The notes: generated by a model not told the origin, from the letters alone. 64,000 nt of DNA from Paludibacter jiangxiensis (GCA_945870155.1 CAMBSB010000006.1:1-64000); one strand, 5' to 3'; counted from the stretch's first letter, positions 1 to 64,000 are shown. Made by a program: numbers and translations.

Positions 1-1506
1 CTCGAAAGATAATTCATAATTAGTAGTGAGTAAAAGTTTTTTAGAAATACGCCACGATAAACTAATTTCTGCAATGTCTTGGGCAAAAATAAGTGCTTTT
101 CTGTATTCAATATCGGCGGCTAATTTGCCATCAAAAAATTCTTTCGACATTGAAGCACCATAGATAAAACCGGACATATTGGCGGTACTCAATGCCGTTC
201 CGGTTAATGTCAACGAACTATTTATCCAGGGCAATTTTGAAAATGTGAGATAGCTGATGGCGTTCATGGACTCATCTGAAGTGGGTGTATGAATGCGATA
301 TCCTGCATTTCCACCCCAACTAACAAACTTAAACGGTCGATAATTAAACCTGAAGCGTAAGCCCTGACGGGTTTCTTTTTCAAGTGTGCTGTCAATTCTG
401 TTTTTGTATGTTTCGTAAAAATAAATATTCTTGCGGGCATCGTATGACAATGAAAGAGTTAACTTGCTGAATGGATGATAATTCAACAACATATAGGCAC
501 TTGTTAGATTAAAGCTGCTTCCTACACCATTATATAAATCAATTTCCGCAGAAGCAAATACATCAAGGTTTTTAAGGATTGAATTAGCGTGTTGAAGATA
601 GAGATATCGTCTATCAGTTTTAAAATTATTTGTCTGATTAAAATACCCTATGGATGTTTGTGAATATAAGCTTTCGCGTTGGAAGTTATGACTTATAAAT
701 GCGCCATATTGCAATAATTTAAAATCTAAACCGTAAGTTGTATCGTTAGGGCGAAAACCGGCCAAAGCTCCAAGACTTATGTTTTTAAATCTTTTTTCAA
801 ATTGAAACCCATCCACTGCACCGATATTCGATGTGTTAGCGTTAATTTTTCTTCCAATATTCCAAGCTGAAGATTTACCTGAGTAGCTTAATGCAAGATT
901 GTAAATTTTTAAATCTTGTAATGCCAATGGACTATTGAAAGTATGGGTGAAAGACATATAATTATCGAACGAAAAATTTGATTTGGCTATATTTTCGGCA
1001 TTTAATGACAAATTATATCTCAAACGATAATTCGGTGTAGAGAGACTTAGCGGATTAGATGCAAAGTTTGAATAGGATGATACAGATATTCGCCCATCAA
1101 ATCTTTCTCGATTTAGCTTGGTAGAATCCTTTGATCTGGATGTTTTTTGTACTAAGTCATTAACTGCTACTGATTCATTCAATTTTTCGGTAATTACTTC
1201 AACAGGCAAAATAACTTTAATTACTGCTGTAATTTGTGTTGAGATTGGCAATTGTATAGCATTTATTGGACTCCCAACACACGATATAGAAGATAAGTTG
1301 TTCACAACTATAGCTGGTTTTAAAACCTTGTCTTTAAGCACAAACAAGGTATCACCAATTCTAATTCCATCAGTGTTTACAAACTGAACATAAATATTTT
1401 GTGAACTAATAAATGAAACACTACCATATTTTGTTTCGACTATACCTTGAGCTAAAAGGTTGGATACTAAAAAAATAAATAGTGAGCTTATTAAGAATTT
1501 CTTCAT
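1..1506 (-). CDS. Secreted, probably outer-membrane beta-barrel protein (C-terminus beyond the window edge)
   Basis: Open minus-strand frame from ATG at 1506 running off position 1. N-terminus MKKFLISSLFIFLVSNLLAQG looks like a signal peptide. Body has many short alternating aromatic/polar segments (e.g. LRYNLSLNAENIAKSNFSFDNYMSFTHTF, LTLSLSYDARKNIYFY) typical of barrels. Absent from the ORF track because it is truncated. Confidence 0.7.
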   Translation of the reverse strand, partial: MKKFLISSLFIFLVSNLLAQGIVETKYGSVSFISSQNIYVQFVNTDGIRIGDTLFVLKDKVLKPAIVVNNLSSISCVGSPINAIQLPISTQITAVIKVILPVEVITEKLNESVAVNDLVQKTSRSKDSTKLNRERFDGRISVSSYSNFASNPLSLSTPNYRLRYNLSLNAENIAKSNFSFDNYMSFTHTFNSPLALQDLKIYNLALSYSGKSSAWNIGRKINANTSNIGAVDGFQFEKRFKNISLGALAGFRPNDTTYGLDFKLLQYGAFISHNFQRESLYSQTSIGYFNQTNNFKTDRRYLYLQHANSILKNLDVFASAEIDLYNGVGSSFNLTSAYMLLNYHPFSKLTLSLSYDARKNIYFYETYKNRIDSTLEKETRQGLRFRFNYRPFKFVSWGGNAGYRIHTPTSDESMNAISYLTFSKLPWINSSLTLTGTALSTANMSGFIYGASMSKEFFDGKLAADIEYRKALIFAQDIAEISLSWRISKKLLLTTNYELSFE

Positions 1507-1552
1507 TGCTTCGTTAATAAAAAAATGTGTTTTTACAAGAAAAATTCAATTA

Positions 1553-2602
1553 TCAATCATCTCCTTTCTTGCCATCGGGATGACAAGAAACACAAGCCGA
1601 TGAAAGATAAACATAATCATCTTTGCCTCTATGCTGTTGGTCGGTTCTGGACTTGTTATGTTCATGGCAACTCGTACAGTTTGGTTTATAATCCATGGTG
1701 TTACTGTGGCAATCAACACATCGTGTCCAAGCGCCATTGTGTTTGCCCGAATAAATACCAAAATGGCTATCGTGTTGCTTATATTTAACGGTATTCCAAT
1801 TTATATTGGTATGACATTCGGTGCAACTGAATCGGGCAAAAGTATTTGCATGAGCAGGTAACACATTGATTGCCTGAGATTTCTTCCCGCTATGACAAGT
1901 AGTACAATCCGAAGAAAGCTTTTTACGATAATCTCCATCTTCATGACATTCGTTACAATCAATATTATGGCCACCTGTAAGTGGGAAATAATTATGGTCG
2001 AAACCTTTACCTATCGAATTCCAATTCATTCCTGTCATATTATGACATCGGGCACAATCGGTATCGAAACCTAAAGCTTTGTGATCGAATGGTTTACCTG
2101 CTGTTTCAAAATACTTTTGTTTGTGACAGGCATAACAATCTGTTCTGATGTTATCAAATCGGAGTTTGGATGCTGAGGTATGACACCTATTACAGTCAGC
2201 AGTTTCGTGAGAACCTCTTAACGGAAATCCTGTTTCTTGATGTAAAGATTTTACGCGTGTAACAATCCACGAATTGGTGTTATGACATCTTTCGCAATCT
2301 TTTCCTACAGTGCCTTGATGCACATCTATATGACATTCATTACATTTACTTGGTACATTCTTGAAGTCCAGGGAAATATGACATTTTCTGCAATCAATAC
2401 TTTTATGCTGTCCTTTAAGTGGAAATTTTGTATTGTTATGATCAAAACCGGTTTTTATTTTATTCCAATTTTCGGTAACATGACAAACCGCACAGTCAAC
2501 CTTAAGTTTATCACCATGGGGCGATTTTTCTTTTGCGCTGACCAATACGCTCAATAATAAAAATATGAATATAATTTTATGCATGTTGTTATAATTACTC
2601 AT
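1553..2602 (-). CDS. Multiheme c-type cytochrome, 13 CXXCH motifs
   Basis: 349 aa; 13 CXXCH motifs counted (CAVCH, CRKCH, CNECH, CERCH, CNRCH, CYACH, CARCH, CNECH, CTTCH, CTECH, CVDCH, CTSCH, CVSCH). Signal peptide-like start, probably at the internal MHKIIFIFLLLSVLVSA. Confidence 0.93.
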   Translation of the reverse strand: MSNYNNMHKIIFIFLLLSVLVSAKEKSPHGDKLKVDCAVCHVTENWNKIKTGFDHNNTKFPLKGQHKSIDCRKCHISLDFKNVPSKCNECHIDVHQGTVGKDCERCHNTNSWIVTRVKSLHQETGFPLRGSHETADCNRCHTSASKLRFDNIRTDCYACHKQKYFETAGKPFDHKALGFDTDCARCHNMTGMNWNSIGKGFDHNYFPLTGGHNIDCNECHEDGDYRKKLSSDCTTCHSGKKSQAINVLPAHANTFARFSCTECHTNINWNTVKYKQHDSHFGIYSGKHNGAWTRCVDCHSNTMDYKPNCTSCHEHNKSRTDQQHRGKDDYVYLSSACVSCHPDGKKGDD

Positions 2603-2627
2603 TTTGCACTATTAAATCAATAAAATA

Positions 2628-4091
2628 CTAATTTTCAACAATGTTTACAAAATCTTTCCAACCTATCGCATTTGAATAAGCAGTTTTAGTTCCAAGCGGT
2701 ACATGTAAGGTACAATTTGCTTTATCTACCCCTTCGAAAGCGGATAATGCACTTATCAAATCGATAGGAACTGGATTTTTAACATATATATTTGTTAATC
2801 CTGAGCAGTTGAAAAATGCTCGTTTGCTGATATCAAGTAAGCTTTCCGGAAAAGAAATTGAATTCAGCTTAACACAATTACTAAAAGCCGAATTGTCGAT
2901 AAACAGTATATTAGCATCTACAATAAATGAACCTGATTTTGAAGGAATACAGCGTTTTAAAGTAAACTGACTTATATCATTTAAAACGCCATTTGTATAG
3001 GTGAAAATCATATTATCCGCTGCAACAGTGAAACCGGAAATACCCAAGCATCCTTCAAAAACCTGTTGCCCAATATACCACATGGATGACGAAATAGGAA
3101 AATTACCTGAAAGTGAAACACAATTATAAAACGCATAATCCTCAATAACAGAAGTAGTTGGTGGTAACTGTATTCCGGTCAGTTTATCGTTGTTAGCAAA
3201 CGCCCAAGGCCCTATTGAACTTACTGTAGCAGGTACATTATAAACTCCTGATTTACTTTTTGGAAACTGAATTAATGTAGATTTATCAGCATTGAAAAGC
3301 ACTCCATCAGCTGATGAGAAATTTAAATTTGTTGTACTTACATTGAATAATCCACCACAAGCATTAAATGCAGACAAACCAATTTCTGTGAGTGATTCAG
3401 GTATTTCTATAGTTGAAATTTTCTCACAATTTGCAAATGCCCAAGGATGTATTGTGATAACCGAATCGGGAAAAACCAAATTTCCGGTTAAGTTCACACA
3501 GCCCTGAAAAGCAGACTCACCAATAAGTTTAGCGCCCGAAATTGCTATTCCGGTTAAATTTTCACAAAACGAAAAAGCTGATTTCCCGATTGTATCTTTA
3601 ACTGAAGCTGGAATAATTAATTCACCACTAATGCCGGTACTATTAAAAGCATAATCTCTGATAGAGCGGATAGAATTGGGCAGAATTATCGTTTGTAAAC
3701 CAGCCTTTCCGACCGAGGTTTTCTGATTGTAAAAGGCAAACTCGGGAATTGAATTGGCACTATATCTGTAAACACTGTTAAAACCTGTACCTTCGTATCC
3801 GTTATACGATGCAATTACCGCATTACTCAAATCAAGTACCTGAAGATTTGGCATTTCATCGCGCATAGTTTTAAAATCCCGGCTATCGATTGTGTCATTA
3901 ATCTTCAATTTGGTAATTAATCGCATTCTCAATCCTAAAGCCATTTCCAGTCCACCGGGTCTAATTTTACTTACAATAGTGTAACCACCAGAAACCGAAA
4001 CTTTGGAGGTAAATAAGCTATCATCATTGCATGCAACGAAAACAAGTAAGCTTGAAAGTAAAATTATAAATGATAAATTATGTCTTTTCAT
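2628..4091 (-). CDS. BspA-type leucine-rich-repeat (LRR_5) lipoprotein
   Basis: Repeated motifs such as LPNSIRSIRDYAFNSTG, IPASVKDTIGKSAFSFCENLTGI, IPESLTEIGLSAFNACGGL. Lipobox FVACNDD. Start revised from 4166 to the internal ATG at 4091 (MKRHNLSFIILLSSLLVFVAC), because the longer ORF overlaps the upstream gene. Confidence 0.88.
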   Translation of the reverse strand: MKRHNLSFIILLSSLLVFVACNDDSLFTSKVSVSGGYTIVSKIRPGGLEMALGLRMRLITKLKINDTIDSRDFKTMRDEMPNLQVLDLSNAVIASYNGYEGTGFNSVYRYSANSIPEFAFYNQKTSVGKAGLQTIILPNSIRSIRDYAFNSTGISGELIIPASVKDTIGKSAFSFCENLTGIAISGAKLIGESAFQGCVNLTGNLVFPDSVITIHPWAFANCEKISTIEIPESLTEIGLSAFNACGGLFNVSTTNLNFSSADGVLFNADKSTLIQFPKSKSGVYNVPATVSSIGPWAFANNDKLTGIQLPPTTSVIEDYAFYNCVSLSGNFPISSSMWYIGQQVFEGCLGISGFTVAADNMIFTYTNGVLNDISQFTLKRCIPSKSGSFIVDANILFIDNSAFSNCVKLNSISFPESLLDISKRAFFNCSGLTNIYVKNPVPIDLISALSAFEGVDKANCTLHVPLGTKTAYSNAIGWKDFVNIVEN

Positions 4092-4119
4092 TTTTTTCAA
4101 TTTATTCTTGCTTGATAAA

Positions 4120-5715
4120 TTATTTATGACAACGGGCACACGAAATATCATCAAACTTATACTCAATGTATTTCCCTTTTTCGTTCATAACCGGTTTATG
4201 GCATTCTTCACATTTAACTCCAATGTGTTTACCATCAATTTTGAAACGTGAAGTATTGTGGTCGTATTTTGAATTTTCCCATTTATCAAATCCATGACAT
4301 CGGGTACAGTCTGTTTTTCCATTTACTTCAAACTGACCCACGTGTGAATCTTTGTGGCACGAAGAGCATTCTTGCGAAAGATTTTGAAATTTTTGAGTTC
4401 TCACACCAAGCTCATTTTTACCGTAATGACATTCACCACAAGCAGTTTTAGCATGTTCTCCTTCAAGTTTAAAGCCAGTTTTATTATGGTCGAATTTAAT
4501 TTCTTTCCAGTTTTTGGCATTATGACATGCAGTACATTCTTCATTTGGATAAAACTTTTCTTGAATAAAACCTTTGTGTTCGTTTTTATGACAATCCACA
4601 CATTTGGTGCCCATGTTTTTGAATGACCAGTTTTTATTGTCTTTTTTATGACATGCCATACACGATGAAGCTAAATGAGCATCTTCTAATTTAAACTTTG
4701 TTTTATTGTGTTTTTCGATGGTAAAAGTACTAGGTATAAAACCATCATTCGTGTGGCATTGATCACAATCGGGAGTGACGCCTTTTTTTGTAAAATCACC
4801 CTTGTGATAATCTTTGTGACAAGACTGACATTGATTATGTTTAATTGGCGCTGTCAGCTCTCCTTTATGACATTGTTTACAATCAACTAATTTATGTTTT
4901 CCTACGAGTTTAAAGTCTGTTTTGTCATGATCAAAAGCTTTCATACTTTTATTAAAATGAAATGATTCTTCAGTATGACATTTTTTGCAGTTTTGACCAA
5001 GCTTATTGTCATGTACATCTTTATGACAAGGAGTACAATTTGTAAAATTTAACCCCGTGAACTTTTGAGCTTTCTTTCCGTTAATTATTTCCACTTTATG
5101 ACAATCGACACAAGCTACTTTTATATGCTTGCCCAATAAAGGAAATTTGGTTTTACTGTGATCAAATCTTTCTGCATTTTTCCATGAATCAAAATTATGA
5201 CATTCAGTACATTTGGATGAGAGTTTTCCTTGATGATAATCGTCGTGGCACGATAAACAGGTTTGATTTAAACCGAGGTAGGTTGTAAGTTTCTTTTTAT
5301 ATTTTGGATCTTTAATAAATTCTGGTTTATGACAAGCTTTACATTCCTGTTTCGCGTGTTTACCCTTCAAAACAAATCCTGCTTTAGCGTGGTCAAAAGT
5401 TTTTTTGTTGAATTTTATTACCTGAAAGTTTTTACCGTGATGATCATTGTGGCAAGCGGCACAGTTCTTTCCTTTTACTTCGGACGAAGCATGGTAACCC
5501 TTATTGGCATTAATATTTGCTTGAATTTCTTTGTGACAGTCTAAGCATTTTTCACGTGTTACTTTATTGGCAAAAGCATGACATTGAGTACAATTGCTTG
5601 CACCTTCTAAGTGTTCGTGGGCTTTACATAATTCACCGGGAGAGATTTGTGCGTTAGCATAAGTCCCGAAAAATATACATAATACGAATAATGAAATTAT
5701 TTTATTTAAATTCAT
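4120..5715 (-). CDS. Multiheme c-type cytochrome, 20 CXXCH motifs
   Basis: 531 aa; signal peptide MNLNKIISLFVLCIFFGTYANAQ; 20 CXXCH motifs counted; repeated FDHxKTxFxLxGKHxxxxCxxCH module. Confidence 0.94.
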   Translation of the reverse strand: MNLNKIISLFVLCIFFGTYANAQISPGELCKAHEHLEGASNCTQCHAFANKVTREKCLDCHKEIQANINANKGYHASSEVKGKNCAACHNDHHGKNFQVIKFNKKTFDHAKAGFVLKGKHAKQECKACHKPEFIKDPKYKKKLTTYLGLNQTCLSCHDDYHQGKLSSKCTECHNFDSWKNAERFDHSKTKFPLLGKHIKVACVDCHKVEIINGKKAQKFTGLNFTNCTPCHKDVHDNKLGQNCKKCHTEESFHFNKSMKAFDHDKTDFKLVGKHKLVDCKQCHKGELTAPIKHNQCQSCHKDYHKGDFTKKGVTPDCDQCHTNDGFIPSTFTIEKHNKTKFKLEDAHLASSCMACHKKDNKNWSFKNMGTKCVDCHKNEHKGFIQEKFYPNEECTACHNAKNWKEIKFDHNKTGFKLEGEHAKTACGECHYGKNELGVRTQKFQNLSQECSSCHKDSHVGQFEVNGKTDCTRCHGFDKWENSKYDHNTSRFKIDGKHIGVKCEECHKPVMNEKGKYIEYKFDDISCARCHK

Positions 5716-5854
5716 TTTTTTGAATGTCTAATAGTTTGTTAGATAATTCTTTAAAAAGCTGAAAATTTAACGGATTTGAAACTTAATATCTACTTCTTCT
5801 CTTGTCTACTCATTTACGTCTTAACTTGTTTCCTTTTTTCCTTCTTCACTAAAC

Positions 5855-7186
5855 TCAATGTTTCATTACAACATCACCAAATTTTGTGCTAACATGAATA
5901 CCCGTTTTCTTTAAAAAAGCAGTTGGCAACTCACCTCCAGCAAATATATACACTAAGTCATTCTCAATTTTAATTTCTTGAGAATCACCATTTAATGTAT
6001 ATCTAACAAAATCATTTTGTATAGAAGTTAGATTTGAATTAAAAATCACATCAATTTTCCCTGCAATAATTGCGTTATTTATCAATTCCGCATTTCGGGG
6101 TTTCAATCTATTGAATTTTTCACCTCTGAATGATAATGTAACATTGTTTTCGTTGGCTAAAAGTAAGGCTGATTCTACAGCTGCATCTCCACCACCAACA
6201 ACTATAATTTTTTGGTTTTTAATTAATTCTGAATCAAGAAGTCGATAAGCAACTTTCTGGCTCATTTCTCCGAAAATATTTAATTTGCGAGGAGTTCCTC
6301 TACGACCTAAAGCTAATAATATAGTTTGTGTTGTAAAAACCTCACCTTGCAAGGTTTCAACTTGAAACATCTCTCCTACCTTACTTATCTTTTCGACTTT
6401 TGATTTTTCTTTGATAGTTATATTATGTTTCTTAAGTATTGAAGTCCAAATAGTTAGCAATTCATCTTTTGAAGTTTCTTTCATTTTTACTTTTCCATAA
6501 AGAGGCAAATCCATAGGATGAGTCATTACAATTTTTGACCTTGGATAAGTGTATACTGAACCTCCCAGACTATCCTGCTCAAGAGTCAGAACATTTAAGC
6601 TGGCTTTTTTTGCAGCCAAAGTAGCAGAAATTCCGGCAGGACCGGCGCCAACCACAATAACATCATATTGAGTGTCAAAATCTTTTTTAATTGATTTTGC
6701 AATATTCTCCATAGCTTCGCGCCCTTGAGTTACCGCGTTTCTAATCAAACCCATACCACCGAGTTCACCCGCAATAAATATTCCGGAAACATTTGTTTCA
6801 AAATTTGGCAAAATATGAGGCAAATCAACTCCGCGCTTTTCAGTACCTATCCACAATGAAATTGCATCAACCGGACAAGCTCTGAAACACGCTCCATGTC
6901 CTATACATTGTGATGCATTAATTATGGTGGCTCGCCCATTTCTAATTCCAAGAATATCATGTTCGGGACATGCTTTTATACAAGCCCCACTTTTAATACA
7001 TCTATTGGGATCAACAACAGGATAAAGTGATACAGGTTCATAAATTCCATCTGCTTTCGCTTGAGCAATTTTTTCTGTAACATTTTTAGATTCAATCCTT
7101 TGTTTGCGAATATAAATAATAAGTACAACTATTGTTAATATTGCAACAAATCCGTATATTAATATTTCTTCAATTAAAACTTCCAT
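5855..7186 (-). CDS. Membrane-anchored FAD/NAD(P)-dependent oxidoreductase with two ferredoxin-like Fe-S motifs
   Basis: N-terminal hydrophobic helix (IYGFVAILTIVVLIIYIRKQR). Fe-S motifs DPNRCIKSGACIKACP and NASQCIGHGACFRACP. Dinucleotide-binding motifs VIVVGAGPAGISA and IIVVGGGDAAVESA. Start revised to 7186 (MEVLIEEI). Confidence 0.87.
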   Translation of the reverse strand: MEVLIEEILIYGFVAILTIVVLIIYIRKQRIESKNVTEKIAQAKADGIYEPVSLYPVVDPNRCIKSGACIKACPEHDILGIRNGRATIINASQCIGHGACFRACPVDAISLWIGTEKRGVDLPHILPNFETNVSGIFIAGELGGMGLIRNAVTQGREAMENIAKSIKKDFDTQYDVIVVGAGPAGISATLAAKKASLNVLTLEQDSLGGSVYTYPRSKIVMTHPMDLPLYGKVKMKETSKDELLTIWTSILKKHNITIKEKSKVEKISKVGEMFQVETLQGEVFTTQTILLALGRRGTPRKLNIFGEMSQKVAYRLLDSELIKNQKIIVVGGGDAAVESALLLANENNVTLSFRGEKFNRLKPRNAELINNAIIAGKIDVIFNSNLTSIQNDFVRYTLNGDSQEIKIENDLVYIFAGGELPTAFLKKTGIHVSTKFGDVVMKH

Positions 7187-7190
7187 GTTC

Positions 7191-7976
7191 TTAAAATATC
7201 CATTTATAGCCAAAATACAAAACGACTCCAACATGTATCAACATAATTATCAACATTATAAGTGCAAAAGGTAAATGTGCTACATGCCAATAATTAAACA
7301 ATCTCTTTACTCTATCTAAATTGTTTATTCGTGTGGTTAATATTTTTTCTTTCCGTATCAATCTTTTAATTTTCGAAAATTCTTCATTTAAAATATGATT
7401 TGAAAGGAGTTTTAATTTAATTTGCGAAAATCTGCTTGTTTTTATTTCCGCAAAATTAATATTGTATTTATTTTGTAACTCTTCATTCAAAGTATCTCTT
7501 CTTTGTTTTAATTCATTCAAAGTCAACTCTCTGCCTTCAATTGTATGTGGAATTTGCAAATATAGAAATCGTCCAATAACGCCACTTACCCAAACTATAG
7601 TTAAACTCCAAAATCCAACAGAAATAATACCTCCAAATTTAAAAGTCGTATGAAAAAGCACAAATACAGTACCTAAAGTGCAAAGAAAAATATGAAATTC
7701 GAGCCAATACTTTAATACACCAACACGAGCAAAAATCTTCATTCTTTTACGTGCCATATACCCAAATAAGCCAATCAGAATAATTAAAGTACCAATAATA
7801 CCCAATCCGTGACCAAGCAAACCACTTGGTTTAAATAATTCATAATTTGGATGAAATGGTCGTTCTGATATAGGAAGTCGATAATAAGACTGACCGTAAT
7901 AGGCTAATAAAACCATACTAGCCAAAATAATTATAAAATAAAGTACAATTGAAGTTCTATGCAGGCCTTTAGTCAT
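7191..7976 (-). CDS. Polytopic His-containing membrane protein, putative cytochrome b-like electron carrier
   Basis: 261 aa with several hydrophobic helices. Histidines inside helices (WLEFHIFLCTLGTVFVLFHTTF, YWHVAHLPFALIMLIIMLIHVGVVLYFGY). Its stop lies 4 bp from the start of the flavoprotein gene. Confidence 0.7.
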   Translation of the reverse strand: MTKGLHRTSIVLYFIIILASMVLLAYYGQSYYRLPISERPFHPNYELFKPSGLLGHGLGIIGTLIILIGLFGYMARKRMKIFARVGVLKYWLEFHIFLCTLGTVFVLFHTTFKFGGIISVGFWSLTIVWVSGVIGRFLYLQIPHTIEGRELTLNELKQRRDTLNEELQNKYNINFAEIKTSRFSQIKLKLLSNHILNEEFSKIKRLIRKEKILTTRINNLDRVKRLFNYWHVAHLPFALIMLIIMLIHVGVVLYFGYKWIF

Positions 7977-8209
7977 AATTTTTAAGAGAAATTTTGTCGA
8001 AAATTGTTATCAATAACACTTTAAAAACTAGATACAATTTTATAGTTTTACACAAAAGTAGTCATTTACTTTAATTTAATTACTTAAAATCAAAAATCAA
8101 CTGCAATTTGTAATGATTCTAAATTAGAATTAATTTAAAAAAAGTTTATAAAAAATTGCAATCATTTTAAAATCAGAAGTATAACTTTTAAAATTATAAT
8201 CTCTATAAT

Positions 8210-11200
8210 TTAAAGCTTATTTATTTTTTGTTCGTTTTTATATGCAAAATAAATCAGCAAAATAATGCCTATAATGATTAAATACAATACTGTCGGAATG
8301 GGCGGAGGTGTTCCCTGGCCATAAGAATGCATTCCTGAAAGATAATAATTAACACCTAAAAATGTCATAATAACTGAGCTAAATGCAATCATAGCTGCCG
8401 TATTAAAAACCAATAAATTATTGGTTTTAGGAATCTTACGTAAGTGCAAAATAATTGAATAAACTAAAATACTTACTAAGGCCCAAGTTTCTTTGGAGTC
8501 CCAGCCCCAGTATCGTCCCCACGATTCGTTGGCCCAAACACCACCAAGAAAAGTACCCACTGTGAGCATAAACAGACCAATTATAAGCGAAAGTTCAATT
8601 ATATAGCTAAATTCCTGAATGTTATCATTAATTTTCAAGGCGTTTTTTGTTGTACGAGCTATCATCAAACACAAGTTAAAAAACGACAACATGGCAGCAG
8701 TTGCTAAAAAACCATAGCTGGAAGTAATTACAGCAACATGAACAACGAGCCAATAAGATTTTAACACCGGAACAAGATTTGTTATTTCAGGATTCATCCA
8801 ACTCATTCCGGCAACTGACAAGGCTATAGCTGCCAGTAATGATGTAATGGCAAGTGTAATAGGATTTTGACCTGCAAATACTAATCCGGCTAAAGCTGTT
8901 CCCCAACCTACAAAAATCATGGCTTCATAGCCATTGCTCCACGGGGCATGACCAGAAATATACCACCGAAGTGCCAAACCAGCCGTATAAACCAAAAACA
9001 TAAATGCCAGTGGATAAATACTCTTATCCAGGTATTTATCAATTTTCGGGTTGAATTTTAAAATATTGAAAACATGCAAGGAAATTAGTATAATTCCTAT
9101 CAAACCATACAAAATGGCTAAGGTGAGAAATATACTTAAATTGTTATAAATCACCTCTAATTTTACTCGGTTTTTATCAGGAAGCTGGCTACCGCCATTA
9201 ATTTGTTGGTAATTTTTCAAACTGAGTAAAACATTATTTGCATCAGTCCAGTTTCCGGTTTTTTCTGCCTGAACAACAGCTGAAAAGTAGCTATTAATCA
9301 AATTTTCCGGATTAATCGCTTTTGGTTCTGACATGGCTGCACTTAATCCACTCATCATGCCATTTTCCATTGCAGACATATTATTATTCATCATTCCGGA
9401 TTTCGATTCAGTTTCAGCCATCATTTTATTTGATGCAGCATCAAGCTTTCCTGCTTTTCCACTTTTACCGGTTACGGGGCATTTATCATCGGAATTTACA
9501 GTCATTCCTGTTTTTCCTGACATTGGATTACTCGCGCTGCCATCCATTTCGGGCATAACTTCATTGGATGCCGATTGTTGTGTGAAATCTACAGCAGAAA
9601 TCCACTTGTCGGTATCATGTCCACTAACAGGAAAAATTGTGAGCATATTTCCATTAAAAATAGCATTAACAATATTAACTCTTTCGTCAACATTAATAAT
9701 TTCTTTTTCGTATTGATTACGCATCGAAGGATCCTTTTGATAGATAGCATCAACTTTATCGGCAAGCCTATACAAGCCTTCATTATTCATGTCGAAAAGT
9801 TGAGTGAATGATACAAAATCTTTTTCAGCTCCCAATTCTTTTGCCAATCCTTCGTGTGCGATTTTAATAATTGGCTCATTTTGCCAGTATTCCGGGTTGG
9901 TACACATCCCTAATAAAACTTCCAAAGATGACTGACTTTTATAAGTCGTTTTCTTTGATATTTTGCGAATCAAATCGGAGGCATAAGTACTAATAGGCTC
10001 AACTCTACCTTGAGCACCATCTTGAATTAACAAGCTGCTTAATGCCTTAATATGAGCTTCTTTGCTAGTATTCGTAGCAGCAGAAATTGAAACCGAACCG
10101 GCCAACAAACCAACCAAAACCAACATTTTGGCTAATTTGCGTTTCTTTTGCATTTCATTGCTTAGTTTTATTACAGTATAGAAACGGCTGTTTTTATTAA
10201 ATAATGTTAGAACCATACCAATTAGCATTAAAAGATATCCAAAGTAAGTAATCATAGTACCCCAATAATCTTTATTAACCGACAATATAGTTCCTTGTTC
10301 ATCATTGTCATACGACGATTGAAAGAAACGATAACCACGATAATTAAGAATATTATTCATGTAAATACGAAATGGAGTCACTTTTTTAGTTTCGTTATCT
10401 GTTAAAGTAATTTCACTTGCATAGGACGATGGGCTATTTGATCCAGGATAACGATCGAGTTGGAAATCGCGCAATGTTATACTAAAAGGTAGTTTTTGAG
10501 GTAAATTACCATAAACAACACTTACTTTAATGTCATTAAGCAAACAAGTTCCAATATTTGAACTTTCGTTTTCGTCAACCAACAAATTTAGCTTTTTTGA
10601 AATACTTCCATCACTCACATTAAAAATCAGGGCATTTTTTGGTTGAATCGTAACACTCATCTTGTTTAAATCAGGCATTGACTGAGTTAAACTCTTTACG
10701 GAGTTTGGTAAGAATTTTTTAAGTACAAAAACGAGATGCTCACTTTTGTAAATTGTTTTTACTTCGGCTGGAGTAAAAGTACCTATTGGTATAATAGATT
10801 CGGTACCCTGCATCATCGACATTTTTACCACAGGAGTATTGGCTTGCATTAAAAGCTGTTCACCATCCATAGTGAAATTTATATCAGCTTTGACAGTGGA
10901 GTCGGAAAATGCAAAAATTAAATTATTGCTTTCACTACTTTCGCCATCCATAAGTATGATTTCCTGACCTTGGTTATTCTCATTCATCACAAAAATAATG
11001 AACCCAGGTTTACCTTGCTCATCAGCCTCCAGGCTTTCTATTGCGTTAGGAAGAAATAGTTCAGTTTCGACAGTTAAAGTTTTCCCTGCAATTTCAAGTT
11101 TTTGTGAAAATTCATTTGATTCGGTTTGACCAAATTTTACTTCCTCGTTTTTTTCAACTTTCTGACCATTTAATTCGGCCATAATTTTCACAGAACTTAT

Positions 11201-11554
11201 TTGTGAAGAAATTTCATTGCTGGTTTCACCTTCGCGTATATGCATAATTCCTTCTGAACCAAAATATCGTGTAATACCTGCACCAACTAAAATTATTATA
11301 AATGCAATATGAAAAAGCAAAATACTAAACTTTCGAATATTCAATATTTCGTATCTTACTATACTTCCAATTAAATTTATAATAAGTAAAAAAAGTAAAG
11401 CTTCGAACCAAAATGCATTATAAACCAATTCTCTGGCCATTTCTGTACTTTCGTTACTTTCTATAAATGTAGCATAAGCAATACCTATGGCAAATATTGT
11501 TAACAATACCACGCTACTTAACATGGAGAAAAGTACATCATTTAGTTTTTTCAT
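8210..11554 (-). CDS. Fused cytochrome c biogenesis protein (ResB/CcsB + CcsA, system II)
   Basis: N-terminal ResB-like region (TFIESNESTEMARELVYNAFWFEALLFLLIINLIGSIVRYEI, GYRFFQSSYDNDEQGTILSVNKDYWGTMITYFGYLLMLIGM). C-terminal CcsA with WWD-type motif (GGVWANESWGRYWGWDSKETWALV). Start revised to 11554 (MKKLNDVLF). Confidence 0.92.
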   Translation of the reverse strand: MKKLNDVLFSMLSSVVLLTIFAIGIAYATFIESNESTEMARELVYNAFWFEALLFLLIINLIGSIVRYEILNIRKFSILLFHIAFIIILVGAGITRYFGSEGIMHIREGETSNEISSQISSVKIMAELNGQKVEKNEEVKFGQTESNEFSQKLEIAGKTLTVETELFLPNAIESLEADEQGKPGFIIFVMNENNQGQEIILMDGESSESNNLIFAFSDSTVKADINFTMDGEQLLMQANTPVVKMSMMQGTESIIPIGTFTPAEVKTIYKSEHLVFVLKKFLPNSVKSLTQSMPDLNKMSVTIQPKNALIFNVSDGSISKKLNLLVDENESSNIGTCLLNDIKVSVVYGNLPQKLPFSITLRDFQLDRYPGSNSPSSYASEITLTDNETKKVTPFRIYMNNILNYRGYRFFQSSYDNDEQGTILSVNKDYWGTMITYFGYLLMLIGMVLTLFNKNSRFYTVIKLSNEMQKKRKLAKMLVLVGLLAGSVSISAATNTSKEAHIKALSSLLIQDGAQGRVEPISTYASDLIRKISKKTTYKSQSSLEVLLGMCTNPEYWQNEPIIKIAHEGLAKELGAEKDFVSFTQLFDMNNEGLYRLADKVDAIYQKDPSMRNQYEKEIINVDERVNIVNAIFNGNMLTIFPVSGHDTDKWISAVDFTQQSASNEVMPEMDGSASNPMSGKTGMTVNSDDKCPVTGKSGKAGKLDAASNKMMAETESKSGMMNNNMSAMENGMMSGLSAAMSEPKAINPENLINSYFSAVVQAEKTGNWTDANNVLLSLKNYQQINGGSQLPDKNRVKLEVIYNNLSIFLTLAILYGLIGIILISLHVFNILKFNPKIDKYLDKSIYPLAFMFLVYTAGLALRWYISGHAPWSNGYEAMIFVGWGTALAGLVFAGQNPITLAITSLLAAIALSVAGMSWMNPEITNLVPVLKSYWLVVHVAVITSSYGFLATAAMLSFFNLCLMIARTTKNALKINDNIQEFSYIIELSLIIGLFMLTVGTFLGGVWANESWGRYWGWDSKETWALVSILVYSIILHLRKIPKTNNLLVFNTAAMIAFSSVIMTFLGVNYYLSGMHSYGQGTPPPIPTVLYLIIIGIILLIYFAYKNEQKINKL

Positions 11555-11641
11555 ATTACACGTTTTATAAAAAAACTCCACCTAACAATCTAATAATTAA
11601 TGTGGAATTTATGAGAAATATTTTGATTTAAAAATTAAAAA

Positions 11642-12175
11642 TCAATTTGGCGTCCATTTTAGCGATCCAATTGAAATACCTGATTTTGCAGCAGGTGTTT
11701 GCATATCAACTACTGTACCCTTGTTAAATGTAAAACTTACAAACTTGCCAGTTCCATTGTTTTCAGTAAATTCAATGCACAATTTATAAATACCATCGCC
11801 AACATCATTTCCACTTTTATCCTTACCATTCCAAGTACAATTACTAGTCCCATGTTTGGATAAAGTTGCTCCAGTTATGGCATCTGTCGTATTTCCCGAA
11901 GAATTTGATTTATACCAATTAGTTAGATATTGTTTTCGAGAAGCAGCATTTACCTGTAGTGATTTCACAAAAGTTCCTGTACTGCTTTCAATCCAAATAG
12001 CCAACACGTGCGATGGTGCATATTGACCGTTGTAAGTACTTGTTGTAGCAGAGACTACTAATGAACCGGGAGTTTTAACTGAATTTGTAATAGGGTCTTC
12101 AGTACAGGATGGTAAAATTAATAAGAAAATAAAACCCAAAATTAGCAAGAATAAATTTTTGTTTGTAGCTTTCAT
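11642..12175 (-). CDS. DUF2271-like lipoprotein
   Basis: Lipobox LPSCTED. Motifs HVLAIWIESSTGTFVKSLQV, DAITGATLSKHGTSNCTWNGKDKSGNDVGDGIYKLCIEFTENNG resemble DUF2271 proteins (recalled). Confidence 0.72.
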   Translation of the reverse strand: MKATNKNLFLLILGFIFLLILPSCTEDPITNSVKTPGSLVVSATTSTYNGQYAPSHVLAIWIESSTGTFVKSLQVNAASRKQYLTNWYKSNSSGNTTDAITGATLSKHGTSNCTWNGKDKSGNDVGDGIYKLCIEFTENNGTGKFVSFTFNKGTVVDMQTPAAKSGISIGSLKWTPN

Positions 12176-12504
12176 AATAAATTTTTGTTTGAATAATTTA
12201 CAAAATAACTCCTAAAGACCTAAGTTTATTGTAATCATTATAATTTTAGAGTTATTTTTAATTAGAATTAACCCTGCAAATCCATTTTTAAAATGATTAA
12301 AATTAAATCAAAAGCTTGATTTTAAAAATATAAAAGTAAATTATTCAATGTAAAATACAATAAAACAAACACTTAATTTTTGGTTCACAAAAATAATTAG
12401 TATCATTAAAATCGTTTGTTTTCGCAAAGATAGAAACAAAAATTCAATAGCAGAAATATTGATATAATTGAGATAAATCATAGGTAAATGAAAATTTTAA
12501 ACAG

Positions 12505-12536
12505 TTTTGAAATTCATAATAAAAAATGTACTTTTG
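12505..12536 (+). promoter_or_regulatory. Bacteroidetes-type promoter for lptB
   Basis: TTTTG at 12505-12509, 19 bp spacer, TACTTTTG (TAnnTTTG) at 12529-12536, 18 bp before ATG at 12555. Confidence 0.65.
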
Positions 12537-12554
12537 CGAATCAAATTGAAGAAT

Positions 12555-13307
12555 ATGGAAAATGAAGGAATGATACTTCGTACGGAGCATCTTTTTAAGA
12601 AATATGGCAAACGTACTGTAGTTAATGATGTATCAATTAATGTAAAACAAGGCGAAATTGTAGGTTTACTAGGGCCAAACGGTGCCGGAAAAACAACAAC
12701 ATTTTATATGACTACCGGACTGGTAACGCCTAATTCGGGGAAAATATTTTTAAACGATGTGGATATTACAAAATATCCCGTTTATAAACGTGCTCAAAGC
12801 GGTATAGGTTACCTGGCTCAGGAGTCTTCGGTTTTTCGGAAAATGACTGTCGAAGATAATATTATTGCAGTTTTGGAAATGACAAAGTTTAGTAAAGAAT
12901 ATCAAAAAGAAAAACTCGAAACCCTGATTTCGGAGTTTAACCTTGAAAATGTTCGTAAAAACATTGGCGATAGATTATCAGGTGGAGAACGCAGACGCAC
13001 TGAAATAGCTCGTTGTTTGGCCATCGAACCACGTTTTATTATGCTTGATGAACCATTTGCCGGTGTCGATCCTATTGCAGTTCAGGACATTCAGGATATA
13101 GTTTGGAAATTAAAGGACAAGAATATTGGAATTCTTATAACTGACCACAATGTGGATGAAACTTTAACCATAACTGATAGAGCCTATTTACTTTTTGAAG
13201 GTAAAATTCTGTTTAAAGGTACTTCACAAGAATTAGCCGACAATCCTGTTGTGCGTGAAAAATACCTGGGTAGAGATTTTAAATTGAAAGAAAAAACCAG
13301 AATATAA
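12555..13307 (+). CDS. lptB: LPS export ABC transporter ATP-binding protein LptB
   Basis: Walker [10 protein letters not shown], signature LSGGERRR, Walker [14 protein letters not shown], characteristic [19 protein letters not shown]. Start revised to [18 protein letters not shown], because the ORF-track start overlaps the promoter. Confidence 0.93.
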
Positions 13308-13382
13308 TAGTTTTTTCGTTTAGTGTTTCAGGTTTCGTGTTCGGGATGATTTAGTTCCGAGTTTGTCAAGTTTTGATTTAAT

Positions 13383-13532
13383 GATTTGAGGGTTTGAAGA
13401 TTTGAGGGTTTGAAGATTTTAAAATTTGATGTTTAAATTGCTGTAATTTAATCTTTTGTCTTTGTTCTTTGATCTTTGATCTTAAAATCTTGGCTATTTA
13501 ATCTTTGTTCTTTGATCTTTGTTCTTTGTTCT
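13383..13532. repeat. Low-complexity intergenic tandem repeats (16-bp unit x2 and heptad TCTTTGN)
   Basis: gatttgagggtttgaa x2 at 13383-13414; tctttgt/tctttga heptads at about 13457-13482 and 13502-13532. Confidence 0.85.
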
Positions 13533-13545
13533 AAATAAAAAAAAT

Positions 13546-14094
13546 ATGCCCGATAATTCTTATATTGTTGATAATCAGATTTTATTAAAAGAATTAAGTC
13601 AGCAAGAAGTTGCTCCTATCTTTAATATAATTGATGCTGAAAGAGAATATTTAGGCAAATGGCTACCATTTGTTGAATATACTTTGGAAATTACAGACAC
13701 ACAAAACTTTATCGAAAGTTTAGAAATTTCAGAAACGAAGGATTTTACTTTTGCTATTTACTTTGAAGATAAATTTGTGGGACTTGTTGGATTAAAAGAT
13801 CCGGATTATGACAATAAAAAAGTAGAAATTGGCTACTGGTTATCAGAAAGTTACCAACACAAAGGAATAGTTACCCGTTCGTGCAAAAAATTGATTGATA
13901 TAGCTTTCAATAAATTGGAAATGAATAGGATACAAATAAAAGTTGCCACTGAAAATTTAAAAAGTCAACAAGTAGCTGTAAGATTAGGTTTTAAATATGA
14001 AGGCATTGAACGTGAAGGTGAGCTTCATAAATGTGGTTTTCTTGATTTGAATGTTTACAGTTTATTGAGAAATGAATTTACAGTTAACAATTGA
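13546..14094 (+). CDS. GNAT N-acetyltransferase, RimJ/RimL-like
   Basis: EIGYWLSESYQHKGIVTRSCKKLIDIAFNKLEMNRIQIKVATENLKSQQVAVRLGFKYEGIEREGEL; start at MPDNSYIV. Confidence 0.87.
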   Translation: MPDNSYIVDNQILLKELSQQEVAPIFNIIDAEREYLGKWLPFVEYTLEITDTQNFIESLEISETKDFTFAIYFEDKFVGLVGLKDPDYDNKKVEIGYWLSESYQHKGIVTRSCKKLIDIAFNKLEMNRIQIKVATENLKSQQVAVRLGFKYEGIEREGELHKCGFLDLNVYSLLRNEFTVNN

Positions 14095-14114
14095 TAGTTG
14101 AAAATTAATACAAC

Positions 14115-14153
14115 AAAAAATCCCTGAATCATAATGATTTAGGGATTTTTCTT
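14115..14153 (+). terminator. Rho-independent terminator
   Basis: aaaaaatccctgaatcataatgatttagggatttttctt: AAATCCCTGAATC/GATTTAGGGATTT stem flanked by A and T tracts. Confidence 0.75.
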
Positions 14154-14219
14154 TAAAAAAATGAACAGAATTGCAAAATACAGGTTAAAAAAATGTGTGT
14201 TTTTAATTTAAATTTAGAA

Positions 14220-15554
14220 CTAAATAATTCCTTGTGCTAACATTGATTTGGCAACTTTAAGGAAACCGGCAATGTTAGCCCCTTTCATATAATTGATATA
14301 TCCATCCGATTGACGGCCATATTTTACACATTGTGCATGAATTTCACTCATAATCTGGTGCAATTTGGCATCAACTTCGGCGGCTGTCCACGAAATATGC
14401 ATGGCATTTTGTGTCATTTCAAGTCCCGAAGTAGCAACTCCACCTGCATTCACTGCCTTGCCCGGACCGTACATAATTTTATGTTCTATCAAAAGTTCAA
14501 TTGCTTCGGGCGTACATCCCATATTCGAAATTTCGCCTACACAGATTACTCCATTGGCTATCAATTTTTTAGCATCTTCTTCGTTCAGCTCGTTTTGAGT
14601 GGCACATGGCAATGCAATATCCACTTTTACTTCCCAAGGACGCGTATTTGGAACAAAAACAGCTCCATATTTTTCAGCATAAGGCGAAACTATGTCATTA
14701 CAGGTGGCACGAAGTTCAAGCAAATACTCAATTTTTTCACCTGAAATTCCGGCTTCATCATAAATATAACCATCAGGACCTGAAATCGTTACAACTTTAG
14801 CACCCATTTCTGTTGCTTTTATAGCAGCACCCCAAGCAACATTCCCAAATCCTGACAAAGCTATCGTTTTACCTTGAATACTTGTGCCGGCAGTTTCCAA
14901 CATTTGTTTTACGAAGTACAATCCACCAAATCCAGTTGCTTCAGGACGTATTAACGAACCGCCAAATTCAAGATTTTTGCCCGTAAGTACACCTGTATTT
15001 TCGCGTGCCAATTTACGATACATTCCATATAAATATGCAATTTCTCGTCCACCCACACCAATATCACCGGCAGGAATATCTGTCTCAGGGCCAATATGTT
15101 GCCAAAGTTCAAGCATAAAAGCTTGACAAAATCGCATAACTTCAGCATCCGATTTCCCACGTGGATTAAAATCTGATCCACCTTTTCCACCGCCCATTGG
15201 AAGTGTTGTAAGTGCATTTTTGAAAATTTGTTCAAATCCCAGGAATTTTAAAATCGAAAGATTAACTGAGGGGTGAAACCTTAATCCGCCTTTATAAGGT
15301 CCGATGGCATTGTTGAATTGAACTCTGTAACCTAAATTTACCTGAACATCACCTTTATCGTCCACCCATGGCACTTTAAATGTGAAAATTCTGTCCGGTT
15401 CCACCAGACGTTCGGCAATTTTTACTTTTTCGAACTCAGGATGATCATTGTATACATCCTCAATAGTTACGAGGACCTCTTTTACTGCTTGTAAATACTC
15501 ATTTTCACCCGGATGTTTAGCTTCTAGTTGTTGGATTAATTTTTCAATATTCAT
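14220..15554 (-). CDS. gdhA: NADP-specific glutamate dehydrogenase
   Basis: Motifs GGLRFHPSVNLSILKFLGFEQIFKNALTTLPMGGGKGGSDFNPRGKSD, PAGDIGVGGREIAYLYG, SGFGNVAWGAAIKA. Confidence 0.96.
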   Translation of the reverse strand: MNIEKLIQQLEAKHPGENEYLQAVKEVLVTIEDVYNDHPEFEKVKIAERLVEPDRIFTFKVPWVDDKGDVQVNLGYRVQFNNAIGPYKGGLRFHPSVNLSILKFLGFEQIFKNALTTLPMGGGKGGSDFNPRGKSDAEVMRFCQAFMLELWQHIGPETDIPAGDIGVGGREIAYLYGMYRKLARENTGVLTGKNLEFGGSLIRPEATGFGGLYFVKQMLETAGTSIQGKTIALSGFGNVAWGAAIKATEMGAKVVTISGPDGYIYDEAGISGEKIEYLLELRATCNDIVSPYAEKYGAVFVPNTRPWEVKVDIALPCATQNELNEEDAKKLIANGVICVGEISNMGCTPEAIELLIEHKIMYGPGKAVNAGGVATSGLEMTQNAMHISWTAAEVDAKLHQIMSEIHAQCVKYGRQSDGYINYMKGANIAGFLKVAKSMLAQGII

Positions 15555-16038
15555 TTTATTAGATATTTAATGTAATACTTATATAGATTTTAAATGAAAT
15601 TTATTTTATAATATTCAAAATTTTGTCGATATTGTTGTCAATTATTCAATTAATTAACATTATAAAGGCGTATTCATAGAATTTTATATCAATTTTATTA
15701 TGACAATTATATCATTTTGATAGTTATATCGAATTTAATAAGCAATAAAACAATTCAAACGAACTAATAATCAGTATTTAAACCCATTTTTACTGTCATT
15801 TTGATTATAGTGCAAGTTTAATGCTTTTATTTGTTATAATCAAACTTTTTGATGTATTTTTGAGAAATAATTTTTAAAGATAATAAATCTATTGCAATTA
15901 TTCATGTTTATCTCAAAAAAATGAGTATAAATTGGTCATAAACCAATTCACAATATAAAACAAGAAAAAATCAAAAAATAATTTTTCTATTATACTTGAT
16001 ATGAATATCAATATCTTAATCTGAACAACATTAAATTT

Positions 16039-18999
16039 ATGAAATCTGCCAGCATTAAAAAACTATATTTCAAAGATACAACATTCGCAAATTTGATGAC
16101 TCATCGAATTTACAATGTACTACTTTACGCAAGTAAATATGATGCTTTTGTTTTGGAAGAAGATGGTCGCATTGACGAACAGATATTTAACGAATATACT
16201 TCTTTACATTTACGTTATCCACCTCGTTTTACGCTTGTTTCAACTGAGGAGGAAGCAAATTCTTTGTTAAACGAACGGTCATTTGATTTGATTATTTCTA
16301 TGCCAAGTGGCGATAGTATTAATCCATTTGAATGGGCAAAAAAAGTCAAAAAGAAATTCTCTGAAATTCCCATAGTCGTACTTACTCCTTTTTCAAAATC
16401 TGTATCACAACGAATTGCTAATGAAGATTTAAGCGCCATTGATTATGTTTTCAGTTGGTTAGGAAATACTGAAATATTAATGGCAATTATTAAGCTTATA
16501 GAGGATAAAATGAATGTAGAAGAGGATGTTAATTCTGTAGGCGTTCAGGTAATTCTGTTTGTCGAAGATTCAATTCGATTTTATTCTTCCATTGTGCCAC
16601 AAATATATAAATTTATTTTCACACAATCGAGGTCGTTTATGACAGAAGCATTAAACGAGCATGAACAAATGTTACGCATGCGTGGGCGACCAAAAATTCT
16701 GTTGGCACGAAATTACGAAGAAGCTATTTCAATTTACAAAAAATACAAAAACAACATTTTAGGTGTAATTTCAGATGTAAGTTATCCAAAAGATGGAGTA
16801 AAAAACAAAAAAGCCGGCATAGAACTCTGTCAAGAAATTAGAAATGAGGATAAATTAATGCCACTTATTCTAGAATCAACTGAACTTTCGAATAAAGTAG
16901 GGGCTGATGAAGTTAAGGCTGCATTTTTAGATAAAATGTCAAAGACATTTAATTTTGAACTTAGAGAGAAAATTACAAAAAATTTTGGCTTTGGAGATTT
17001 TGTGTTTCGTAATCCAGAAACGGGTATTGAAGAAGCACAAGTTATAAACTTGAAAGGATTACAAGATACAATTTTCAAAATAAGTGATGAATCACTCTAT
17101 TATCATGTGTCACGAAACAATATTTCTCGTTGGTTATCGTCTCGTGCTATGTTTCCTTTAGCTGATTTTCTTAAAAATATCAGTGTCGAAAACATTGAAG
17201 CGAATGATTTACAAAAAGTTAGAGAAATAATTTTCGATGCAATTGTACACTACAGAAAAATTAAAAACAGAGGTATTGTAGCTGTATTTCAAAGAGATAG
17301 ATTTGACCAGTATTCAAATTTTGCACGTATTGGCGAAGGATCTTTAGGCGGAAAGGGAAGAGGTTTAGCGTTTATTGATGCCATGATAAAACGCAACGAT
17401 ATTTTCGAATCATATAACAACACTCAAATAACAATACCCCGAACTGTAGTATTGTGTACGGATAATTTCAGTGAATTTATGGAGCTAAATCAACTCTATC
17501 CTTTTGCTTTATCTGATGCTAATGACAAAGATATTTTAGAAAAATTTTTGAAAGCAAGACTGCCAAAAAGGCTAATTGCCGATCTTTTTGCATTTTTAGG
17601 TGCTATCAATTCTCCAATTGCCGTTCGTTCTTCAAGTTTGCTCGAAGACTCACATTATCAACCATTTGCCGGAATATATTCAACTTATATGGTACCATAT
17701 AATTCTGAAAGTAAAACACAAATGCTGGTAATGGTAACCGAAGCTATTAAAGCGGTGTATGCATCCGTTTTTTTTCAAGATAGTAAAGCTTATATGACAG
17801 CCACAAAAAATGTGATTGATGAAGAAAAAATGGCCATCGTATTACAAGAGATTTGTGGAAATGCATATCAAAATCGTTATTATCCATCATTTTCTGGTGT
17901 TGCCCGATCATTAAACTACTATCCAATTGATGCCGAAAAATCGGAAGATGGAATTGTAAACATAGCTTTAGGCTTAGGTAAATATATAATGGATGGCGGT
18001 CAGAGCTTGCGATTTTCGCCAGCACATCCTAACAATGTACTACAAACCAGCACCTTAGAATTGGCATTAAAGGAGACTCAAACATTTTTCAATGCGTTGG
18101 ATTTAAGTGAAACAAGCTTTGTTCCACAAGTTGATGATGGTTTTAATTTACTGAAAATTTCAGTACAAGATGCTGCCAATGATGGAACTTTGAGATATAT
18201 AGCTTCAACTTACGATTATCAAAACCAAAGCATTCAGGACGGAATATACGAAGGAAGAAAAATTATTACTTTTGCCAACATATTAAAACATGATGTTTTT
18301 CCTTTAGCTCAAATACTTAAAGACGTTATGCAAATTGCTCAAAATGAAATGGGTAGACCTGTAGAAATTGAATTTGCTGTAAATCTTGACTATTCTTTAA
18401 AAAAACAACATACGGTGTATTTATTGCAAATACGCCCAATTGTTGATAGCAAAGAAATGATACATGAGAACATAGGTAATATAGACACTTCAGACACTAT
18501 AATATCAAGCCAAGATGCACTGGGACATGGAATTACAAACGATATTTATGATTTAATTTATGTTCGTCCTGAAGCCTTTAGTGCGTCAAAAAATCAGTTG
18601 ATAGCCACCGAAATTGAAAAATTAAACAGAGTATTGGTTGCTGAAAAACGCAATTTTATATTAATAGGACCCGGACGTTGGGGTTCGAGCGATCATTTTT
18701 TAGGAATTCCTGTAAAATGGCCTCAAATAAGCAATGCCAAACTTATTGTTGAATCCGGATTGTCAAATTATCGAGTTGATCCAAGCCAGGGCACACATTT
18801 TTTTCAGAATTTAACCTCATTGGGAGTAGCTTATTTTACTATAAATCCATACATTAAAGACGGAACATATAATATTGATTTTTTGAATAGTACAGAAGCA
18901 ATTTACGAATCTGAATTTATCAGACATATACGTTTTAAGAATCCTGCAATTGTAAAAGTTGATGGTCGAAAAAAATTGGGAGTGGTGTTAAAACCGTAA
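16039..18999 (+). CDS. PEP synthase/PPDK N-terminal (nucleotide-binding) domain protein with N-terminal receiver-like domains
   Basis: Receiver-like VQVILFVEDS...ILGVISDVSYPKDG; PPDK_N-like IGEGSLGGKGRGLAFIDAMI, SPIAVRSSSLLEDSHYQPFAGIYSTYM, and a late GPGRWGSSDHFLGIPVKWPQIS. Confidence 0.82.
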   Translation: MKSASIKKLYFKDTTFANLMTHRIYNVLLYASKYDAFVLEEDGRIDEQIFNEYTSLHLRYPPRFTLVSTEEEANSLLNERSFDLIISMPSGDSINPFEWAKKVKKKFSEIPIVVLTPFSKSVSQRIANEDLSAIDYVFSWLGNTEILMAIIKLIEDKMNVEEDVNSVGVQVILFVEDSIRFYSSIVPQIYKFIFTQSRSFMTEALNEHEQMLRMRGRPKILLARNYEEAISIYKKYKNNILGVISDVSYPKDGVKNKKAGIELCQEIRNEDKLMPLILESTELSNKVGADEVKAAFLDKMSKTFNFELREKITKNFGFGDFVFRNPETGIEEAQVINLKGLQDTIFKISDESLYYHVSRNNISRWLSSRAMFPLADFLKNISVENIEANDLQKVREIIFDAIVHYRKIKNRGIVAVFQRDRFDQYSNFARIGEGSLGGKGRGLAFIDAMIKRNDIFESYNNTQITIPRTVVLCTDNFSEFMELNQLYPFALSDANDKDILEKFLKARLPKRLIADLFAFLGAINSPIAVRSSSLLEDSHYQPFAGIYSTYMVPYNSESKTQMLVMVTEAIKAVYASVFFQDSKAYMTATKNVIDEEKMAIVLQEICGNAYQNRYYPSFSGVARSLNYYPIDAEKSEDGIVNIALGLGKYIMDGGQSLRFSPAHPNNVLQTSTLELALKETQTFFNALDLSETSFVPQVDDGFNLLKISVQDAANDGTLRYIASTYDYQNQSIQDGIYEGRKIITFANILKHDVFPLAQILKDVMQIAQNEMGRPVEIEFAVNLDYSLKKQHTVYLLQIRPIVDSKEMIHENIGNIDTSDTIISSQDALGHGITNDIYDLIYVRPEAFSASKNQLIATEIEKLNRVLVAEKRNFILIGPGRWGSSDHFLGIPVKWPQISNAKLIVESGLSNYRVDPSQGTHFFQNLTSLGVAYFTINPYIKDGTYNIDFLNSTEAIYESEFIRHIRFKNPAIVKVDGRKKLGVVLKP

Positions 19000-19025
19000 T
19001 AAAATAATTCTCAGTACTATAAACC

Positions 19026-19070
19026 TACCCCCTAGCCCCTGCCTACCGCTGGCAGGCCCTAAAGGGGGAT
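19026..19070. repeat. C/G-rich palindromic intergenic repeat copy
   Basis: taccccctagcccctgcctaccgctggcaggccctaaagggggat; member of the CCCCCTAACCCCCTAAAGGGGG family. Confidence 0.8.
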
Positions 19071-19086
19071 AAAGAAGAGGATTTTA

Positions 19087-20049
19087 ATGTTATCGCATAG
19101 TAAAATTAAAAATAACATAACAAGGCAAAAAAACAACTTGAAAACAACATTAACTATACTTGGATGTGGATCGGCTTTGCCAACACGAGACAATTTTCCT
19201 ACTTCACAAATATTAGAAATGCGCGATAAGCAATTTATGATAGATTGTGGCGAAGGTACACAAATTCGTATGCGGCAAATGAGCATAAAAACGAATCGTC
19301 TAGGTCATATCTTTATTTCACATTTGCATGGCGACCATGTATTTGGTTTAATTGGTTTGATTTCTACTTTTGGTATGTTAAACCGCACTGCCGACTTACA
19401 CATACATGCAGCTGCAGAATTAAAAACTATATTAACACCACAACTCAAGTTTTTTTGTGAAGAAATACCGTTTAAAATAATTTTTCACGCATTTAATCCT
19501 CGAGTGCATGTATTGATTTATGACGACCGAACTGTTCAGGTTTTTACTATCCCGCTTAAGCACCGTGTACCTAGTTGTGGTTTTTTATTTGAAGAAAAGC
19601 CGCGTGACAGACACATAATTCGCGAAATGATAGACTTTTACGAAATTCCAACCTGGCGAATACCCAAAATTAAGCAAGGTGAAGATTTTGAAACAAAAGA
19701 CGGAGAACTAATTGCTAATGACATATTAACAACAATGCCCGAAAAGCCAAAACGTTTTGCATATTGCTCTGATACGGCATATTATGAAAAAATAATCCCA
19801 ATTATCGAGGGAGTAGATTGTTTGTACCACGAAGCTACTTTTATGAATGATGAGCTGATAAGAGCAAAAAATACGCAACACTCCACAGCCCAACAAGCTG
19901 CAACTATAGCCCTTAAAGCCAAAGTAAAACAGCTTATAATAGGTCATTTTTCAGCCAGATACGTAAATAAAAATGGATTATTGAACGAGGCTAAAGCGAT
20001 TTTTGAAAAAACCGTTTTAGGAGAAGATATGAAAATTTATGAATTTTAG
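19087..20049 (+). CDS. rnz: Ribonuclease Z
   Basis: TILGCGSALPTRDNFPTSQIL, FISHLHGDHVFGLIGLI, HEATF, IGHFSARY; classic RNase Z beta-lactamase fold motifs. Confidence 0.94.
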   Translation: MLSHSKIKNNITRQKNNLKTTLTILGCGSALPTRDNFPTSQILEMRDKQFMIDCGEGTQIRMRQMSIKTNRLGHIFISHLHGDHVFGLIGLISTFGMLNRTADLHIHAAAELKTILTPQLKFFCEEIPFKIIFHAFNPRVHVLIYDDRTVQVFTIPLKHRVPSCGFLFEEKPRDRHIIREMIDFYEIPTWRIPKIKQGEDFETKDGELIANDILTTMPEKPKRFAYCSDTAYYEKIIPIIEGVDCLYHEATFMNDELIRAKNTQHSTAQQAATIALKAKVKQLIIGHFSARYVNKNGLLNEAKAIFEKTVLGEDMKIYEF

Positions 20050-20143
20050 AAACTAACATCCCCCCTAACCACCTTAAAGTGAGTATTTTGGGTTGGTTAA
20101 CTTGAGGATGTAATTAAATTTTGATTAAAGATGAAGACCTTAA

Positions 20144-20174
20144 AAAAACCTTGTTGCTTTAACAAGGTTTTCTA
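20144..20174. terminator. Bidirectional terminator hairpin between rnz and tonB
   Basis: aaaaaccttgttgctttaacaaggtttt: AAACCTTGTT/AACAAGGTTT stem. Confidence 0.75.
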
Positions 20175-20195
20175 AAAAGTCTTTTTTTAATTATA

Positions 20196-20864
20196 CTAAA
20201 TCAATTTAAACCTAACTGGTAAAGTAAACCTTACTCTAACAGGCTTGCCATTTAAACGGCCTGGTTTCCAATTTGGCATTGATTTAATAACCCTGATAGC
20301 TTCTTTATCCAAACTGGGATCTACTCCTTTAACAACTACTACATCGGTTATTGAACCATCTTTATTCACCACAAACTGACAAGTTACTTTTCCCTGTAAT
20401 CCAATTTCTTGAGCAATAGTCGGATATTTAAGGTTCTCAGACAAAAATTCAAAAACATTACCTTTAAACTCTGGCATTTCTTCAACATAATAATGTAATT
20501 CTTCAATAACTTCAGGTTCCGGAATATTCACTTTATTTCCATAAACCGGAATTTCATTTTTTCCTTCATCTTCATTGCCAAGAATTGGTACAGTACTAAT
20601 TATTTCTTTTTCAACTACCCTTATTTCCTCAACTAAAACAGGAGGTGGTGGAGGTGGTGGAGGCAAAACTTCGGGCATTGTTATTGGTATCAAGTCCTCG
20701 TCAGGTATCGTATTTGAACTTGCGACAAGATCAGGATCAATAAAATCTTTTTTCGACCACTCAAATACAATAAATAACAAGGATAAAACCATAATTAATC
20801 CCATCATAAGAGACAAACTCTTTGTGTTCTCAAGATTAGCTTGAGCTGATTTCTTAGCATCCAT
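20196..20864 (-). CDS. tonB: TonB family energy transducer
   Basis: Single N-terminal TM helix, polyproline VLPPPPPPPPVLVEE, C-terminal TonB domain QGKVTCQFVVNKDGSITDVVVVKGVDPSLDKEAIRVIKSMPNWKPGRLNGKPVRVRFTLPVRF. Confidence 0.92.
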   Translation of the reverse strand: MDAKKSAQANLENTKSLSLMMGLIMVLSLLFIVFEWSKKDFIDPDLVASSNTIPDEDLIPITMPEVLPPPPPPPPVLVEEIRVVEKEIISTVPILGNEDEGKNEIPVYGNKVNIPEPEVIEELHYYVEEMPEFKGNVFEFLSENLKYPTIAQEIGLQGKVTCQFVVNKDGSITDVVVVKGVDPSLDKEAIRVIKSMPNWKPGRLNGKPVRVRFTLPVRFKLI

Positions 20865-21181
20865 AGCATTCTGATTTTTAATTGTTTATAAAATTAATAA
20901 TGAATTCATGATTGAAAATGATTTGTAATGATACTATCATATTTATATAACGAACTAAAAGATATAATTATTACAAAAAATGAACTTTTTATTGAAAGAA
21001 ATGAATAAATTTTAAATGAATAGTTTAAATGTTTAATATTTAAATCATTTTTAGAAGTTGAAAGATAAGAAAACGAAAAAACTATGCACAAAATTTCGAT
21101 ATTTCAAAGAATTTTCCTACTTTTGCGATTCATAAAAAAAAATCAAAATTAACAAACTTACGTAATTCTTACAGTAATCTT

Positions 21182-21856
21182 ATGTCGAAAAAAGCAGAAA
21201 CCAAACATGATGAATTGGAAAATGTTGAACATGTATTAACTACATCCGAAGCATTTATCGAAAAATATCAAAAACAAATTATTTTCACAGTTGGTATTGT
21301 TGTACTAGTTGTATTGTCAATTTTAGCATTTCGTAATTTTTATTTAGAGCCTCGCGAAGTAGAAGCTGAAAATGAAATGGGAAAAGCGCAAACTTTTTTT
21401 GCTGTTGATTCTTTTAAAGTGGCTCTGAATGGTGATGGAAAGAATTTTATTGGGTTTAATGAAATAATTTCGGAATACAGTATTACAGCATCTGCTAATT
21501 TAGCCACAGCTTATGCAGGTATATGTTATTATAAATTAGGACAATATGAAAATGCTATCAAATTACTTTCGGAATACGAAAGCGATGAATCATATTTTTC
21601 TACATCTGTAGTTGGTTTAATCGGTGACGCTTATGTTGAATTAGGTGAAACTTCAAAAGCTTTAGACTATTTTGAAAAAGCCGGAGATACTGAAAACAAA
21701 GTTTTAAGTCCCGTTTATTTAAAAAAAGCAGGAGTTGTATACGAATCGTTGAAAAAACCTGAAAAAGCACTTGAACTTTATACTAAGATTAAAGATAATT
21801 ATCCTAAAAGCACAGAAGCTGCTGATATAGATAAATATATTGCTCGAATTCAGTAA
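21182..21856 (+). CDS. Membrane-anchored tetratricopeptide repeat protein
   Basis: N-terminal TM (IIFTVGIVVLVVLSILAF), TPR motifs LATAYAGICYYKLGQYENAIKLL, GDAYVELGETSKALDYFEKAG. TACTTTTG promoter element at 21118-21125. Confidence 0.85.
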   Translation: MSKKAETKHDELENVEHVLTTSEAFIEKYQKQIIFTVGIVVLVVLSILAFRNFYLEPREVEAENEMGKAQTFFAVDSFKVALNGDGKNFIGFNEIISEYSITASANLATAYAGICYYKLGQYENAIKLLSEYESDESYFSTSVVGLIGDAYVELGETSKALDYFEKAGDTENKVLSPVYLKKAGVVYESLKKPEKALELYTKIKDNYPKSTEAADIDKYIARIQ

Positions 21857-21885
21857 AGTTTTCAAAAACAAAAAGAAAATATATA

Positions 21886-21915
21886 AAGCTACTTCGGTTT
21901 GAAGTAGCTTTTTTA
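21886..21915 (+). terminator. Rho-independent terminator
   Basis: AAGCTACTTC-ggttt-GAAGTAGCTTTTTT. Confidence 0.88.
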
Positions 21916-21946
21916 ATTAAATTTTAAAACAGCAATTAAATTAACA

Positions 21947-22471
21947 ATGGCTACACAATATAAAAATCTATCGGAATACAACATTGAAACAATGCCATCT
22001 CATGATATTACTACTAAACAACAATATGCAATAGTAGTAGCCGACTGGAATAATGAAATTACTCATGCATTACTTCAAGGAGCAATTGACTCTTTGATTG
22101 AAAACGGAGTGAAGCAGAACAATATCAATGTTGTGCATGTACCAGGTACCTTTGAATTGACTTATGCAGCTAAAGTATTATCAAAAGAATATTTGTGCGA
22201 AATACAGAACAAAAAAATTACCAAATACTCTGCTGTAATAGTATTGGGTTGTGTTATTCAGGGCGATACACCACATTTTGATTATGTTTGTCAGGGAGTA
22301 ACATATGGTATTGCGAAACTAAATGCCTTAAATGAAAATTGTCCTGTAATCTTTGGAGTACTTACTACCAATACATTACAACAAGCACTGGACAGAGCAG
22401 GTGGAATACACGGAAATAAAGGTATAGAAGCTGCTATTACAGCTATAAAAATGGCAAATTTAATTTGGTAA
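21947..22471 (+). CDS. ribH: 6,7-dimethyl-8-ribityllumazine synthase
   Basis: [86 protein letters not shown]. Confidence 0.96.
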
Positions 22472-22513
22472 TTATAAAAAAAAGAATTATCTTTGCACTG
22501 CTTTAGAAAAAAG

Positions 22514-22596
22514 GGGTAGTTACCAAAGTGGCCAACTGGGGCTGACTGTAACTCAGCTGTCTTTCGACTTCGGAGGTTCGAATCCTTCACTGCCCA
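22514..22596 (+). tRNA. tRNA-Tyr (GTA anticodon)
   Basis: GGGTAGT...ACTGCCC-A acceptor stem, class II long variable arm, anticodon loop CTGACTGTAACTCAG, T-arm GGAGGTTCGAATCCTTC. Confidence 0.95.
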
Positions 22597-22656
22597 CAAC
22601 CCCCAACCCCCTAAAGGGGGCTTCAAAAATCCCCATTAGGGGACATAGGGGTAATA
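22597..22656. repeat. C/G-rich palindromic repeat between the two tRNAs
   Basis: cccccaaccccctaaagggggcttcaaaaatccccattaggggacataggggtaa. Confidence 0.8.
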
Positions 22657-22658
22657 TT

Positions 22659-22731
22659 GCGAAAGTAGCTCAGTTGATAGAGCATTAGCCTTCCAAGCTG
22701 AGGGTCGCGGGTTTGAGTCCCGTCTTTCGCT
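22659..22731 (+). tRNA. tRNA-Gly (TCC anticodon)
   Basis: GCGAAAG...CTTTCGC-T acceptor stem, D-arm AGCTCAGTTGATAGAGC, anticodon loop CTTCCAA, T-arm CGCGGGTTTGAGTCCCG. Confidence 0.95.
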
Positions 22732-22740
22732 CAAAAGCAC

Positions 22741-22776
22741 AAAAAAAGAAACACTGATTAGTGTTTCTTTTTTTGT
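22741..22776. terminator. Bidirectional terminator overlapping the 3' end of the convergent AMP-ligase gene
   Basis: AAAAAAAGAAACACT-gatt-AGTGTTTCTTTTTTTG perfect hairpin. Confidence 0.85.
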
Positions 22777-24416
22777 TTTGTATTGGAGTATAAAAAGCGT
22801 TTAATTTTCTGAGAAGCCGTTTTCTCAAATGGCTCATCCATAATATCCACTCTGTTAATTTGCGAAACCTTATTTAGTTTGGAATTAATTTCTTTAGTGA
22901 AATGATTTTTCCATTCTTGAAACTTTTCTTTTTTCTCGTCTAAAGCAGATTTTAAATGCTCTATATTTTTTTCAATCAGCTCAATATCAAGTATTACCTT
23001 TGCAACTAAAAATCCATCCTCTTCAACAACCAATGATTCTACCACTAATTTATTGTTGTTTATAATTGACTCAATATCTTCGGGATAAATGTTCTCTCCA
23101 CTCGATCCAACTATGGTATTTTTCATTCTACCTTTAATGAATAGTCTTTTTCTAGAGTCAAATTTTCCATAATCTCCTGTTCTAAACCAACCATCAGCTG
23201 TTATAACATCGGCTGTTGCTTCGGGATTTTTATAATATCCTACCATCAAGTTGGGTCCTTTTGCCCAAATCTCCCCTACCCCTTTCTTGTTAGGCTCATT
23301 TATTTTCAATTGTACACCCTGCATTACATATCCGGTCGACTGTAATTTTGTTTGTCTTGGCGAAGCTCCAGCTAATAATGGAGCTGTTTCAGTAAGCCCG
23401 TAACCAATGGCATAAGGGAACTTACCTTCTTTCAAAAATCTTTCGACACGTGAATCGAGTTTAGCACCACCAATTCCGAAAAATTTTAATCGACCTCCAA
23501 ATGTTTGATATAATTTTTTCCCTGCAATTCGATGAATCAATATCCTAAATAATGGTGTTTTAAAAATTAAGCGGGATAGTTTTGATTTTGTAAATTTAGC
23601 CTGAATTTGATTTTTATAAAGTTTTTCCATGATTAATGGTACCGAAAGCATCATGGTGGGTTTAATTTTACTTAATGCAGGTAACAAGGTAGCCGCTGTA
23701 GGTGGTTTTTCAAGATAATAGATAGAAGCCCCATACATAATTGGATATAACATACCAATTGAATTCTCATAAGTATGTGATAACGGCAAAAATGACAAAA
23801 AAACATCCGAATGATTTATAGGTTCAAATGTAAAAGATTGCATAGCTACAAATGCAATATTTTTATGTGTTAGCACTACACCTTTAGATCTTCCTGTTGT
23901 ACCAGAAGTATAAATTATAGCAGCTATATCATTTTCATGAACTTCAATTTTATTAAAATCTACTGCTTTATTTACTTTTGTATTATCTGAAATTAATGTT
24001 AGTGAATCAACTGATATTTTAATTTTCAAATCAGGTAAAACCAAACCTTCAGTTTTGGAAGCTAATCTATCGCTTACAAATAATGCTTTTGACTCGGAAT
24101 GAAGCAACACGTTTTCGACTTCTTCCTTTGTAAAATCGGGCAAAATTGGGACAATAATCAAACCTTTAGAAACGACTGCAAAATATGCAACAACCCAATT
24201 AGGCATATTTTGCGAAAAAAGCGCAACTTTATCTCCTTTTTCCAATCCGTAAGAAAAAAGCAAACTTGCCAGTTCCTCAATTTGATTCCCTAATTCTTTA
24301 TAAGTAATTGGTTTACCTTCAACATAAGAAACCGATGGATATTCAGCAAAATTTTTAACTGAGTAATCAATAATTGACTTGAGAGTTAAGGGACTGGGTT
24401 CAATTTTATTATGCAT
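22758..24416 (-). CDS. AMP-binding protein (long-chain fatty acid-CoA ligase-like)
   Basis: IIYTSGTTGRSKGVVLTHKN, YGLTETAPLL, GWFRTGDYGKFDSRKRLFIKGRMKNTIVGSSGENIYPEDIE. Confidence 0.92.
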   Translation of the reverse strand: MHNKIEPSPLTLKSIIDYSVKNFAEYPSVSYVEGKPITYKELGNQIEELASLLFSYGLEKGDKVALFSQNMPNWVVAYFAVVSKGLIIVPILPDFTKEEVENVLLHSESKALFVSDRLASKTEGLVLPDLKIKISVDSLTLISDNTKVNKAVDFNKIEVHENDIAAIIYTSGTTGRSKGVVLTHKNIAFVAMQSFTFEPINHSDVFLSFLPLSHTYENSIGMLYPIMYGASIYYLEKPPTAATLLPALSKIKPTMMLSVPLIMEKLYKNQIQAKFTKSKLSRLIFKTPLFRILIHRIAGKKLYQTFGGRLKFFGIGGAKLDSRVERFLKEGKFPYAIGYGLTETAPLLAGASPRQTKLQSTGYVMQGVQLKINEPNKKGVGEIWAKGPNLMVGYYKNPEATADVITADGWFRTGDYGKFDSRKRLFIKGRMKNTIVGSSGENIYPEDIESIINNNKLVVESLVVEEDGFLVAKVILDIELIEKNIEHLKSALDEKKEKFQEWKNHFTKEINSKLNKVSQINRVDIMDEPFEKTASQKIKRFLYSNTKQKKKH

Positions 24417-24594
24417 ATATAAATGATTTTTTATTTATAATACCAATTTTTTCAACATTAAAATAACAATGTAATGAATATTTGCACAAAACTATTAGCC
24501 TATATTTTATTCAAACTATTAATTAAGACGAATAAGCACACAAATATATATAAACATTTTGATATTATGCACAAAACATTTAAAAATGAGCATT

Positions 24595-25308
24595 TTATTT
24601 GTACAAAATAAAAATACAAGGTCGTTTATTTAAATCAGGGATATGTTTTTTCCAGGTTTGGATAGTTTTGGTTTGAATAAATTCTGTTTCGAGGGTAATA
24701 TCGGCAGCAATACATAGTTTGGTATTGGCTTGGCAAGTTGAAAAAATTTCTTCCAACATTTTCATATTCCGATAGGGAGTTTCAATAAAAATTTGAGACT
24801 GATTTTCGTTATAGACTCTATTTTCGAGTTTTTTTAGTATTTTTGAACGCTCGGTGCTTTGAATGGGCAAATAACCGACAAACGCGAAACTCTGACCATT
24901 GAAACCTGAAGCCATAAGAGCTAAAAGTATGGAGGATGGTCCAACTAAGGGTACAACTTTATATCCATTTTTTTGTGCTATTGCAACTACATCAGCACCC
25001 GGATCGGCAATAGCCGGACAACCTGCTTCAGAAATAACTCCCATATCGTATCCTTGATTCATAGGAGCTAAAAAAGTACTTATTTCTTCGGGTGAAGTAT
25101 GTTGATTAAGTTGAAAAAAAGTAAGATCATCAATTACAATTTGGGGATTTGACTTTTTGAGAAATCTGCGTGCAGTACGTATATCTTCAACAATAAAATA
25201 TTTTAAATCATTTATAATTAAATTGTTGTGTGCTGGTAATATTTTATCAAACGACGTTTCGCCAAGTGAAGTTGGTATTAAATAAAGTGTAGGCATATCA
25301 TTTTTCAA
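24595..25308 (-). CDS. Tetrapyrrole-methylase-fold SAM methyltransferase (RsmI-like)
   Basis: LYLIPTSLGE, DMGVISEAGCPAIADPGADVVAIAQKNGYKVVPLVGPSSILLALMASGFNGQSFAFVGYLP. Confidence 0.88.
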   Translation of the reverse strand: MKNDMPTLYLIPTSLGETSFDKILPAHNNLIINDLKYFIVEDIRTARRFLKKSNPQIVIDDLTFFQLNQHTSPEEISTFLAPMNQGYDMGVISEAGCPAIADPGADVVAIAQKNGYKVVPLVGPSSILLALMASGFNGQSFAFVGYLPIQSTERSKILKKLENRVYNENQSQIFIETPYRNMKMLEEIFSTCQANTKLCIAADITLETEFIQTKTIQTWKKHIPDLNKRPCIFILYK

Positions 25309-25322
25309 TCAAATATTGATAA

Positions 25323-27257
25323 CTAAATTTTTAAATTTTCCAGTTCCTCACACATAATTTCCCATTCGTACATTTTATGCTCTAATTCACGTTGTTTCTT
25401 TTGATAAAGCATAATAAATTCAGAATCAGATGCATAAGCAGGTTGTTCTAGTTTTTTATTCATAACTTCCAATTCCACCTCGTAATCTGAAATTTCTTTT
25501 TCGATAGCTTCAATTTCTTTTTCAGCTTTTCTTATTTTTCTATTTTGTTCTTTCCGAGCTTCATAGCTTAGTTTGCTTTCAGATTGTGGTTTTTCTATTG
25601 CATCAGAATTTAATTTTATGGTATTATTTATTTCTAATTCACGCAAATTATCCATTTTTTTATGAAGTAGAAACTCATAAATACCACCCAAATGTTCTCT
25701 TATTTTCTTGTTTCCAAATTCATAAACTTTAGTCACTAAACCATCCAAAAATTCTCTGTCGTGCGAAACTAAAATTACGGTACCATCAAATGCTTTAATT
25801 GCTTCTTTTAATACATCTTTAGAGCGCATATCCAAATGATTGGTAGGTTCATCAAGTATCAATAAATTTACCGGTTCCAGCAATAATCTAATCATTGCCA
25901 GCCTGCTACGTTCACCTCCGGAAAGCACTTTCACTTTTTTATCCGATGCTTCTCCACCAAACATAAATGCACCTAAAATATCACGAATTTTAGTTCTGAT
26001 ATCACCCACTGCAACAAAATCGACAGTTTCAAAAACTGTACGATTCTCATCGAGTAAAGAGGCTTGATTCTGAGCAAAATAGCCAATTTTTACATTATGA
26101 CCAAGTTTAAGTTTACCAGAATACTCAATCTCATTCATTATACATTTTACGAGCGTAGACTTTCCTTCTCCGTTTTTACCTACAAAAGCAACCTTCTCGC
26201 CTCTATTGATTATAAGTCCAACATTATCCAGAACTAAATAATCGCCATAAGCTTTTGACAAATGTTCAACCTCAACAGGTATAATTCCAGAATGAATTGC
26301 TGGTGGAAATTTGAGACTAAGCTTAGAATTATCTTCTAAATCAACTTCAAGCCTATCAAGTTTATTGAGTTGTTTAATGCGGGATTGCACTTGAATAGCT
26401 TTGGTAGCTTTTGAGCGAAACCGATCAATAAATTCCTCGGTATCTTGTATTAGTTTTTGTTGATTTTCATACGCACGTACTTGTTGATCATGCCTTTCTT
26501 TACGTAATTCAACATATTTAGAGTAATTTACATTATAATCGTAAATTTTACCCAACGAAATTTCGATTGTTCTTGAGGTAACTGAATCGATAAAAGCTCT
26601 ATCATGCGAAACCAGAATTACAGCACTACTTGAACTAATTAAAAAGTTTTCGAGCCATTGAATCGATTCTATATCCAAATGGTTGGTTGGCTCATCAAGC
26701 AACAGAATATCAGGACGTTGAAGAAGTATTTTTGCTAATTCGATACGCATACGCCAGCCACCGCTAAACTCCGAACACTGACGTTCGAAATCACTACGTA
26801 AAAAGCCTAAGCCTAATAAAGCTTTTTCAATTTCAGCATAAAAATTTCCATTACCAATAATTGCCAAATGCTCGTTAGAGTGAGATATTTTATCAATTAA
26901 ATCGTGGTAGTCTTTACTTTCATAATCGGTTCTATCAGCCAGCTCCTGATTCATTCTTTCGATACTCTGTTGAAGTTCGGTGATATGTTCAAATGCTTTT
27001 TCGGCTTCTTGTAAAACAGTAGTACCATGGTTATGAATCATTTGCTGAGGCAAATAACCTATGGTTAAGTCTTTTGGTATTGTTATTCTTCCTTTGGTGG
27101 GTGATTGTTTTCCGGCAAAAATCTTTAAAAGCGTAGTTTTGCCTGCTCCATTTTTTCCTACTAAAGCAATGCGATCTTTTGGATTTACTAAAAAGCTAAT
27201 CTCATCAAAAAGCGGAGAGCCTCCAAATTCAACTGTAAGTTGTTCTATAGAAATCAT
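25323..27257 (-). CDS. ABC-F family ATP-binding protein
   Basis: Two ATPase domains (GKNGAGKTT / GKNGEGKST; FSGGWRMR / LSGGERSR; LLDEPTNHLDI / ILDEPTNHLDM), no TM domain, coiled-coil C-terminus. Confidence 0.95.
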   Translation of the reverse strand: MISIEQLTVEFGGSPLFDEISFLVNPKDRIALVGKNGAGKTTLLKIFAGKQSPTKGRITIPKDLTIGYLPQQMIHNHGTTVLQEAEKAFEHITELQQSIERMNQELADRTDYESKDYHDLIDKISHSNEHLAIIGNGNFYAEIEKALLGLGFLRSDFERQCSEFSGGWRMRIELAKILLQRPDILLLDEPTNHLDIESIQWLENFLISSSSAVILVSHDRAFIDSVTSRTIEISLGKIYDYNVNYSKYVELRKERHDQQVRAYENQQKLIQDTEEFIDRFRSKATKAIQVQSRIKQLNKLDRLEVDLEDNSKLSLKFPPAIHSGIIPVEVEHLSKAYGDYLVLDNVGLIINRGEKVAFVGKNGEGKSTLVKCIMNEIEYSGKLKLGHNVKIGYFAQNQASLLDENRTVFETVDFVAVGDIRTKIRDILGAFMFGGEASDKKVKVLSGGERSRLAMIRLLLEPVNLLILDEPTNHLDMRSKDVLKEAIKAFDGTVILVSHDREFLDGLVTKVYEFGNKKIREHLGGIYEFLLHKKMDNLRELEINNTIKLNSDAIEKPQSESKLSYEARKEQNRKIRKAEKEIEAIEKEISDYEVELEVMNKKLEQPAYASDSEFIMLYQKKQRELEHKMYEWEIMCEELENLKI

Positions 27258-27316
27258 TTAATTATTTGAAGGATTTGTGTGTTATAATAAACAGATAGAT
27301 TATTTTTTGAAATTGA

Positions 27317-28408
27317 TTATTTATTATTCTTTTTATTCTTTAAATCTACTATTCTCCAAAGTATATAAGTTAAAATACAAGCCAATATAAATACGAGTAA
27401 TACCAAAGAACCATTACTCCAATTCTTTGCAAGAATAGCAATAATAAAAAACAAAATTGTAATAGTAATTAAAACATAAGTTACACTACGGTGCTTTAGT
27501 CCTGTTCTTAACAATAAATGATGAATATGATTTTTGTCAGGGCTAAAAGGTGAAGTACCTTTTTTAATGCGGGTAGCAATAACTCTTAAAGTATCGAATA
27601 AGGGTACTACAAGCAAACTAATAGCAATAGCCGGAGCAGCTGTGAGATTATATTCTTGTGGCACACGATGAAAAGCATTCATTTCGCAAAACTCAAATAC
27701 ATAAAGCGTTATCATATAACCCAGCAACAAAGAGCCAGAATCACCCATGAATATCTTACTTTTCCGGCCAAATACATTATAAATAAAAAACACTGTTAAA
27801 GACCCAACCATGGCATAGGCCGAAACAGCTAAATTTGGACTATTTGTAACATTAAAATAAATTGCAAAAAAGAGACAATAAAGTATTCCAAGACCAGAAG
27901 CCAAACCATCAATTCCATCAATAAGATTTAACGAATTGATTATAACAATAAAAACAAAAAAGGATAATATGTAACTGCTGAATAATGGTATTTCATTAAT
28001 TCCTAAAAAACCATGTAAATGTGATAAACGAATGTCGGAGACAACGATAAGAAAAAAGGCAGATGCTAATTCACCAATGAGTTTCCATGTAGCTTTTAAA
28101 TCAATTAAATCATCTACAAACCCCACAATAAGTATTATAAAAACACCCACAATGATAAATTGTAACTGACTAATTATTCCAAAAGAGAAAAGAAAAACAG
28201 TTAACAAAAAGGAAATGAAAATATTAATACCTCCAATATTAGGTATAGCACCTTCATGAGAAGTCCTTTTATTTGGTTTTACTACAAAATTTCTCTTCTT
28301 GGCAATATCAATTACTGTAGGCATAAAACTTAAACCCACCAGAAACGAAAAAATTACAGCCAAAAATGGATATTGGTTAACAAAGGTAATTATGGAAGTC
28401 ATCATCAA
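27317..28408 (-). CDS. MraY/WecA-family undecaprenyl-phosphate glycosyl-1-phosphate transferase
   Basis: KPNKRTSHEGAIPNIGGINIF, GFVDDLIDL, NLIDGIDGLASGLG, FMGDSGSLLLGY, DKNHIHHLLL. Confidence 0.93.
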   Translation of the reverse strand: MMMTSIITFVNQYPFLAVIFSFLVGLSFMPTVIDIAKKRNFVVKPNKRTSHEGAIPNIGGINIFISFLLTVFLFSFGIISQLQFIIVGVFIILIVGFVDDLIDLKATWKLIGELASAFFLIVVSDIRLSHLHGFLGINEIPLFSSYILSFFVFIVIINSLNLIDGIDGLASGLGILYCLFFAIYFNVTNSPNLAVSAYAMVGSLTVFFIYNVFGRKSKIFMGDSGSLLLGYMITLYVFEFCEMNAFHRVPQEYNLTAAPAIAISLLVVPLFDTLRVIATRIKKGTSPFSPDKNHIHHLLLRTGLKHRSVTYVLITITILFFIIAILAKNWSNGSLVLLVFILACILTYILWRIVDLKNKKNNK

Positions 28409-28416
28409 TAAATTAA

Positions 28417-30357
28417 TTATACATCTAAACGCTCATATTGCGAGTTCTTACTTCTAAACTCTGGTACAATCTTTTTCATTTGCGAAACAGTAAGAAAGTT
28501 CTTACATAAAAAGCTATAATGTATCAAATCATCAATCTGAGATGATACTGTTTGAAAATTATATTCTTGCACCTTTGCAATCATAATTTTAGGATTATGA
28601 GTTGCAGTAGTTATCTCCTTATTGTTCAACAATTCTTCATATAGTTTCTCGCCGGGGCGCAAACCTGTGTATTCAATTTTAATGTCTACTTCGGGAATGA
28701 AACCGGCCAATTTTATCATTTTGCGGGCTAAATTTACAATTTTAACAGGACTACCCATGTCAAAAATAAATATTTCACCACCTTCACCCATATTTCCTGC
28801 TTCGAGCACAAGCATACATGCCTCAGGTATAGTCATAAAAAAGCGCGTAATTTCAGGATGAGTAACCGTAAGCGGTCCACCTTTCTCAATCTGTGCTTTA
28901 AAAAGTGGTATTACCGAACCATTTGAACCTAAAACATTACCAAAACGTGTTGTAATAAATTTTGTAGTTTCATTTCCATCTTTTTTCAGACCTTTATATA
29001 ATGATTGAACATAAATTTCTGCTATTCGTTTTGAAGCCCCCATTATATTCGTTGGGTTTACAGCTTTATCAGTAGAAACCATTACAAATTTTTGAACTTT
29101 GTACTTTACAGCCAAATCAGCCATTGTTTTTGTACCCAACACATTAACTTGTATACTTTCTACTGGATTATCTTCCATCAATGGAACATGTTTATAAGCT
29201 GCAGCATGAAAAATAAAATCGGGTCTATACATATCCATCATGTATTCCATACGCTCCTTATTGCGCACATCGCCAATAAATACACTGAAATTATAATCCT
29301 TATATTTCTCTTCAAATTCTAATTGTAAACTATGCATAGGTGATTCTGCCTGATCGAGAAGTACAACCAACTGCGGTTTATATGAAATTACCTGACGTGC
29401 TATTTCACTTCCAATCGATCCGGCAGCTCCGGTAATTAACACCACTTTTGAGGTTAATTGATCTTTTATTTTATCTATCGAAATATCAATTTTGGCTCTT
29501 TCCAACAAATCTTCAATTTGAACTGATTTAATTTGTTTTAAATTAGGCATATCGCTATTCCATATACTCATAGGTGGTGAGGTAAGAATAGCAATATTAT
29601 TATTTAAAAAAACCTCAAGATCTTTTTCAGGATTGATTTCTTTCATTTTCAAAGGTGAAATAATCACTGCTTTCGCTTTTTTCGATATTACCTTCTTTAC
29701 CATCTTTTCATCAAGGCGATATACTTTTACGCCCATAATTACCCTTTGACTGGCATCCTTATCATCATCAATAAAACCAACAAGTTTATACTTTTTATCA
29801 CCTTGAGCCGAACGCAACATTTTAGCAATGCCAACTCCTGCTGATTTAGTTCCATATATCATTACAGGGGTGATATGTCCTGAATTTTGAGAAACATAAT
29901 CAAATAAAATTTTTGCTGCTAACCTTAAAAAGAAAAGCATTAGAAATGATAGAACTCCGTAAATAAATAATTCTAAAGGTAAATAAACAAAAGCTCCAAT
30001 AGTATAACTTGAAATTAAATCTAATACTACTAAAACTATTATAGTTGATAAAACTGACAATAAAAGTTTGGCGGCATCTACATATCCTGAATACCGCAAT
30101 ACACCTGAATATGTATGAAATAGCCAAAAAGAAATAAATTGTAATCCAACTATCAACAATAATTTTTGAGTAAAGTCAAGAATACTTGCATCTGCTCCAC
30201 CTGAAGATAATTTCATTGAAAAATATGTCCCCACAATAAAAGAAATAACTATTAATGTCATATCTAAGCACAATACTATCCACCGAGGTACATATTTTAA
30301 GCCTGAAATATGAGAAAAAACATCAGTATTTCTCAAAAAAGAAAATATATCTTTCAT
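28417..30357 (-). CDS. Membrane-bound nucleoside-diphosphate sugar epimerase/dehydratase (CapD/WbpM-like)
   Basis: N-terminal TM helices; VVLITGAAGSIGSEIARQV, AAAYKHVPLMEDNPVESIQVNVLGTK, GEGGEIFIFDMGSPVKI, GLRPGEKLYEELL. Confidence 0.93.
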   Translation of the reverse strand: MKDIFSFLRNTDVFSHISGLKYVPRWIVLCLDMTLIVISFIVGTYFSMKLSSGGADASILDFTQKLLLIVGLQFISFWLFHTYSGVLRYSGYVDAAKLLLSVLSTIIVLVVLDLISSYTIGAFVYLPLELFIYGVLSFLMLFFLRLAAKILFDYVSQNSGHITPVMIYGTKSAGVGIAKMLRSAQGDKKYKLVGFIDDDKDASQRVIMGVKVYRLDEKMVKKVISKKAKAVIISPLKMKEINPEKDLEVFLNNNIAILTSPPMSIWNSDMPNLKQIKSVQIEDLLERAKIDISIDKIKDQLTSKVVLITGAAGSIGSEIARQVISYKPQLVVLLDQAESPMHSLQLEFEEKYKDYNFSVFIGDVRNKERMEYMMDMYRPDFIFHAAAYKHVPLMEDNPVESIQVNVLGTKTMADLAVKYKVQKFVMVSTDKAVNPTNIMGASKRIAEIYVQSLYKGLKKDGNETTKFITTRFGNVLGSNGSVIPLFKAQIEKGGPLTVTHPEITRFFMTIPEACMLVLEAGNMGEGGEIFIFDMGSPVKIVNLARKMIKLAGFIPEVDIKIEYTGLRPGEKLYEELLNNKEITTATHNPKIMIAKVQEYNFQTVSSQIDDLIHYSFLCKNFLTVSQMKKIVPEFRSKNSQYERLDV

Positions 30358-30692
30358 AAATATTATATACTTTGAAACAAATTACACCTAAGCATTTAAA
30401 TATCAAGAACAAAACAATCATAATTAGAAACAAGTTAATTCCAAATTAAAATTTATTCTGAAAATATTTGGAAAAATAACGACAATCTTAAAATAAAAAA
30501 AACGCAATGGATAAATCAAATTATTAAACTAAAATTTGTAGAAATCCTTATTTATTTGGCTGCAAAGATAAGTTTAAAAAATGAAATATAACCGAAATAT
30601 TGAAACTTAGCTATCGCAAGTCAAATAGATTTTTCATATATATCTAATTATCTGAAATTTATTTTCAAATTAGCAGTTTACTTTTAACGAAA

Positions 30693-30723
30693 TTGCAAAA
30701 TGTAAATATATTGCATATCTTTG
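30693..30723 (+). promoter_or_regulatory. Bacteroidetes-type promoter for panB
   Basis: TTG at 30693-30695, 20 bp spacer, TATCTTTG at 30716-30723. Confidence 0.6.
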
Positions 30724-30751
30724 CAAGCTTAAAATCATTAATGTAGAAATT

Positions 30752-31570
30752 ATGTCAATACATGCAGAAAATATAAGAAGAGTTACTACCCAACGTTTGA
30801 TAGAAATGAAAAAACGAGGCGAAAAAATCAGCATGTTAACTGCTTATGATTTCACTATGGGTACAATTGTAGATAATGCCGGCATTGACATTATTCTGGT
30901 AGGTGATTCAGCATCGAATGTTATGTGTGGACATTTAACCACACTACCCATAACACTTGAGCAAATGATTTTTATGGCAAAATCGGTTGTCAGAGGAGTT
31001 AAAAGAGCCATGGTTGTGGTTGATATGCCATTTGGTTCATACCAGGGCAATTCAAAAGAAGCATTAGCATCAGCTATCCGTATAATGAAAGAAACTCATG
31101 GCGATTGTTTAAAACTTGAAGGAGGTGAAGAAATTATAGAATCTGTGAAACGAATTTTAAGCGCCGGAATTCCTATTATGGGGCACTTAGGATTAATGCC
31201 GCAATCTATTAATAAATATGGATCTTATACCGTAAGAGCCAAAGAACAAGAAGAAGCTGAAAAACTAATTCGAGATGCTCACTTACTTGAAGAAGCCGGA
31301 TGTTTTGCCATAGTATTAGAAAAAATTCCGGCAAAACTAGCTGAGCAAGTTGCGCTTGAGCTGACAATACCTGTTATAGGAATTGGTGCTGGAGGTGGTG
31401 TAGATGGACAGGTGTTGGTTTTACATGATATGATAGGCCTTACGCAAGATTTTTCGCCGCGTTTTTTACGAAGATATGCTAATTTACAAGGCATTATGAA
31501 TGAAGCCATAGCACATTATGTATCTGATGTAAAGTCGGGTGATTTCCCCAATGCAAAAGAACAATATTAA
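30752..31570 (+). CDS. panB: 3-methyl-2-oxobutanoate hydroxymethyltransferase
   Basis: [91 protein letters not shown]. Confidence 0.96.
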
Positions 31571-31590
31571 AAATAAGTTTTTATAAAATA

Positions 31591-32022
31591 ATGATACAGT
31601 TTATATCGGAAAATATATTAATGCCCAATATTGAAAAACAAAAAATAAAACTTTGGATAAAAGAAGTGATAAGTTTGAATAAAAAAAAAATTGGAGATAT
31701 TGCATATATATTTGTAACTGACGAAAAAATTTTAGAGCTAAATAAGCAATATCTTAAACACGATTATTATACCGACATTATTACTTTTGATTATACCTTA
31801 AATAATCAAATTTCAGGGGATATTTTTATTAGTCTTGATACTGTAAAAAGTAATTCTGTCGAATTAAATATTGATTATAAACACGAACTTCATAGAATTT
31901 TGATTCATGGCATCTTGCATTTATGCGGACAAGACGACAAAACCCCTGAATTACGTGCAATAATGACCGAAAAGGAAAATATTGCACTTAATTTATTACA
32001 AAAACACGATATTGTTGTTTAG
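31591..32022 (+). CDS. ybeY: Endoribonuclease YbeY (rRNA maturation)
   Basis: YTDIITFDY, SGDIFISLDTV, HRILIHGILHLCGQDD (HGxLHLxGxD metal site). Confidence 0.93.
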   Translation: MIQFISENILMPNIEKQKIKLWIKEVISLNKKKIGDIAYIFVTDEKILELNKQYLKHDYYTDIITFDYTLNNQISGDIFISLDTVKSNSVELNIDYKHELHRILIHGILHLCGQDDKTPELRAIMTEKENIALNLLQKHDIVV

Positions 32023-32412
32023 CATTTTTTACTTACTTAGTTCATAATGCTACAATCTCACTAATTTTGCAATTTTTTGTTAAATATAGCCCTCTCTACT
32101 TTGCCATTTTGCCCTTTTTAAAATATAATCATTACTTTTGTTCCAAGGTTTAGTACTTTATAATAATACAACTAAAAAGACGTTTTAATTAAACATGAGA
32201 TTATTTTATTATTTAATTGATTTATAATTACTTGAGTGTAATATTTGTGATTTTCTTGTCAAATTCTTCTAAAAACTAAAATTGAAATTCAATTTTAACA
32301 AAGAATTTCGTTTAAAATTTTCACAGATATTTTATTGCAATTGTATTTTCTCAATTAAAAAAAGTGTTTCATAAACTAATTATCTTTTTATTCATATTAA
32401 AATATCAACAAA

Positions 32413-33114
32413 ATGAATTTTAAAATTGTAAAACACATAAGCTTTTTCATTATTTTCTTTTCATTTCTTGAATTAGAAGCGCAACCAAAAGTTTATTACT
32501 CTGAAATTGGTGCATTAGGTGGAACTTCATTTTACATGGGAGATTATAATAAACAATTATTTAAAAATGCTCAACCTGCATATGGTTTAATATTTAGGCA
32601 AAAATTTAATCCAAGGATTGCTGCTCACGCAAATATAAATTATTCAAATATTTTAATCGATTCTGTTTATGTGAATAATTCAAACATTGAATTTCCTGTG
32701 GATCCATATAAATATCAAATGATTTCGATGGATGCTTGTGCTGAATTTAATTTTTTCAGTTATGAAGATAAGCCTTTCAGACCATTCAGTAAAAAGTACA
32801 CTACATTCTTATTTGCTGGTATAGGTGCTGGTACAGGTATTTATCAATTACAAAACACGGATTCAATTTCATTTAAACCTTTTTACTCTATTCCTTTTGG
32901 TATAGGTTTTAAAGCTATGCTGGGCGAAAGATTTAATTTTAATGCTTTATTGACATCTAGAATTGTATATCCATTTGATAAAATAAATTTATTTGCGAAT
33001 ACACCTACAACTAGTTCAAGTGTTTTCAACAAAGATTTTTATACAACTTTAAGCATAGGAATTACCTATAATATTTTCAGAAAAGAATGTGATTGTAATA
33101 ACAATTCAAGATAA
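32413..33114 (+). CDS. DUF6089-like outer membrane protein
   Basis: Signal peptide; EIGALGGTSFYMGDYNKQLFKNAQPAYGLIFRQKFNPRIAAHANINYSNI; position before uppS-bamA is typical for Bacteroidetes. Confidence 0.75.
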   Translation: MNFKIVKHISFFIIFFSFLELEAQPKVYYSEIGALGGTSFYMGDYNKQLFKNAQPAYGLIFRQKFNPRIAAHANINYSNILIDSVYVNNSNIEFPVDPYKYQMISMDACAEFNFFSYEDKPFRPFSKKYTTFLFAGIGAGTGIYQLQNTDSISFKPFYSIPFGIGFKAMLGERFNFNALLTSRIVYPFDKINLFANTPTTSSSVFNKDFYTTLSIGITYNIFRKECDCNNNSR

Positions 33115-33148
33115 TTTAAGCCACAAACCAAAGTAAAAGAATTCCTTA

Positions 33149-33874
33149 ATGTCTACTTTTAAAGATAAAATTGATATCTCGCGCTTGCCTAAGCACATTG
33201 CAATTATTATGGATGGGAATGGTCGCTGGGCAAAAGAGCGTGGATATGACCGTATTTATGGGCATCAAAACGGAGTAATCTCTGTGCGTGAAGTTACAGA
33301 AGCTGCTGCTGAAATTGGCATAGAATACTTAACTTTGTATGCTTTCTCAACTGAAAACTGGGGTCGCCCTCAGCATGAAGTTGATGCACTAATGGAATTA
33401 TTAATTGATACAATTGAAAAAGAAACACCAACATTGAATAAAAACAATATAAGTTTAATGGCAATTGGTGATTTGAGCAGATTGCCTTTAGAAGCAGGCA
33501 AAAAGCTTAAAAAGTGTATTGACCAAACAGCCCAAAATACAGGTTTAAAATTAGTATTAGCTTTGAGTTATTCTTCACGTTGGGAAATAACAAATGCTAT
33601 ACTAAATATTACAACCGATATTGGACTAGGGAAACTCACTCAAAGTCAAATTAATGATGAACTGATTTCATCCTATTTAACTACAAGATCAATTCCCGAC
33701 CCAGACTTGCTCATTAGAACAAGTGGTGAGTTGAGAATTAGTAATTTTCTGTTGTGGCAAATTGCTTATTCAGAATTATATTTTACAAACACACATTGGC
33801 CCGATTTTAGAAAAGAAAGCTTATACGAAGCTATTTGTGATTTTCAAAATCGAGAAAGACGCTTCGGCAAATAA
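33149..33874 (+). CDS. uppS: Isoprenyl transferase (undecaprenyl diphosphate synthase)
   Basis: [63 protein letters not shown]. Confidence 0.96.
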
Positions 33875-33917
33875 TTTTTCACTACATTTTTGTACTTTGA
33901 TACAACATTAAACCTAT

Positions 33918-36584
33918 ATGCAAAACAAAATTTTATTTACGTTTTCTCTGTTATTTATTTTTGGACAAAGCATTTTTTCACAAAACCTGACCGAAAAAGA
34001 TTCCATCCCGGTAATTGAATATTCAAATTCAGCTCAAAAGTATAATATTGCAGCAATAACTATCACTGGTGCTGATAATTACGAAGATTTTGTATTAGTA
34101 GGCTTTTCGGGTTTAGCAGTTGGAGATAAAATTAATGTTCCTGGAGAAGCAATTACGAATGCTGTAAAACGCTTTTGGAAACAAGGATTGTTTTCGGATG
34201 TGAAAATTTATGCTACTAAAATTGTAGATCAGGATATATGGTTAAATATTGCCTTAAAGGAACGTCCCAGGGTATCAGAAATCAACTTTACCGGACTTAA
34301 AAAAGGCGAAATTGAAGACTTAGAAACAAAACTTGGAATTGTTAAAGGCAATCAGATAACACCCAACATTTCGGACAGGGCAAAAAAAGTTATCCAAAAA
34401 CACATGGAAGATAAAGGTTTCTTGAATGTTGTTGCCAATGTTTACCAACGCAATGACCCCAATAAAGCCGGACATGTAATAGTAGATATCAATGTAGATA
34501 AAAAACTTAAAACCAAAGTAAATCAACTAAAAATATCGGGAAACTCTGCACTATCTTTTAATAAGATAAATTTTACAATGAAAAAAACAAACGATAATAA
34601 CTGGAGAAATTTCTTCAGGACTAAGAAGTTTGTTAAAGAGGAGTTTGAAAAAGATAAAATATCACTTATTGAAAAATATAATGAAATAGGATATCGTGAT
34701 GCATACATTGTTTATGATTCAGTTGAAATGGTTGATGATAAGTCAGTTAACGTGATATTAAAAATTGATGAGGGGAAAAGATATTATTTCCGTAATATTA
34801 AATGGATAGGCAATACGATTTACCCTTATGAATATCTGGATGCAGTTTTAGGAATTAAAAAAGGGGATGTTTATAATCATAAACATTTAATGAAAAGGAT
34901 ACAAACCGATGAAGGTGATGCTGTTAGTAAACTTTATCAGGACAGAGGTTATTTATTCTCCAATATTGAGCCGGTAGAAGTTTTAATTGACAATGACTCC
35001 ATAGATTTTGAAATGCGAATATATGAAGGTAAACCTGCAACAATCAACGAAATTGGCATAAAAGGAAACACACGCGTTTATGAACATGTAGTGCGCCGGG
35101 AACTTCGCACAAAACCCGGTCAATTATACAGTCAATCGGACATTATGCGTTCACTTAGGGAATTAGCACAAATGGGACATTTTGATCAGGAAAAACTCAA
35201 ACCTGACATTCAACCAAATCAAGAAGATGGAACAGTAGATGTAACCTATGAACTTGAAACAAAAGGTAGTGATCAGGTAGAATTTTCGGCTGGTTGGGGT
35301 GCTACAGGTATTGTTGGAAGTATTGGTTTAAAGTTCAGCAATTTTGCAATACAAAATTTATTTAAGCCCGAAACATATCGAATTGTACCACAAGGTGAAG
35401 GACAAACTTTTTCGTTAAATGCTCGTACCAACGGACAATCATATTCTTCATTTAGCTTATCATTTCTTGAACCTTGGTTAGGTGGTAAACGTCCAAATTC
35501 ACTTTCAACATCTATATATTATTCAAGTCAATCAACTATCAGTAACAGATATTTGAATAGTATGCAAAATAGCTCTTACGGATATGGTGGATATGGTGGT
35601 TATGGCGGTTATGGTGGATATGGTGGATATGGTGGATACGGAAGTAGTGGATATGGGAATAGTGGATACGGAAATAGCAGTCTCTACGACAGTGAAATGG
35701 ATCCGGATAAATATATGCGTACCTTGGGTGCTTCAGTTGGATATGGACAAAGGTTAAACTGGCCTGATGATTATTTTACATTCAATGGTGAATTATCATA
35801 TCAGTTATTTATGTTAAGTGGTTGGTACAGATCAATGTTCCCCATGACGGATGGTAAGTTTAACAATTTAAGTTTAAACTTAGTTTTAAGCCGAAATTCT
35901 ATTGATAATCCAATTTACACACGTAGAGGTTCATCTTTTTCATTAGGTTTAAAAATCACGCCACCTTATTCAGCGTTTAATGGTAAAGATTATTCTACAG
36001 CAGCAACAACCGATGAAGAACGTCAGGAAAGATATAAATGGATAGAATATCACAAATGGTCATTTTCCGGAAAAATGTTTGCTCCAATCTCATCAGATGA
36101 TAAACTAGTGATTATGGGAAGAGCCATGTTCTCGTACTTAGGACATTACAATAAAAATGCAAAATCACCTTTCGAAACATTCTATATGGGAGGTGATGGT
36201 ATGTCGGCTTATACAAGTTATGGTACCGACTATGTTTCGATGCGTGGATATGAAAGTGGTTCATTAACACCACAAGATGCAACAACAGGCTCATATTCAG
36301 GATATTTGTACAATAAATTTACAATGGAAATTCGATATCCATTATCCTTAGAACAATCGGCTACAATTTATGCCTTGGCATTTCTCGAAGCCGGAAATAG
36401 TTTTGATTCATTGAATAAAAAATACAATCCATTTGATTTAAAACGATCGGCAGGTGTTGGTGTACGCATATTTTTACCTATGTTTGGTATGATGGGTATT
36501 GACTGGGCATATGGCTTCGACAAAGGATTTAATGGAACTAAAGGAGGAAGTCAATTTCACTTTGTATTAGGACAAGAACTATAA
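33918..36584 (+). CDS. bamA: Outer membrane protein assembly factor BamA
   Basis: POTRA repeats (e.g. NEIGIKGNTRVYEHVVRRELRTKPGQLYSQSDI) and C-terminal barrel ending GSQFHFVLGQEL; linked to uppS and two ompH. Confidence 0.95.
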   Translation: MQNKILFTFSLLFIFGQSIFSQNLTEKDSIPVIEYSNSAQKYNIAAITITGADNYEDFVLVGFSGLAVGDKINVPGEAITNAVKRFWKQGLFSDVKIYATKIVDQDIWLNIALKERPRVSEINFTGLKKGEIEDLETKLGIVKGNQITPNISDRAKKVIQKHMEDKGFLNVVANVYQRNDPNKAGHVIVDINVDKKLKTKVNQLKISGNSALSFNKINFTMKKTNDNNWRNFFRTKKFVKEEFEKDKISLIEKYNEIGYRDAYIVYDSVEMVDDKSVNVILKIDEGKRYYFRNIKWIGNTIYPYEYLDAVLGIKKGDVYNHKHLMKRIQTDEGDAVSKLYQDRGYLFSNIEPVEVLIDNDSIDFEMRIYEGKPATINEIGIKGNTRVYEHVVRRELRTKPGQLYSQSDIMRSLRELAQMGHFDQEKLKPDIQPNQEDGTVDVTYELETKGSDQVEFSAGWGATGIVGSIGLKFSNFAIQNLFKPETYRIVPQGEGQTFSLNARTNGQSYSSFSLSFLEPWLGGKRPNSLSTSIYYSSQSTISNRYLNSMQNSSYGYGGYGGYGGYGGYGGYGGYGSSGYGNSGYGNSSLYDSEMDPDKYMRTLGASVGYGQRLNWPDDYFTFNGELSYQLFMLSGWYRSMFPMTDGKFNNLSLNLVLSRNSIDNPIYTRRGSSFSLGLKITPPYSAFNGKDYSTAATTDEERQERYKWIEYHKWSFSGKMFAPISSDDKLVIMGRAMFSYLGHYNKNAKSPFETFYMGGDGMSAYTSYGTDYVSMRGYESGSLTPQDATTGSYSGYLYNKFTMEIRYPLSLEQSATIYALAFLEAGNSFDSLNKKYNPFDLKRSAGVGVRIFLPMFGMMGIDWAYGFDKGFNGTKGGSQFHFVLGQEL
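35577..35676 (+). repeat. In-frame 9-nt tandem repeat (GGATATGGT) encoding (GYG)n in bamA
   Basis: tacggatatggtggatatggtggttatggcggttatggtggatatggtggatatggtggatacgg; protein SSYGYGGYGGYGGYGGYGGYGGYGSSGYGNSGYGNS. Confidence 0.95.
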
Positions 36585-36708
36585 ACTGCTGATTTATTGT
36601 AATTTAAAATACAAATTAAAAACATATTTTTAATCAAAAAACTTTGGCAAAGAATTTGTTATTCATAATTCAACTAAAAAAAAGTATAACCACAAAAAAA
36701 TAATTAAT

Positions 36709-37224
36709 ATGAAGAAACTGATTATTTCGTTATGTCTATTTGCAAGCATATCATTTACAGCAAGTGCACAAAAATTTGCGATGGTAGATATGGAGTACAT
36801 TATGAAAAACATTCCATCATTTGAAACAGCAAACGAACAATTAAACCAAATTTCAAAAAAATGGCAATCAGAAGTTGAAGTACAAATGCAAGAAGTTCAG
36901 AAAATGTATAAAAACTACCAAACAGAATTGGTGTTTTTATCGGACGATATGAAAGTAAAACGCGAAGAAGAAATTGTAGCAAAAGAAAAAGCTGCTCAAG
37001 AACTGAAACGTACTTATTTTGGCACTGAAGGTGAGTTGTTTAAAAAACGTCAAAGCCTAATGAAGCCAATTCAAGATGAAGTTTATACAGCAATTCAAGA
37101 ATTAAGTAAAGAAAAAGATTACAGTTTGGTTTTGGACAAAAGCTCTTCAATGAACATCATTTTTACCTCTCCAAAATTAGATATTAGCGACTTAGTACTA
37201 CAAAAATTGGGATATTCAAAATAA
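36709..37224 (+). CDS. OmpH/Skp family periplasmic chaperone
   Basis: Signal peptide; FAMVDMEYIMKNIPSFETANEQLNQISKKWQSEVEVQMQEVQKMYKNYQ coiled-coil. Confidence 0.9.
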   Translation: MKKLIISLCLFASISFTASAQKFAMVDMEYIMKNIPSFETANEQLNQISKKWQSEVEVQMQEVQKMYKNYQTELVFLSDDMKVKREEEIVAKEKAAQELKRTYFGTEGELFKKRQSLMKPIQDEVYTAIQELSKEKDYSLVLDKSSSMNIIFTSPKLDISDLVLQKLGYSK

Positions 37225-37289
37225 AATTATATTTTTGCAAGCCGATTTTAAAATAATCTGAAATAATAAAAACAAAATAAATAAACAAC

Positions 37290-37793
37290 ATGTTAAAAAA
37301 ACTAGCGTTATTAATGCTTTGTGCATTACCTTTAGGAGCTTTTGCTCAGGACAAATTGGGTTATATCAACTCAAACGAAATTGTTTCGTTAATGCCCGAG
37401 AAAGCAGAAATTGAAAAGAAAATTGAAGAATTAAGTAAAAACTGGGAGTCAGAACTTTTAAAAATGAGAGAAGAATATTCTACCAAATTAAAAGATTTTC
37501 AGGAAAAACAAGCAACTATGCCCGAAGGTATTAAAGAAGTTAGAATTAGTGAAATTCAGGAACTTGAACAAAGAGTAACAACTTTTCAACAACAAGCCTA
37601 TGCCGATTTACAGAAAAAACAACAGGAACTATTTGGTCCGGTAATCGAAAAAGTAAGAAAAGCAATTACGGATACAGCAACAGAAAATAATTTCACTTAT
37701 ATTTTCGATTTGAGTACCCAAAGCATAATTTATCATTCACCTAAATCTAATGATATTACTCCATTAGTAAAAAAGAAACTTGGTCTAAAGTAA
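37290..37793 (+). CDS. OmpH/Skp family periplasmic chaperone (second copy)
   Basis: LGYINSNEIVSLMPEKAEIEKKIEELSKNWESELLKMREEYSTKLKDFQEKQATMPEG. Confidence 0.9.
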   Translation: MLKKLALLMLCALPLGAFAQDKLGYINSNEIVSLMPEKAEIEKKIEELSKNWESELLKMREEYSTKLKDFQEKQATMPEGIKEVRISEIQELEQRVTTFQQQAYADLQKKQQELFGPVIEKVRKAITDTATENNFTYIFDLSTQSIIYHSPKSNDITPLVKKKLGLK

Positions 37794-37812
37794 AATATCA
37801 AACTCAAAATTA

Positions 37813-37851
37813 AAGGCTAGCTCGTATTAATTTATGAGCTAGCTTTTTTAT
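37813..37851 (+). terminator. Rho-independent terminator after ompH
   Basis: aggctagctcgtattaatttatgagctagcttttttat; GCTAGCTC/GAGCTAGC stem with T-tract. Confidence 0.82.
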
Positions 37852-38385
37852 TTGCATCAACCTGAGTTAAAAACAAATTCAATTATTTAATAAACGAATC
37901 AATTTATATGAAATTGTAACAATAAAAATTTCTAATTGAATATGCAATATATATTTATAAAAATACATATTATTATTGCATTAAATTTACACTTAAAAAA
38001 CCTTATTTATAATTTTTGCTTGAGTTACTAGTTTATAAGGTAAATTAATTTTATTATCTTTGCCATTCAGTTCATAATAGGTAAAAAAAGATTTAAAGTC
38101 AAATAATTCACAATTTTACAGTTTTGGATGTTTATTTATCTTCAAAATATCTATAAGGAGCATTTGCTTGTTAATATTCTATAAGTCATATTACATTAAA
38201 AAATGATTTGAGCAAACAAATCAAGATGTAAAGTTCTTATTGTTAGCATAATAGAAACTTCAATTAATAATAACAATAGAATTTAGCATTTAAAAACATA
38301 AAGTAAAGACTTAATAGACAGAAACGATTAACAAAAAGTTCATATTTTCAAAAAATTGATTATTTAATAGTTCTACTTTTAAATT

Positions 38386-39153
38386 ATGGGAAAAATTATT
38401 TCTTTAGCAAATCAAAAAGGAGGTGTTGGCAAAACAACAACAGCTATAAATTTAGCTGCTTCATTAGCATCTTTAGGAAAAAAAGTGTTAATCGTAGATG
38501 CAGATCCTCAAGCAAATGCATCATCCGGATTAGGAATTGATATTCGCACACTACAATTTACTATATATGAATGTTTAATTGATGGAGTTCCATCAAATCA
38601 AGCAATTCATCCTACAGATGTAGAAAATTTGTTTATCTTACCTTCTCACATCGATTTGGTTGGAGCTGAAATTGAAATGCTTAACATGGACATGCGTGAA
38701 TATGTGATGCAAAAACTTTTATCACCTTTAAAATCATCCTACGATTATATTCTAATTGATTGTTCGCCATCCTTAGGTTTGATTACTGTAAATGCTTTAA
38801 CTTCATCTGATTCGGTTATAATACCAGTTCAGTGCGAGTATTTTGCACTCGAAGGGATAAGCAAATTATTAAACACAATTAAAATTATCAAGAACAAATT
38901 AAATACAACTCTTGAAATTGAAGGATTTTTGCTGACCATGTACGACAATCGTTTACGCCTTGCCAATCAGGTATATAACGAAGTAACAAAGCATTTTCAA
39001 GGCATGGTTTTCAAGTCGGTTATTACACGTAATGTTCGGTTAAGTGAAGCACCAAGTCATGGAAAACCAGTAATTCTTTATGATCCTGAATCAAAAGGCT
39101 CGACAAATTACATCGATTTAGCAAATGAATTAATTGCAAAAACCTCTAAATAA
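38386..39153 (+). CDS. parA: ParA/Soj chromosome partitioning ATPase
   Basis: MGKIISLANQKGGVGKTTTAINLAASLA, VDADPQANASSGLGID, DYILIDCSPSLGLITVNAL. Confidence 0.95.
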   Translation: MGKIISLANQKGGVGKTTTAINLAASLASLGKKVLIVDADPQANASSGLGIDIRTLQFTIYECLIDGVPSNQAIHPTDVENLFILPSHIDLVGAEIEMLNMDMREYVMQKLLSPLKSSYDYILIDCSPSLGLITVNALTSSDSVIIPVQCEYFALEGISKLLNTIKIIKNKLNTTLEIEGFLLTMYDNRLRLANQVYNEVTKHFQGMVFKSVITRNVRLSEAPSHGKPVILYDPESKGSTNYIDLANELIAKTSK

Positions 39154-39207
39154 GTTGAATATAAAATATTTTTTTGAAAAAACCTATACATTATCAAAAT
39201 AACATAA

Positions 39208-40107
39208 ATGGCAAAAAATATTACCGGATTAGGTAGAGGACTTGGAGCTTTAATTGATACAGAAAATATCAATACAAGTGGTTCATCATCAATTAGTGAA
39301 GTAGAAATGGATTTAATTTTTGCAAATCCAAATCAACCACGCTCACATTTTGATGAAGAAGCATTAAATGAGTTAGCTATTTCAATTAGAGAATTAGGTG
39401 TTATATCGCCTATTACTTTACGCAAAAACGATGATGGTACCTATTTAATTATAGCTGGGGAAAGACGTTTCAGAGCATCCAAACTAGTTGGTAACAAGCA
39501 CATTCCTGCTTATGTAAAAACAGCTGCTGATGAACAAGTAATGGAAATGGCTCTTATTGAAAACATTCAACGTGAAGACTTGAATGCCATAGAAATTGCC
39601 TTGACTTTTTATCGGTTGATGGAAGAATACAAATTAACTCAGGAACGATTGAGTGAACGTGTTGGTAAAAAAAGAACTACAATTGCAAATTATTTACGTT
39701 TGTTACGTTTACCAGCTGAAATTCAGATGGGAGTAAAAGATAAAAAAATTGATATGGGTCATGCAAGAGCTATTCTTGGTTTATCTGATCCAGCCGACCA
39801 ATTACATCTTTACGAAGCAATCTTAGTAAATGATTATTCGGTACGCAAAGTTGAAGATTTAGTGCGTGAGCAATTAAATCCTGAAACTGCCGTTGATACA
39901 AATGTAAACACTGAAGCTGTAACAAAAAAGCCTGAAAATGAAGTAAGTAAACTTCAGGAATTTGATGAATTGAAACAACGATTAAGCGATGTGTTTGGTA
40001 AAAAAGTGCAATTTGTTTGTGGAAAAGATGGAAAAGGAAAAATTTCTATTCCATTTAACAACGATGATGAATTGGCATATTTAATGGGATTGTTTGACAA
40101 AATTTAA
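39208..40107 (+). CDS. parB: ParB/Spo0J chromosome partitioning protein
   Basis: GLGRGLGALID, ANPNQPRSHFDEEALNELAISIRELGVISPITLR, IAGERRFRASKL, MALIENIQREDLNAIEIA, HTH KKRTTIANYLRLL. Confidence 0.95.
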   Translation: MAKNITGLGRGLGALIDTENINTSGSSSISEVEMDLIFANPNQPRSHFDEEALNELAISIRELGVISPITLRKNDDGTYLIIAGERRFRASKLVGNKHIPAYVKTAADEQVMEMALIENIQREDLNAIEIALTFYRLMEEYKLTQERLSERVGKKRTTIANYLRLLRLPAEIQMGVKDKKIDMGHARAILGLSDPADQLHLYEAILVNDYSVRKVEDLVREQLNPETAVDTNVNTEAVTKKPENEVSKLQEFDELKQRLSDVFGKKVQFVCGKDGKGKISIPFNNDDELAYLMGLFDKI

Positions 40108-40119
40108 TTTAATACTTTT

Positions 40120-40797
40120 TTGAAATCAATCGGACATATTCTAGCACTATTATTTTTTTCAGTAATTACTTTACAGGCGCAAGTAAATAATACTGAAATA
40201 AAAAATTTGTCATCCGACACATTGGGTCAACAAACTTTTTTAAGTGCCAAAAAGAAAACTTTAAATAATAACTTTGATTCTTTAAGTAAACCAAAGTTTA
40301 AACCCGACCCTATGAAAGTGGTTTGGATGGGCACAATTATTCCTGGATACGGTCAGATAATGAATAGAAGTTATTGGAAAGTGCCAATAGTTTATGCCGG
40401 TTTTTTGGGATTCGCTTATCTTATAAACAGAAATTCAAGGAGTTACGAATCGTACAAACAAGCATATAAAGATATTAGTGATACGAATGATAAAACAAAT
40501 AGCTACTTAGATATTTTACCGAAAGGATATACTCTTGATACATATCCGGAAGGAAAATCGGGTTTCGAAAAAAATCTTTCGAGTTATTTTGAACAAAGCA
40601 GAAGAAATAGAGACTTAAGTATAATTTTGGCAGTTGCATATTATGGAATAACATTAATAGAAGCATATGTAGATGCACAACTTTTTGATTTTGATATAAG
40701 TACAGATCTTTCGATGCGTATTCGCCCAAATTTGATTAACACTAATTCAGGCATAAACAAAACTTTAGGACTTCAATTGAGTCTTAATTTGAAATAA
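40120..40797 (+). CDS. DUF5683-like protein
   Basis: TTG start; PDPMKVVWMGTIIPGYGQIMNRSYWKVPIVYAGFLGFAYLINRNSRSYESYKQAY; immediately follows parB, as usual for this family. Confidence 0.78.
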   Translation: MKSIGHILALLFFSVITLQAQVNNTEIKNLSSDTLGQQTFLSAKKKTLNNNFDSLSKPKFKPDPMKVVWMGTIIPGYGQIMNRSYWKVPIVYAGFLGFAYLINRNSRSYESYKQAYKDISDTNDKTNSYLDILPKGYTLDTYPEGKSGFEKNLSSYFEQSRRNRDLSIILAVAYYGITLIEAYVDAQLFDFDISTDLSMRIRPNLINTNSGINKTLGLQLSLNLK

Positions 40798-40870
40798 TGA
40801 TATTAATTACTCAATTATCAATTAATAATCATTTTACAAAGAAAATAAAGCATTTAAAAATATTTACACA

Positions 40871-42154
40871 ATGAATTTTAAATTTAAATTTATCACTGCC
40901 TTTCTGCTAACATTTTATTTTATAGTTTCAGCCCAAAATACATCAAATACACAAAATAGTGTTTTAAAACCTGAAACAGAAAAATATGATTCAACAGTAA
41001 GTGTACCTGAAGAATTTGATAATACATTGGATAAACTATTATATAGCTGGGTAATACAAAGAGCAGATTCATCTAAATGTCGCTCAAGTGAAATACCTTT
41101 AAACATTACAGATTCCATATATCAACTAAGGCTATCACAAATGCCCTGTTTAATGGAAATGCCTTTTAACAATACTGTACGTTCATTTATAGAACTATAT
41201 ACAGTACGTAAGCGCAAACAAGTAGAATACATGATGGGAATGAGCGATTACTATTTCCCTATTTTTGAGCAAGTTCTTGGCGCACAAAATCTACCTCTTG
41301 AACTAAAATACTTACCTATCATTGAATCAGCACTTAATACTACAATCGTTTCGCGAATGGGAGCTGCAGGTTTATGGCAATTTATGATAGCAACAGGCCG
41401 AATGTACGGACTCGAAATAAACAGTTTAATAGACGAAAGACTTGATCCTGTAAAATCTACTTATGCAGCAGCTCGATTTTTAAAGGATTTATATTCAATT
41501 TATGGCGATTGGCATTTGGTAATTGCTGCATACAATTGTGGCCCCGGAAATGTCAATAAAGCCATCCGCAGAGCAGGTGGTAAAAGAGATTATTGGGCTA
41601 TATATCCACATTTACCAGCCGAAACAAGGGGCTATGTACCAATATTTATAGCTGCTAATTATGCCATGCACTTTGCTAAAGAACATAATATATGCAAAGC
41701 AATAGTTAAAATGCCTATACTTACTGATACAATAGCTGTACACGAACGCATACATTTGGAGCAAGTATCAAAAGTTTTAAATATTCCAATAGAACAAATT
41801 AGATTATTGAATCCTCAATATAGAAAAGATATTGTACCTGGCAATATTAGACCATATTCAATATGCTTACCTCAAAATTTAATGAATAAATATATTGATA
41901 AATTTAACGAAATTGTAACATATAAAGCAGATTCTTTAATAAATAACCGCAGAAGTGAAATAGAAATAGCACAGACATCATCTTCAACTGCACCTGGAGG
42001 TACAGGAAGAGTAACTTATCATACTGTTAAAAGAGGTCAAACTTTAAGCACAATAGCTTCAAGATATGGTGTGTCTGTAACCAAACTAAAAAAATGGAAC
42101 AATATCAAAGGGTCTAAAATCCAATATGGGAAAAGACTTAAGATTATCAAATAA
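40871..42154 (+). CDS. Lytic transglycosylase (MltD-like) with LysM domain
   Basis: LPLELKYLPIIESALNTTIVSRMGAAGLWQFMIATGRMYGLEINSLIDERLDP, AAYNCGPGNVNKAIRRAGG, C-terminal LysM YHTVKRGQTLSTIASRYGVSVTKLKKWN. Confidence 0.94.
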   Translation: MNFKFKFITAFLLTFYFIVSAQNTSNTQNSVLKPETEKYDSTVSVPEEFDNTLDKLLYSWVIQRADSSKCRSSEIPLNITDSIYQLRLSQMPCLMEMPFNNTVRSFIELYTVRKRKQVEYMMGMSDYYFPIFEQVLGAQNLPLELKYLPIIESALNTTIVSRMGAAGLWQFMIATGRMYGLEINSLIDERLDPVKSTYAAARFLKDLYSIYGDWHLVIAAYNCGPGNVNKAIRRAGGKRDYWAIYPHLPAETRGYVPIFIAANYAMHFAKEHNICKAIVKMPILTDTIAVHERIHLEQVSKVLNIPIEQIRLLNPQYRKDIVPGNIRPYSICLPQNLMNKYIDKFNEIVTYKADSLINNRRSEIEIAQTSSSTAPGGTGRVTYHTVKRGQTLSTIASRYGVSVTKLKKWNNIKGSKIQYGKRLKIIK

Positions 42155-42190
42155 AATACTGAGTTTTTCGATAAATTAAAAATTTTAATT

Positions 42191-42505
42191 ATGGAAAAAA
42201 TGTATTATTCTATCTCGGAAGTTGCAAAACTGCTAAGTTTAAATCAATCAAAACTACGCTTTTGGGAAAAAGAATTCAAACAATTAAAACCCAAACAAAA
42301 TAATAAAGGCACCAGATTTTATACCAAAGAGGATATTTCAACTATCAAAAAAATTCAGTTTTTAACCGAGGATCAAAAATTAACTTTGCCAGGTGCCAGG
42401 GAAAAAATGAATCAAAAAATGGATGTTGTTGATAAACAACATATGTTAGTTGAGCGTTTAAAATCTATTAAATCTGAATTGCAAAACATCATTAATGCCA
42501 TTTAA
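42191..42505 (+). CDS. MerR family transcriptional regulator
   Basis: YYSISEVAKLLSLNQSKLRFWEKEFKQLKPKQNNKGTRFYTKEDISTIKKI. Confidence 0.9.
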   Translation: MEKMYYSISEVAKLLSLNQSKLRFWEKEFKQLKPKQNNKGTRFYTKEDISTIKKIQFLTEDQKLTLPGAREKMNQKMDVVDKQHMLVERLKSIKSELQNIINAI

Positions 42506-42507
42506 AA

Positions 42508-43587
42508 ATGAATACTCCAATAAAAAAAACGATAATACTCTCATTGTTAATATTTTTTTTCTTACCAACTGTTCAAATTGAAGCACAAAAGAAACCAAAA
42601 AATATTGTGTTCATGATAGGCGATGGCATGGGTTTAGCTCATGTATATGCAGCAATGGTTAACAATGGAAATAAATTAGAGTTAGAGCGCTGTAAAAACA
42701 TAGGATTTTCAAAAACATTTTCAGCAAATAATTTCACAACCGACTCTGGTGCAGGTGGAACGGCACTTGCTTGTGGTGTAAAAACAAAAAATGGTATGAT
42801 TGGCATGAATGCTGATTCAATCCCAGCAGAATCGATACTTGAACTTGCCGAAAAAAACAATTTAGCAACAGGTATGGTAGCTGCATGTGCAATTACCCAC
42901 GCTACTCCGGCCTCATTTATTGCACATCAAGTAAGTAGAAATATGTATGAAGAAATTGCCGCTGATTTTCTAAAAACCGATATAGATGTTTTTATTGGTG
43001 GTGGACGAAAAAATTTTGAAGTACGTGCTGATGGTCGTAACTTAAGCAATGAACTTAAGACAAAAAATTACCAAATAGCCTATAACTTAGACGAAGTATT
43101 GACAGCAAAAAATGGAAAACTAGCCGGGCTTTTAAGTGAAAACCATAGTCCTGCAATGCCTGAACGTGGCGATATGCTTCCAGAATCAACGATGAAAGCC
43201 ATTGATTTACTTGACAATAATAAAAAAGGATTTTTTTTAATGGTTGAAGGTTCACAAATTGATTGGGCAAGCCATGATAACAATGCAGATTTACTTGTTA
43301 AAGAAGTTCTCGATTTTGATAAAACTGTAGGTAAAGTATTGGACTATGCTAAAAAACACGGAAATACTTTAGTAATAATTACTGCAGATCACGAAACAGG
43401 TGGACTTACTCTACCAAAGGGTAATATTAAAGAAAAACAGATTAAAGCAAATTTTTCAACAAAAGATCATTCTGGGATTTTAGTACCAATTTACAGTTAT
43501 GGACCTGGTTCAGAGAAATTTCAAGGCTTTATGGACAATACTTCATTAAAAGTAAAAATGGAAACATTACTGAACTTAAAAAAATAG
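42508..43587 (+). CDS. Alkaline phosphatase
   Basis: NIVFMIGDGMGLAHVYAA, TDSGAGGTALACGVKTKNG, GSQIDWASHDNNAD, ADHETGGLTL, DHSGILVPIYSYGPGSEKFQG. Confidence 0.94.
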   Translation: MNTPIKKTIILSLLIFFFLPTVQIEAQKKPKNIVFMIGDGMGLAHVYAAMVNNGNKLELERCKNIGFSKTFSANNFTTDSGAGGTALACGVKTKNGMIGMNADSIPAESILELAEKNNLATGMVAACAITHATPASFIAHQVSRNMYEEIAADFLKTDIDVFIGGGRKNFEVRADGRNLSNELKTKNYQIAYNLDEVLTAKNGKLAGLLSENHSPAMPERGDMLPESTMKAIDLLDNNKKGFFLMVEGSQIDWASHDNNADLLVKEVLDFDKTVGKVLDYAKKHGNTLVIITADHETGGLTLPKGNIKEKQIKANFSTKDHSGILVPIYSYGPGSEKFQGFMDNTSLKVKMETLLNLKK

Positions 43588-43680
43588 ATAAGTAATGCCA
43601 AATACTTAGTTACTTTAAAAAATCAGTTAAATTACTCTCTAATAACTATTTAACTTGAAATTAATTGCAATTAATACTTT

Positions 43681-43995
43681 ATGTCAAAAATTAATTATGA
43701 AAAACATATTGTTGCATTAATGATAGAAATTTATTGTAACAACAAGCATAAAACAAAAAAAAACGTTTTATGTGATGCTTGTAATGAATTGATTAGCTTT
43801 ACACACGACAAACTTGAGAAATGTCCTTTTGCTGAAAATAAAGGTGCTTGCTCAAATTGTAAAGTACATTGTTATAAAAAAACTCATCAACGAGAAAAAA
43901 TACGAAAAATAATGAAGTATTCTGGACCTCGAATGTTGTTGTACCATCCAAAACACTTTTTTATTCATTATTTCAAAACACTTTCAAATCATTAA
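43681..43995 (+). CDS. Cys-rich small protein of the nitrous oxide-stimulated promoter (NOSP) family
   Basis: EIYCNNKH..., LCDACNELISFTHDKLEKCPFAENKGACSNCKVHCYKKTHQREKIRKIMKYSGPRMLLYHP; recalled family similarity. Confidence 0.75.
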   Translation: MSKINYEKHIVALMIEIYCNNKHKTKKNVLCDACNELISFTHDKLEKCPFAENKGACSNCKVHCYKKTHQREKIRKIMKYSGPRMLLYHPKHFFIHYFKTLSNH

Positions 43996-44009
43996 TACCC
44001 CAAATTATT

Positions 44010-45059
44010 TTATTTACTTTCGCCTAACTGCTTATTAATCAAATCTATTTCTTTCTCACGCTTTTTTAAATCAACATAGTACTGTTGTACATATAAATAG
44101 TCCTTTTCCGCAAATACTGAGGCAGAATTTAATGCTTCCAGGGCTTTTGTGATACTTTCATCTGCTTTTACAATATCATCAAGTATTTCATAAGCTATAG
44201 CAATATTATTTAAGGCCTTTGCTCTGGTAGTAGCACTTTGTGAATTTAATGCTTTTTCCCATATTTTAATGGCAGCATACCAGTTTTTAACATAAACCGA
44301 ATCCATTCCTTCCTTAATAAATTTATTATTAGTAACAAAAAAGTATCTTTCTGTTTTATCCCAATAAGGAATTAATTTGTTTACTGTATTTTTTCCTACA
44401 TAAAGGGCTCCATCAACTAATGCATCCCATCTTTTTGGCAATTTCATTAGAGTCTTCGTCCGTTGTTGTCCATATGCTTCCCAAAACAAAGTATCTCTGA
44501 AAGTAATTGATTCAAACTTTTGTTTATTAGGATAATGAATACTCCATTGTGTTTCAAAACGTACAACTAAAGTTGAATAATAGGAATTTTCATCTTGTAA
44601 AAAATACTCATCAATATTATCATTCACTCTAATTTTATCAAGCGACAATACAACATTTGAAGAATAATTAGCACAGAGTTTTTTTATAGTGTCGTTTAAA
44701 ATAGGATAAACCTTAAAAAAATCATACCCATTATTTTCTGATTTGGTTTGTAAGTTTACTTGTTTAAAAAAATCTTTATTTATAATCTCTTCTGTCAGAA
44801 CACTCAAGCTGAAAAGTGGTAAGCTATCAGTATCTAAGCTTACATTTTTCATCTTTTCGTTTAATAACTGCGATTTATGACCGTAATCATGTGGTTGTGG
44901 AATTGTATTATTAACAACTAGTAGCTTATCGGCATTTGGTTCAAATACAACTTTTGCCGGACGTAAAATATCAATACTCGTGTATAACATTGATGTACAA
45001 GAGCTAAAAAATAGTGTTGTAAACAACAAAAATATTAAGGTTTTATAATTCATTTTCAT
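44010..45059 (-). CDS. DUF6340-like lipoprotein with TPR-like C-terminus
   Basis: Lipobox FFSSCTSML; IDILRPAKVVFEPNADKLLVVNNT; C-terminal AKALNNIAIAYEILDDIVKADESITKALEAL. Confidence 0.75.
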   Translation of the reverse strand: MKMNYKTLIFLLFTTLFFSSCTSMLYTSIDILRPAKVVFEPNADKLLVVNNTIPQPHDYGHKSQLLNEKMKNVSLDTDSLPLFSLSVLTEEIINKDFFKQVNLQTKSENNGYDFFKVYPILNDTIKKLCANYSSNVVLSLDKIRVNDNIDEYFLQDENSYYSTLVVRFETQWSIHYPNKQKFESITFRDTLFWEAYGQQRTKTLMKLPKRWDALVDGALYVGKNTVNKLIPYWDKTERYFFVTNNKFIKEGMDSVYVKNWYAAIKIWEKALNSQSATTRAKALNNIAIAYEILDDIVKADESITKALEALNSASVFAEKDYLYVQQYYVDLKKREKEIDLINKQLGESK

Positions 45060-45151
45060 GGGTAAAAAGTATTTAAAAACGAATAAGATAGATCGATTCT
45101 TTCTAAAAAAAATATGTTGTAAATTAAAAACAATTAAGAAACTGATAATGT

Positions 45152-45898
45152 TTAAATTGTAATTTCAAGATTATCATAGGACAAAAACATGTTTTGCGGC
45201 AACAATTTTTGAACATCCTCATGTTTGCCAATATCATGGCTAAAATGAATAAAAAAAGTTCTTTTTGCATTAATTTTTAGAGCAATTTCAATAGCTTCGT
45301 TCAATGTAATGTGTGCAATGTGCTCTTTCATTCTGAGAGCATTTAAAATTAATACGTCTAAACCTTTTAGTAATTGATATGAATTTTCATCAATAGTTTT
45401 AACATCGGTCAAATATGCCATATTCGCAATTCTATATCCAAAAATGGGTAATTTAGCATGTAAAATTCTAATAGGTTGTATATTAGTACTATTTATTTCA
45501 AAACACATATCAGTAATTCCATTTATTTTTAATGTTGGAACTCCCGGATATAGATTTTCGGAAAAACAATAGGGCATATTTAACTTAATAACTGAGCAAA
45601 CTCTATCCTCAGCAAATATATTAACTTCTCCAAAGGGTCTTAAATCATCTAATCCACTAATATGATCATAATGTTCGTGAGTAATTAATACAGCCGATAA
45701 AAATTCAACGTTATTATTTAGCATTTGCGAACGAAAATCGGGACCGCAATCAATAAGTATTTGACTATTATCAACTTTAACTAATACTGAAGCTCGTAAT
45801 CTTTTATCTTTCGGATCTAAAGATGTACAAGTACTGCATTTACATGCAATCTGAGGCACACCTGTCGAAGTTCCGGTTCCAAGAAAAACAATTTTCAT
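45152..45898 (-). CDS. MBL-fold metallohydrolase (PhnP-like)
   Basis: MKIVFLGTGTSTGVPQIACKCSTCTS, LIDCGPDFRSQML, VLITHEHYDHISGLDDLRPF, FFIHFSHDIGKHE. Confidence 0.9.
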   Translation of the reverse strand: MKIVFLGTGTSTGVPQIACKCSTCTSLDPKDKRLRASVLVKVDNSQILIDCGPDFRSQMLNNNVEFLSAVLITHEHYDHISGLDDLRPFGEVNIFAEDRVCSVIKLNMPYCFSENLYPGVPTLKINGITDMCFEINSTNIQPIRILHAKLPIFGYRIANMAYLTDVKTIDENSYQLLKGLDVLILNALRMKEHIAHITLNEAIEIALKINAKRTFFIHFSHDIGKHEDVQKLLPQNMFLSYDNLEITI

Positions 45899-45913
45899 GC
45901 GTTAATGATTTAT

Positions 45914-45952
45914 ATACCTGCCCCCTAACCCCCTAAAGGGGGAATACGTGGG
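45914..45952. repeat. C/G-rich palindromic intergenic repeat copy
   Basis: tatacctgccccctaaccccctaaagggggaatacgtgggg. Confidence 0.85.
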
Positions 45953-46191
45953 GTACATTGAGTTTTTGTTTAATTAATAATCATACCCTTGTGTGTTCAA
46001 ATTTTTATTTTGGTCATGGGTGTTTCATGTGTTTTTTATAATTATTTTAGATCAAAGAGCTGTAAGTTAATTAAAAATACAATTCAATATTTATTAGCTT
46101 TCAAATGATTTACAATGAAGTAACAATATATGTACAAAATTAATTTACAGTCAGTTAAAAATAATGTCGATTAAATTAAAATACTATTTAA

Positions 46192-47520
46192 TTATAAATT
46201 CATTCTTATTCTCCAGTTTTGAGGATATAAATTATTGCATCGATTTCCAATATTTTTAACCCAACCTAATGGTAAATTTTTATATTTAACCAGTAGAAAT
46301 CCCAGAGGTTCGTTTGGTAAAGATATTGTTTCTTTTTTTAGAAACGAAATTGCAGTTTTATAATCTAACTCTACACTTTGAGCTGATTCTATGTCAAAAG
46401 CTTTAGATAAAGCTAATTGAGTAGCAGGTATAAAATCTTTACCCTTGATTTCGCCCTGCAGTATTCCACTTTCAATGCAATTAAAATGTTGAATTAAAAG
46501 CATAAAATCATTGAAATTATCTGCATCATAAGCTCTTATAAAGTTATTGTCATTTAAATATGTCCAGTTTCTATCTGTTTTTAGTTTATACGGAAATTCC
46601 TTGCTATCAAAAAACTTTATGCTCTTTTTTAATTCAGTTTTTTTTATTTTTTTGGAATATTCTTCTGTATTTTTTCTTAAAACAGAAATAAAAAAACCTT
46701 CGCCCTTGGTTCTGTGAGGATAAAATCGATAACCTAAATCAGATTCAACAATTTCATTATTTCCTTCTAAATCAATTTTCAAAAACTCAGCCCCCAATTC
46801 TTGGCAAATCCATGCCACATTTTCCTCATTTTCTTCCCTATTATAAGTACAAGTACTATAAATTAATATCCCACCGGGTTTTAGTGCATTCCAAACATCA
46901 TTTACTATCTCTTTTTGCCTCTCAGCGCACCGATACACATTATCGAGCGACCATTCGCTTATTGAACCTGCATCTTTTCTGAACATCCCTTCGCCCGAGC
47001 AAGGTGCATCGATAACTACAGCATCAAAAAAATATTTTAAATCAGAAAAATCAGAAGCTTGATTATTAGAAACTATTGTGTTAGGATTCCCCCATTTAGA
47101 CAAATTTTCAGCTAAAATATATGCCCGGGAGCGAACAATTTCGTTTGAAACCAGTATGCAGTTTTCCAACAAAGTTTGTGCCAATAATGTTGATTTTCCT
47201 CCAGGTGCAGCACACAAATCCAAAACTTTTTCTGCATTTTTAAAATGCTGATTTACTGCATTGTACAAAAACATCGAACTTGCTTCCTGAACGTAATAAG
47301 CTCCGGCATGAAATAATGGATCGGCTGTAAATAAAGGTCTTTCATTTAGATAAAAAGCATTTGAGCACCATTTTACCAGCTCATTATCAACTATATATTT
47401 AAATTTATCATTGTATCTAATACTTGTTGGGGCAACAGAATTCAATGCATTTTCAAATTCGGGATATTCATCTTTTAAAATCAACTTAGTTCGGTCAATA
47501 AAGCTTTGAGGTAGAGTCAT
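46192..47520 (-). CDS. RsmF/NOL1-NOP2-Sun-like rRNA (cytosine-C5) methyltransferase
   Basis: VLDLCAAPGGKSTLLAQTL, DAVVIDAPCSGEGMFRKD, GGILIYSTCTYNREENEE. Confidence 0.92.
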   Translation of the reverse strand: MTLPQSFIDRTKLILKDEYPEFENALNSVAPTSIRYNDKFKYIVDNELVKWCSNAFYLNERPLFTADPLFHAGAYYVQEASSMFLYNAVNQHFKNAEKVLDLCAAPGGKSTLLAQTLLENCILVSNEIVRSRAYILAENLSKWGNPNTIVSNNQASDFSDLKYFFDAVVIDAPCSGEGMFRKDAGSISEWSLDNVYRCAERQKEIVNDVWNALKPGGILIYSTCTYNREENEENVAWICQELGAEFLKIDLEGNNEIVESDLGYRFYPHRTKGEGFFISVLRKNTEEYSKKIKKTELKKSIKFFDSKEFPYKLKTDRNWTYLNDNNFIRAYDADNFNDFMLLIQHFNCIESGILQGEIKGKDFIPATQLALSKAFDIESAQSVELDYKTAISFLKKETISLPNEPLGFLLVKYKNLPLGWVKNIGNRCNNLYPQNWRIRMNL

Positions 47521-47619
47521 TGTTATTATTTGAATTACAACAGCATGCCAAACTGTTTATACATTTATAAAAAAAGCAGTGAAGTTAATATCACTGCTTT
47601 TCAAATTTTTACCAAAAAA

Positions 47620-47874
47620 TCACGATTTTTGTTCATCCAATATTCTAAGAGCAATATCAAGAATTTGAGTATCATCTAACATTACAAGTCCTCCATCTGG
47701 TCCCGGTTCGATGTGAACACCACAACTTTTACCATCTTTGAAATTGTGTCCTCCAAAATAATTTCTTACTGTTTCTTTTTCCAGACCAAGTTCATCCGCG
47801 ATCTTGGCCATACTGCCACTTGGAAGTGAATCTTTTACTTTACGTAGCTCATTGAATGTTATCGTTTTCGTCAT
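47620..47874 (-). CDS. Small HTH-like DNA-binding protein conserved in Bacteroidetes
   Basis: MTKTITFNELRKVKDSLPSGSMAKIADELGLEKETVRNYFGGHNFKDG; HTH-like IADELGLEKETVRNYFGG. Confidence 0.68.
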   Translation of the reverse strand: MTKTITFNELRKVKDSLPSGSMAKIADELGLEKETVRNYFGGHNFKDGKSCGVHIEPGPDGGLVMLDDTQILDIALRILDEQKS

Positions 47875-48108
47875 GATAATAAGTATTAGTATTGTTAGTA
47901 AATGTGTTATTAATTACGTGCTATAAACTTACTGCTTTTATTTTAAATGACAATGCAATTGTACAAATTATTTAGAAAAAAAATCATAATGGACATTTTG
48001 CCACATATTAACAAATTGATTTTTAAATAATTATGAAATTTGGCAAATTCATTGAAATTAAAAATTCTTATATTTTAAAATTATCAAATCAAATTAAATC
48101 ATTTTTTC

Positions 48109-49470
48109 TCAATTTTCTGATATTTCATTGTAAAATTCAATAATGGTTTCGATGCCTTTGAGGAATAAATCGACAGGAAAATTTTCATTTGGTGAATGTA
48201 TTGCATCCGATTCTAGACCAAATCCCATAAGTATCGGTTTTACATTCAAAACTTTTTCGAAAATTGGTATCACTCCTATGCTTCCACCCCTTCGCACAGG
48301 TAAAGGGCGAATACCAAAAACTTTTGTATAGGCTTTTTCGGCAGCTTTATAGGCATCTGAATTGATAGGGCAAACATAACTTTGCGCACCATGTAAATTT
48401 GTGACTGTAACATCTACATATTCAGGTGCAATTTGCTGTATATATTTACTTACTAAATCAGCAATCTCTTCGTATCGTTGATTTGGAACAAGTCGAGCCG
48501 ACAACTTAGCAAAAGCTTTTGAAGGTAATACCGTTTTTGAACCTTCGCCCGTGTAACCTCCCCAAATACCACAGATATCTAAGGCCGGACGAATTCCTGT
48601 TCTTTCAATTGTACTATATTCTTTTTCTCCAAATAAGTGTTTTACACCTAAATTCTTTTTATACTCCTCTTCATTAAAAGGAATTTGAGCAATCAATTCA
48701 CGTTCGATAGCTGAAACTTCCTCCACATTGTCATAAAAATGCGGAATAGTAATTTTACCCTCTTCATTAGTTAATTTAGCAAGTATTTTTGTAAGTTCTG
48801 CAATTGGATTTGCTACAGCCCCACCAAAAATTCCTGAATGTAAATCGCGATTAGCTGCTGTAACTTCTATTTGCCAATATGCCAAACCTCTTAATCCGGT
48901 AGTTATGCTTGGTGTTTCTAACGACAACATACTGGTATCTGAAACTAAAATGGTATCGCAAAGCAATAATTCCTTATTTTCATTGCAAAACTTTTCCAGA
49001 CTAGGAGAACCAATTTCCTCTTCACCTTCTATCAAAAATTTCACATTACATTTTAATTGATTGGTTTTTACAAGGTATTCAAAAGCTTTTGCATGCATAA
49101 ATGATTGACCTTTATCATCATCTGCGCCACGTGCGAAAATTTTCCCATCACGAATCTCAGGTTCAAATGCAGGCGATTTCCACAATTCCAAAGGTTCTGC
49201 TGGCATAACATCGTAATGTCCGTATACCAAAATTGTAGGTAATGAATTGTCAATTGTTTTTTTTGCAAAAACAACAGAATTTCCATCGGTAGGTAAAATT
49301 TCGGCTGAATCAACTCCAGCTTCCAATAATAGTTTTTGCCATTGTTGAGCACATTGCTTAATCTCGGGTTGACGATGTGAATGAGAACTCACACTTTGTA
49401 TGCGTATAAGAGTGAATAACTCATCGAAAAAGCGGGTTTTGTGCTCTGAAATATAATCTTTAGGTGACAT
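48109..49470 (-). CDS. M20 family dipeptidase
   Basis: ILVYGHYDVMPAEP, GKIFARGADDDKGQSFMHAKAFEYL, FLIEGEEEIGSPSL, GFGLESDAIHSPNENFPVDLFLKGIETI. Confidence 0.94.
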   Translation of the reverse strand: MSPKDYISEHKTRFFDELFTLIRIQSVSSHSHRQPEIKQCAQQWQKLLLEAGVDSAEILPTDGNSVVFAKKTIDNSLPTILVYGHYDVMPAEPLELWKSPAFEPEIRDGKIFARGADDDKGQSFMHAKAFEYLVKTNQLKCNVKFLIEGEEEIGSPSLEKFCNENKELLLCDTILVSDTSMLSLETPSITTGLRGLAYWQIEVTAANRDLHSGIFGGAVANPIAELTKILAKLTNEEGKITIPHFYDNVEEVSAIERELIAQIPFNEEEYKKNLGVKHLFGEKEYSTIERTGIRPALDICGIWGGYTGEGSKTVLPSKAFAKLSARLVPNQRYEEIADLVSKYIQQIAPEYVDVTVTNLHGAQSYVCPINSDAYKAAEKAYTKVFGIRPLPVRRGGSIGVIPIFEKVLNVKPILMGFGLESDAIHSPNENFPVDLFLKGIETIIEFYNEISEN

Positions 49471-49694
49471 ATTTATATAGTTTAAAATTTACATTGGGAT
49501 ACTTGACATATATTTTTTATAAAAAGAACAATTACTATATACTATAATTACATTTCTTACGTTCTAGTTAATTGTGAGAATTCAAATTTTCAGTTTACTG
49601 AAACAATTAAATTCAAAGTAAATAAAAAAAAATTGAACTAAAACAATTATGCTGTTCAATTTTATATTTTTTAGAGTTTTAAAGTTACTACAAA

Positions 49695-49725
49695 TTGTGT
49701 ATAAAATAGTTTTTAATTATCTTTG
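49695..49725 (+). promoter_or_regulatory. Bacteroidetes-type promoter upstream of polysaccharide export gene
   Basis: TTG 49695-49697, 20 bp spacer, TATCTTTG 49718-49725; leaves a ~150 nt 5' leader. Confidence 0.6.
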
Positions 49726-49878
49726 TGGTTCGTATAATGATTTTACATATAGAAACATTATAAAAAAAATGATATTATAATACTGCTAAAAAATCAATTT
49801 TAAATCAAACTAAAGTCGTTGAAATAATTTAAGAATTTGATTATTAACTCAAATAATTTTTTGAAACACTAAAACATA

Positions 49879-50679
49879 ATGAAAAAAATCTTTACTTTAT
49901 CCATTATTCTTTTTACAATAATCATCACCGGTTGCACTTCACAAAAAAACATTGCTTATTTTTATAAAATTGATTCGAAAGCAGCCGATTCAATAAACAA
50001 ATCTTTTTACAAGGCTCATGAGTCAATAATTTGTGCCGGAGATATGTTATCAATAACAGTTTCAGGCATAGATCCTCTAGCAGTAGCTCCATTTAACTTA
50101 CCCTTAGTTTCGTATGCTGCACCAGGAAGTGATCAAATATATTCAGCACCCATATTACAATCATATTTGGTAGATATTAACGGGAATATTAATTTTCCGG
50201 TTTTAGGTACTTTAAATTTAGCCGGCTTAAAAAAATCAGAAGCTATCGCATTTATTAACAATAAATTAACTCCATTTTTGAAAAATGCGATTGTTACTAT
50301 ACAATTTATAAATTATAAGGTTACTGTTTTAGGTGAGGTAGCTCGCCCCGGACAATATACAATAAACAATGAGAGAGTTACTATACTCGATGCGCTAGGC
50401 TTAGCGGGTGATATGACGCCTTATGGTATTAGAAAAAATGTTTTAATTACACGCGAAAATTCTGGAAAATTGGAGTTTGTTAGATTAAATTTGAACAACA
50501 GTGACATATTTAAATCACCATATTATTACTTACAACAAAATGACGTTTTATATGTTGAGCCTAATTCAGTAAAATCAATTGCTTCACAAAATCTATCCTT
50601 ATATTTACAGGCCACAAGCACTATTGCAACTACAGTAGCCGTAATTTATTCAATTACAAACAATAGCACCAAACAATAA
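49879..50679 (+). CDS. Wza-like polysaccharide export lipoprotein
   Basis: Lipobox IITGCTSQK; GDMLSITVSGIDPLAVAPFN, YLVDINGNINFPVLGTLNLAGLKKSEA, VTVLGEVARPGQYTI. Confidence 0.93.
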   Translation: MKKIFTLSIILFTIIITGCTSQKNIAYFYKIDSKAADSINKSFYKAHESIICAGDMLSITVSGIDPLAVAPFNLPLVSYAAPGSDQIYSAPILQSYLVDINGNINFPVLGTLNLAGLKKSEAIAFINNKLTPFLKNAIVTIQFINYKVTVLGEVARPGQYTINNERVTILDALGLAGDMTPYGIRKNVLITRENSGKLEFVRLNLNNSDIFKSPYYYLQQNDVLYVEPNSVKSIASQNLSLYLQATSTIATTVAVIYSITNNSTKQ

Positions 50680-50716
50680 TTTTATCTCCAAAAAATACTT
50701 ATATTCAACACATAAT

Positions 50717-53086
50717 ATGGAAAATAGCAATAAAACTAATCGTAATTCACCAAATTACGAATTAATTGACATCAAAGAAATAGCATTAAAGTATTTCAGA
50801 AAATGGCATTGGTTTTTAATTTCAATCATTGTTTGTTTTGGAATAGCTTATCTTTACCTAAAAATTTCAAATGACAAATATGATGTTCAAAGTACAATTT
50901 TGCTAAGAAAAGATGAAAACACAAAAGGACTAGTTGATATGTCGATGTTGGATGGTCTGGGTATGTTTCCTTCGGCCAAAGAAGTAGAAGATGAAATCCA
51001 AGTAATATCTTCAAAATCAATAGTTTTACAAACGATAAAATCTTTAGGTATTGAGAATGAGTATTTTGTAAAATCAGGGTTGAAATACGAAGAATTGTAT
51101 CCAACTTCGCCTTTAAGAATTGTTACCCCTGACTCGTTCAACGATACAATAAAACAAAGAATAGAATTAAAACTTACCAAAAGTGATGATGGCTATAAAC
51201 TAAAGTTGCTATATAATAAGGAAACATATAATTACAAACTTACGAATATAAATAAAGCCTTTAAAACTGTTGTAGGTACATTTAAATTCAATCAAATAAG
51301 TCCGATTGATGAGGAAAGCACCTATAAGTTTATTATATATCCAATTCAACAGCTAACAGAAAATTATTGTAATTCAATTTCAGTAGCAGCGGTTAATAAA
51401 AAGTCGAATGCCATTAAAATTTCAACGGTATCGACATGCAGAAAAAAATCGATTGCATTTATCAACAAAATGGTTGATATATACAACCTTGATGCTGTAA
51501 TTGATAAAAATTTAATTGCAAGTAATACTGCCGAATTTGTCAAAGAAAGGCTTGAACTTATCGAAAACGAACTTCTTGACGTTGAATTAGATGTTGAAAG
51601 TTATAAAAGAAGAAATTCTTTGACCGATATAAAATCGGAAGCTGAGATTTATTTAAAATCGGCAAGCGAATATGATAAAAAATTAGCTGAAATTGAGACT
51701 CAAATTAATTTGGTTAGTTATATTCAAACTTATGTAAAAGACTCTAAAAATCAATACAGTTTAGTTCCGGCCAACCTGGGTATTGAAGACAAGTCATTAT
51801 TGACATTCTTACAGGAGTATAATAAATCATTGCTCGACAGAATGCGAATGATGCGTACAACCAATGCAGAAAACCCTGTAATTATGCAGATGGAACAACA
51901 ACTGATGGAATTACGCGAAAGCATAATTATCAGTATCCGAAGCATAAAAGATGGATTATTAATTGCCAAAAAGGACTTAATCAGAAAAGATGCTCAATTT
52001 GCATCAAAAATTAAGGATGTTCCAACTCAGGAACGTCAGTATTTGGAGATTATGCGTCAACAAGCCATTAAAGAAAAACTTTTTATGTTTTTGTTGCAAA
52101 AGCGTGAAGAAAATGCATTGACTTTGGCTAGTACCACTCCATCGGCAAAAACTATCGATTCCGCATTTTCATCATTGTCGCCGGTTGCTCCTAAAAGAAT
52201 GATGATATTTTTATTAGCTATAATCATTGGATTTATTATTCCAATAGTTATCATTTACATTCTAGATTTGTTCGATGACAAAATCAACAATAGCAAAGAG
52301 TTAAAACGATTGATAAAAGTTCCATATCTTGGCTCCATTGGGGTAAAACAAAGTGATGATATAGTGGTAGTTAACGAAGGTTTAACGACTCCAATTGTTG
52401 AGATGTTTAGAATAATACGTACAAATCTACAGTTTTTATTAACCGGAAAAGAAAATCCTGTAATATTAGTTACTTCAAGTATAAGTGGTGAAGGTAAATC
52501 ATTTACATCAATCAATTTAGCCATGTCGTTGGCATTGATGAAGAAAAAAGTTGTACTTGTCGGATTAGATATTCGAAGCCCAATGATTGGAAATTATCTT
52601 CATTTATCCAAGGACAAAGGTGTAACTATGTTTATATCAAATCCGGCAATGAAAATTGATGAAATAATTATTCCATCAGAATTGCATGATTATCTTGAAG
52701 TTATTCCTGCCGGACCTGTTCCTCCAAATCCTGCAGAATTAATTATGAGCTCACGTTTAGATTATTTATTTGATGAATTACGAAAACGATATGATTATAT
52801 AGTGGTTGACTCTGCTCCTATTGGCTTAGTGTCTGACACGTATTTACTTAATAGACTGATTGACAATTCAATATTTATGACTCGTCAACATTATACACCT
52901 AAAGAAGCCACAGAATTAATAAATGAAATAGCCGAATCTCAAAAATTAAAAGGAATTTCGGTAATACTTAATGGAACAAGCGAAATTTCAGGTTATGGCT
53001 ATGGTTATGGTTATGGCTCAAAATCAAAATCGAACAGCGATATCAAGTATATCAAAAAAATGAATAAATACAAGAAATTTGTATAA
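50717..53086 (+). CDS. Wzc-like chain-length determinant / tyrosine autokinase
   Basis: Wzz-like N-terminus; BY-kinase motifs VTSSISGEGKSFTSINLAMSLA, VVLVGLDIRSPMIG, YDYIVVDSAPIGLVSDTYLL; Tyr-containing C-terminal tail. Confidence 0.94.
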   Translation: MENSNKTNRNSPNYELIDIKEIALKYFRKWHWFLISIIVCFGIAYLYLKISNDKYDVQSTILLRKDENTKGLVDMSMLDGLGMFPSAKEVEDEIQVISSKSIVLQTIKSLGIENEYFVKSGLKYEELYPTSPLRIVTPDSFNDTIKQRIELKLTKSDDGYKLKLLYNKETYNYKLTNINKAFKTVVGTFKFNQISPIDEESTYKFIIYPIQQLTENYCNSISVAAVNKKSNAIKISTVSTCRKKSIAFINKMVDIYNLDAVIDKNLIASNTAEFVKERLELIENELLDVELDVESYKRRNSLTDIKSEAEIYLKSASEYDKKLAEIETQINLVSYIQTYVKDSKNQYSLVPANLGIEDKSLLTFLQEYNKSLLDRMRMMRTTNAENPVIMQMEQQLMELRESIIISIRSIKDGLLIAKKDLIRKDAQFASKIKDVPTQERQYLEIMRQQAIKEKLFMFLLQKREENALTLASTTPSAKTIDSAFSSLSPVAPKRMMIFLLAIIIGFIIPIVIIYILDLFDDKINNSKELKRLIKVPYLGSIGVKQSDDIVVVNEGLTTPIVEMFRIIRTNLQFLLTGKENPVILVTSSISGEGKSFTSINLAMSLALMKKKVVLVGLDIRSPMIGNYLHLSKDKGVTMFISNPAMKIDEIIIPSELHDYLEVIPAGPVPPNPAELIMSSRLDYLFDELRKRYDYIVVDSAPIGLVSDTYLLNRLIDNSIFMTRQHYTPKEATELINEIAESQKLKGISVILNGTSEISGYGYGYGYGSKSKSNSDIKYIKKMNKYKKFV

Positions 53087-53109
53087 ATATTAAAATAATA
53101 TAATTTTAG

Positions 53110-53141
53110 AAACCTTGAAAACTTTTTCAAGGTTTTTTTTG
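53110..53141 (+). terminator. Rho-independent terminator after wzc-like gene
   Basis: AAACCTTGAAAA-ct-TTTTCAAGGTTTTTTTTG. Confidence 0.9.
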
Positions 53142-53324
53142 TTAGCAATGGAAACTAAAAAACTTTTCTGTATTTAAAGTTTCCATTTAACTATCATATA
53201 TTACTGAATATCTGTTATTTAATTTCGCGTTATATATTGTTAACATTAAATTATTTGAATAATCGATATTATATCAATTATGTTACTTAATTTTGCAGTG
53301 TTTTTTAAAAACAATTTCAAATTC

Positions 53325-53933
53325 ATGGAAGAACTTAACATTAAAATAATTGAAACCGCAAATCGTTTGTTTGATCAATTTGGTATAAGAAGCGTATCAA
53401 TAGACAATGTATGCAGTGAGTTACGGATATCTAAAAAAACATTTTATCTGCATTTCACACAAAAAGAAGATTTGGTTGATGCCGTGTTATTATATCAGAA
53501 GAAAAAGCATTATGATAAATTCGAAAAAATTTTCAAGAACAAAAATGCCATTGATTCATTAATCTTAATTATCAAAGAAATAAAAAAAACCATGGAAACC
53601 GAATCACAAACCATGTGTTATGATTTAGAAAAGTATTATCCTAAAGTTCATGAAAAGCATGAGCTACAAAGCGCAAAAGAAATGAAGATGGGCTTTGAAA
53701 TGAATATCAAACAAGGGATTTCTGAAGGATTATATCGTGAAGATTTAGATATTGAACTTATTTCTTTATTTCATTCCATACAAATAAAGAATACTTTTGA
53801 AATGATGTTGCAATCGTCAAAAAAATATTCAAAAAAGCAGTTATTGGATTTCTTTTTCGATTTGATGATACACTTGATTGCAAATGAGAAAGGTTTAAAA
53901 TATATGGAAGAACATTATATTAAAGGCGATTGA
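53325..53933 (+). CDS. TetR/AcrR family transcriptional regulator
   Basis: IIETANRLFDQFGIRSVSIDNVCSELRISKKTFYLHFTQKEDLVDAVL. Start revised to 53325 (MEELNIK); TAATTTTG at 53288-53295 lies inside the longer ORF-track call. Confidence 0.9.
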   Translation: MEELNIKIIETANRLFDQFGIRSVSIDNVCSELRISKKTFYLHFTQKEDLVDAVLLYQKKKHYDKFEKIFKNKNAIDSLILIIKEIKKTMETESQTMCYDLEKYYPKVHEKHELQSAKEMKMGFEMNIKQGISEGLYREDLDIELISLFHSIQIKNTFEMMLQSSKKYSKKQLLDFFFDLMIHLIANEKGLKYMEEHYIKGD

Positions 53934-54119
53934 AATTAAATTTCCGGGTTGAGTTTTAAGCCATAAAATATAAATAAATTCTATTCAACAAATAAAAACA
54001 CAAATTTAACAGTTAAAATACGGCAGTCAACGATTTCATTTAGTAAACTATATTGATTTGCAGTAATTTTGCATAAAAAACTAATTGTAAAATATTAATT
54101 TCTAAATAATTTAAAAATT

Positions 54120-55457
54120 GTGAAACAGTTTAAAACAAAATTTTTATTGGTAGTAGCACTAATATGTGTTTTTCCAACAGTCATTTTAAATGCTCAGGAT
54201 ACAATTACTGTATCGCTTTCGAAAGCAATTGAAATAGCAATGAGTGAGAGTCCAACTATAAAAGTGGCAAACAAGGAAATTGAAAGGGTAAATTATTCGA
54301 TAAAAGAAAAATTTGCTGCTGCATTTCCTACAATTAATGCCGGAGGTTCATACCAAAGGGCATTAAAGAAACAGAGAATGTTTTTCTCATTTCCGGGAAT
54401 GCCAGCAAATCCTGATGGAATAGAAGTAGGTCAGGACAATAGTTTTAATGCTGGTATATCGGCATCAATGCCATTAATTTCACCAACACTTTGGGCATCG
54501 TTAGAAATGACAGAACTTGATTCGAAATTAGTCTTAGAGTCTGCTCGTTCTTCAAAAATTTCATTGATTAATCAGGTAAGTAAGGCATACTATGCTATAT
54601 TATTAACACAAGATCAATACAATGTATTTAAGCGTAGTCTTCAAAACACAACCGAAAATGCCCGAATAATTCAAAATAAATTTAAGCAGGGAACAATTTC
54701 GGAATTTGAATGGATTAGGGCTGATGTACAAGTTCGTAATGCCAGTTCTAATCTAGTTTCGGCTGAAAGCGCTGTAAATATGAGCAAATTACAGCTAAAA
54801 ATGCTTATGGGTCTTGAAATGTCAGTTGATATAAATGTAGTTGGAAATTTAAGTGAATTTGAAAAAAACTTATATGGAGATGTACTTTTAATTGATACTA
54901 CCAGCATGCAAATGAATACCGATCTGAATAAGTTCGATATTCAATCAAAACAATTAGATATGGCATTAAAAATGCAAAAAGCTGCTTGGTGGCCAACTTT
55001 AGCTGCAAGTTTCAACTATCAATATATGTCAATGGCCAATGATGGTGTGGCTTTGAAATGGTTTCCAATGTCAACGGCAGCTGTACAATTAAACATTCCA
55101 TTGTTTCAGGGTGGTGGTAGAAATTATAAAGAAAAACAATTGAAAATACAACAGTCTCAGATAAAGGATCAAAGAGATAATTTGAGAAGAAGTTTGGAAA
55201 TGCAAGTTTTAACTTACCTGGACAATATTAAAAAGTCCATTGAAAAAATTGAATCGAATAAACAAGGGCTTCGCCAAGCTGAAAAAGCAGTATCAATTTC
55301 GAAAAAAATGTACGAAGTTGGTTCAAATACCTATCTTGATTTGTCAAACTCTGAATTAGCTTATATACAAGCAGGTTTGATGTATAATCAATCCATTTTT
55401 GATTATCTATCAGCCAAAGCTGATTTAGAAAAATTATTAAGTAAAGACATAAAATAA
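54120..55457 (+). CDS. TolC family outer membrane efflux protein
   Basis: GTG start; signal peptide; VSLSKAIEIAMSESPTIKVANKEIERVNYSIKEKFAAAFPTINAGGSYQR, NKFKQGTISEFEWIRADVQVRNA. Confidence 0.93.
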   Translation: MKQFKTKFLLVVALICVFPTVILNAQDTITVSLSKAIEIAMSESPTIKVANKEIERVNYSIKEKFAAAFPTINAGGSYQRALKKQRMFFSFPGMPANPDGIEVGQDNSFNAGISASMPLISPTLWASLEMTELDSKLVLESARSSKISLINQVSKAYYAILLTQDQYNVFKRSLQNTTENARIIQNKFKQGTISEFEWIRADVQVRNASSNLVSAESAVNMSKLQLKMLMGLEMSVDINVVGNLSEFEKNLYGDVLLIDTTSMQMNTDLNKFDIQSKQLDMALKMQKAAWWPTLAASFNYQYMSMANDGVALKWFPMSTAAVQLNIPLFQGGGRNYKEKQLKIQQSQIKDQRDNLRRSLEMQVLTYLDNIKKSIEKIESNKQGLRQAEKAVSISKKMYEVGSNTYLDLSNSELAYIQAGLMYNQSIFDYLSAKADLEKLLSKDIK

Positions 55458-55503
55458 ACTAATTATATCAATTAAAAAAAATAATTAAAACCACATAAGT
55501 AAT

Positions 55504-56520
55504 ATGAAAGTAGTAAAACAAACAGGCATCATTTTAGGTGCATTGATAATTGGACTTAGTTCATGTAACAAGTCAAAAGAAGCTGCAAAAGTAGCTGATG
55601 AAATTCCTGTAGTTCGCATTCAAGCAGCTAGCGAGAAAGAAATTGAACAAATCTACGAACTTACAGCAACTGTACAACCACAGGTAAAAAACAGTATTGC
55701 GCCATCTACCCCGGGTCGTATTCGTCAAATTTTAGTTGAAATAGGACAAAGTGTGAGTAAAGGACAAAAATTAGTGCAAATGGATGTGGCTAATCTATCG
55801 AATCTGGAAACACAAATTGAAAATGTAAAACGCAGCTATAACAGAGTTCAAGAACTTTTCAGCGTTGGTGGAGCATCACAACAAGAATTGGATAATGCAA
55901 AAGTTCAATTGGATTTGGCTCAAACTAATTTAAAAAATATGAGCGAAAATACATTTTTACTTAGTCCGATAAGTGGCATTATTACAGCACGAAATTACGA
56001 TAATGGAGATATGTATTCAGGACAAATGCCATTGTTAACTGTAATGCAAATAAATCCCGTAAAATTGGTTATAAATGTTTCTGAATCATACTACTCACAA
56101 ATTAAAATAGGCATGCCAATAAATGTAAAATTTGATGTATTTAAAAATCAAAGTTTTCAAGGAAAAGTAAGTTTAATTTACCCAACCGTTAACGAGCAGA
56201 CCAGAACTTTTGCTGTTGAAATAAAACTAAATAACAACAATAATAAAGTTCGCCCAGGTATGTTTGCACGTGTTACTTTAGAATTTGGTAAAGCTAAAAG
56301 AATTGTTGTTTCTGATCAATCGATAGTAAAACAATCGGGTTCAGGTTCACGATTTGTGTATGTGTATAACAATGGAAAAGTAGATTTTAAACAAGTTGAA
56401 CTTGGTCGCAGAATGGGTAATGAATTTGAGATTATTTCGGGCTTAATGATTGGAGAACAAATTGTTATTGCAGGGCAATCAAAATTAATTGATGGTGGTA
56501 ATGCTAACTTGGCGAAATAG
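55504..56520 (+). CDS. Efflux RND transporter periplasmic adaptor subunit
   Basis: Lipobox GLSSCNKS; PSTPGRIRQILVEIGQSVSKGQKLVQMD, LLSPISGIITARNYDNGDMYSGQMPLLTVMQ. Confidence 0.94.
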   Translation: MKVVKQTGIILGALIIGLSSCNKSKEAAKVADEIPVVRIQAASEKEIEQIYELTATVQPQVKNSIAPSTPGRIRQILVEIGQSVSKGQKLVQMDVANLSNLETQIENVKRSYNRVQELFSVGGASQQELDNAKVQLDLAQTNLKNMSENTFLLSPISGIITARNYDNGDMYSGQMPLLTVMQINPVKLVINVSESYYSQIKIGMPINVKFDVFKNQSFQGKVSLIYPTVNEQTRTFAVEIKLNNNNNKVRPGMFARVTLEFGKAKRIVVSDQSIVKQSGSGSRFVYVYNNGKVDFKQVELGRRMGNEFEIISGLMIGEQIVIAGQSKLIDGGNANLAK

Positions 56521-56582
56521 TTGATTGGTTGATTAGTTAATTGGTTGATTAGTTAATTAGTTGATTGGTTAATTGGTTGATA
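56521..56582. repeat. AT/GT-rich tandem repeat (TTGATTGGTTGATTAGTTAAT...)
   Basis: ttgattggttgattagttaattggttgattagttaattagttgattggttaattggttgat between MFP and RND permease genes. Confidence 0.9.
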
Positions 56583-56623
56583 GTAAATAAATTGTAAATG
56601 AATTAATTGTAAATAAAAAGAAT

Positions 56624-59600
56624 ATGAGTTTATACGAAAGTTCTGTACGAAAACCCATTATGACTGCACTTATTTTTATTGGTGTAGTGATATTAGGATT
56701 GTTTTCACTAAACAAATTGCCGATTGACTTATTACCAAAGATAGAAACAAACACTATCATGGTAATGACAACCTACGAAGGAGCAAGTGCATCGGATATT
56801 GAAACAAATGTTACCCGACCTTTGGAAAGTTCTTTGAATACGGTAGCAAATTTAAAGAGTATTAAATCAACATCAAAAGAAAACCGGTCAATTATAACTT
56901 TAGAGTTTAATTACGGTTTAGATATAGATGTGGTTACTAATGACATAAGAGATAAACTGGACTTAGTAAGTTCATATTTGCCAACAGGAGTGGGTAAACC
57001 CATCATTTTCAAGTTTAGTACTGATATGATTCCGGTAATTATGCTTACTGCAACTGCTGATAAAAGTTTACCTGCCTTATATAGAATTTTAGATGACAAT
57101 GTAGCAAATCCGTTGGCGCGCATCAAAGGAGTGGGTTCAGTATCCATTACAGGTGCACCTGAACGAGAAATTCAGGTTTATGTTGATCCTGTAAAATTAG
57201 AAGCCTATAAACTTACTGTAGAATCTATTGCACAATATATTCGTATGGAAAATATGAATACGCCTGCAGGTTCGATGGATGTAGGTAGCGAGACATATTC
57301 CTTACGTGTACAAGGTGAGTTTAAGGACTCGAAAGAGCTTAATAAAATTGTGGTAGGTAGCTCGAATGGTCAAACAGTTTTCTTATCGGATGTGGCAGTA
57401 GTCAAAGATGACCAGGAAGAACGAGTACAAAAGAGTTATACAAATGGCGTACAAGGAGCAACTATTGTAGTGCAGAAACAATCAGGCTCAAACACGGTAG
57501 AAATTGCCGATGCAGTTCAGAAGGAATTACCTAATATTAGAAAGAATTTGCCTGCCGATGTTGAACTTTCGGTTATTATGGATACAGCCGATAACATTAA
57601 GCAAACTATTAATGGACTGACAGAGACAGTATTATTTGCATTTCTTTTTGTAATTTTAGTTGTCCTTTTCTTTTTAGGACGTTGGAGAGCAACAGTTATT
57701 ATTATTGTTACTATTCCAATATCATTGATATCTGCATTTATTTTTCTGGGTTCAACAGGCGGATCGCTTAATATTATAACATTGAGTTCACTCTCGTTGG
57801 CTATTGGTATGGTAGTGGACGATGCCATTGTAGTGTTGGAAAACATTACCACGCATATTGAACGCGGCAGCCGCCCCAAGAGTGCAGCTATACATGGAAC
57901 AAACGAGGTTGCATTATCAATTGTAGCTTCTACTTTGACAATTATTGCAGTGTTCTTTCCAATGACATTGATTACCGGAGCTGCCGGAATTATGTTTGGA
58001 CAATTAGGTTGGATGGTAACTATAATCATTACTGTTTCAATGATTTGCGCATTGTCTTTAACTCCAATGATGGCTTCAAACTTACTGAGGTTAAATCCAA
58101 AACGATCTAAACTATTCAACACAGTTTATTCGCCAATTGAAAGATTTTTAGATGGCATGGACAACAAATATGCAAAAATTGTAAATTGGTCGGTTCGTCA
58201 TCGTAAATCAATTATTGTTTTCACCACAGTTTTCTTTTTTCTTAGTATGATACCGGCTGCATTTATCGGAACAGAGTTTTATCCTGCGCAAGATAATGGA
58301 AGAATAGCTATGACTTTTGAATTACCTGTAGGAACAAATTCAGAACTTACCAGAGAATTGGCTAAGAAAATGACAGAAAAATGGAAAAAGAAATATCCTG
58401 AAATGGCCATGATTAACTATAATGTTGGTCAGGCAAGTAGCTCAAACACCTGGGGCTCGTTTCAGGCAAATGGAAGTAATATTGCAAGCTTTTCTATTGG
58501 ACTAACACCTATTAAAGATCGCGAACGTAACTTATTCGAAATTTGCGACAGTTTGCGTTCTGACATCAAGCAAATGCCTGAAATTCGCAAATCGAACGTT
58601 ATAGCTGGTGGTGGTATGAGTATGATGGGAGGTCAATCAACCTTGGATGTGGAAATTTATGGTTACGATTTTGTTGAAACAGATAAAATTGCATCTGAAC
58701 TTACAAAACGCTTGAAAAATGTTAATGGATTAGTAAACACACGTGTGAGCCGTGAAGAATATACGCCTGAATATCAAGTGGAATTCGATAGAGAAAAGTT
58801 AGCAATCAACGGCTTAAATATGAGTACAGCATCCAATTATTTACGCAATCGTATTAATGGATTGACAGCTTCATTATTCAGAGAAGATGGTCAGGAATAT
58901 ACAATCAAAGTGGCATACGCACCTGAATACCGTCAATCGATTGAAGCCATAGAAAATATTATCATTTACAACTCAAGAGGTCAGGCAATACGTTTAAGTG
59001 AATTAGGTAAGGTTGTAGAGCGATTTACACCTCCTACCATCGAACGTAAAAATCGTCAACGTGTAATAACTGTATCTTCAACTGTATCAGGTACAACCTT
59101 AGACAAAGCTGTAGCAGGAATTAATGCCGAATTGAAAGAAATAAATAAACCTGCGGATATTTATATTACTATTGCCGGTTCGTTTAAGGATCAACAAGAA
59201 TCCTTTGGTGATTTAGGTACTTTACTTTTAATTATTGTGATGTTGGTATTTATTGTAATGGCTTCGCAATTTGAATCGCTAACCTATCCGTTTATAATCA
59301 TGTTCTCGATACCTTTTGCCATATCGGGCGTTGTAATAGCTTTGGGCGTAACAGGCAGCACATTAAATATGATGTCGTTCGTGGGTCTGATTATGTTGAT
59401 TGGTATAGTGGTGAAAAATGGTATTGTTTTGGTGGATTATATTAACCTGAACCGTGAACGTGGCATGGGAGTAATTCAAGCTGTTGTAAATGGTGGTAAA
59501 TCGCGTTTACGTCCGGTAATTATGACTACATTGACAACAATACTTGGTATGTTACCCTTGGCAATTAGTAATTCACAAGGTTCAGAAATGTGGAAACCTA

Positions 59601-59758
59601 TGGCAATAACTGTAATTGGAGGTTTAACTGTTTCAACAATGTTAACTCTAATCATTATCCCAACACTTTATACATTGTTTGCAGCAAGTGGTATTAAACG
59701 TCAACATCGTAAAAACAAAGAAATAGCGGCGTTGAAACATGCTGATTCTAATTCATAA
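56624..59758 (+). CDS. Efflux RND transporter permease (AcrB/HAE1-like)
   Basis: SVRKPIMTALIFIGVVILGLFSLNKLPIDLLPKIE, LSLAIGMVVDDAIVVLENI, TVSMICALSLTPMMASNLLR, MSFVGLIMLIGIVVKNGIVLVDYINL. Confidence 0.96.
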   Translation: MSLYESSVRKPIMTALIFIGVVILGLFSLNKLPIDLLPKIETNTIMVMTTYEGASASDIETNVTRPLESSLNTVANLKSIKSTSKENRSIITLEFNYGLDIDVVTNDIRDKLDLVSSYLPTGVGKPIIFKFSTDMIPVIMLTATADKSLPALYRILDDNVANPLARIKGVGSVSITGAPEREIQVYVDPVKLEAYKLTVESIAQYIRMENMNTPAGSMDVGSETYSLRVQGEFKDSKELNKIVVGSSNGQTVFLSDVAVVKDDQEERVQKSYTNGVQGATIVVQKQSGSNTVEIADAVQKELPNIRKNLPADVELSVIMDTADNIKQTINGLTETVLFAFLFVILVVLFFLGRWRATVIIIVTIPISLISAFIFLGSTGGSLNIITLSSLSLAIGMVVDDAIVVLENITTHIERGSRPKSAAIHGTNEVALSIVASTLTIIAVFFPMTLITGAAGIMFGQLGWMVTIIITVSMICALSLTPMMASNLLRLNPKRSKLFNTVYSPIERFLDGMDNKYAKIVNWSVRHRKSIIVFTTVFFFLSMIPAAFIGTEFYPAQDNGRIAMTFELPVGTNSELTRELAKKMTEKWKKKYPEMAMINYNVGQASSSNTWGSFQANGSNIASFSIGLTPIKDRERNLFEICDSLRSDIKQMPEIRKSNVIAGGGMSMMGGQSTLDVEIYGYDFVETDKIASELTKRLKNVNGLVNTRVSREEYTPEYQVEFDREKLAINGLNMSTASNYLRNRINGLTASLFREDGQEYTIKVAYAPEYRQSIEAIENIIIYNSRGQAIRLSELGKVVERFTPPTIERKNRQRVITVSSTVSGTTLDKAVAGINAELKEINKPADIYITIAGSFKDQQESFGDLGTLLLIIVMLVFIVMASQFESLTYPFIIMFSIPFAISGVVIALGVTGSTLNMMSFVGLIMLIGIVVKNGIVLVDYINLNRERGMGVIQAVVNGGKSRLRPVIMTTLTTILGMLPLAISNSQGSEMWKPMAITVIGGLTVSTMLTLIIIPTLYTLFAASGIKRQHRKNKEIAALKHADSNS

Positions 59759-59776
59759 TTAAAAATTAAAATAAAT

Positions 59777-60070
59777 ATGAAATCAATATTTATAGCATTC
59801 GATCAAGCTTATTACGATCAAATAATTACTATTTTAAATACATCGCATGTTAGAGGATTTACCGAATGGGAATCTGTAAAAGGTCGTGGAAGTAAAACAG
59901 GTGAACCCCATTTTGGAAGTCATGCATGGCCGGGACAAAACTCCGCTTTAATTACCATAGTTGATGACGAAAAAGTGAAACCAATTCTTGAAAATTTACG
60001 AACTCTTGATGCTACATCTAAATTAATGGGCATCCGTGCTTTTGTTTGGAATATAGAGGACGGAATGTAA
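59777..60070 (+). CDS. PG0541-like transporter-associated small protein
   Basis: 97 aa immediately 3' of the RND permease; MKSIFIAFDQAYYDQIITILNTSHVRGFTEWESVKGRGSKTGEPHFGSHAWPGQNSALITIVDDEKVKPIL. Confidence 0.8.
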   Translation: MKSIFIAFDQAYYDQIITILNTSHVRGFTEWESVKGRGSKTGEPHFGSHAWPGQNSALITIVDDEKVKPILENLRTLDATSKLMGIRAFVWNIEDGM

Positions 60071-60104
60071 AACAGTTGACAATAGACAGTTAACAGTTGA
60101 TAAT

Positions 60105-60147
60105 TAAAAAAGCACTTATCCGATTTGTTCGGTAAGTGCTTTTTTTA
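60105..60147 (+). terminator. Rho-independent terminator of the RND operon
   Basis: AAAAAAGCACTTATCCG-atttgtt-CGGTAAGTGCTTTTTTT. Confidence 0.9.
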
Positions 60148-60261
60148 TCAGATCCGAGTTCGGGATGACATAATTCTAACTCTGTCAGATAATGTTTGAA
60201 AATTTGAAAATTCGAGAGTTTGAGGTTTCTTTATCATTAATCTTTGCTCATGGTTCTTGGC

Positions 60262-60349
60262 TCTTTAAGCCCCCATTTGGGAGTTGGAGGTCTTTGTTCT
60301 TTGTTCTTTGTTCTTTGTTCTTTAAGTCCCCATTTGGGGGTTGGGGGTC
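60262..60349. repeat. Composite intergenic repeat: TCTTTGT heptads flanked by direct copies of TTTAAGYCCCCATTTGGG
   Basis: ctttaagcccccatttgggagttggagg / (tctttgt)n / ctttaagtccccatttgggggttgggggtc. Confidence 0.88.
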
Positions 60350-60899
60350 ATCTTAATCTTTTCATTTTCACCCCCACAGAGTTCAGATTTTCAAACACAT
60401 CATTAAGTTCTAAAATCTCAAACGCTTTTAAAGTGATAATGGCACATGCCCTGGCATCATCACCGGCCCTGTGATGATTAAACTGAATATCATGATATTG
60501 ACAAAGATTCCCAAGTGAATGGCTGGGTAAATGTTTCCATATTTTACGTGAAAGACTTACACTACAAAAATAATCAAAATATGGAAGGGCCAGATCGTAG
60601 TATTCCAGTGTTGCTTTCAGTACATTCATATCAAAACCGGCATTGTGAGCTACAAGGTATTGATCTTCTATCCAGGGTTTAAGCTCCGACCACAATTCTT
60701 CAAATGATTTTTCATTCACTAAATCGGCTGTTGAAATTCCGTGAACCCTTTCGTTCCACGGATTCATATAGGGAAAACAGGCGGGTTTTATCAACCATGA
60801 TTTTGTAGCAACAATCACTCCATCTTCTACCCTACATAATCCTATTTCGCAAGGAAAATTGGCATGAGCTGTTTCAAAATCTATGGCGGTAAAAGTCAT
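60348..60899 (-). CDS. DnaQ-like 3'-5' exonuclease
   Basis: FTAIDFETAHANFPCEIGLCRVEDG, YLVAHNAGFDMNVLKATLEYY, HHRAGDDARACAIITLKAF. Confidence 0.93.
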   Translation of the reverse strand: MTFTAIDFETAHANFPCEIGLCRVEDGVIVATKSWLIKPACFPYMNPWNERVHGISTADLVNEKSFEELWSELKPWIEDQYLVAHNAGFDMNVLKATLEYYDLALPYFDYFCSVSLSRKIWKHLPSHSLGNLCQYHDIQFNHHRAGDDARACAIITLKAFEILELNDVFENLNSVGVKMKRLR

Positions 60900-60933
60900 T
60901 TTCTTAATTTACAATTTGAAAACCAATAAATCT

Positions 60934-61110
60934 GCCCCCTAACCCCCTAAACGGGGAATGAGGAAGAAAGTAAAGTAAAACCAATAAGAATAAAACTAAA
61001 ATTTTTACAATTCAAGCTTTATATGAGTTAAATTTATTTGAAATAACTCCGATTAAGTTTTTTCCTTAAAAGCTCCCCCTCAATATTCCCCCTTTAGGGG
61101 GTTAGGGGGC
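60934..61110. repeat. Inverted pair of the 26-bp CCCCCTAACCCCCTAAAGGGGG repeat
   Basis: gccccctaaccccctaaacggggaat (60934-60959) and attccccctttagggggttagggggc (61085-61110) are near-exact reverse complements. Confidence 0.88.
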
Positions 61111-61155
61111 TGGGGTTTAGGGTTTAGGAGCAGAGTAGTTTGCGATTTCTTTGAT

Positions 61156-61704
61156 TTAAACATCAATAGATTGTATCTCCACCAGCAACTCATCTTTCAT
61201 TACCGACTGACCTGTATTTACTTTGATTTTGCGGATTACCCCATTGCAATTGGCTGTTATCTCATTTTGCATTTTCATGGCTTCGAGGGTAAGTATAGGC
61301 TCTCCCACATTTACCAAATCTCCTTCGGCAAGGAAAATATCCACAATTTTTCCGGGCATCGGTGCAATAATATTGTTTTCATCAATTTTATTGGCATCGG
61401 CATTAATCATTCCACGGCGGATTAACGAAAAGATTGATTCCAGACTATATTTATACTCAACTCCATTCACTTTGATAATGGCTTTATTTTGATCCCTGGA
61501 TACCAATTCGCAATGAAAACGTTTTCCTTTCCAATCGAAAGTATAATGAAAATCTTCTTGCTCAACAAAGTTAATATCATGTTCTTCCCCATTGATAACT
61601 GGGTTTGTATCTTTTGGAATATAAATTTTATAACGTTTACCATTATCGCGTACTGCAATAAAAAGCCTCGAAGCATCACGTTTATATATATATGAAGTTC
61701 CCAT
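61156..61704 (-). CDS. Biotin/lipoyl carrier protein (biotin carboxyl carrier subunit of an acyl-CoA carboxylase)
   Basis: IIAPMPGKIVDIFLAEGDLVNVGEPILTLEAMKMQNEITANCNGVIRKIKVNTGQSV (EAMKM biotinylation motif). Confidence 0.92.
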   Translation of the reverse strand: MGTSYIYKRDASRLFIAVRDNGKRYKIYIPKDTNPVINGEEHDINFVEQEDFHYTFDWKGKRFHCELVSRDQNKAIIKVNGVEYKYSLESIFSLIRRGMINADANKIDENNIIAPMPGKIVDIFLAEGDLVNVGEPILTLEAMKMQNEITANCNGVIRKIKVNTGQSVMKDELLVEIQSIDV

Positions 61705-61807
61705 TTTTCTGATTTACAATTTTCCCGATAGCAATCGGGGTTACAAATTACGATTTTTACCTTAAGTTTTTATCACTCCCTCCCTTAGTTGAGGATCAGT
61801 GTGAAGT

Positions 61808-63304
61808 CTAATAATTCAACCTTTTATTGAGTACCCACACATTCAAAGCGTCCTGTTTGTAAGTGGGCAAGTCGGACGAAAGTTGAAGATATTCAGATGC
61901 ATATAAAATGGTAGCAGCCAATGCACCTATCATTTCATCATCTTCATTTTCGAGCATATCCGGTGTAAAAACCGAATCGACCCAACGTGTAGTATAAGTT
62001 GCATCAATAAAATCGGGATGCTGTAATACTGCCCTACAGAAGGGAACGGTAGTTTTAAGCCCTACTAAACTAAATTCATATAATGCATCCAAAGTTTTCT
62101 GTATCACATCTTTTCGGTCGGTACCATGTACGATTATTTTTGAAATCATGGAGTCGAAATAAGGTGTAACTACCGAACCACTCTGAATTCCGGTTTCTAT
62201 GCGAATATAATCTCTTTTAGGAAAATGAATTTTATCAATAAAGCCGGTTTGAGGGCTGAATCTGTTTTGAGGATCTTCAGTATTGACCCGAATTTCTATA
62301 GCCCAACCATTAATTTTTATGTCTTCCTGCTTAACACTAAGCACCTCACCTAAAGCTACTTTTATTTGCCAGTCAACCAAATCCACACCGGTAATCATTT
62401 CGGTAACAGGATGTTCTACCTGTATACGTGTATTCATTTCCATAAAGAAATAGGATCCATCCTCGTCCATTATAAATTCTATCGTTCCTGCCGAATAATA
62501 ACCAATGGACTTCGCGAAACGAATGGCCATTTCACCCATTTCGGCTCTCATTTCGGGAGTAACACTGGCCGAAGGAGCCTCTTCCATAATCTTTTGGTGC
62601 TTGCGCTGCAAGGAGCATTCACGTTCGCCCAAATGAATTACATGACCATGTTTATCGCCCATAATCTGAAATTCGAGATGTTTGGGATTTTGAAGGTATT
62701 TTTCGATAAACATATCGCCGTTACCAAAGGCAGCCAAAGCTTCGTCCGAAGCCGATTTGAAATTGCGTTCGATGGTGTCGGCCTTTTCAACTATACGCAT
62801 ACCTCTACCCCCACCACCGGCAGATGCTTTGAGTATAACAGGATATCCAATTTTGTCGGCATATTCTTTAGCTGCCGCAGCATCTTTCACAGGACCATCG
62901 CTACCCGGAACCAAAGGTAATCCGGCTTTGATGGCCATGCTTTTAGCCACGGTTTTCAGTCCCATATCGCGAATCAATGCAGGTGATGGACCAATAAAAT
63001 TGATACCATTATCAACACAAAGTTGAGCAAAATCAGGGTTTTCGGACAAAAAACCATAACCTGGATGGAGTAAATCAATGTTATGTTCCAAAGCCAGGTT
63101 TACTATACGTTCAGGATCTAAGAAAATTGATTTCTCATTGTTCATGTCCCTGGCCGGTATAATTTCATCCGCATACTTCAGGTAAAGAGCATCCGGTTCT
63201 CTATCGCTTTGAAATACAACAGCCAACATGCCCAATTTGTGCGCAGAACGAATTATGCGTATCGCGATTTCGCTTCTGTTAGCAATTAAAAGTCTTTTCT
63301 TCAT
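61808..63304 (-). CDS. accC: Biotin carboxylase subunit of acetyl/propionyl-CoA carboxylase
   Basis: LIANRSEIAIRIIRSAHKLG, LHPGYGFLSENPDFAQLC, VILKASAGGGGRGMRIV, HVIHLGERECSLQRKHQKIMEEAPS, FFMEMNTRIQVEHPVTEMITGVDLV. Confidence 0.94.
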   Translation of the reverse strand: MKKRLLIANRSEIAIRIIRSAHKLGMLAVVFQSDREPDALYLKYADEIIPARDMNNEKSIFLDPERIVNLALEHNIDLLHPGYGFLSENPDFAQLCVDNGINFIGPSPALIRDMGLKTVAKSMAIKAGLPLVPGSDGPVKDAAAAKEYADKIGYPVILKASAGGGGRGMRIVEKADTIERNFKSASDEALAAFGNGDMFIEKYLQNPKHLEFQIMGDKHGHVIHLGERECSLQRKHQKIMEEAPSASVTPEMRAEMGEMAIRFAKSIGYYSAGTIEFIMDEDGSYFFMEMNTRIQVEHPVTEMITGVDLVDWQIKVALGEVLSVKQEDIKINGWAIEIRVNTEDPQNRFSPQTGFIDKIHFPKRDYIRIETGIQSGSVVTPYFDSMISKIIVHGTDRKDVIQKTLDALYEFSLVGLKTTVPFCRAVLQHPDFIDATYTTRWVDSVFTPDMLENEDDEMIGALAATILYASEYLQLSSDLPTYKQDALNVWVLNKRLNY

Positions 63305-63327
63305 TATATAATAAATTAAATAAATCT

Positions 63328-63594
63328 GCCCCCAAACCCCCTAAAGGGGGAATCAGGAGCAATTAAAAAGTTATTGTTTAGAACCTAAATAATTAAATTG
63401 AATACATATAATAGTCAATATTTAAAAATCAAATTCATTTAATGCAGTATTTAACAATGTAACTCTATTTCCAACTCTATATTCCCCCTTTAGGTTGCAA
63501 GCATAATGTCATACTCTGTAAGTTCGTCTTCCTATTTCCATCTCTATATTCCCCCTTTAGGGGGTTAGGGGGCAGGGGTTAGGGGTTAGGGGGG
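63328..63594. repeat. Inverted and directly repeated C/G-rich palindromic repeats with telomere-like G-rich tract
   Basis: gcccccaaaccccctaaagggggaat (63328-63353) inverted relative to attccccctttagggggttagggggc (63548-63573). Direct repeat ctatttcca(a/t)ctctatattccccctttagg at 63465-63494 and 63532-63561. Confidence 0.88.
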
Positions 63595-63607
63595 CACATT
63601 AACCAAT

Positions 63608-64000
63608 TTAAAGCGGAATACTACCGTGTTTTCTGGCTGGTTTAAAGTATTGTTTGTTGGATAAAATTTCGAAAGATGTAATTAATATTTCTCTTGTGTC
63701 AGAAGGCAAAATAACCTCATCTATCAATCCTAATTCTTCGGCTTTATATGGATTAGCTACTTCGTTTTTATATTTTTCGGTCAATATTTTTTCCATTTCG
63801 GCTTTGTTTTCAGCCTTGGCCAAATCGTGTTTATTCACAATTTTAATAGCACCGGCTGGTCCCATCACGGCAATTTCGGCTGTAGGCCAGGCGAAGTTAA
63901 AATCACCACCCGTATTTTTACTACTCATTACAATATATGCACCACCATAGGCTTTGCGTGTAATGATGGTAATTTTTGGCACGGTAGCTTCGCAAAATGC
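63608..64000 (-). CDS. Acyl-CoA carboxylase carboxyltransferase subunit (partial; N-terminus beyond the window)
   Basis: Frame stays open to 64000: AFCEATVPKITIITRKAYGGAYIVMSSKNTGGDFNFAWPTAEIAVMGPAGAIKIV...PARKHGSIPL. Confidence 0.93.
   Translation of the reverse strand, partial: AFCEATVPKITIITRKAYGGAYIVMSSKNTGGDFNFAWPTAEIAVMGPAGAIKIVNKHDLAKAENKAEMEKILTEKYKNEVANPYKAEELGLIDEVILPSDTREILITSFEILSNKQYFKPARKHGSIPL

Follow-up and report, generated by a model that had tools for sequence, protein, structure and literature searches.

We propose that a five-gene unit at the end of a Paludibacter jiangxiensis contig encodes an electron-export conduit of a Bacteroidota type, one that would be driven by NAD(P)H and would work independently of quinone; we give this reading a probability of roughly 0.6. 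In the proposed path, a membrane-anchored flavoprotein (FLAV) would oxidise NAD(P)H, probably NADPH, at the cytoplasmic face and, by way of two unusual Fe-S clusters, deliver electrons singly to a membrane protein (MEMB), whose two b hemes would move them over the inner membrane. A 20-heme cytochrome (MHC20) would accept the electrons in the periplasm and hand them on to a multiheme cytochrome of variable size, which would sit in or at a predicted 22-strand barrel and release them to an acceptor located at the outer membrane or outside it, such as humics, Fe(III) or partner cells. Reductant would be disposed of without the quinone pool, and the c hemes would be attached by a ResB-CcsA protein. 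An electron path from NAD(P)H, FAD and Fe-S to the outer membrane had been put forward in a first-pass annotation of this DNA, and we infer it again from a conserved core, near-perfect co-occurrence of its genes and a predicted 22-strand barrel.

The window, by which we mean the whole stretch of 64,000 nt that was analysed, carries all eight of the co-oriented ORFs described earlier, each of them in place on the minus strand. In transcription order, these encode a DUF2271 lipoprotein (11642-12175), a ResB-CcsA fusion (8210-11554), MEMB (7191-7976), FLAV (5855-7186), MHC20 (4120-5715), an LRR lipoprotein (2628-4091), a 13-CXXCH cytochrome, MHC13 (1553-2602), and an outer-membrane beta-barrel, OMP (1-1506). 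The contig begins at position 1 of the window (G000:C6:1), so the barrel ORF is truncated and has lost its 3ʹ end, falling about 20 C-terminal residues short of the complete 522-aa homologue in locus L040. Alignments of homologues place the likely start of FLAV at 7186 and not at 7234, that of the LRR gene at 4091, where an ATG is followed by a lipoprotein signal, and that of ResB-CcsA at 11554. With these three starts moved, no genes overlap and the spacing between MEMB and FLAV is 4 bp. The intergenic gaps at 5716-5854 and 7977-8209, which had been suggested as possible promoter sites, measured 139 and 233 bp, respectively. Scans for promoters (70 versus 58.6 in shuffles, sd 7.2) and terminators (6 versus 6.0) gave no clear excess. 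Searches with Pfam supported the labels of the cytochromes (Cytochrome_C7/c3), FLAV (Pyr_redox_3 and Fer4), ResB-CcsA (ResB and Cytochrom_C_asm), the LRR protein (LRR_5) and the DUF2271 protein (DUF2271), and no family exceeded the cut-off for the barrel or MEMB. By inspection, the remaining window contains housekeeping, envelope and efflux genes, all without CXXCH.

To define the conserved part of the locus, gene order was compared in 18 loci from genomes of the same genus or order and in 80 named loci from a GTDB scan with the FLAV profile. The order MEMB-FLAV-MHC20-MHC-OMP recurs in Bacteroidales, Saprospiraceae, Flavobacteriia and Ignavibacteria. Its first four genes are strictly contiguous in 46 of the 59 loci with enough flanking genes, and most of the remaining 13 differ by an LRR gene, by an ORF that is split or additional, or by genes that have swapped places; in 43 of 44 loci, OMP is at most four genes away from MHC20. 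When 395 genomes drawn across the phylum were searched, strong matches were obtained for MEMB in 40 (E<1e-60), for MHC20 in 39 (E<1e-80) and for FLAV in 39 (E<1e-80), all three proteins occurring in the identical 39 genomes. The fortieth MEMB genome, G179, has a lone MEMB with an in-frame stop. Pairwise distances of the four proteins across 49 loci correlated at r=0.65-0.77, compared with at most 0.26 after labels were permuted; this correlation comes partly from shared species ancestry and is taken as supporting evidence only. Cultured carriers of the cluster include Prolixibacter denitrificans, Mangrovibacterium lignilyticum, Maribellus luteus, Lutibacter oceani and Yeosuana marina.

The flanking genes are distributed more narrowly. 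ResB-CcsA adjoins the cluster in 12 of the 80 named loci (by inspection); its position is upstream in Bacteroidales, and several Flavobacteriia, Saprospiraceae and others have it downstream. Only close relatives (L016/L035, L017/L040, L034 and L037) were found to have the LRR gene in the place between the two cytochrome genes, and a DUF2271 gene stands beside few loci only. Judged from these comparisons, the functional unit appears to consist of five genes (MEMB-FLAV-MHC20-MHC-barrel) and not eight, with the LRR and DUF2271 genes as accessory members. Membership of a single system, earlier inferred for all eight genes, is thus upheld for these five and likely for ResB-CcsA. For the other two, the LRR gene and the DUF2271 gene, it finds no support, as they go with the cluster in few or close relatives only. 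The DUF2271 protein carries a flavinylation-type motif, DAITGAT; the motif is intact in the window (TGAT) and in L038 (L038:4563-5375) and is degenerate in L043 (L043:4043-4567) and L050, where TGAT is lost, and ApbE matches were found on two other contigs of the genome, one of them partial. We rejected flavinylation as part of the core mechanism because few of the clusters have a DUF2271 gene beside them and the motif is not conserved.

Several further features were seen around the cluster. In many loci, the barrel gene is followed by a lipoprotein-like protein of about 245-270 aa (L107:17141-17929, L055:17011-17745, L088:15601-16341 and L111:17127-17942), which matched no Pfam family. In Ignavibacteria loci, MEMB and FLAV are separated by a TPR protein with a membrane anchor (L102:5032-5625 and L112:1621-2241), that of L112 with a weak match to CcmH/CycH-type TPR. 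A b561-type cytochrome (PF01292) lies between MHC20 and a 12-heme cytochrome at L050:13144-13707. In one congener (L022/L045, G021:C40), FLAV and MHC20 have in-frame stops, attributable to gene decay or to a fault in the assembly.

FLAV is composed of one N-terminal membrane segment, basic residues (by inspection), a two-cluster ferredoxin domain and an FAD/NAD(P)H fold. A profile search of structures gave YpdA/Bdr and TrxR-type ferredoxin-NADP reductases as its nearest solved relatives; it has the FAD/NAD(P)H fold in common with them but, unlike both, also carries a ferredoxin domain and a membrane anchor in the same polypeptide. The Cys spacing at residues 79-120 follows the 2[4Fe-4S] ferredoxin pattern, but each motif has another residue in place of its second Cys: position 82 is S/T in 79 of 80 sequences and position 113 is His in 80/80. 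As this replacement affects both motifs, neither is canonical, and the clusters could possibly be [3Fe-4S] or Ser/His-ligated. Outside the Fe-S motifs, the one Cys common to most of the 80 sequences sits in the membrane segment, and the absence of a conserved Cys pair outside these motifs argues that FLAV is not a disulfide reductase. A YpdA or thioredoxin-reductase function was rejected on the same ground, as well as on a score of 147 bits for the YpdA family model TIGR04018, against a cut-off of 339.9. Residues R370, R376 and K378, which follow the nucleotide-binding motif in 80/80 sequences, hint at NADPH as the nucleotide.

For MEMB, five His residues (H95, H109, H231, H234 and H248) are invariant in 63 homologues. 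The pairs H95/H109 and H234/H248 are each 14 residues apart (His-x13-His) on a single predicted helix, an arrangement that would put one heme near each membrane face. The AlphaFold model was helical (pLDDT 82, pTM 0.66). Weak matches to DUF4405 (PF14358) were found in 40 of the 63 homologues (best E 5.9e-05), the MEMB of the window itself being unmatched, and weak matches to b561 in 8 of 63; a Tetraspanin label fell under the Pfam cut-off and was rejected. Comparison with the PDB by profile and by fold gave nothing convincing, and the evidence for a cytochrome b therefore consists of the His pattern together with the weak DUF4405 and b561 matches. From these, MEMB is a probable di-heme cytochrome b, to which quinol may be a second donor. 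A DUF4405 protein has been purified with heme b (PMC11334425).

The same chain could be run in the opposite direction, with Fe(II) outside the cell, minerals or partner cells as the source of electrons that enter through the barrel and cytochromes, and with FLAV reducing NADP+. Nothing in the anatomy, which is symmetrical, indicates a direction, and barrel-cytochrome pairs of the Pio/Mto type are generally proposed to run inwards (see PMC6344600). However, reduction of NADP+ from such donors would be uphill without proton motive force, and inspection of the named loci revealed no energy-coupling subunit recurring in the cluster. We consider inward transfer unlikely and outward transfer the probable direction.

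Whether the input proteins and the outer proteins form separable parts is suggested by three genomes of the window's own genus. In G006, G011 and G016, MHC20 comes directly after ResB-CcsA, with no contig break between them (L031:3-4197, L033:1-4834 and L018:8911-13854), and two of the three also have MHC12 and a barrel. FLAV and MEMB were not detected anywhere in these genomes (90-98% complete) by profile searches, and the same profiles gave strong matches in the window's own genome as a positive control. Clusters without the flavoprotein and membrane protein, which the first-pass annotation had named as evidence against its proposal, do occur in these congeners; nonetheless, the core is conserved phylum-wide. 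As FLAV and MEMB are missing together, the split supports both as one input module, and the presence of MHC20 without them means that NAD(P)H is not the sole possible donor. We take the split to point to modularity, not to a refutation of the core: the input module appears to be separable, and the outer module could persist with another electron source. The absence of MEMB and FLAV as a pair would reflect natural loss or later gain.

The 33 c-type heme sites reported previously were recovered as 20 CXXCH motifs in MHC20 and 13 in MHC13, compared with means of 0.25 and 0.16, respectively, in 2000 shuffles of the same proteins (maximum 3). No other ORF of at least 100 aa in the window has a CXXCH. 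Across 22 homologues of MHC20 from Bacteroidales, Flavobacteriia, Saprospiraceae and Ignavibacteria, 20/20 CXXCH are invariant, and so are 20 His outside these motifs, a number that 20 non-catalytic hemes with bis-His ligation would require. MHC20 is near-constant in size, copies in Saprospiraceae and Flavobacteriia having mostly 23 motifs. The cytochrome that follows it is the variable member, with 12-13 motifs in 20 loci and otherwise up to 90; the full range of MHC13 counterparts is 9 or more to 90, the lowest counts coming from proteins cut at contig ends. Giant cytochromes in this place, mostly from Saprospiraceae and other Bacteroidetes, were seen in L109 (2271 aa, 90 CXXCH), L074 (72), L082 and L104 (70 in each), L080 (67) and L078 (64). 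We infer that MHC20 serves as the fixed relay in the periplasm and that the outer element, formed by the second cytochrome, can expand. Inspection of the N-termini of MHC20 and MHC13 gave no lipobox or lipoprotein signal, no surface-sorting domain was recognised, and surface exposure of either cytochrome is putative. Membership of the MtrA/DmsE family was rejected, the TIGR03508 scores (49.2 bits for MHC20 and 27.5 for MHC13) being far under the cut-off of 192.2 bits, and MHC20 scored 16.8 bits for the NapC/CymA type (Cytochrom_NNT), below the cut-off of 24.1.

With regard to maturation, ResB and Cytochrom_C_asm both exceeded their cut-offs in one protein, as expected of system II, and the score for the CcsB equivalog TIGR03144 was 163.6 bits, under the cut-off of 187.6. 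ResB-CcsA was the only Cytochrom_C_asm match detected in the genome. Relatives also have Cytochrom_C_asm proteins without MHC20, so this exclusivity is local.

The protein at 1-1506, described earlier as barrel-like, was assessed through its complete homologue in L040, the model of which (pLDDT 81) consists of a small N-terminal beta domain and an outer-membrane barrel with 22 strands counted from the model. The top rows of a Foldseek search with this model were outer-membrane barrels, MtrB (6r2q_B) appearing at rank 48, and no MtrB relatives were found in Pfam (51 homologues) or in a PDB profile search. A barrel gene beside multiheme cytochrome genes is one mark of porin-cytochrome systems, and this is the arrangement seen here with the predicted barrel. 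As this barrel has no plug domain, its pore would have to be filled, and the neighbouring cytochrome would be the obvious candidate.

Insertion of the cytochrome into the barrel would not be needed if the cytochromes stayed periplasmic and buffered electrons or fed an unlinked reductase, with the barrel in a separate role. MHC20 and MHC13 have plain signal peptides, contact between barrel and cytochrome is putative, and variable heme numbers would suit a capacitor, a role speculated for giant cytochromes of sludge (PMC11495043). However, the barrel almost always has the cytochromes as neighbours, and the distances of barrel and cytochromes show a correlation of r=0.77, to which shared ancestry contributes. 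Moreover, no terminal reductase, which the first-pass annotation had considered as a rival explanation if next door, was found in the window or seen by inspection to recur next to the cluster, and NrfA was not detected in the genome. We regard a purely periplasmic store or relay as improbable.

The sequence NAD(P)H-flavin-heme b is also the layout of ferric reductases. An assimilatory or protective enzyme, by which ferric iron or another small substrate would be reduced at the envelope for nutrition or detoxification and not for reductant disposal, is nevertheless improbable as well: ferric-reductase roles have been proposed for flavinylation-linked cytochromes (PMC8238504), but 33 to over 100 hemes are far beyond small-substrate need, and inspection, as opposed to systematic annotation, of the genes next to the named loci revealed no recurring iron transporter.

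The export conduit that we favour resembles MtrCAB, PioAB and MtoAB (Shewanella and others) and OmbB-OmaB-OmcB (Geobacter) in that a barrel is encoded beside large c-type multiheme cytochromes. In contrast to Mtr-type conduits, it has no lipoprotein cytochrome in the role of MtrC or OmcB, a component that PioAB and MtoAB also lack, and by sequence its barrel does not belong to the Mtr family, the Geobacter barrels lying outside this comparison. The input module also differs: here it is co-encoded in the unit and is NAD(P)H/Fe-S/heme-b-like, whereas Mtr-type conduits are fed by a quinol oxidase such as CymA. The cytochromes of flavinylation-associated systems (DUF4405, PepSY and MsrQ-like) are likewise membrane proteins with conserved His pairs (PMC11334425), but the cytoplasmic partner of MEMB is a ferredoxin-flavoprotein.

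Within Bacteroidetes, passages of two reports describe comparable clusters, likewise with multiheme cytochromes beside a predicted barrel. In a humic bog, putative porin-cytochrome genes non-homologous to known ones were reported in several taxa, Bacteroidetes among them, and an unbinned contig carried a 51-heme component of one putative porin-cytochrome system (PMC6344600). In an anode biofilm, a Bacteroidetes cluster described as uncharacterised has six cytochromes and a barrel and, compared by its description only, no flavoprotein (PMC8258643). The MEMB-FLAV input module is not described in these passages of either report, and no description of the module or of the five-gene unit was found in the open literature, the scope of a search that did not extend to subscription papers or preprints. 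Bacteroidota with more than 100 heme motifs have been reported in sludge (PMC11495043). Iron corrosion by Prolixibacter was set aside as support for the conduit because its authors name nitrite as the cause (PMC8368055). As far as compared, the unit would work like a porin-cytochrome system, and its barrel and input parts match no characterised electron-export system. A more specific picture, in which phylum-wide, quinone-independent extracellular electron transfer would run from NADPH through a ferredoxin-type flavoprotein with His and Ser/Thr at non-Cys positions of its two Fe-S clusters and a two-heme b cytochrome to a near-constant 20-heme wire and then an expandable wire of up to 90 hemes in a non-MtrB barrel, is offered more tentatively.

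If the export reading is true, about one in ten sampled Bacteroidota genomes would carry a self-contained electron export that, judged from its parts, is fed by NAD(P)H and not by quinol, and fermenters would have a route to shed reductant. The giant Bacteroidota cytochromes that are unassigned at present would gain an operon context. A specific operon would also be named in cultured carriers, in which the split between input and outer modules would make the modular design directly testable.
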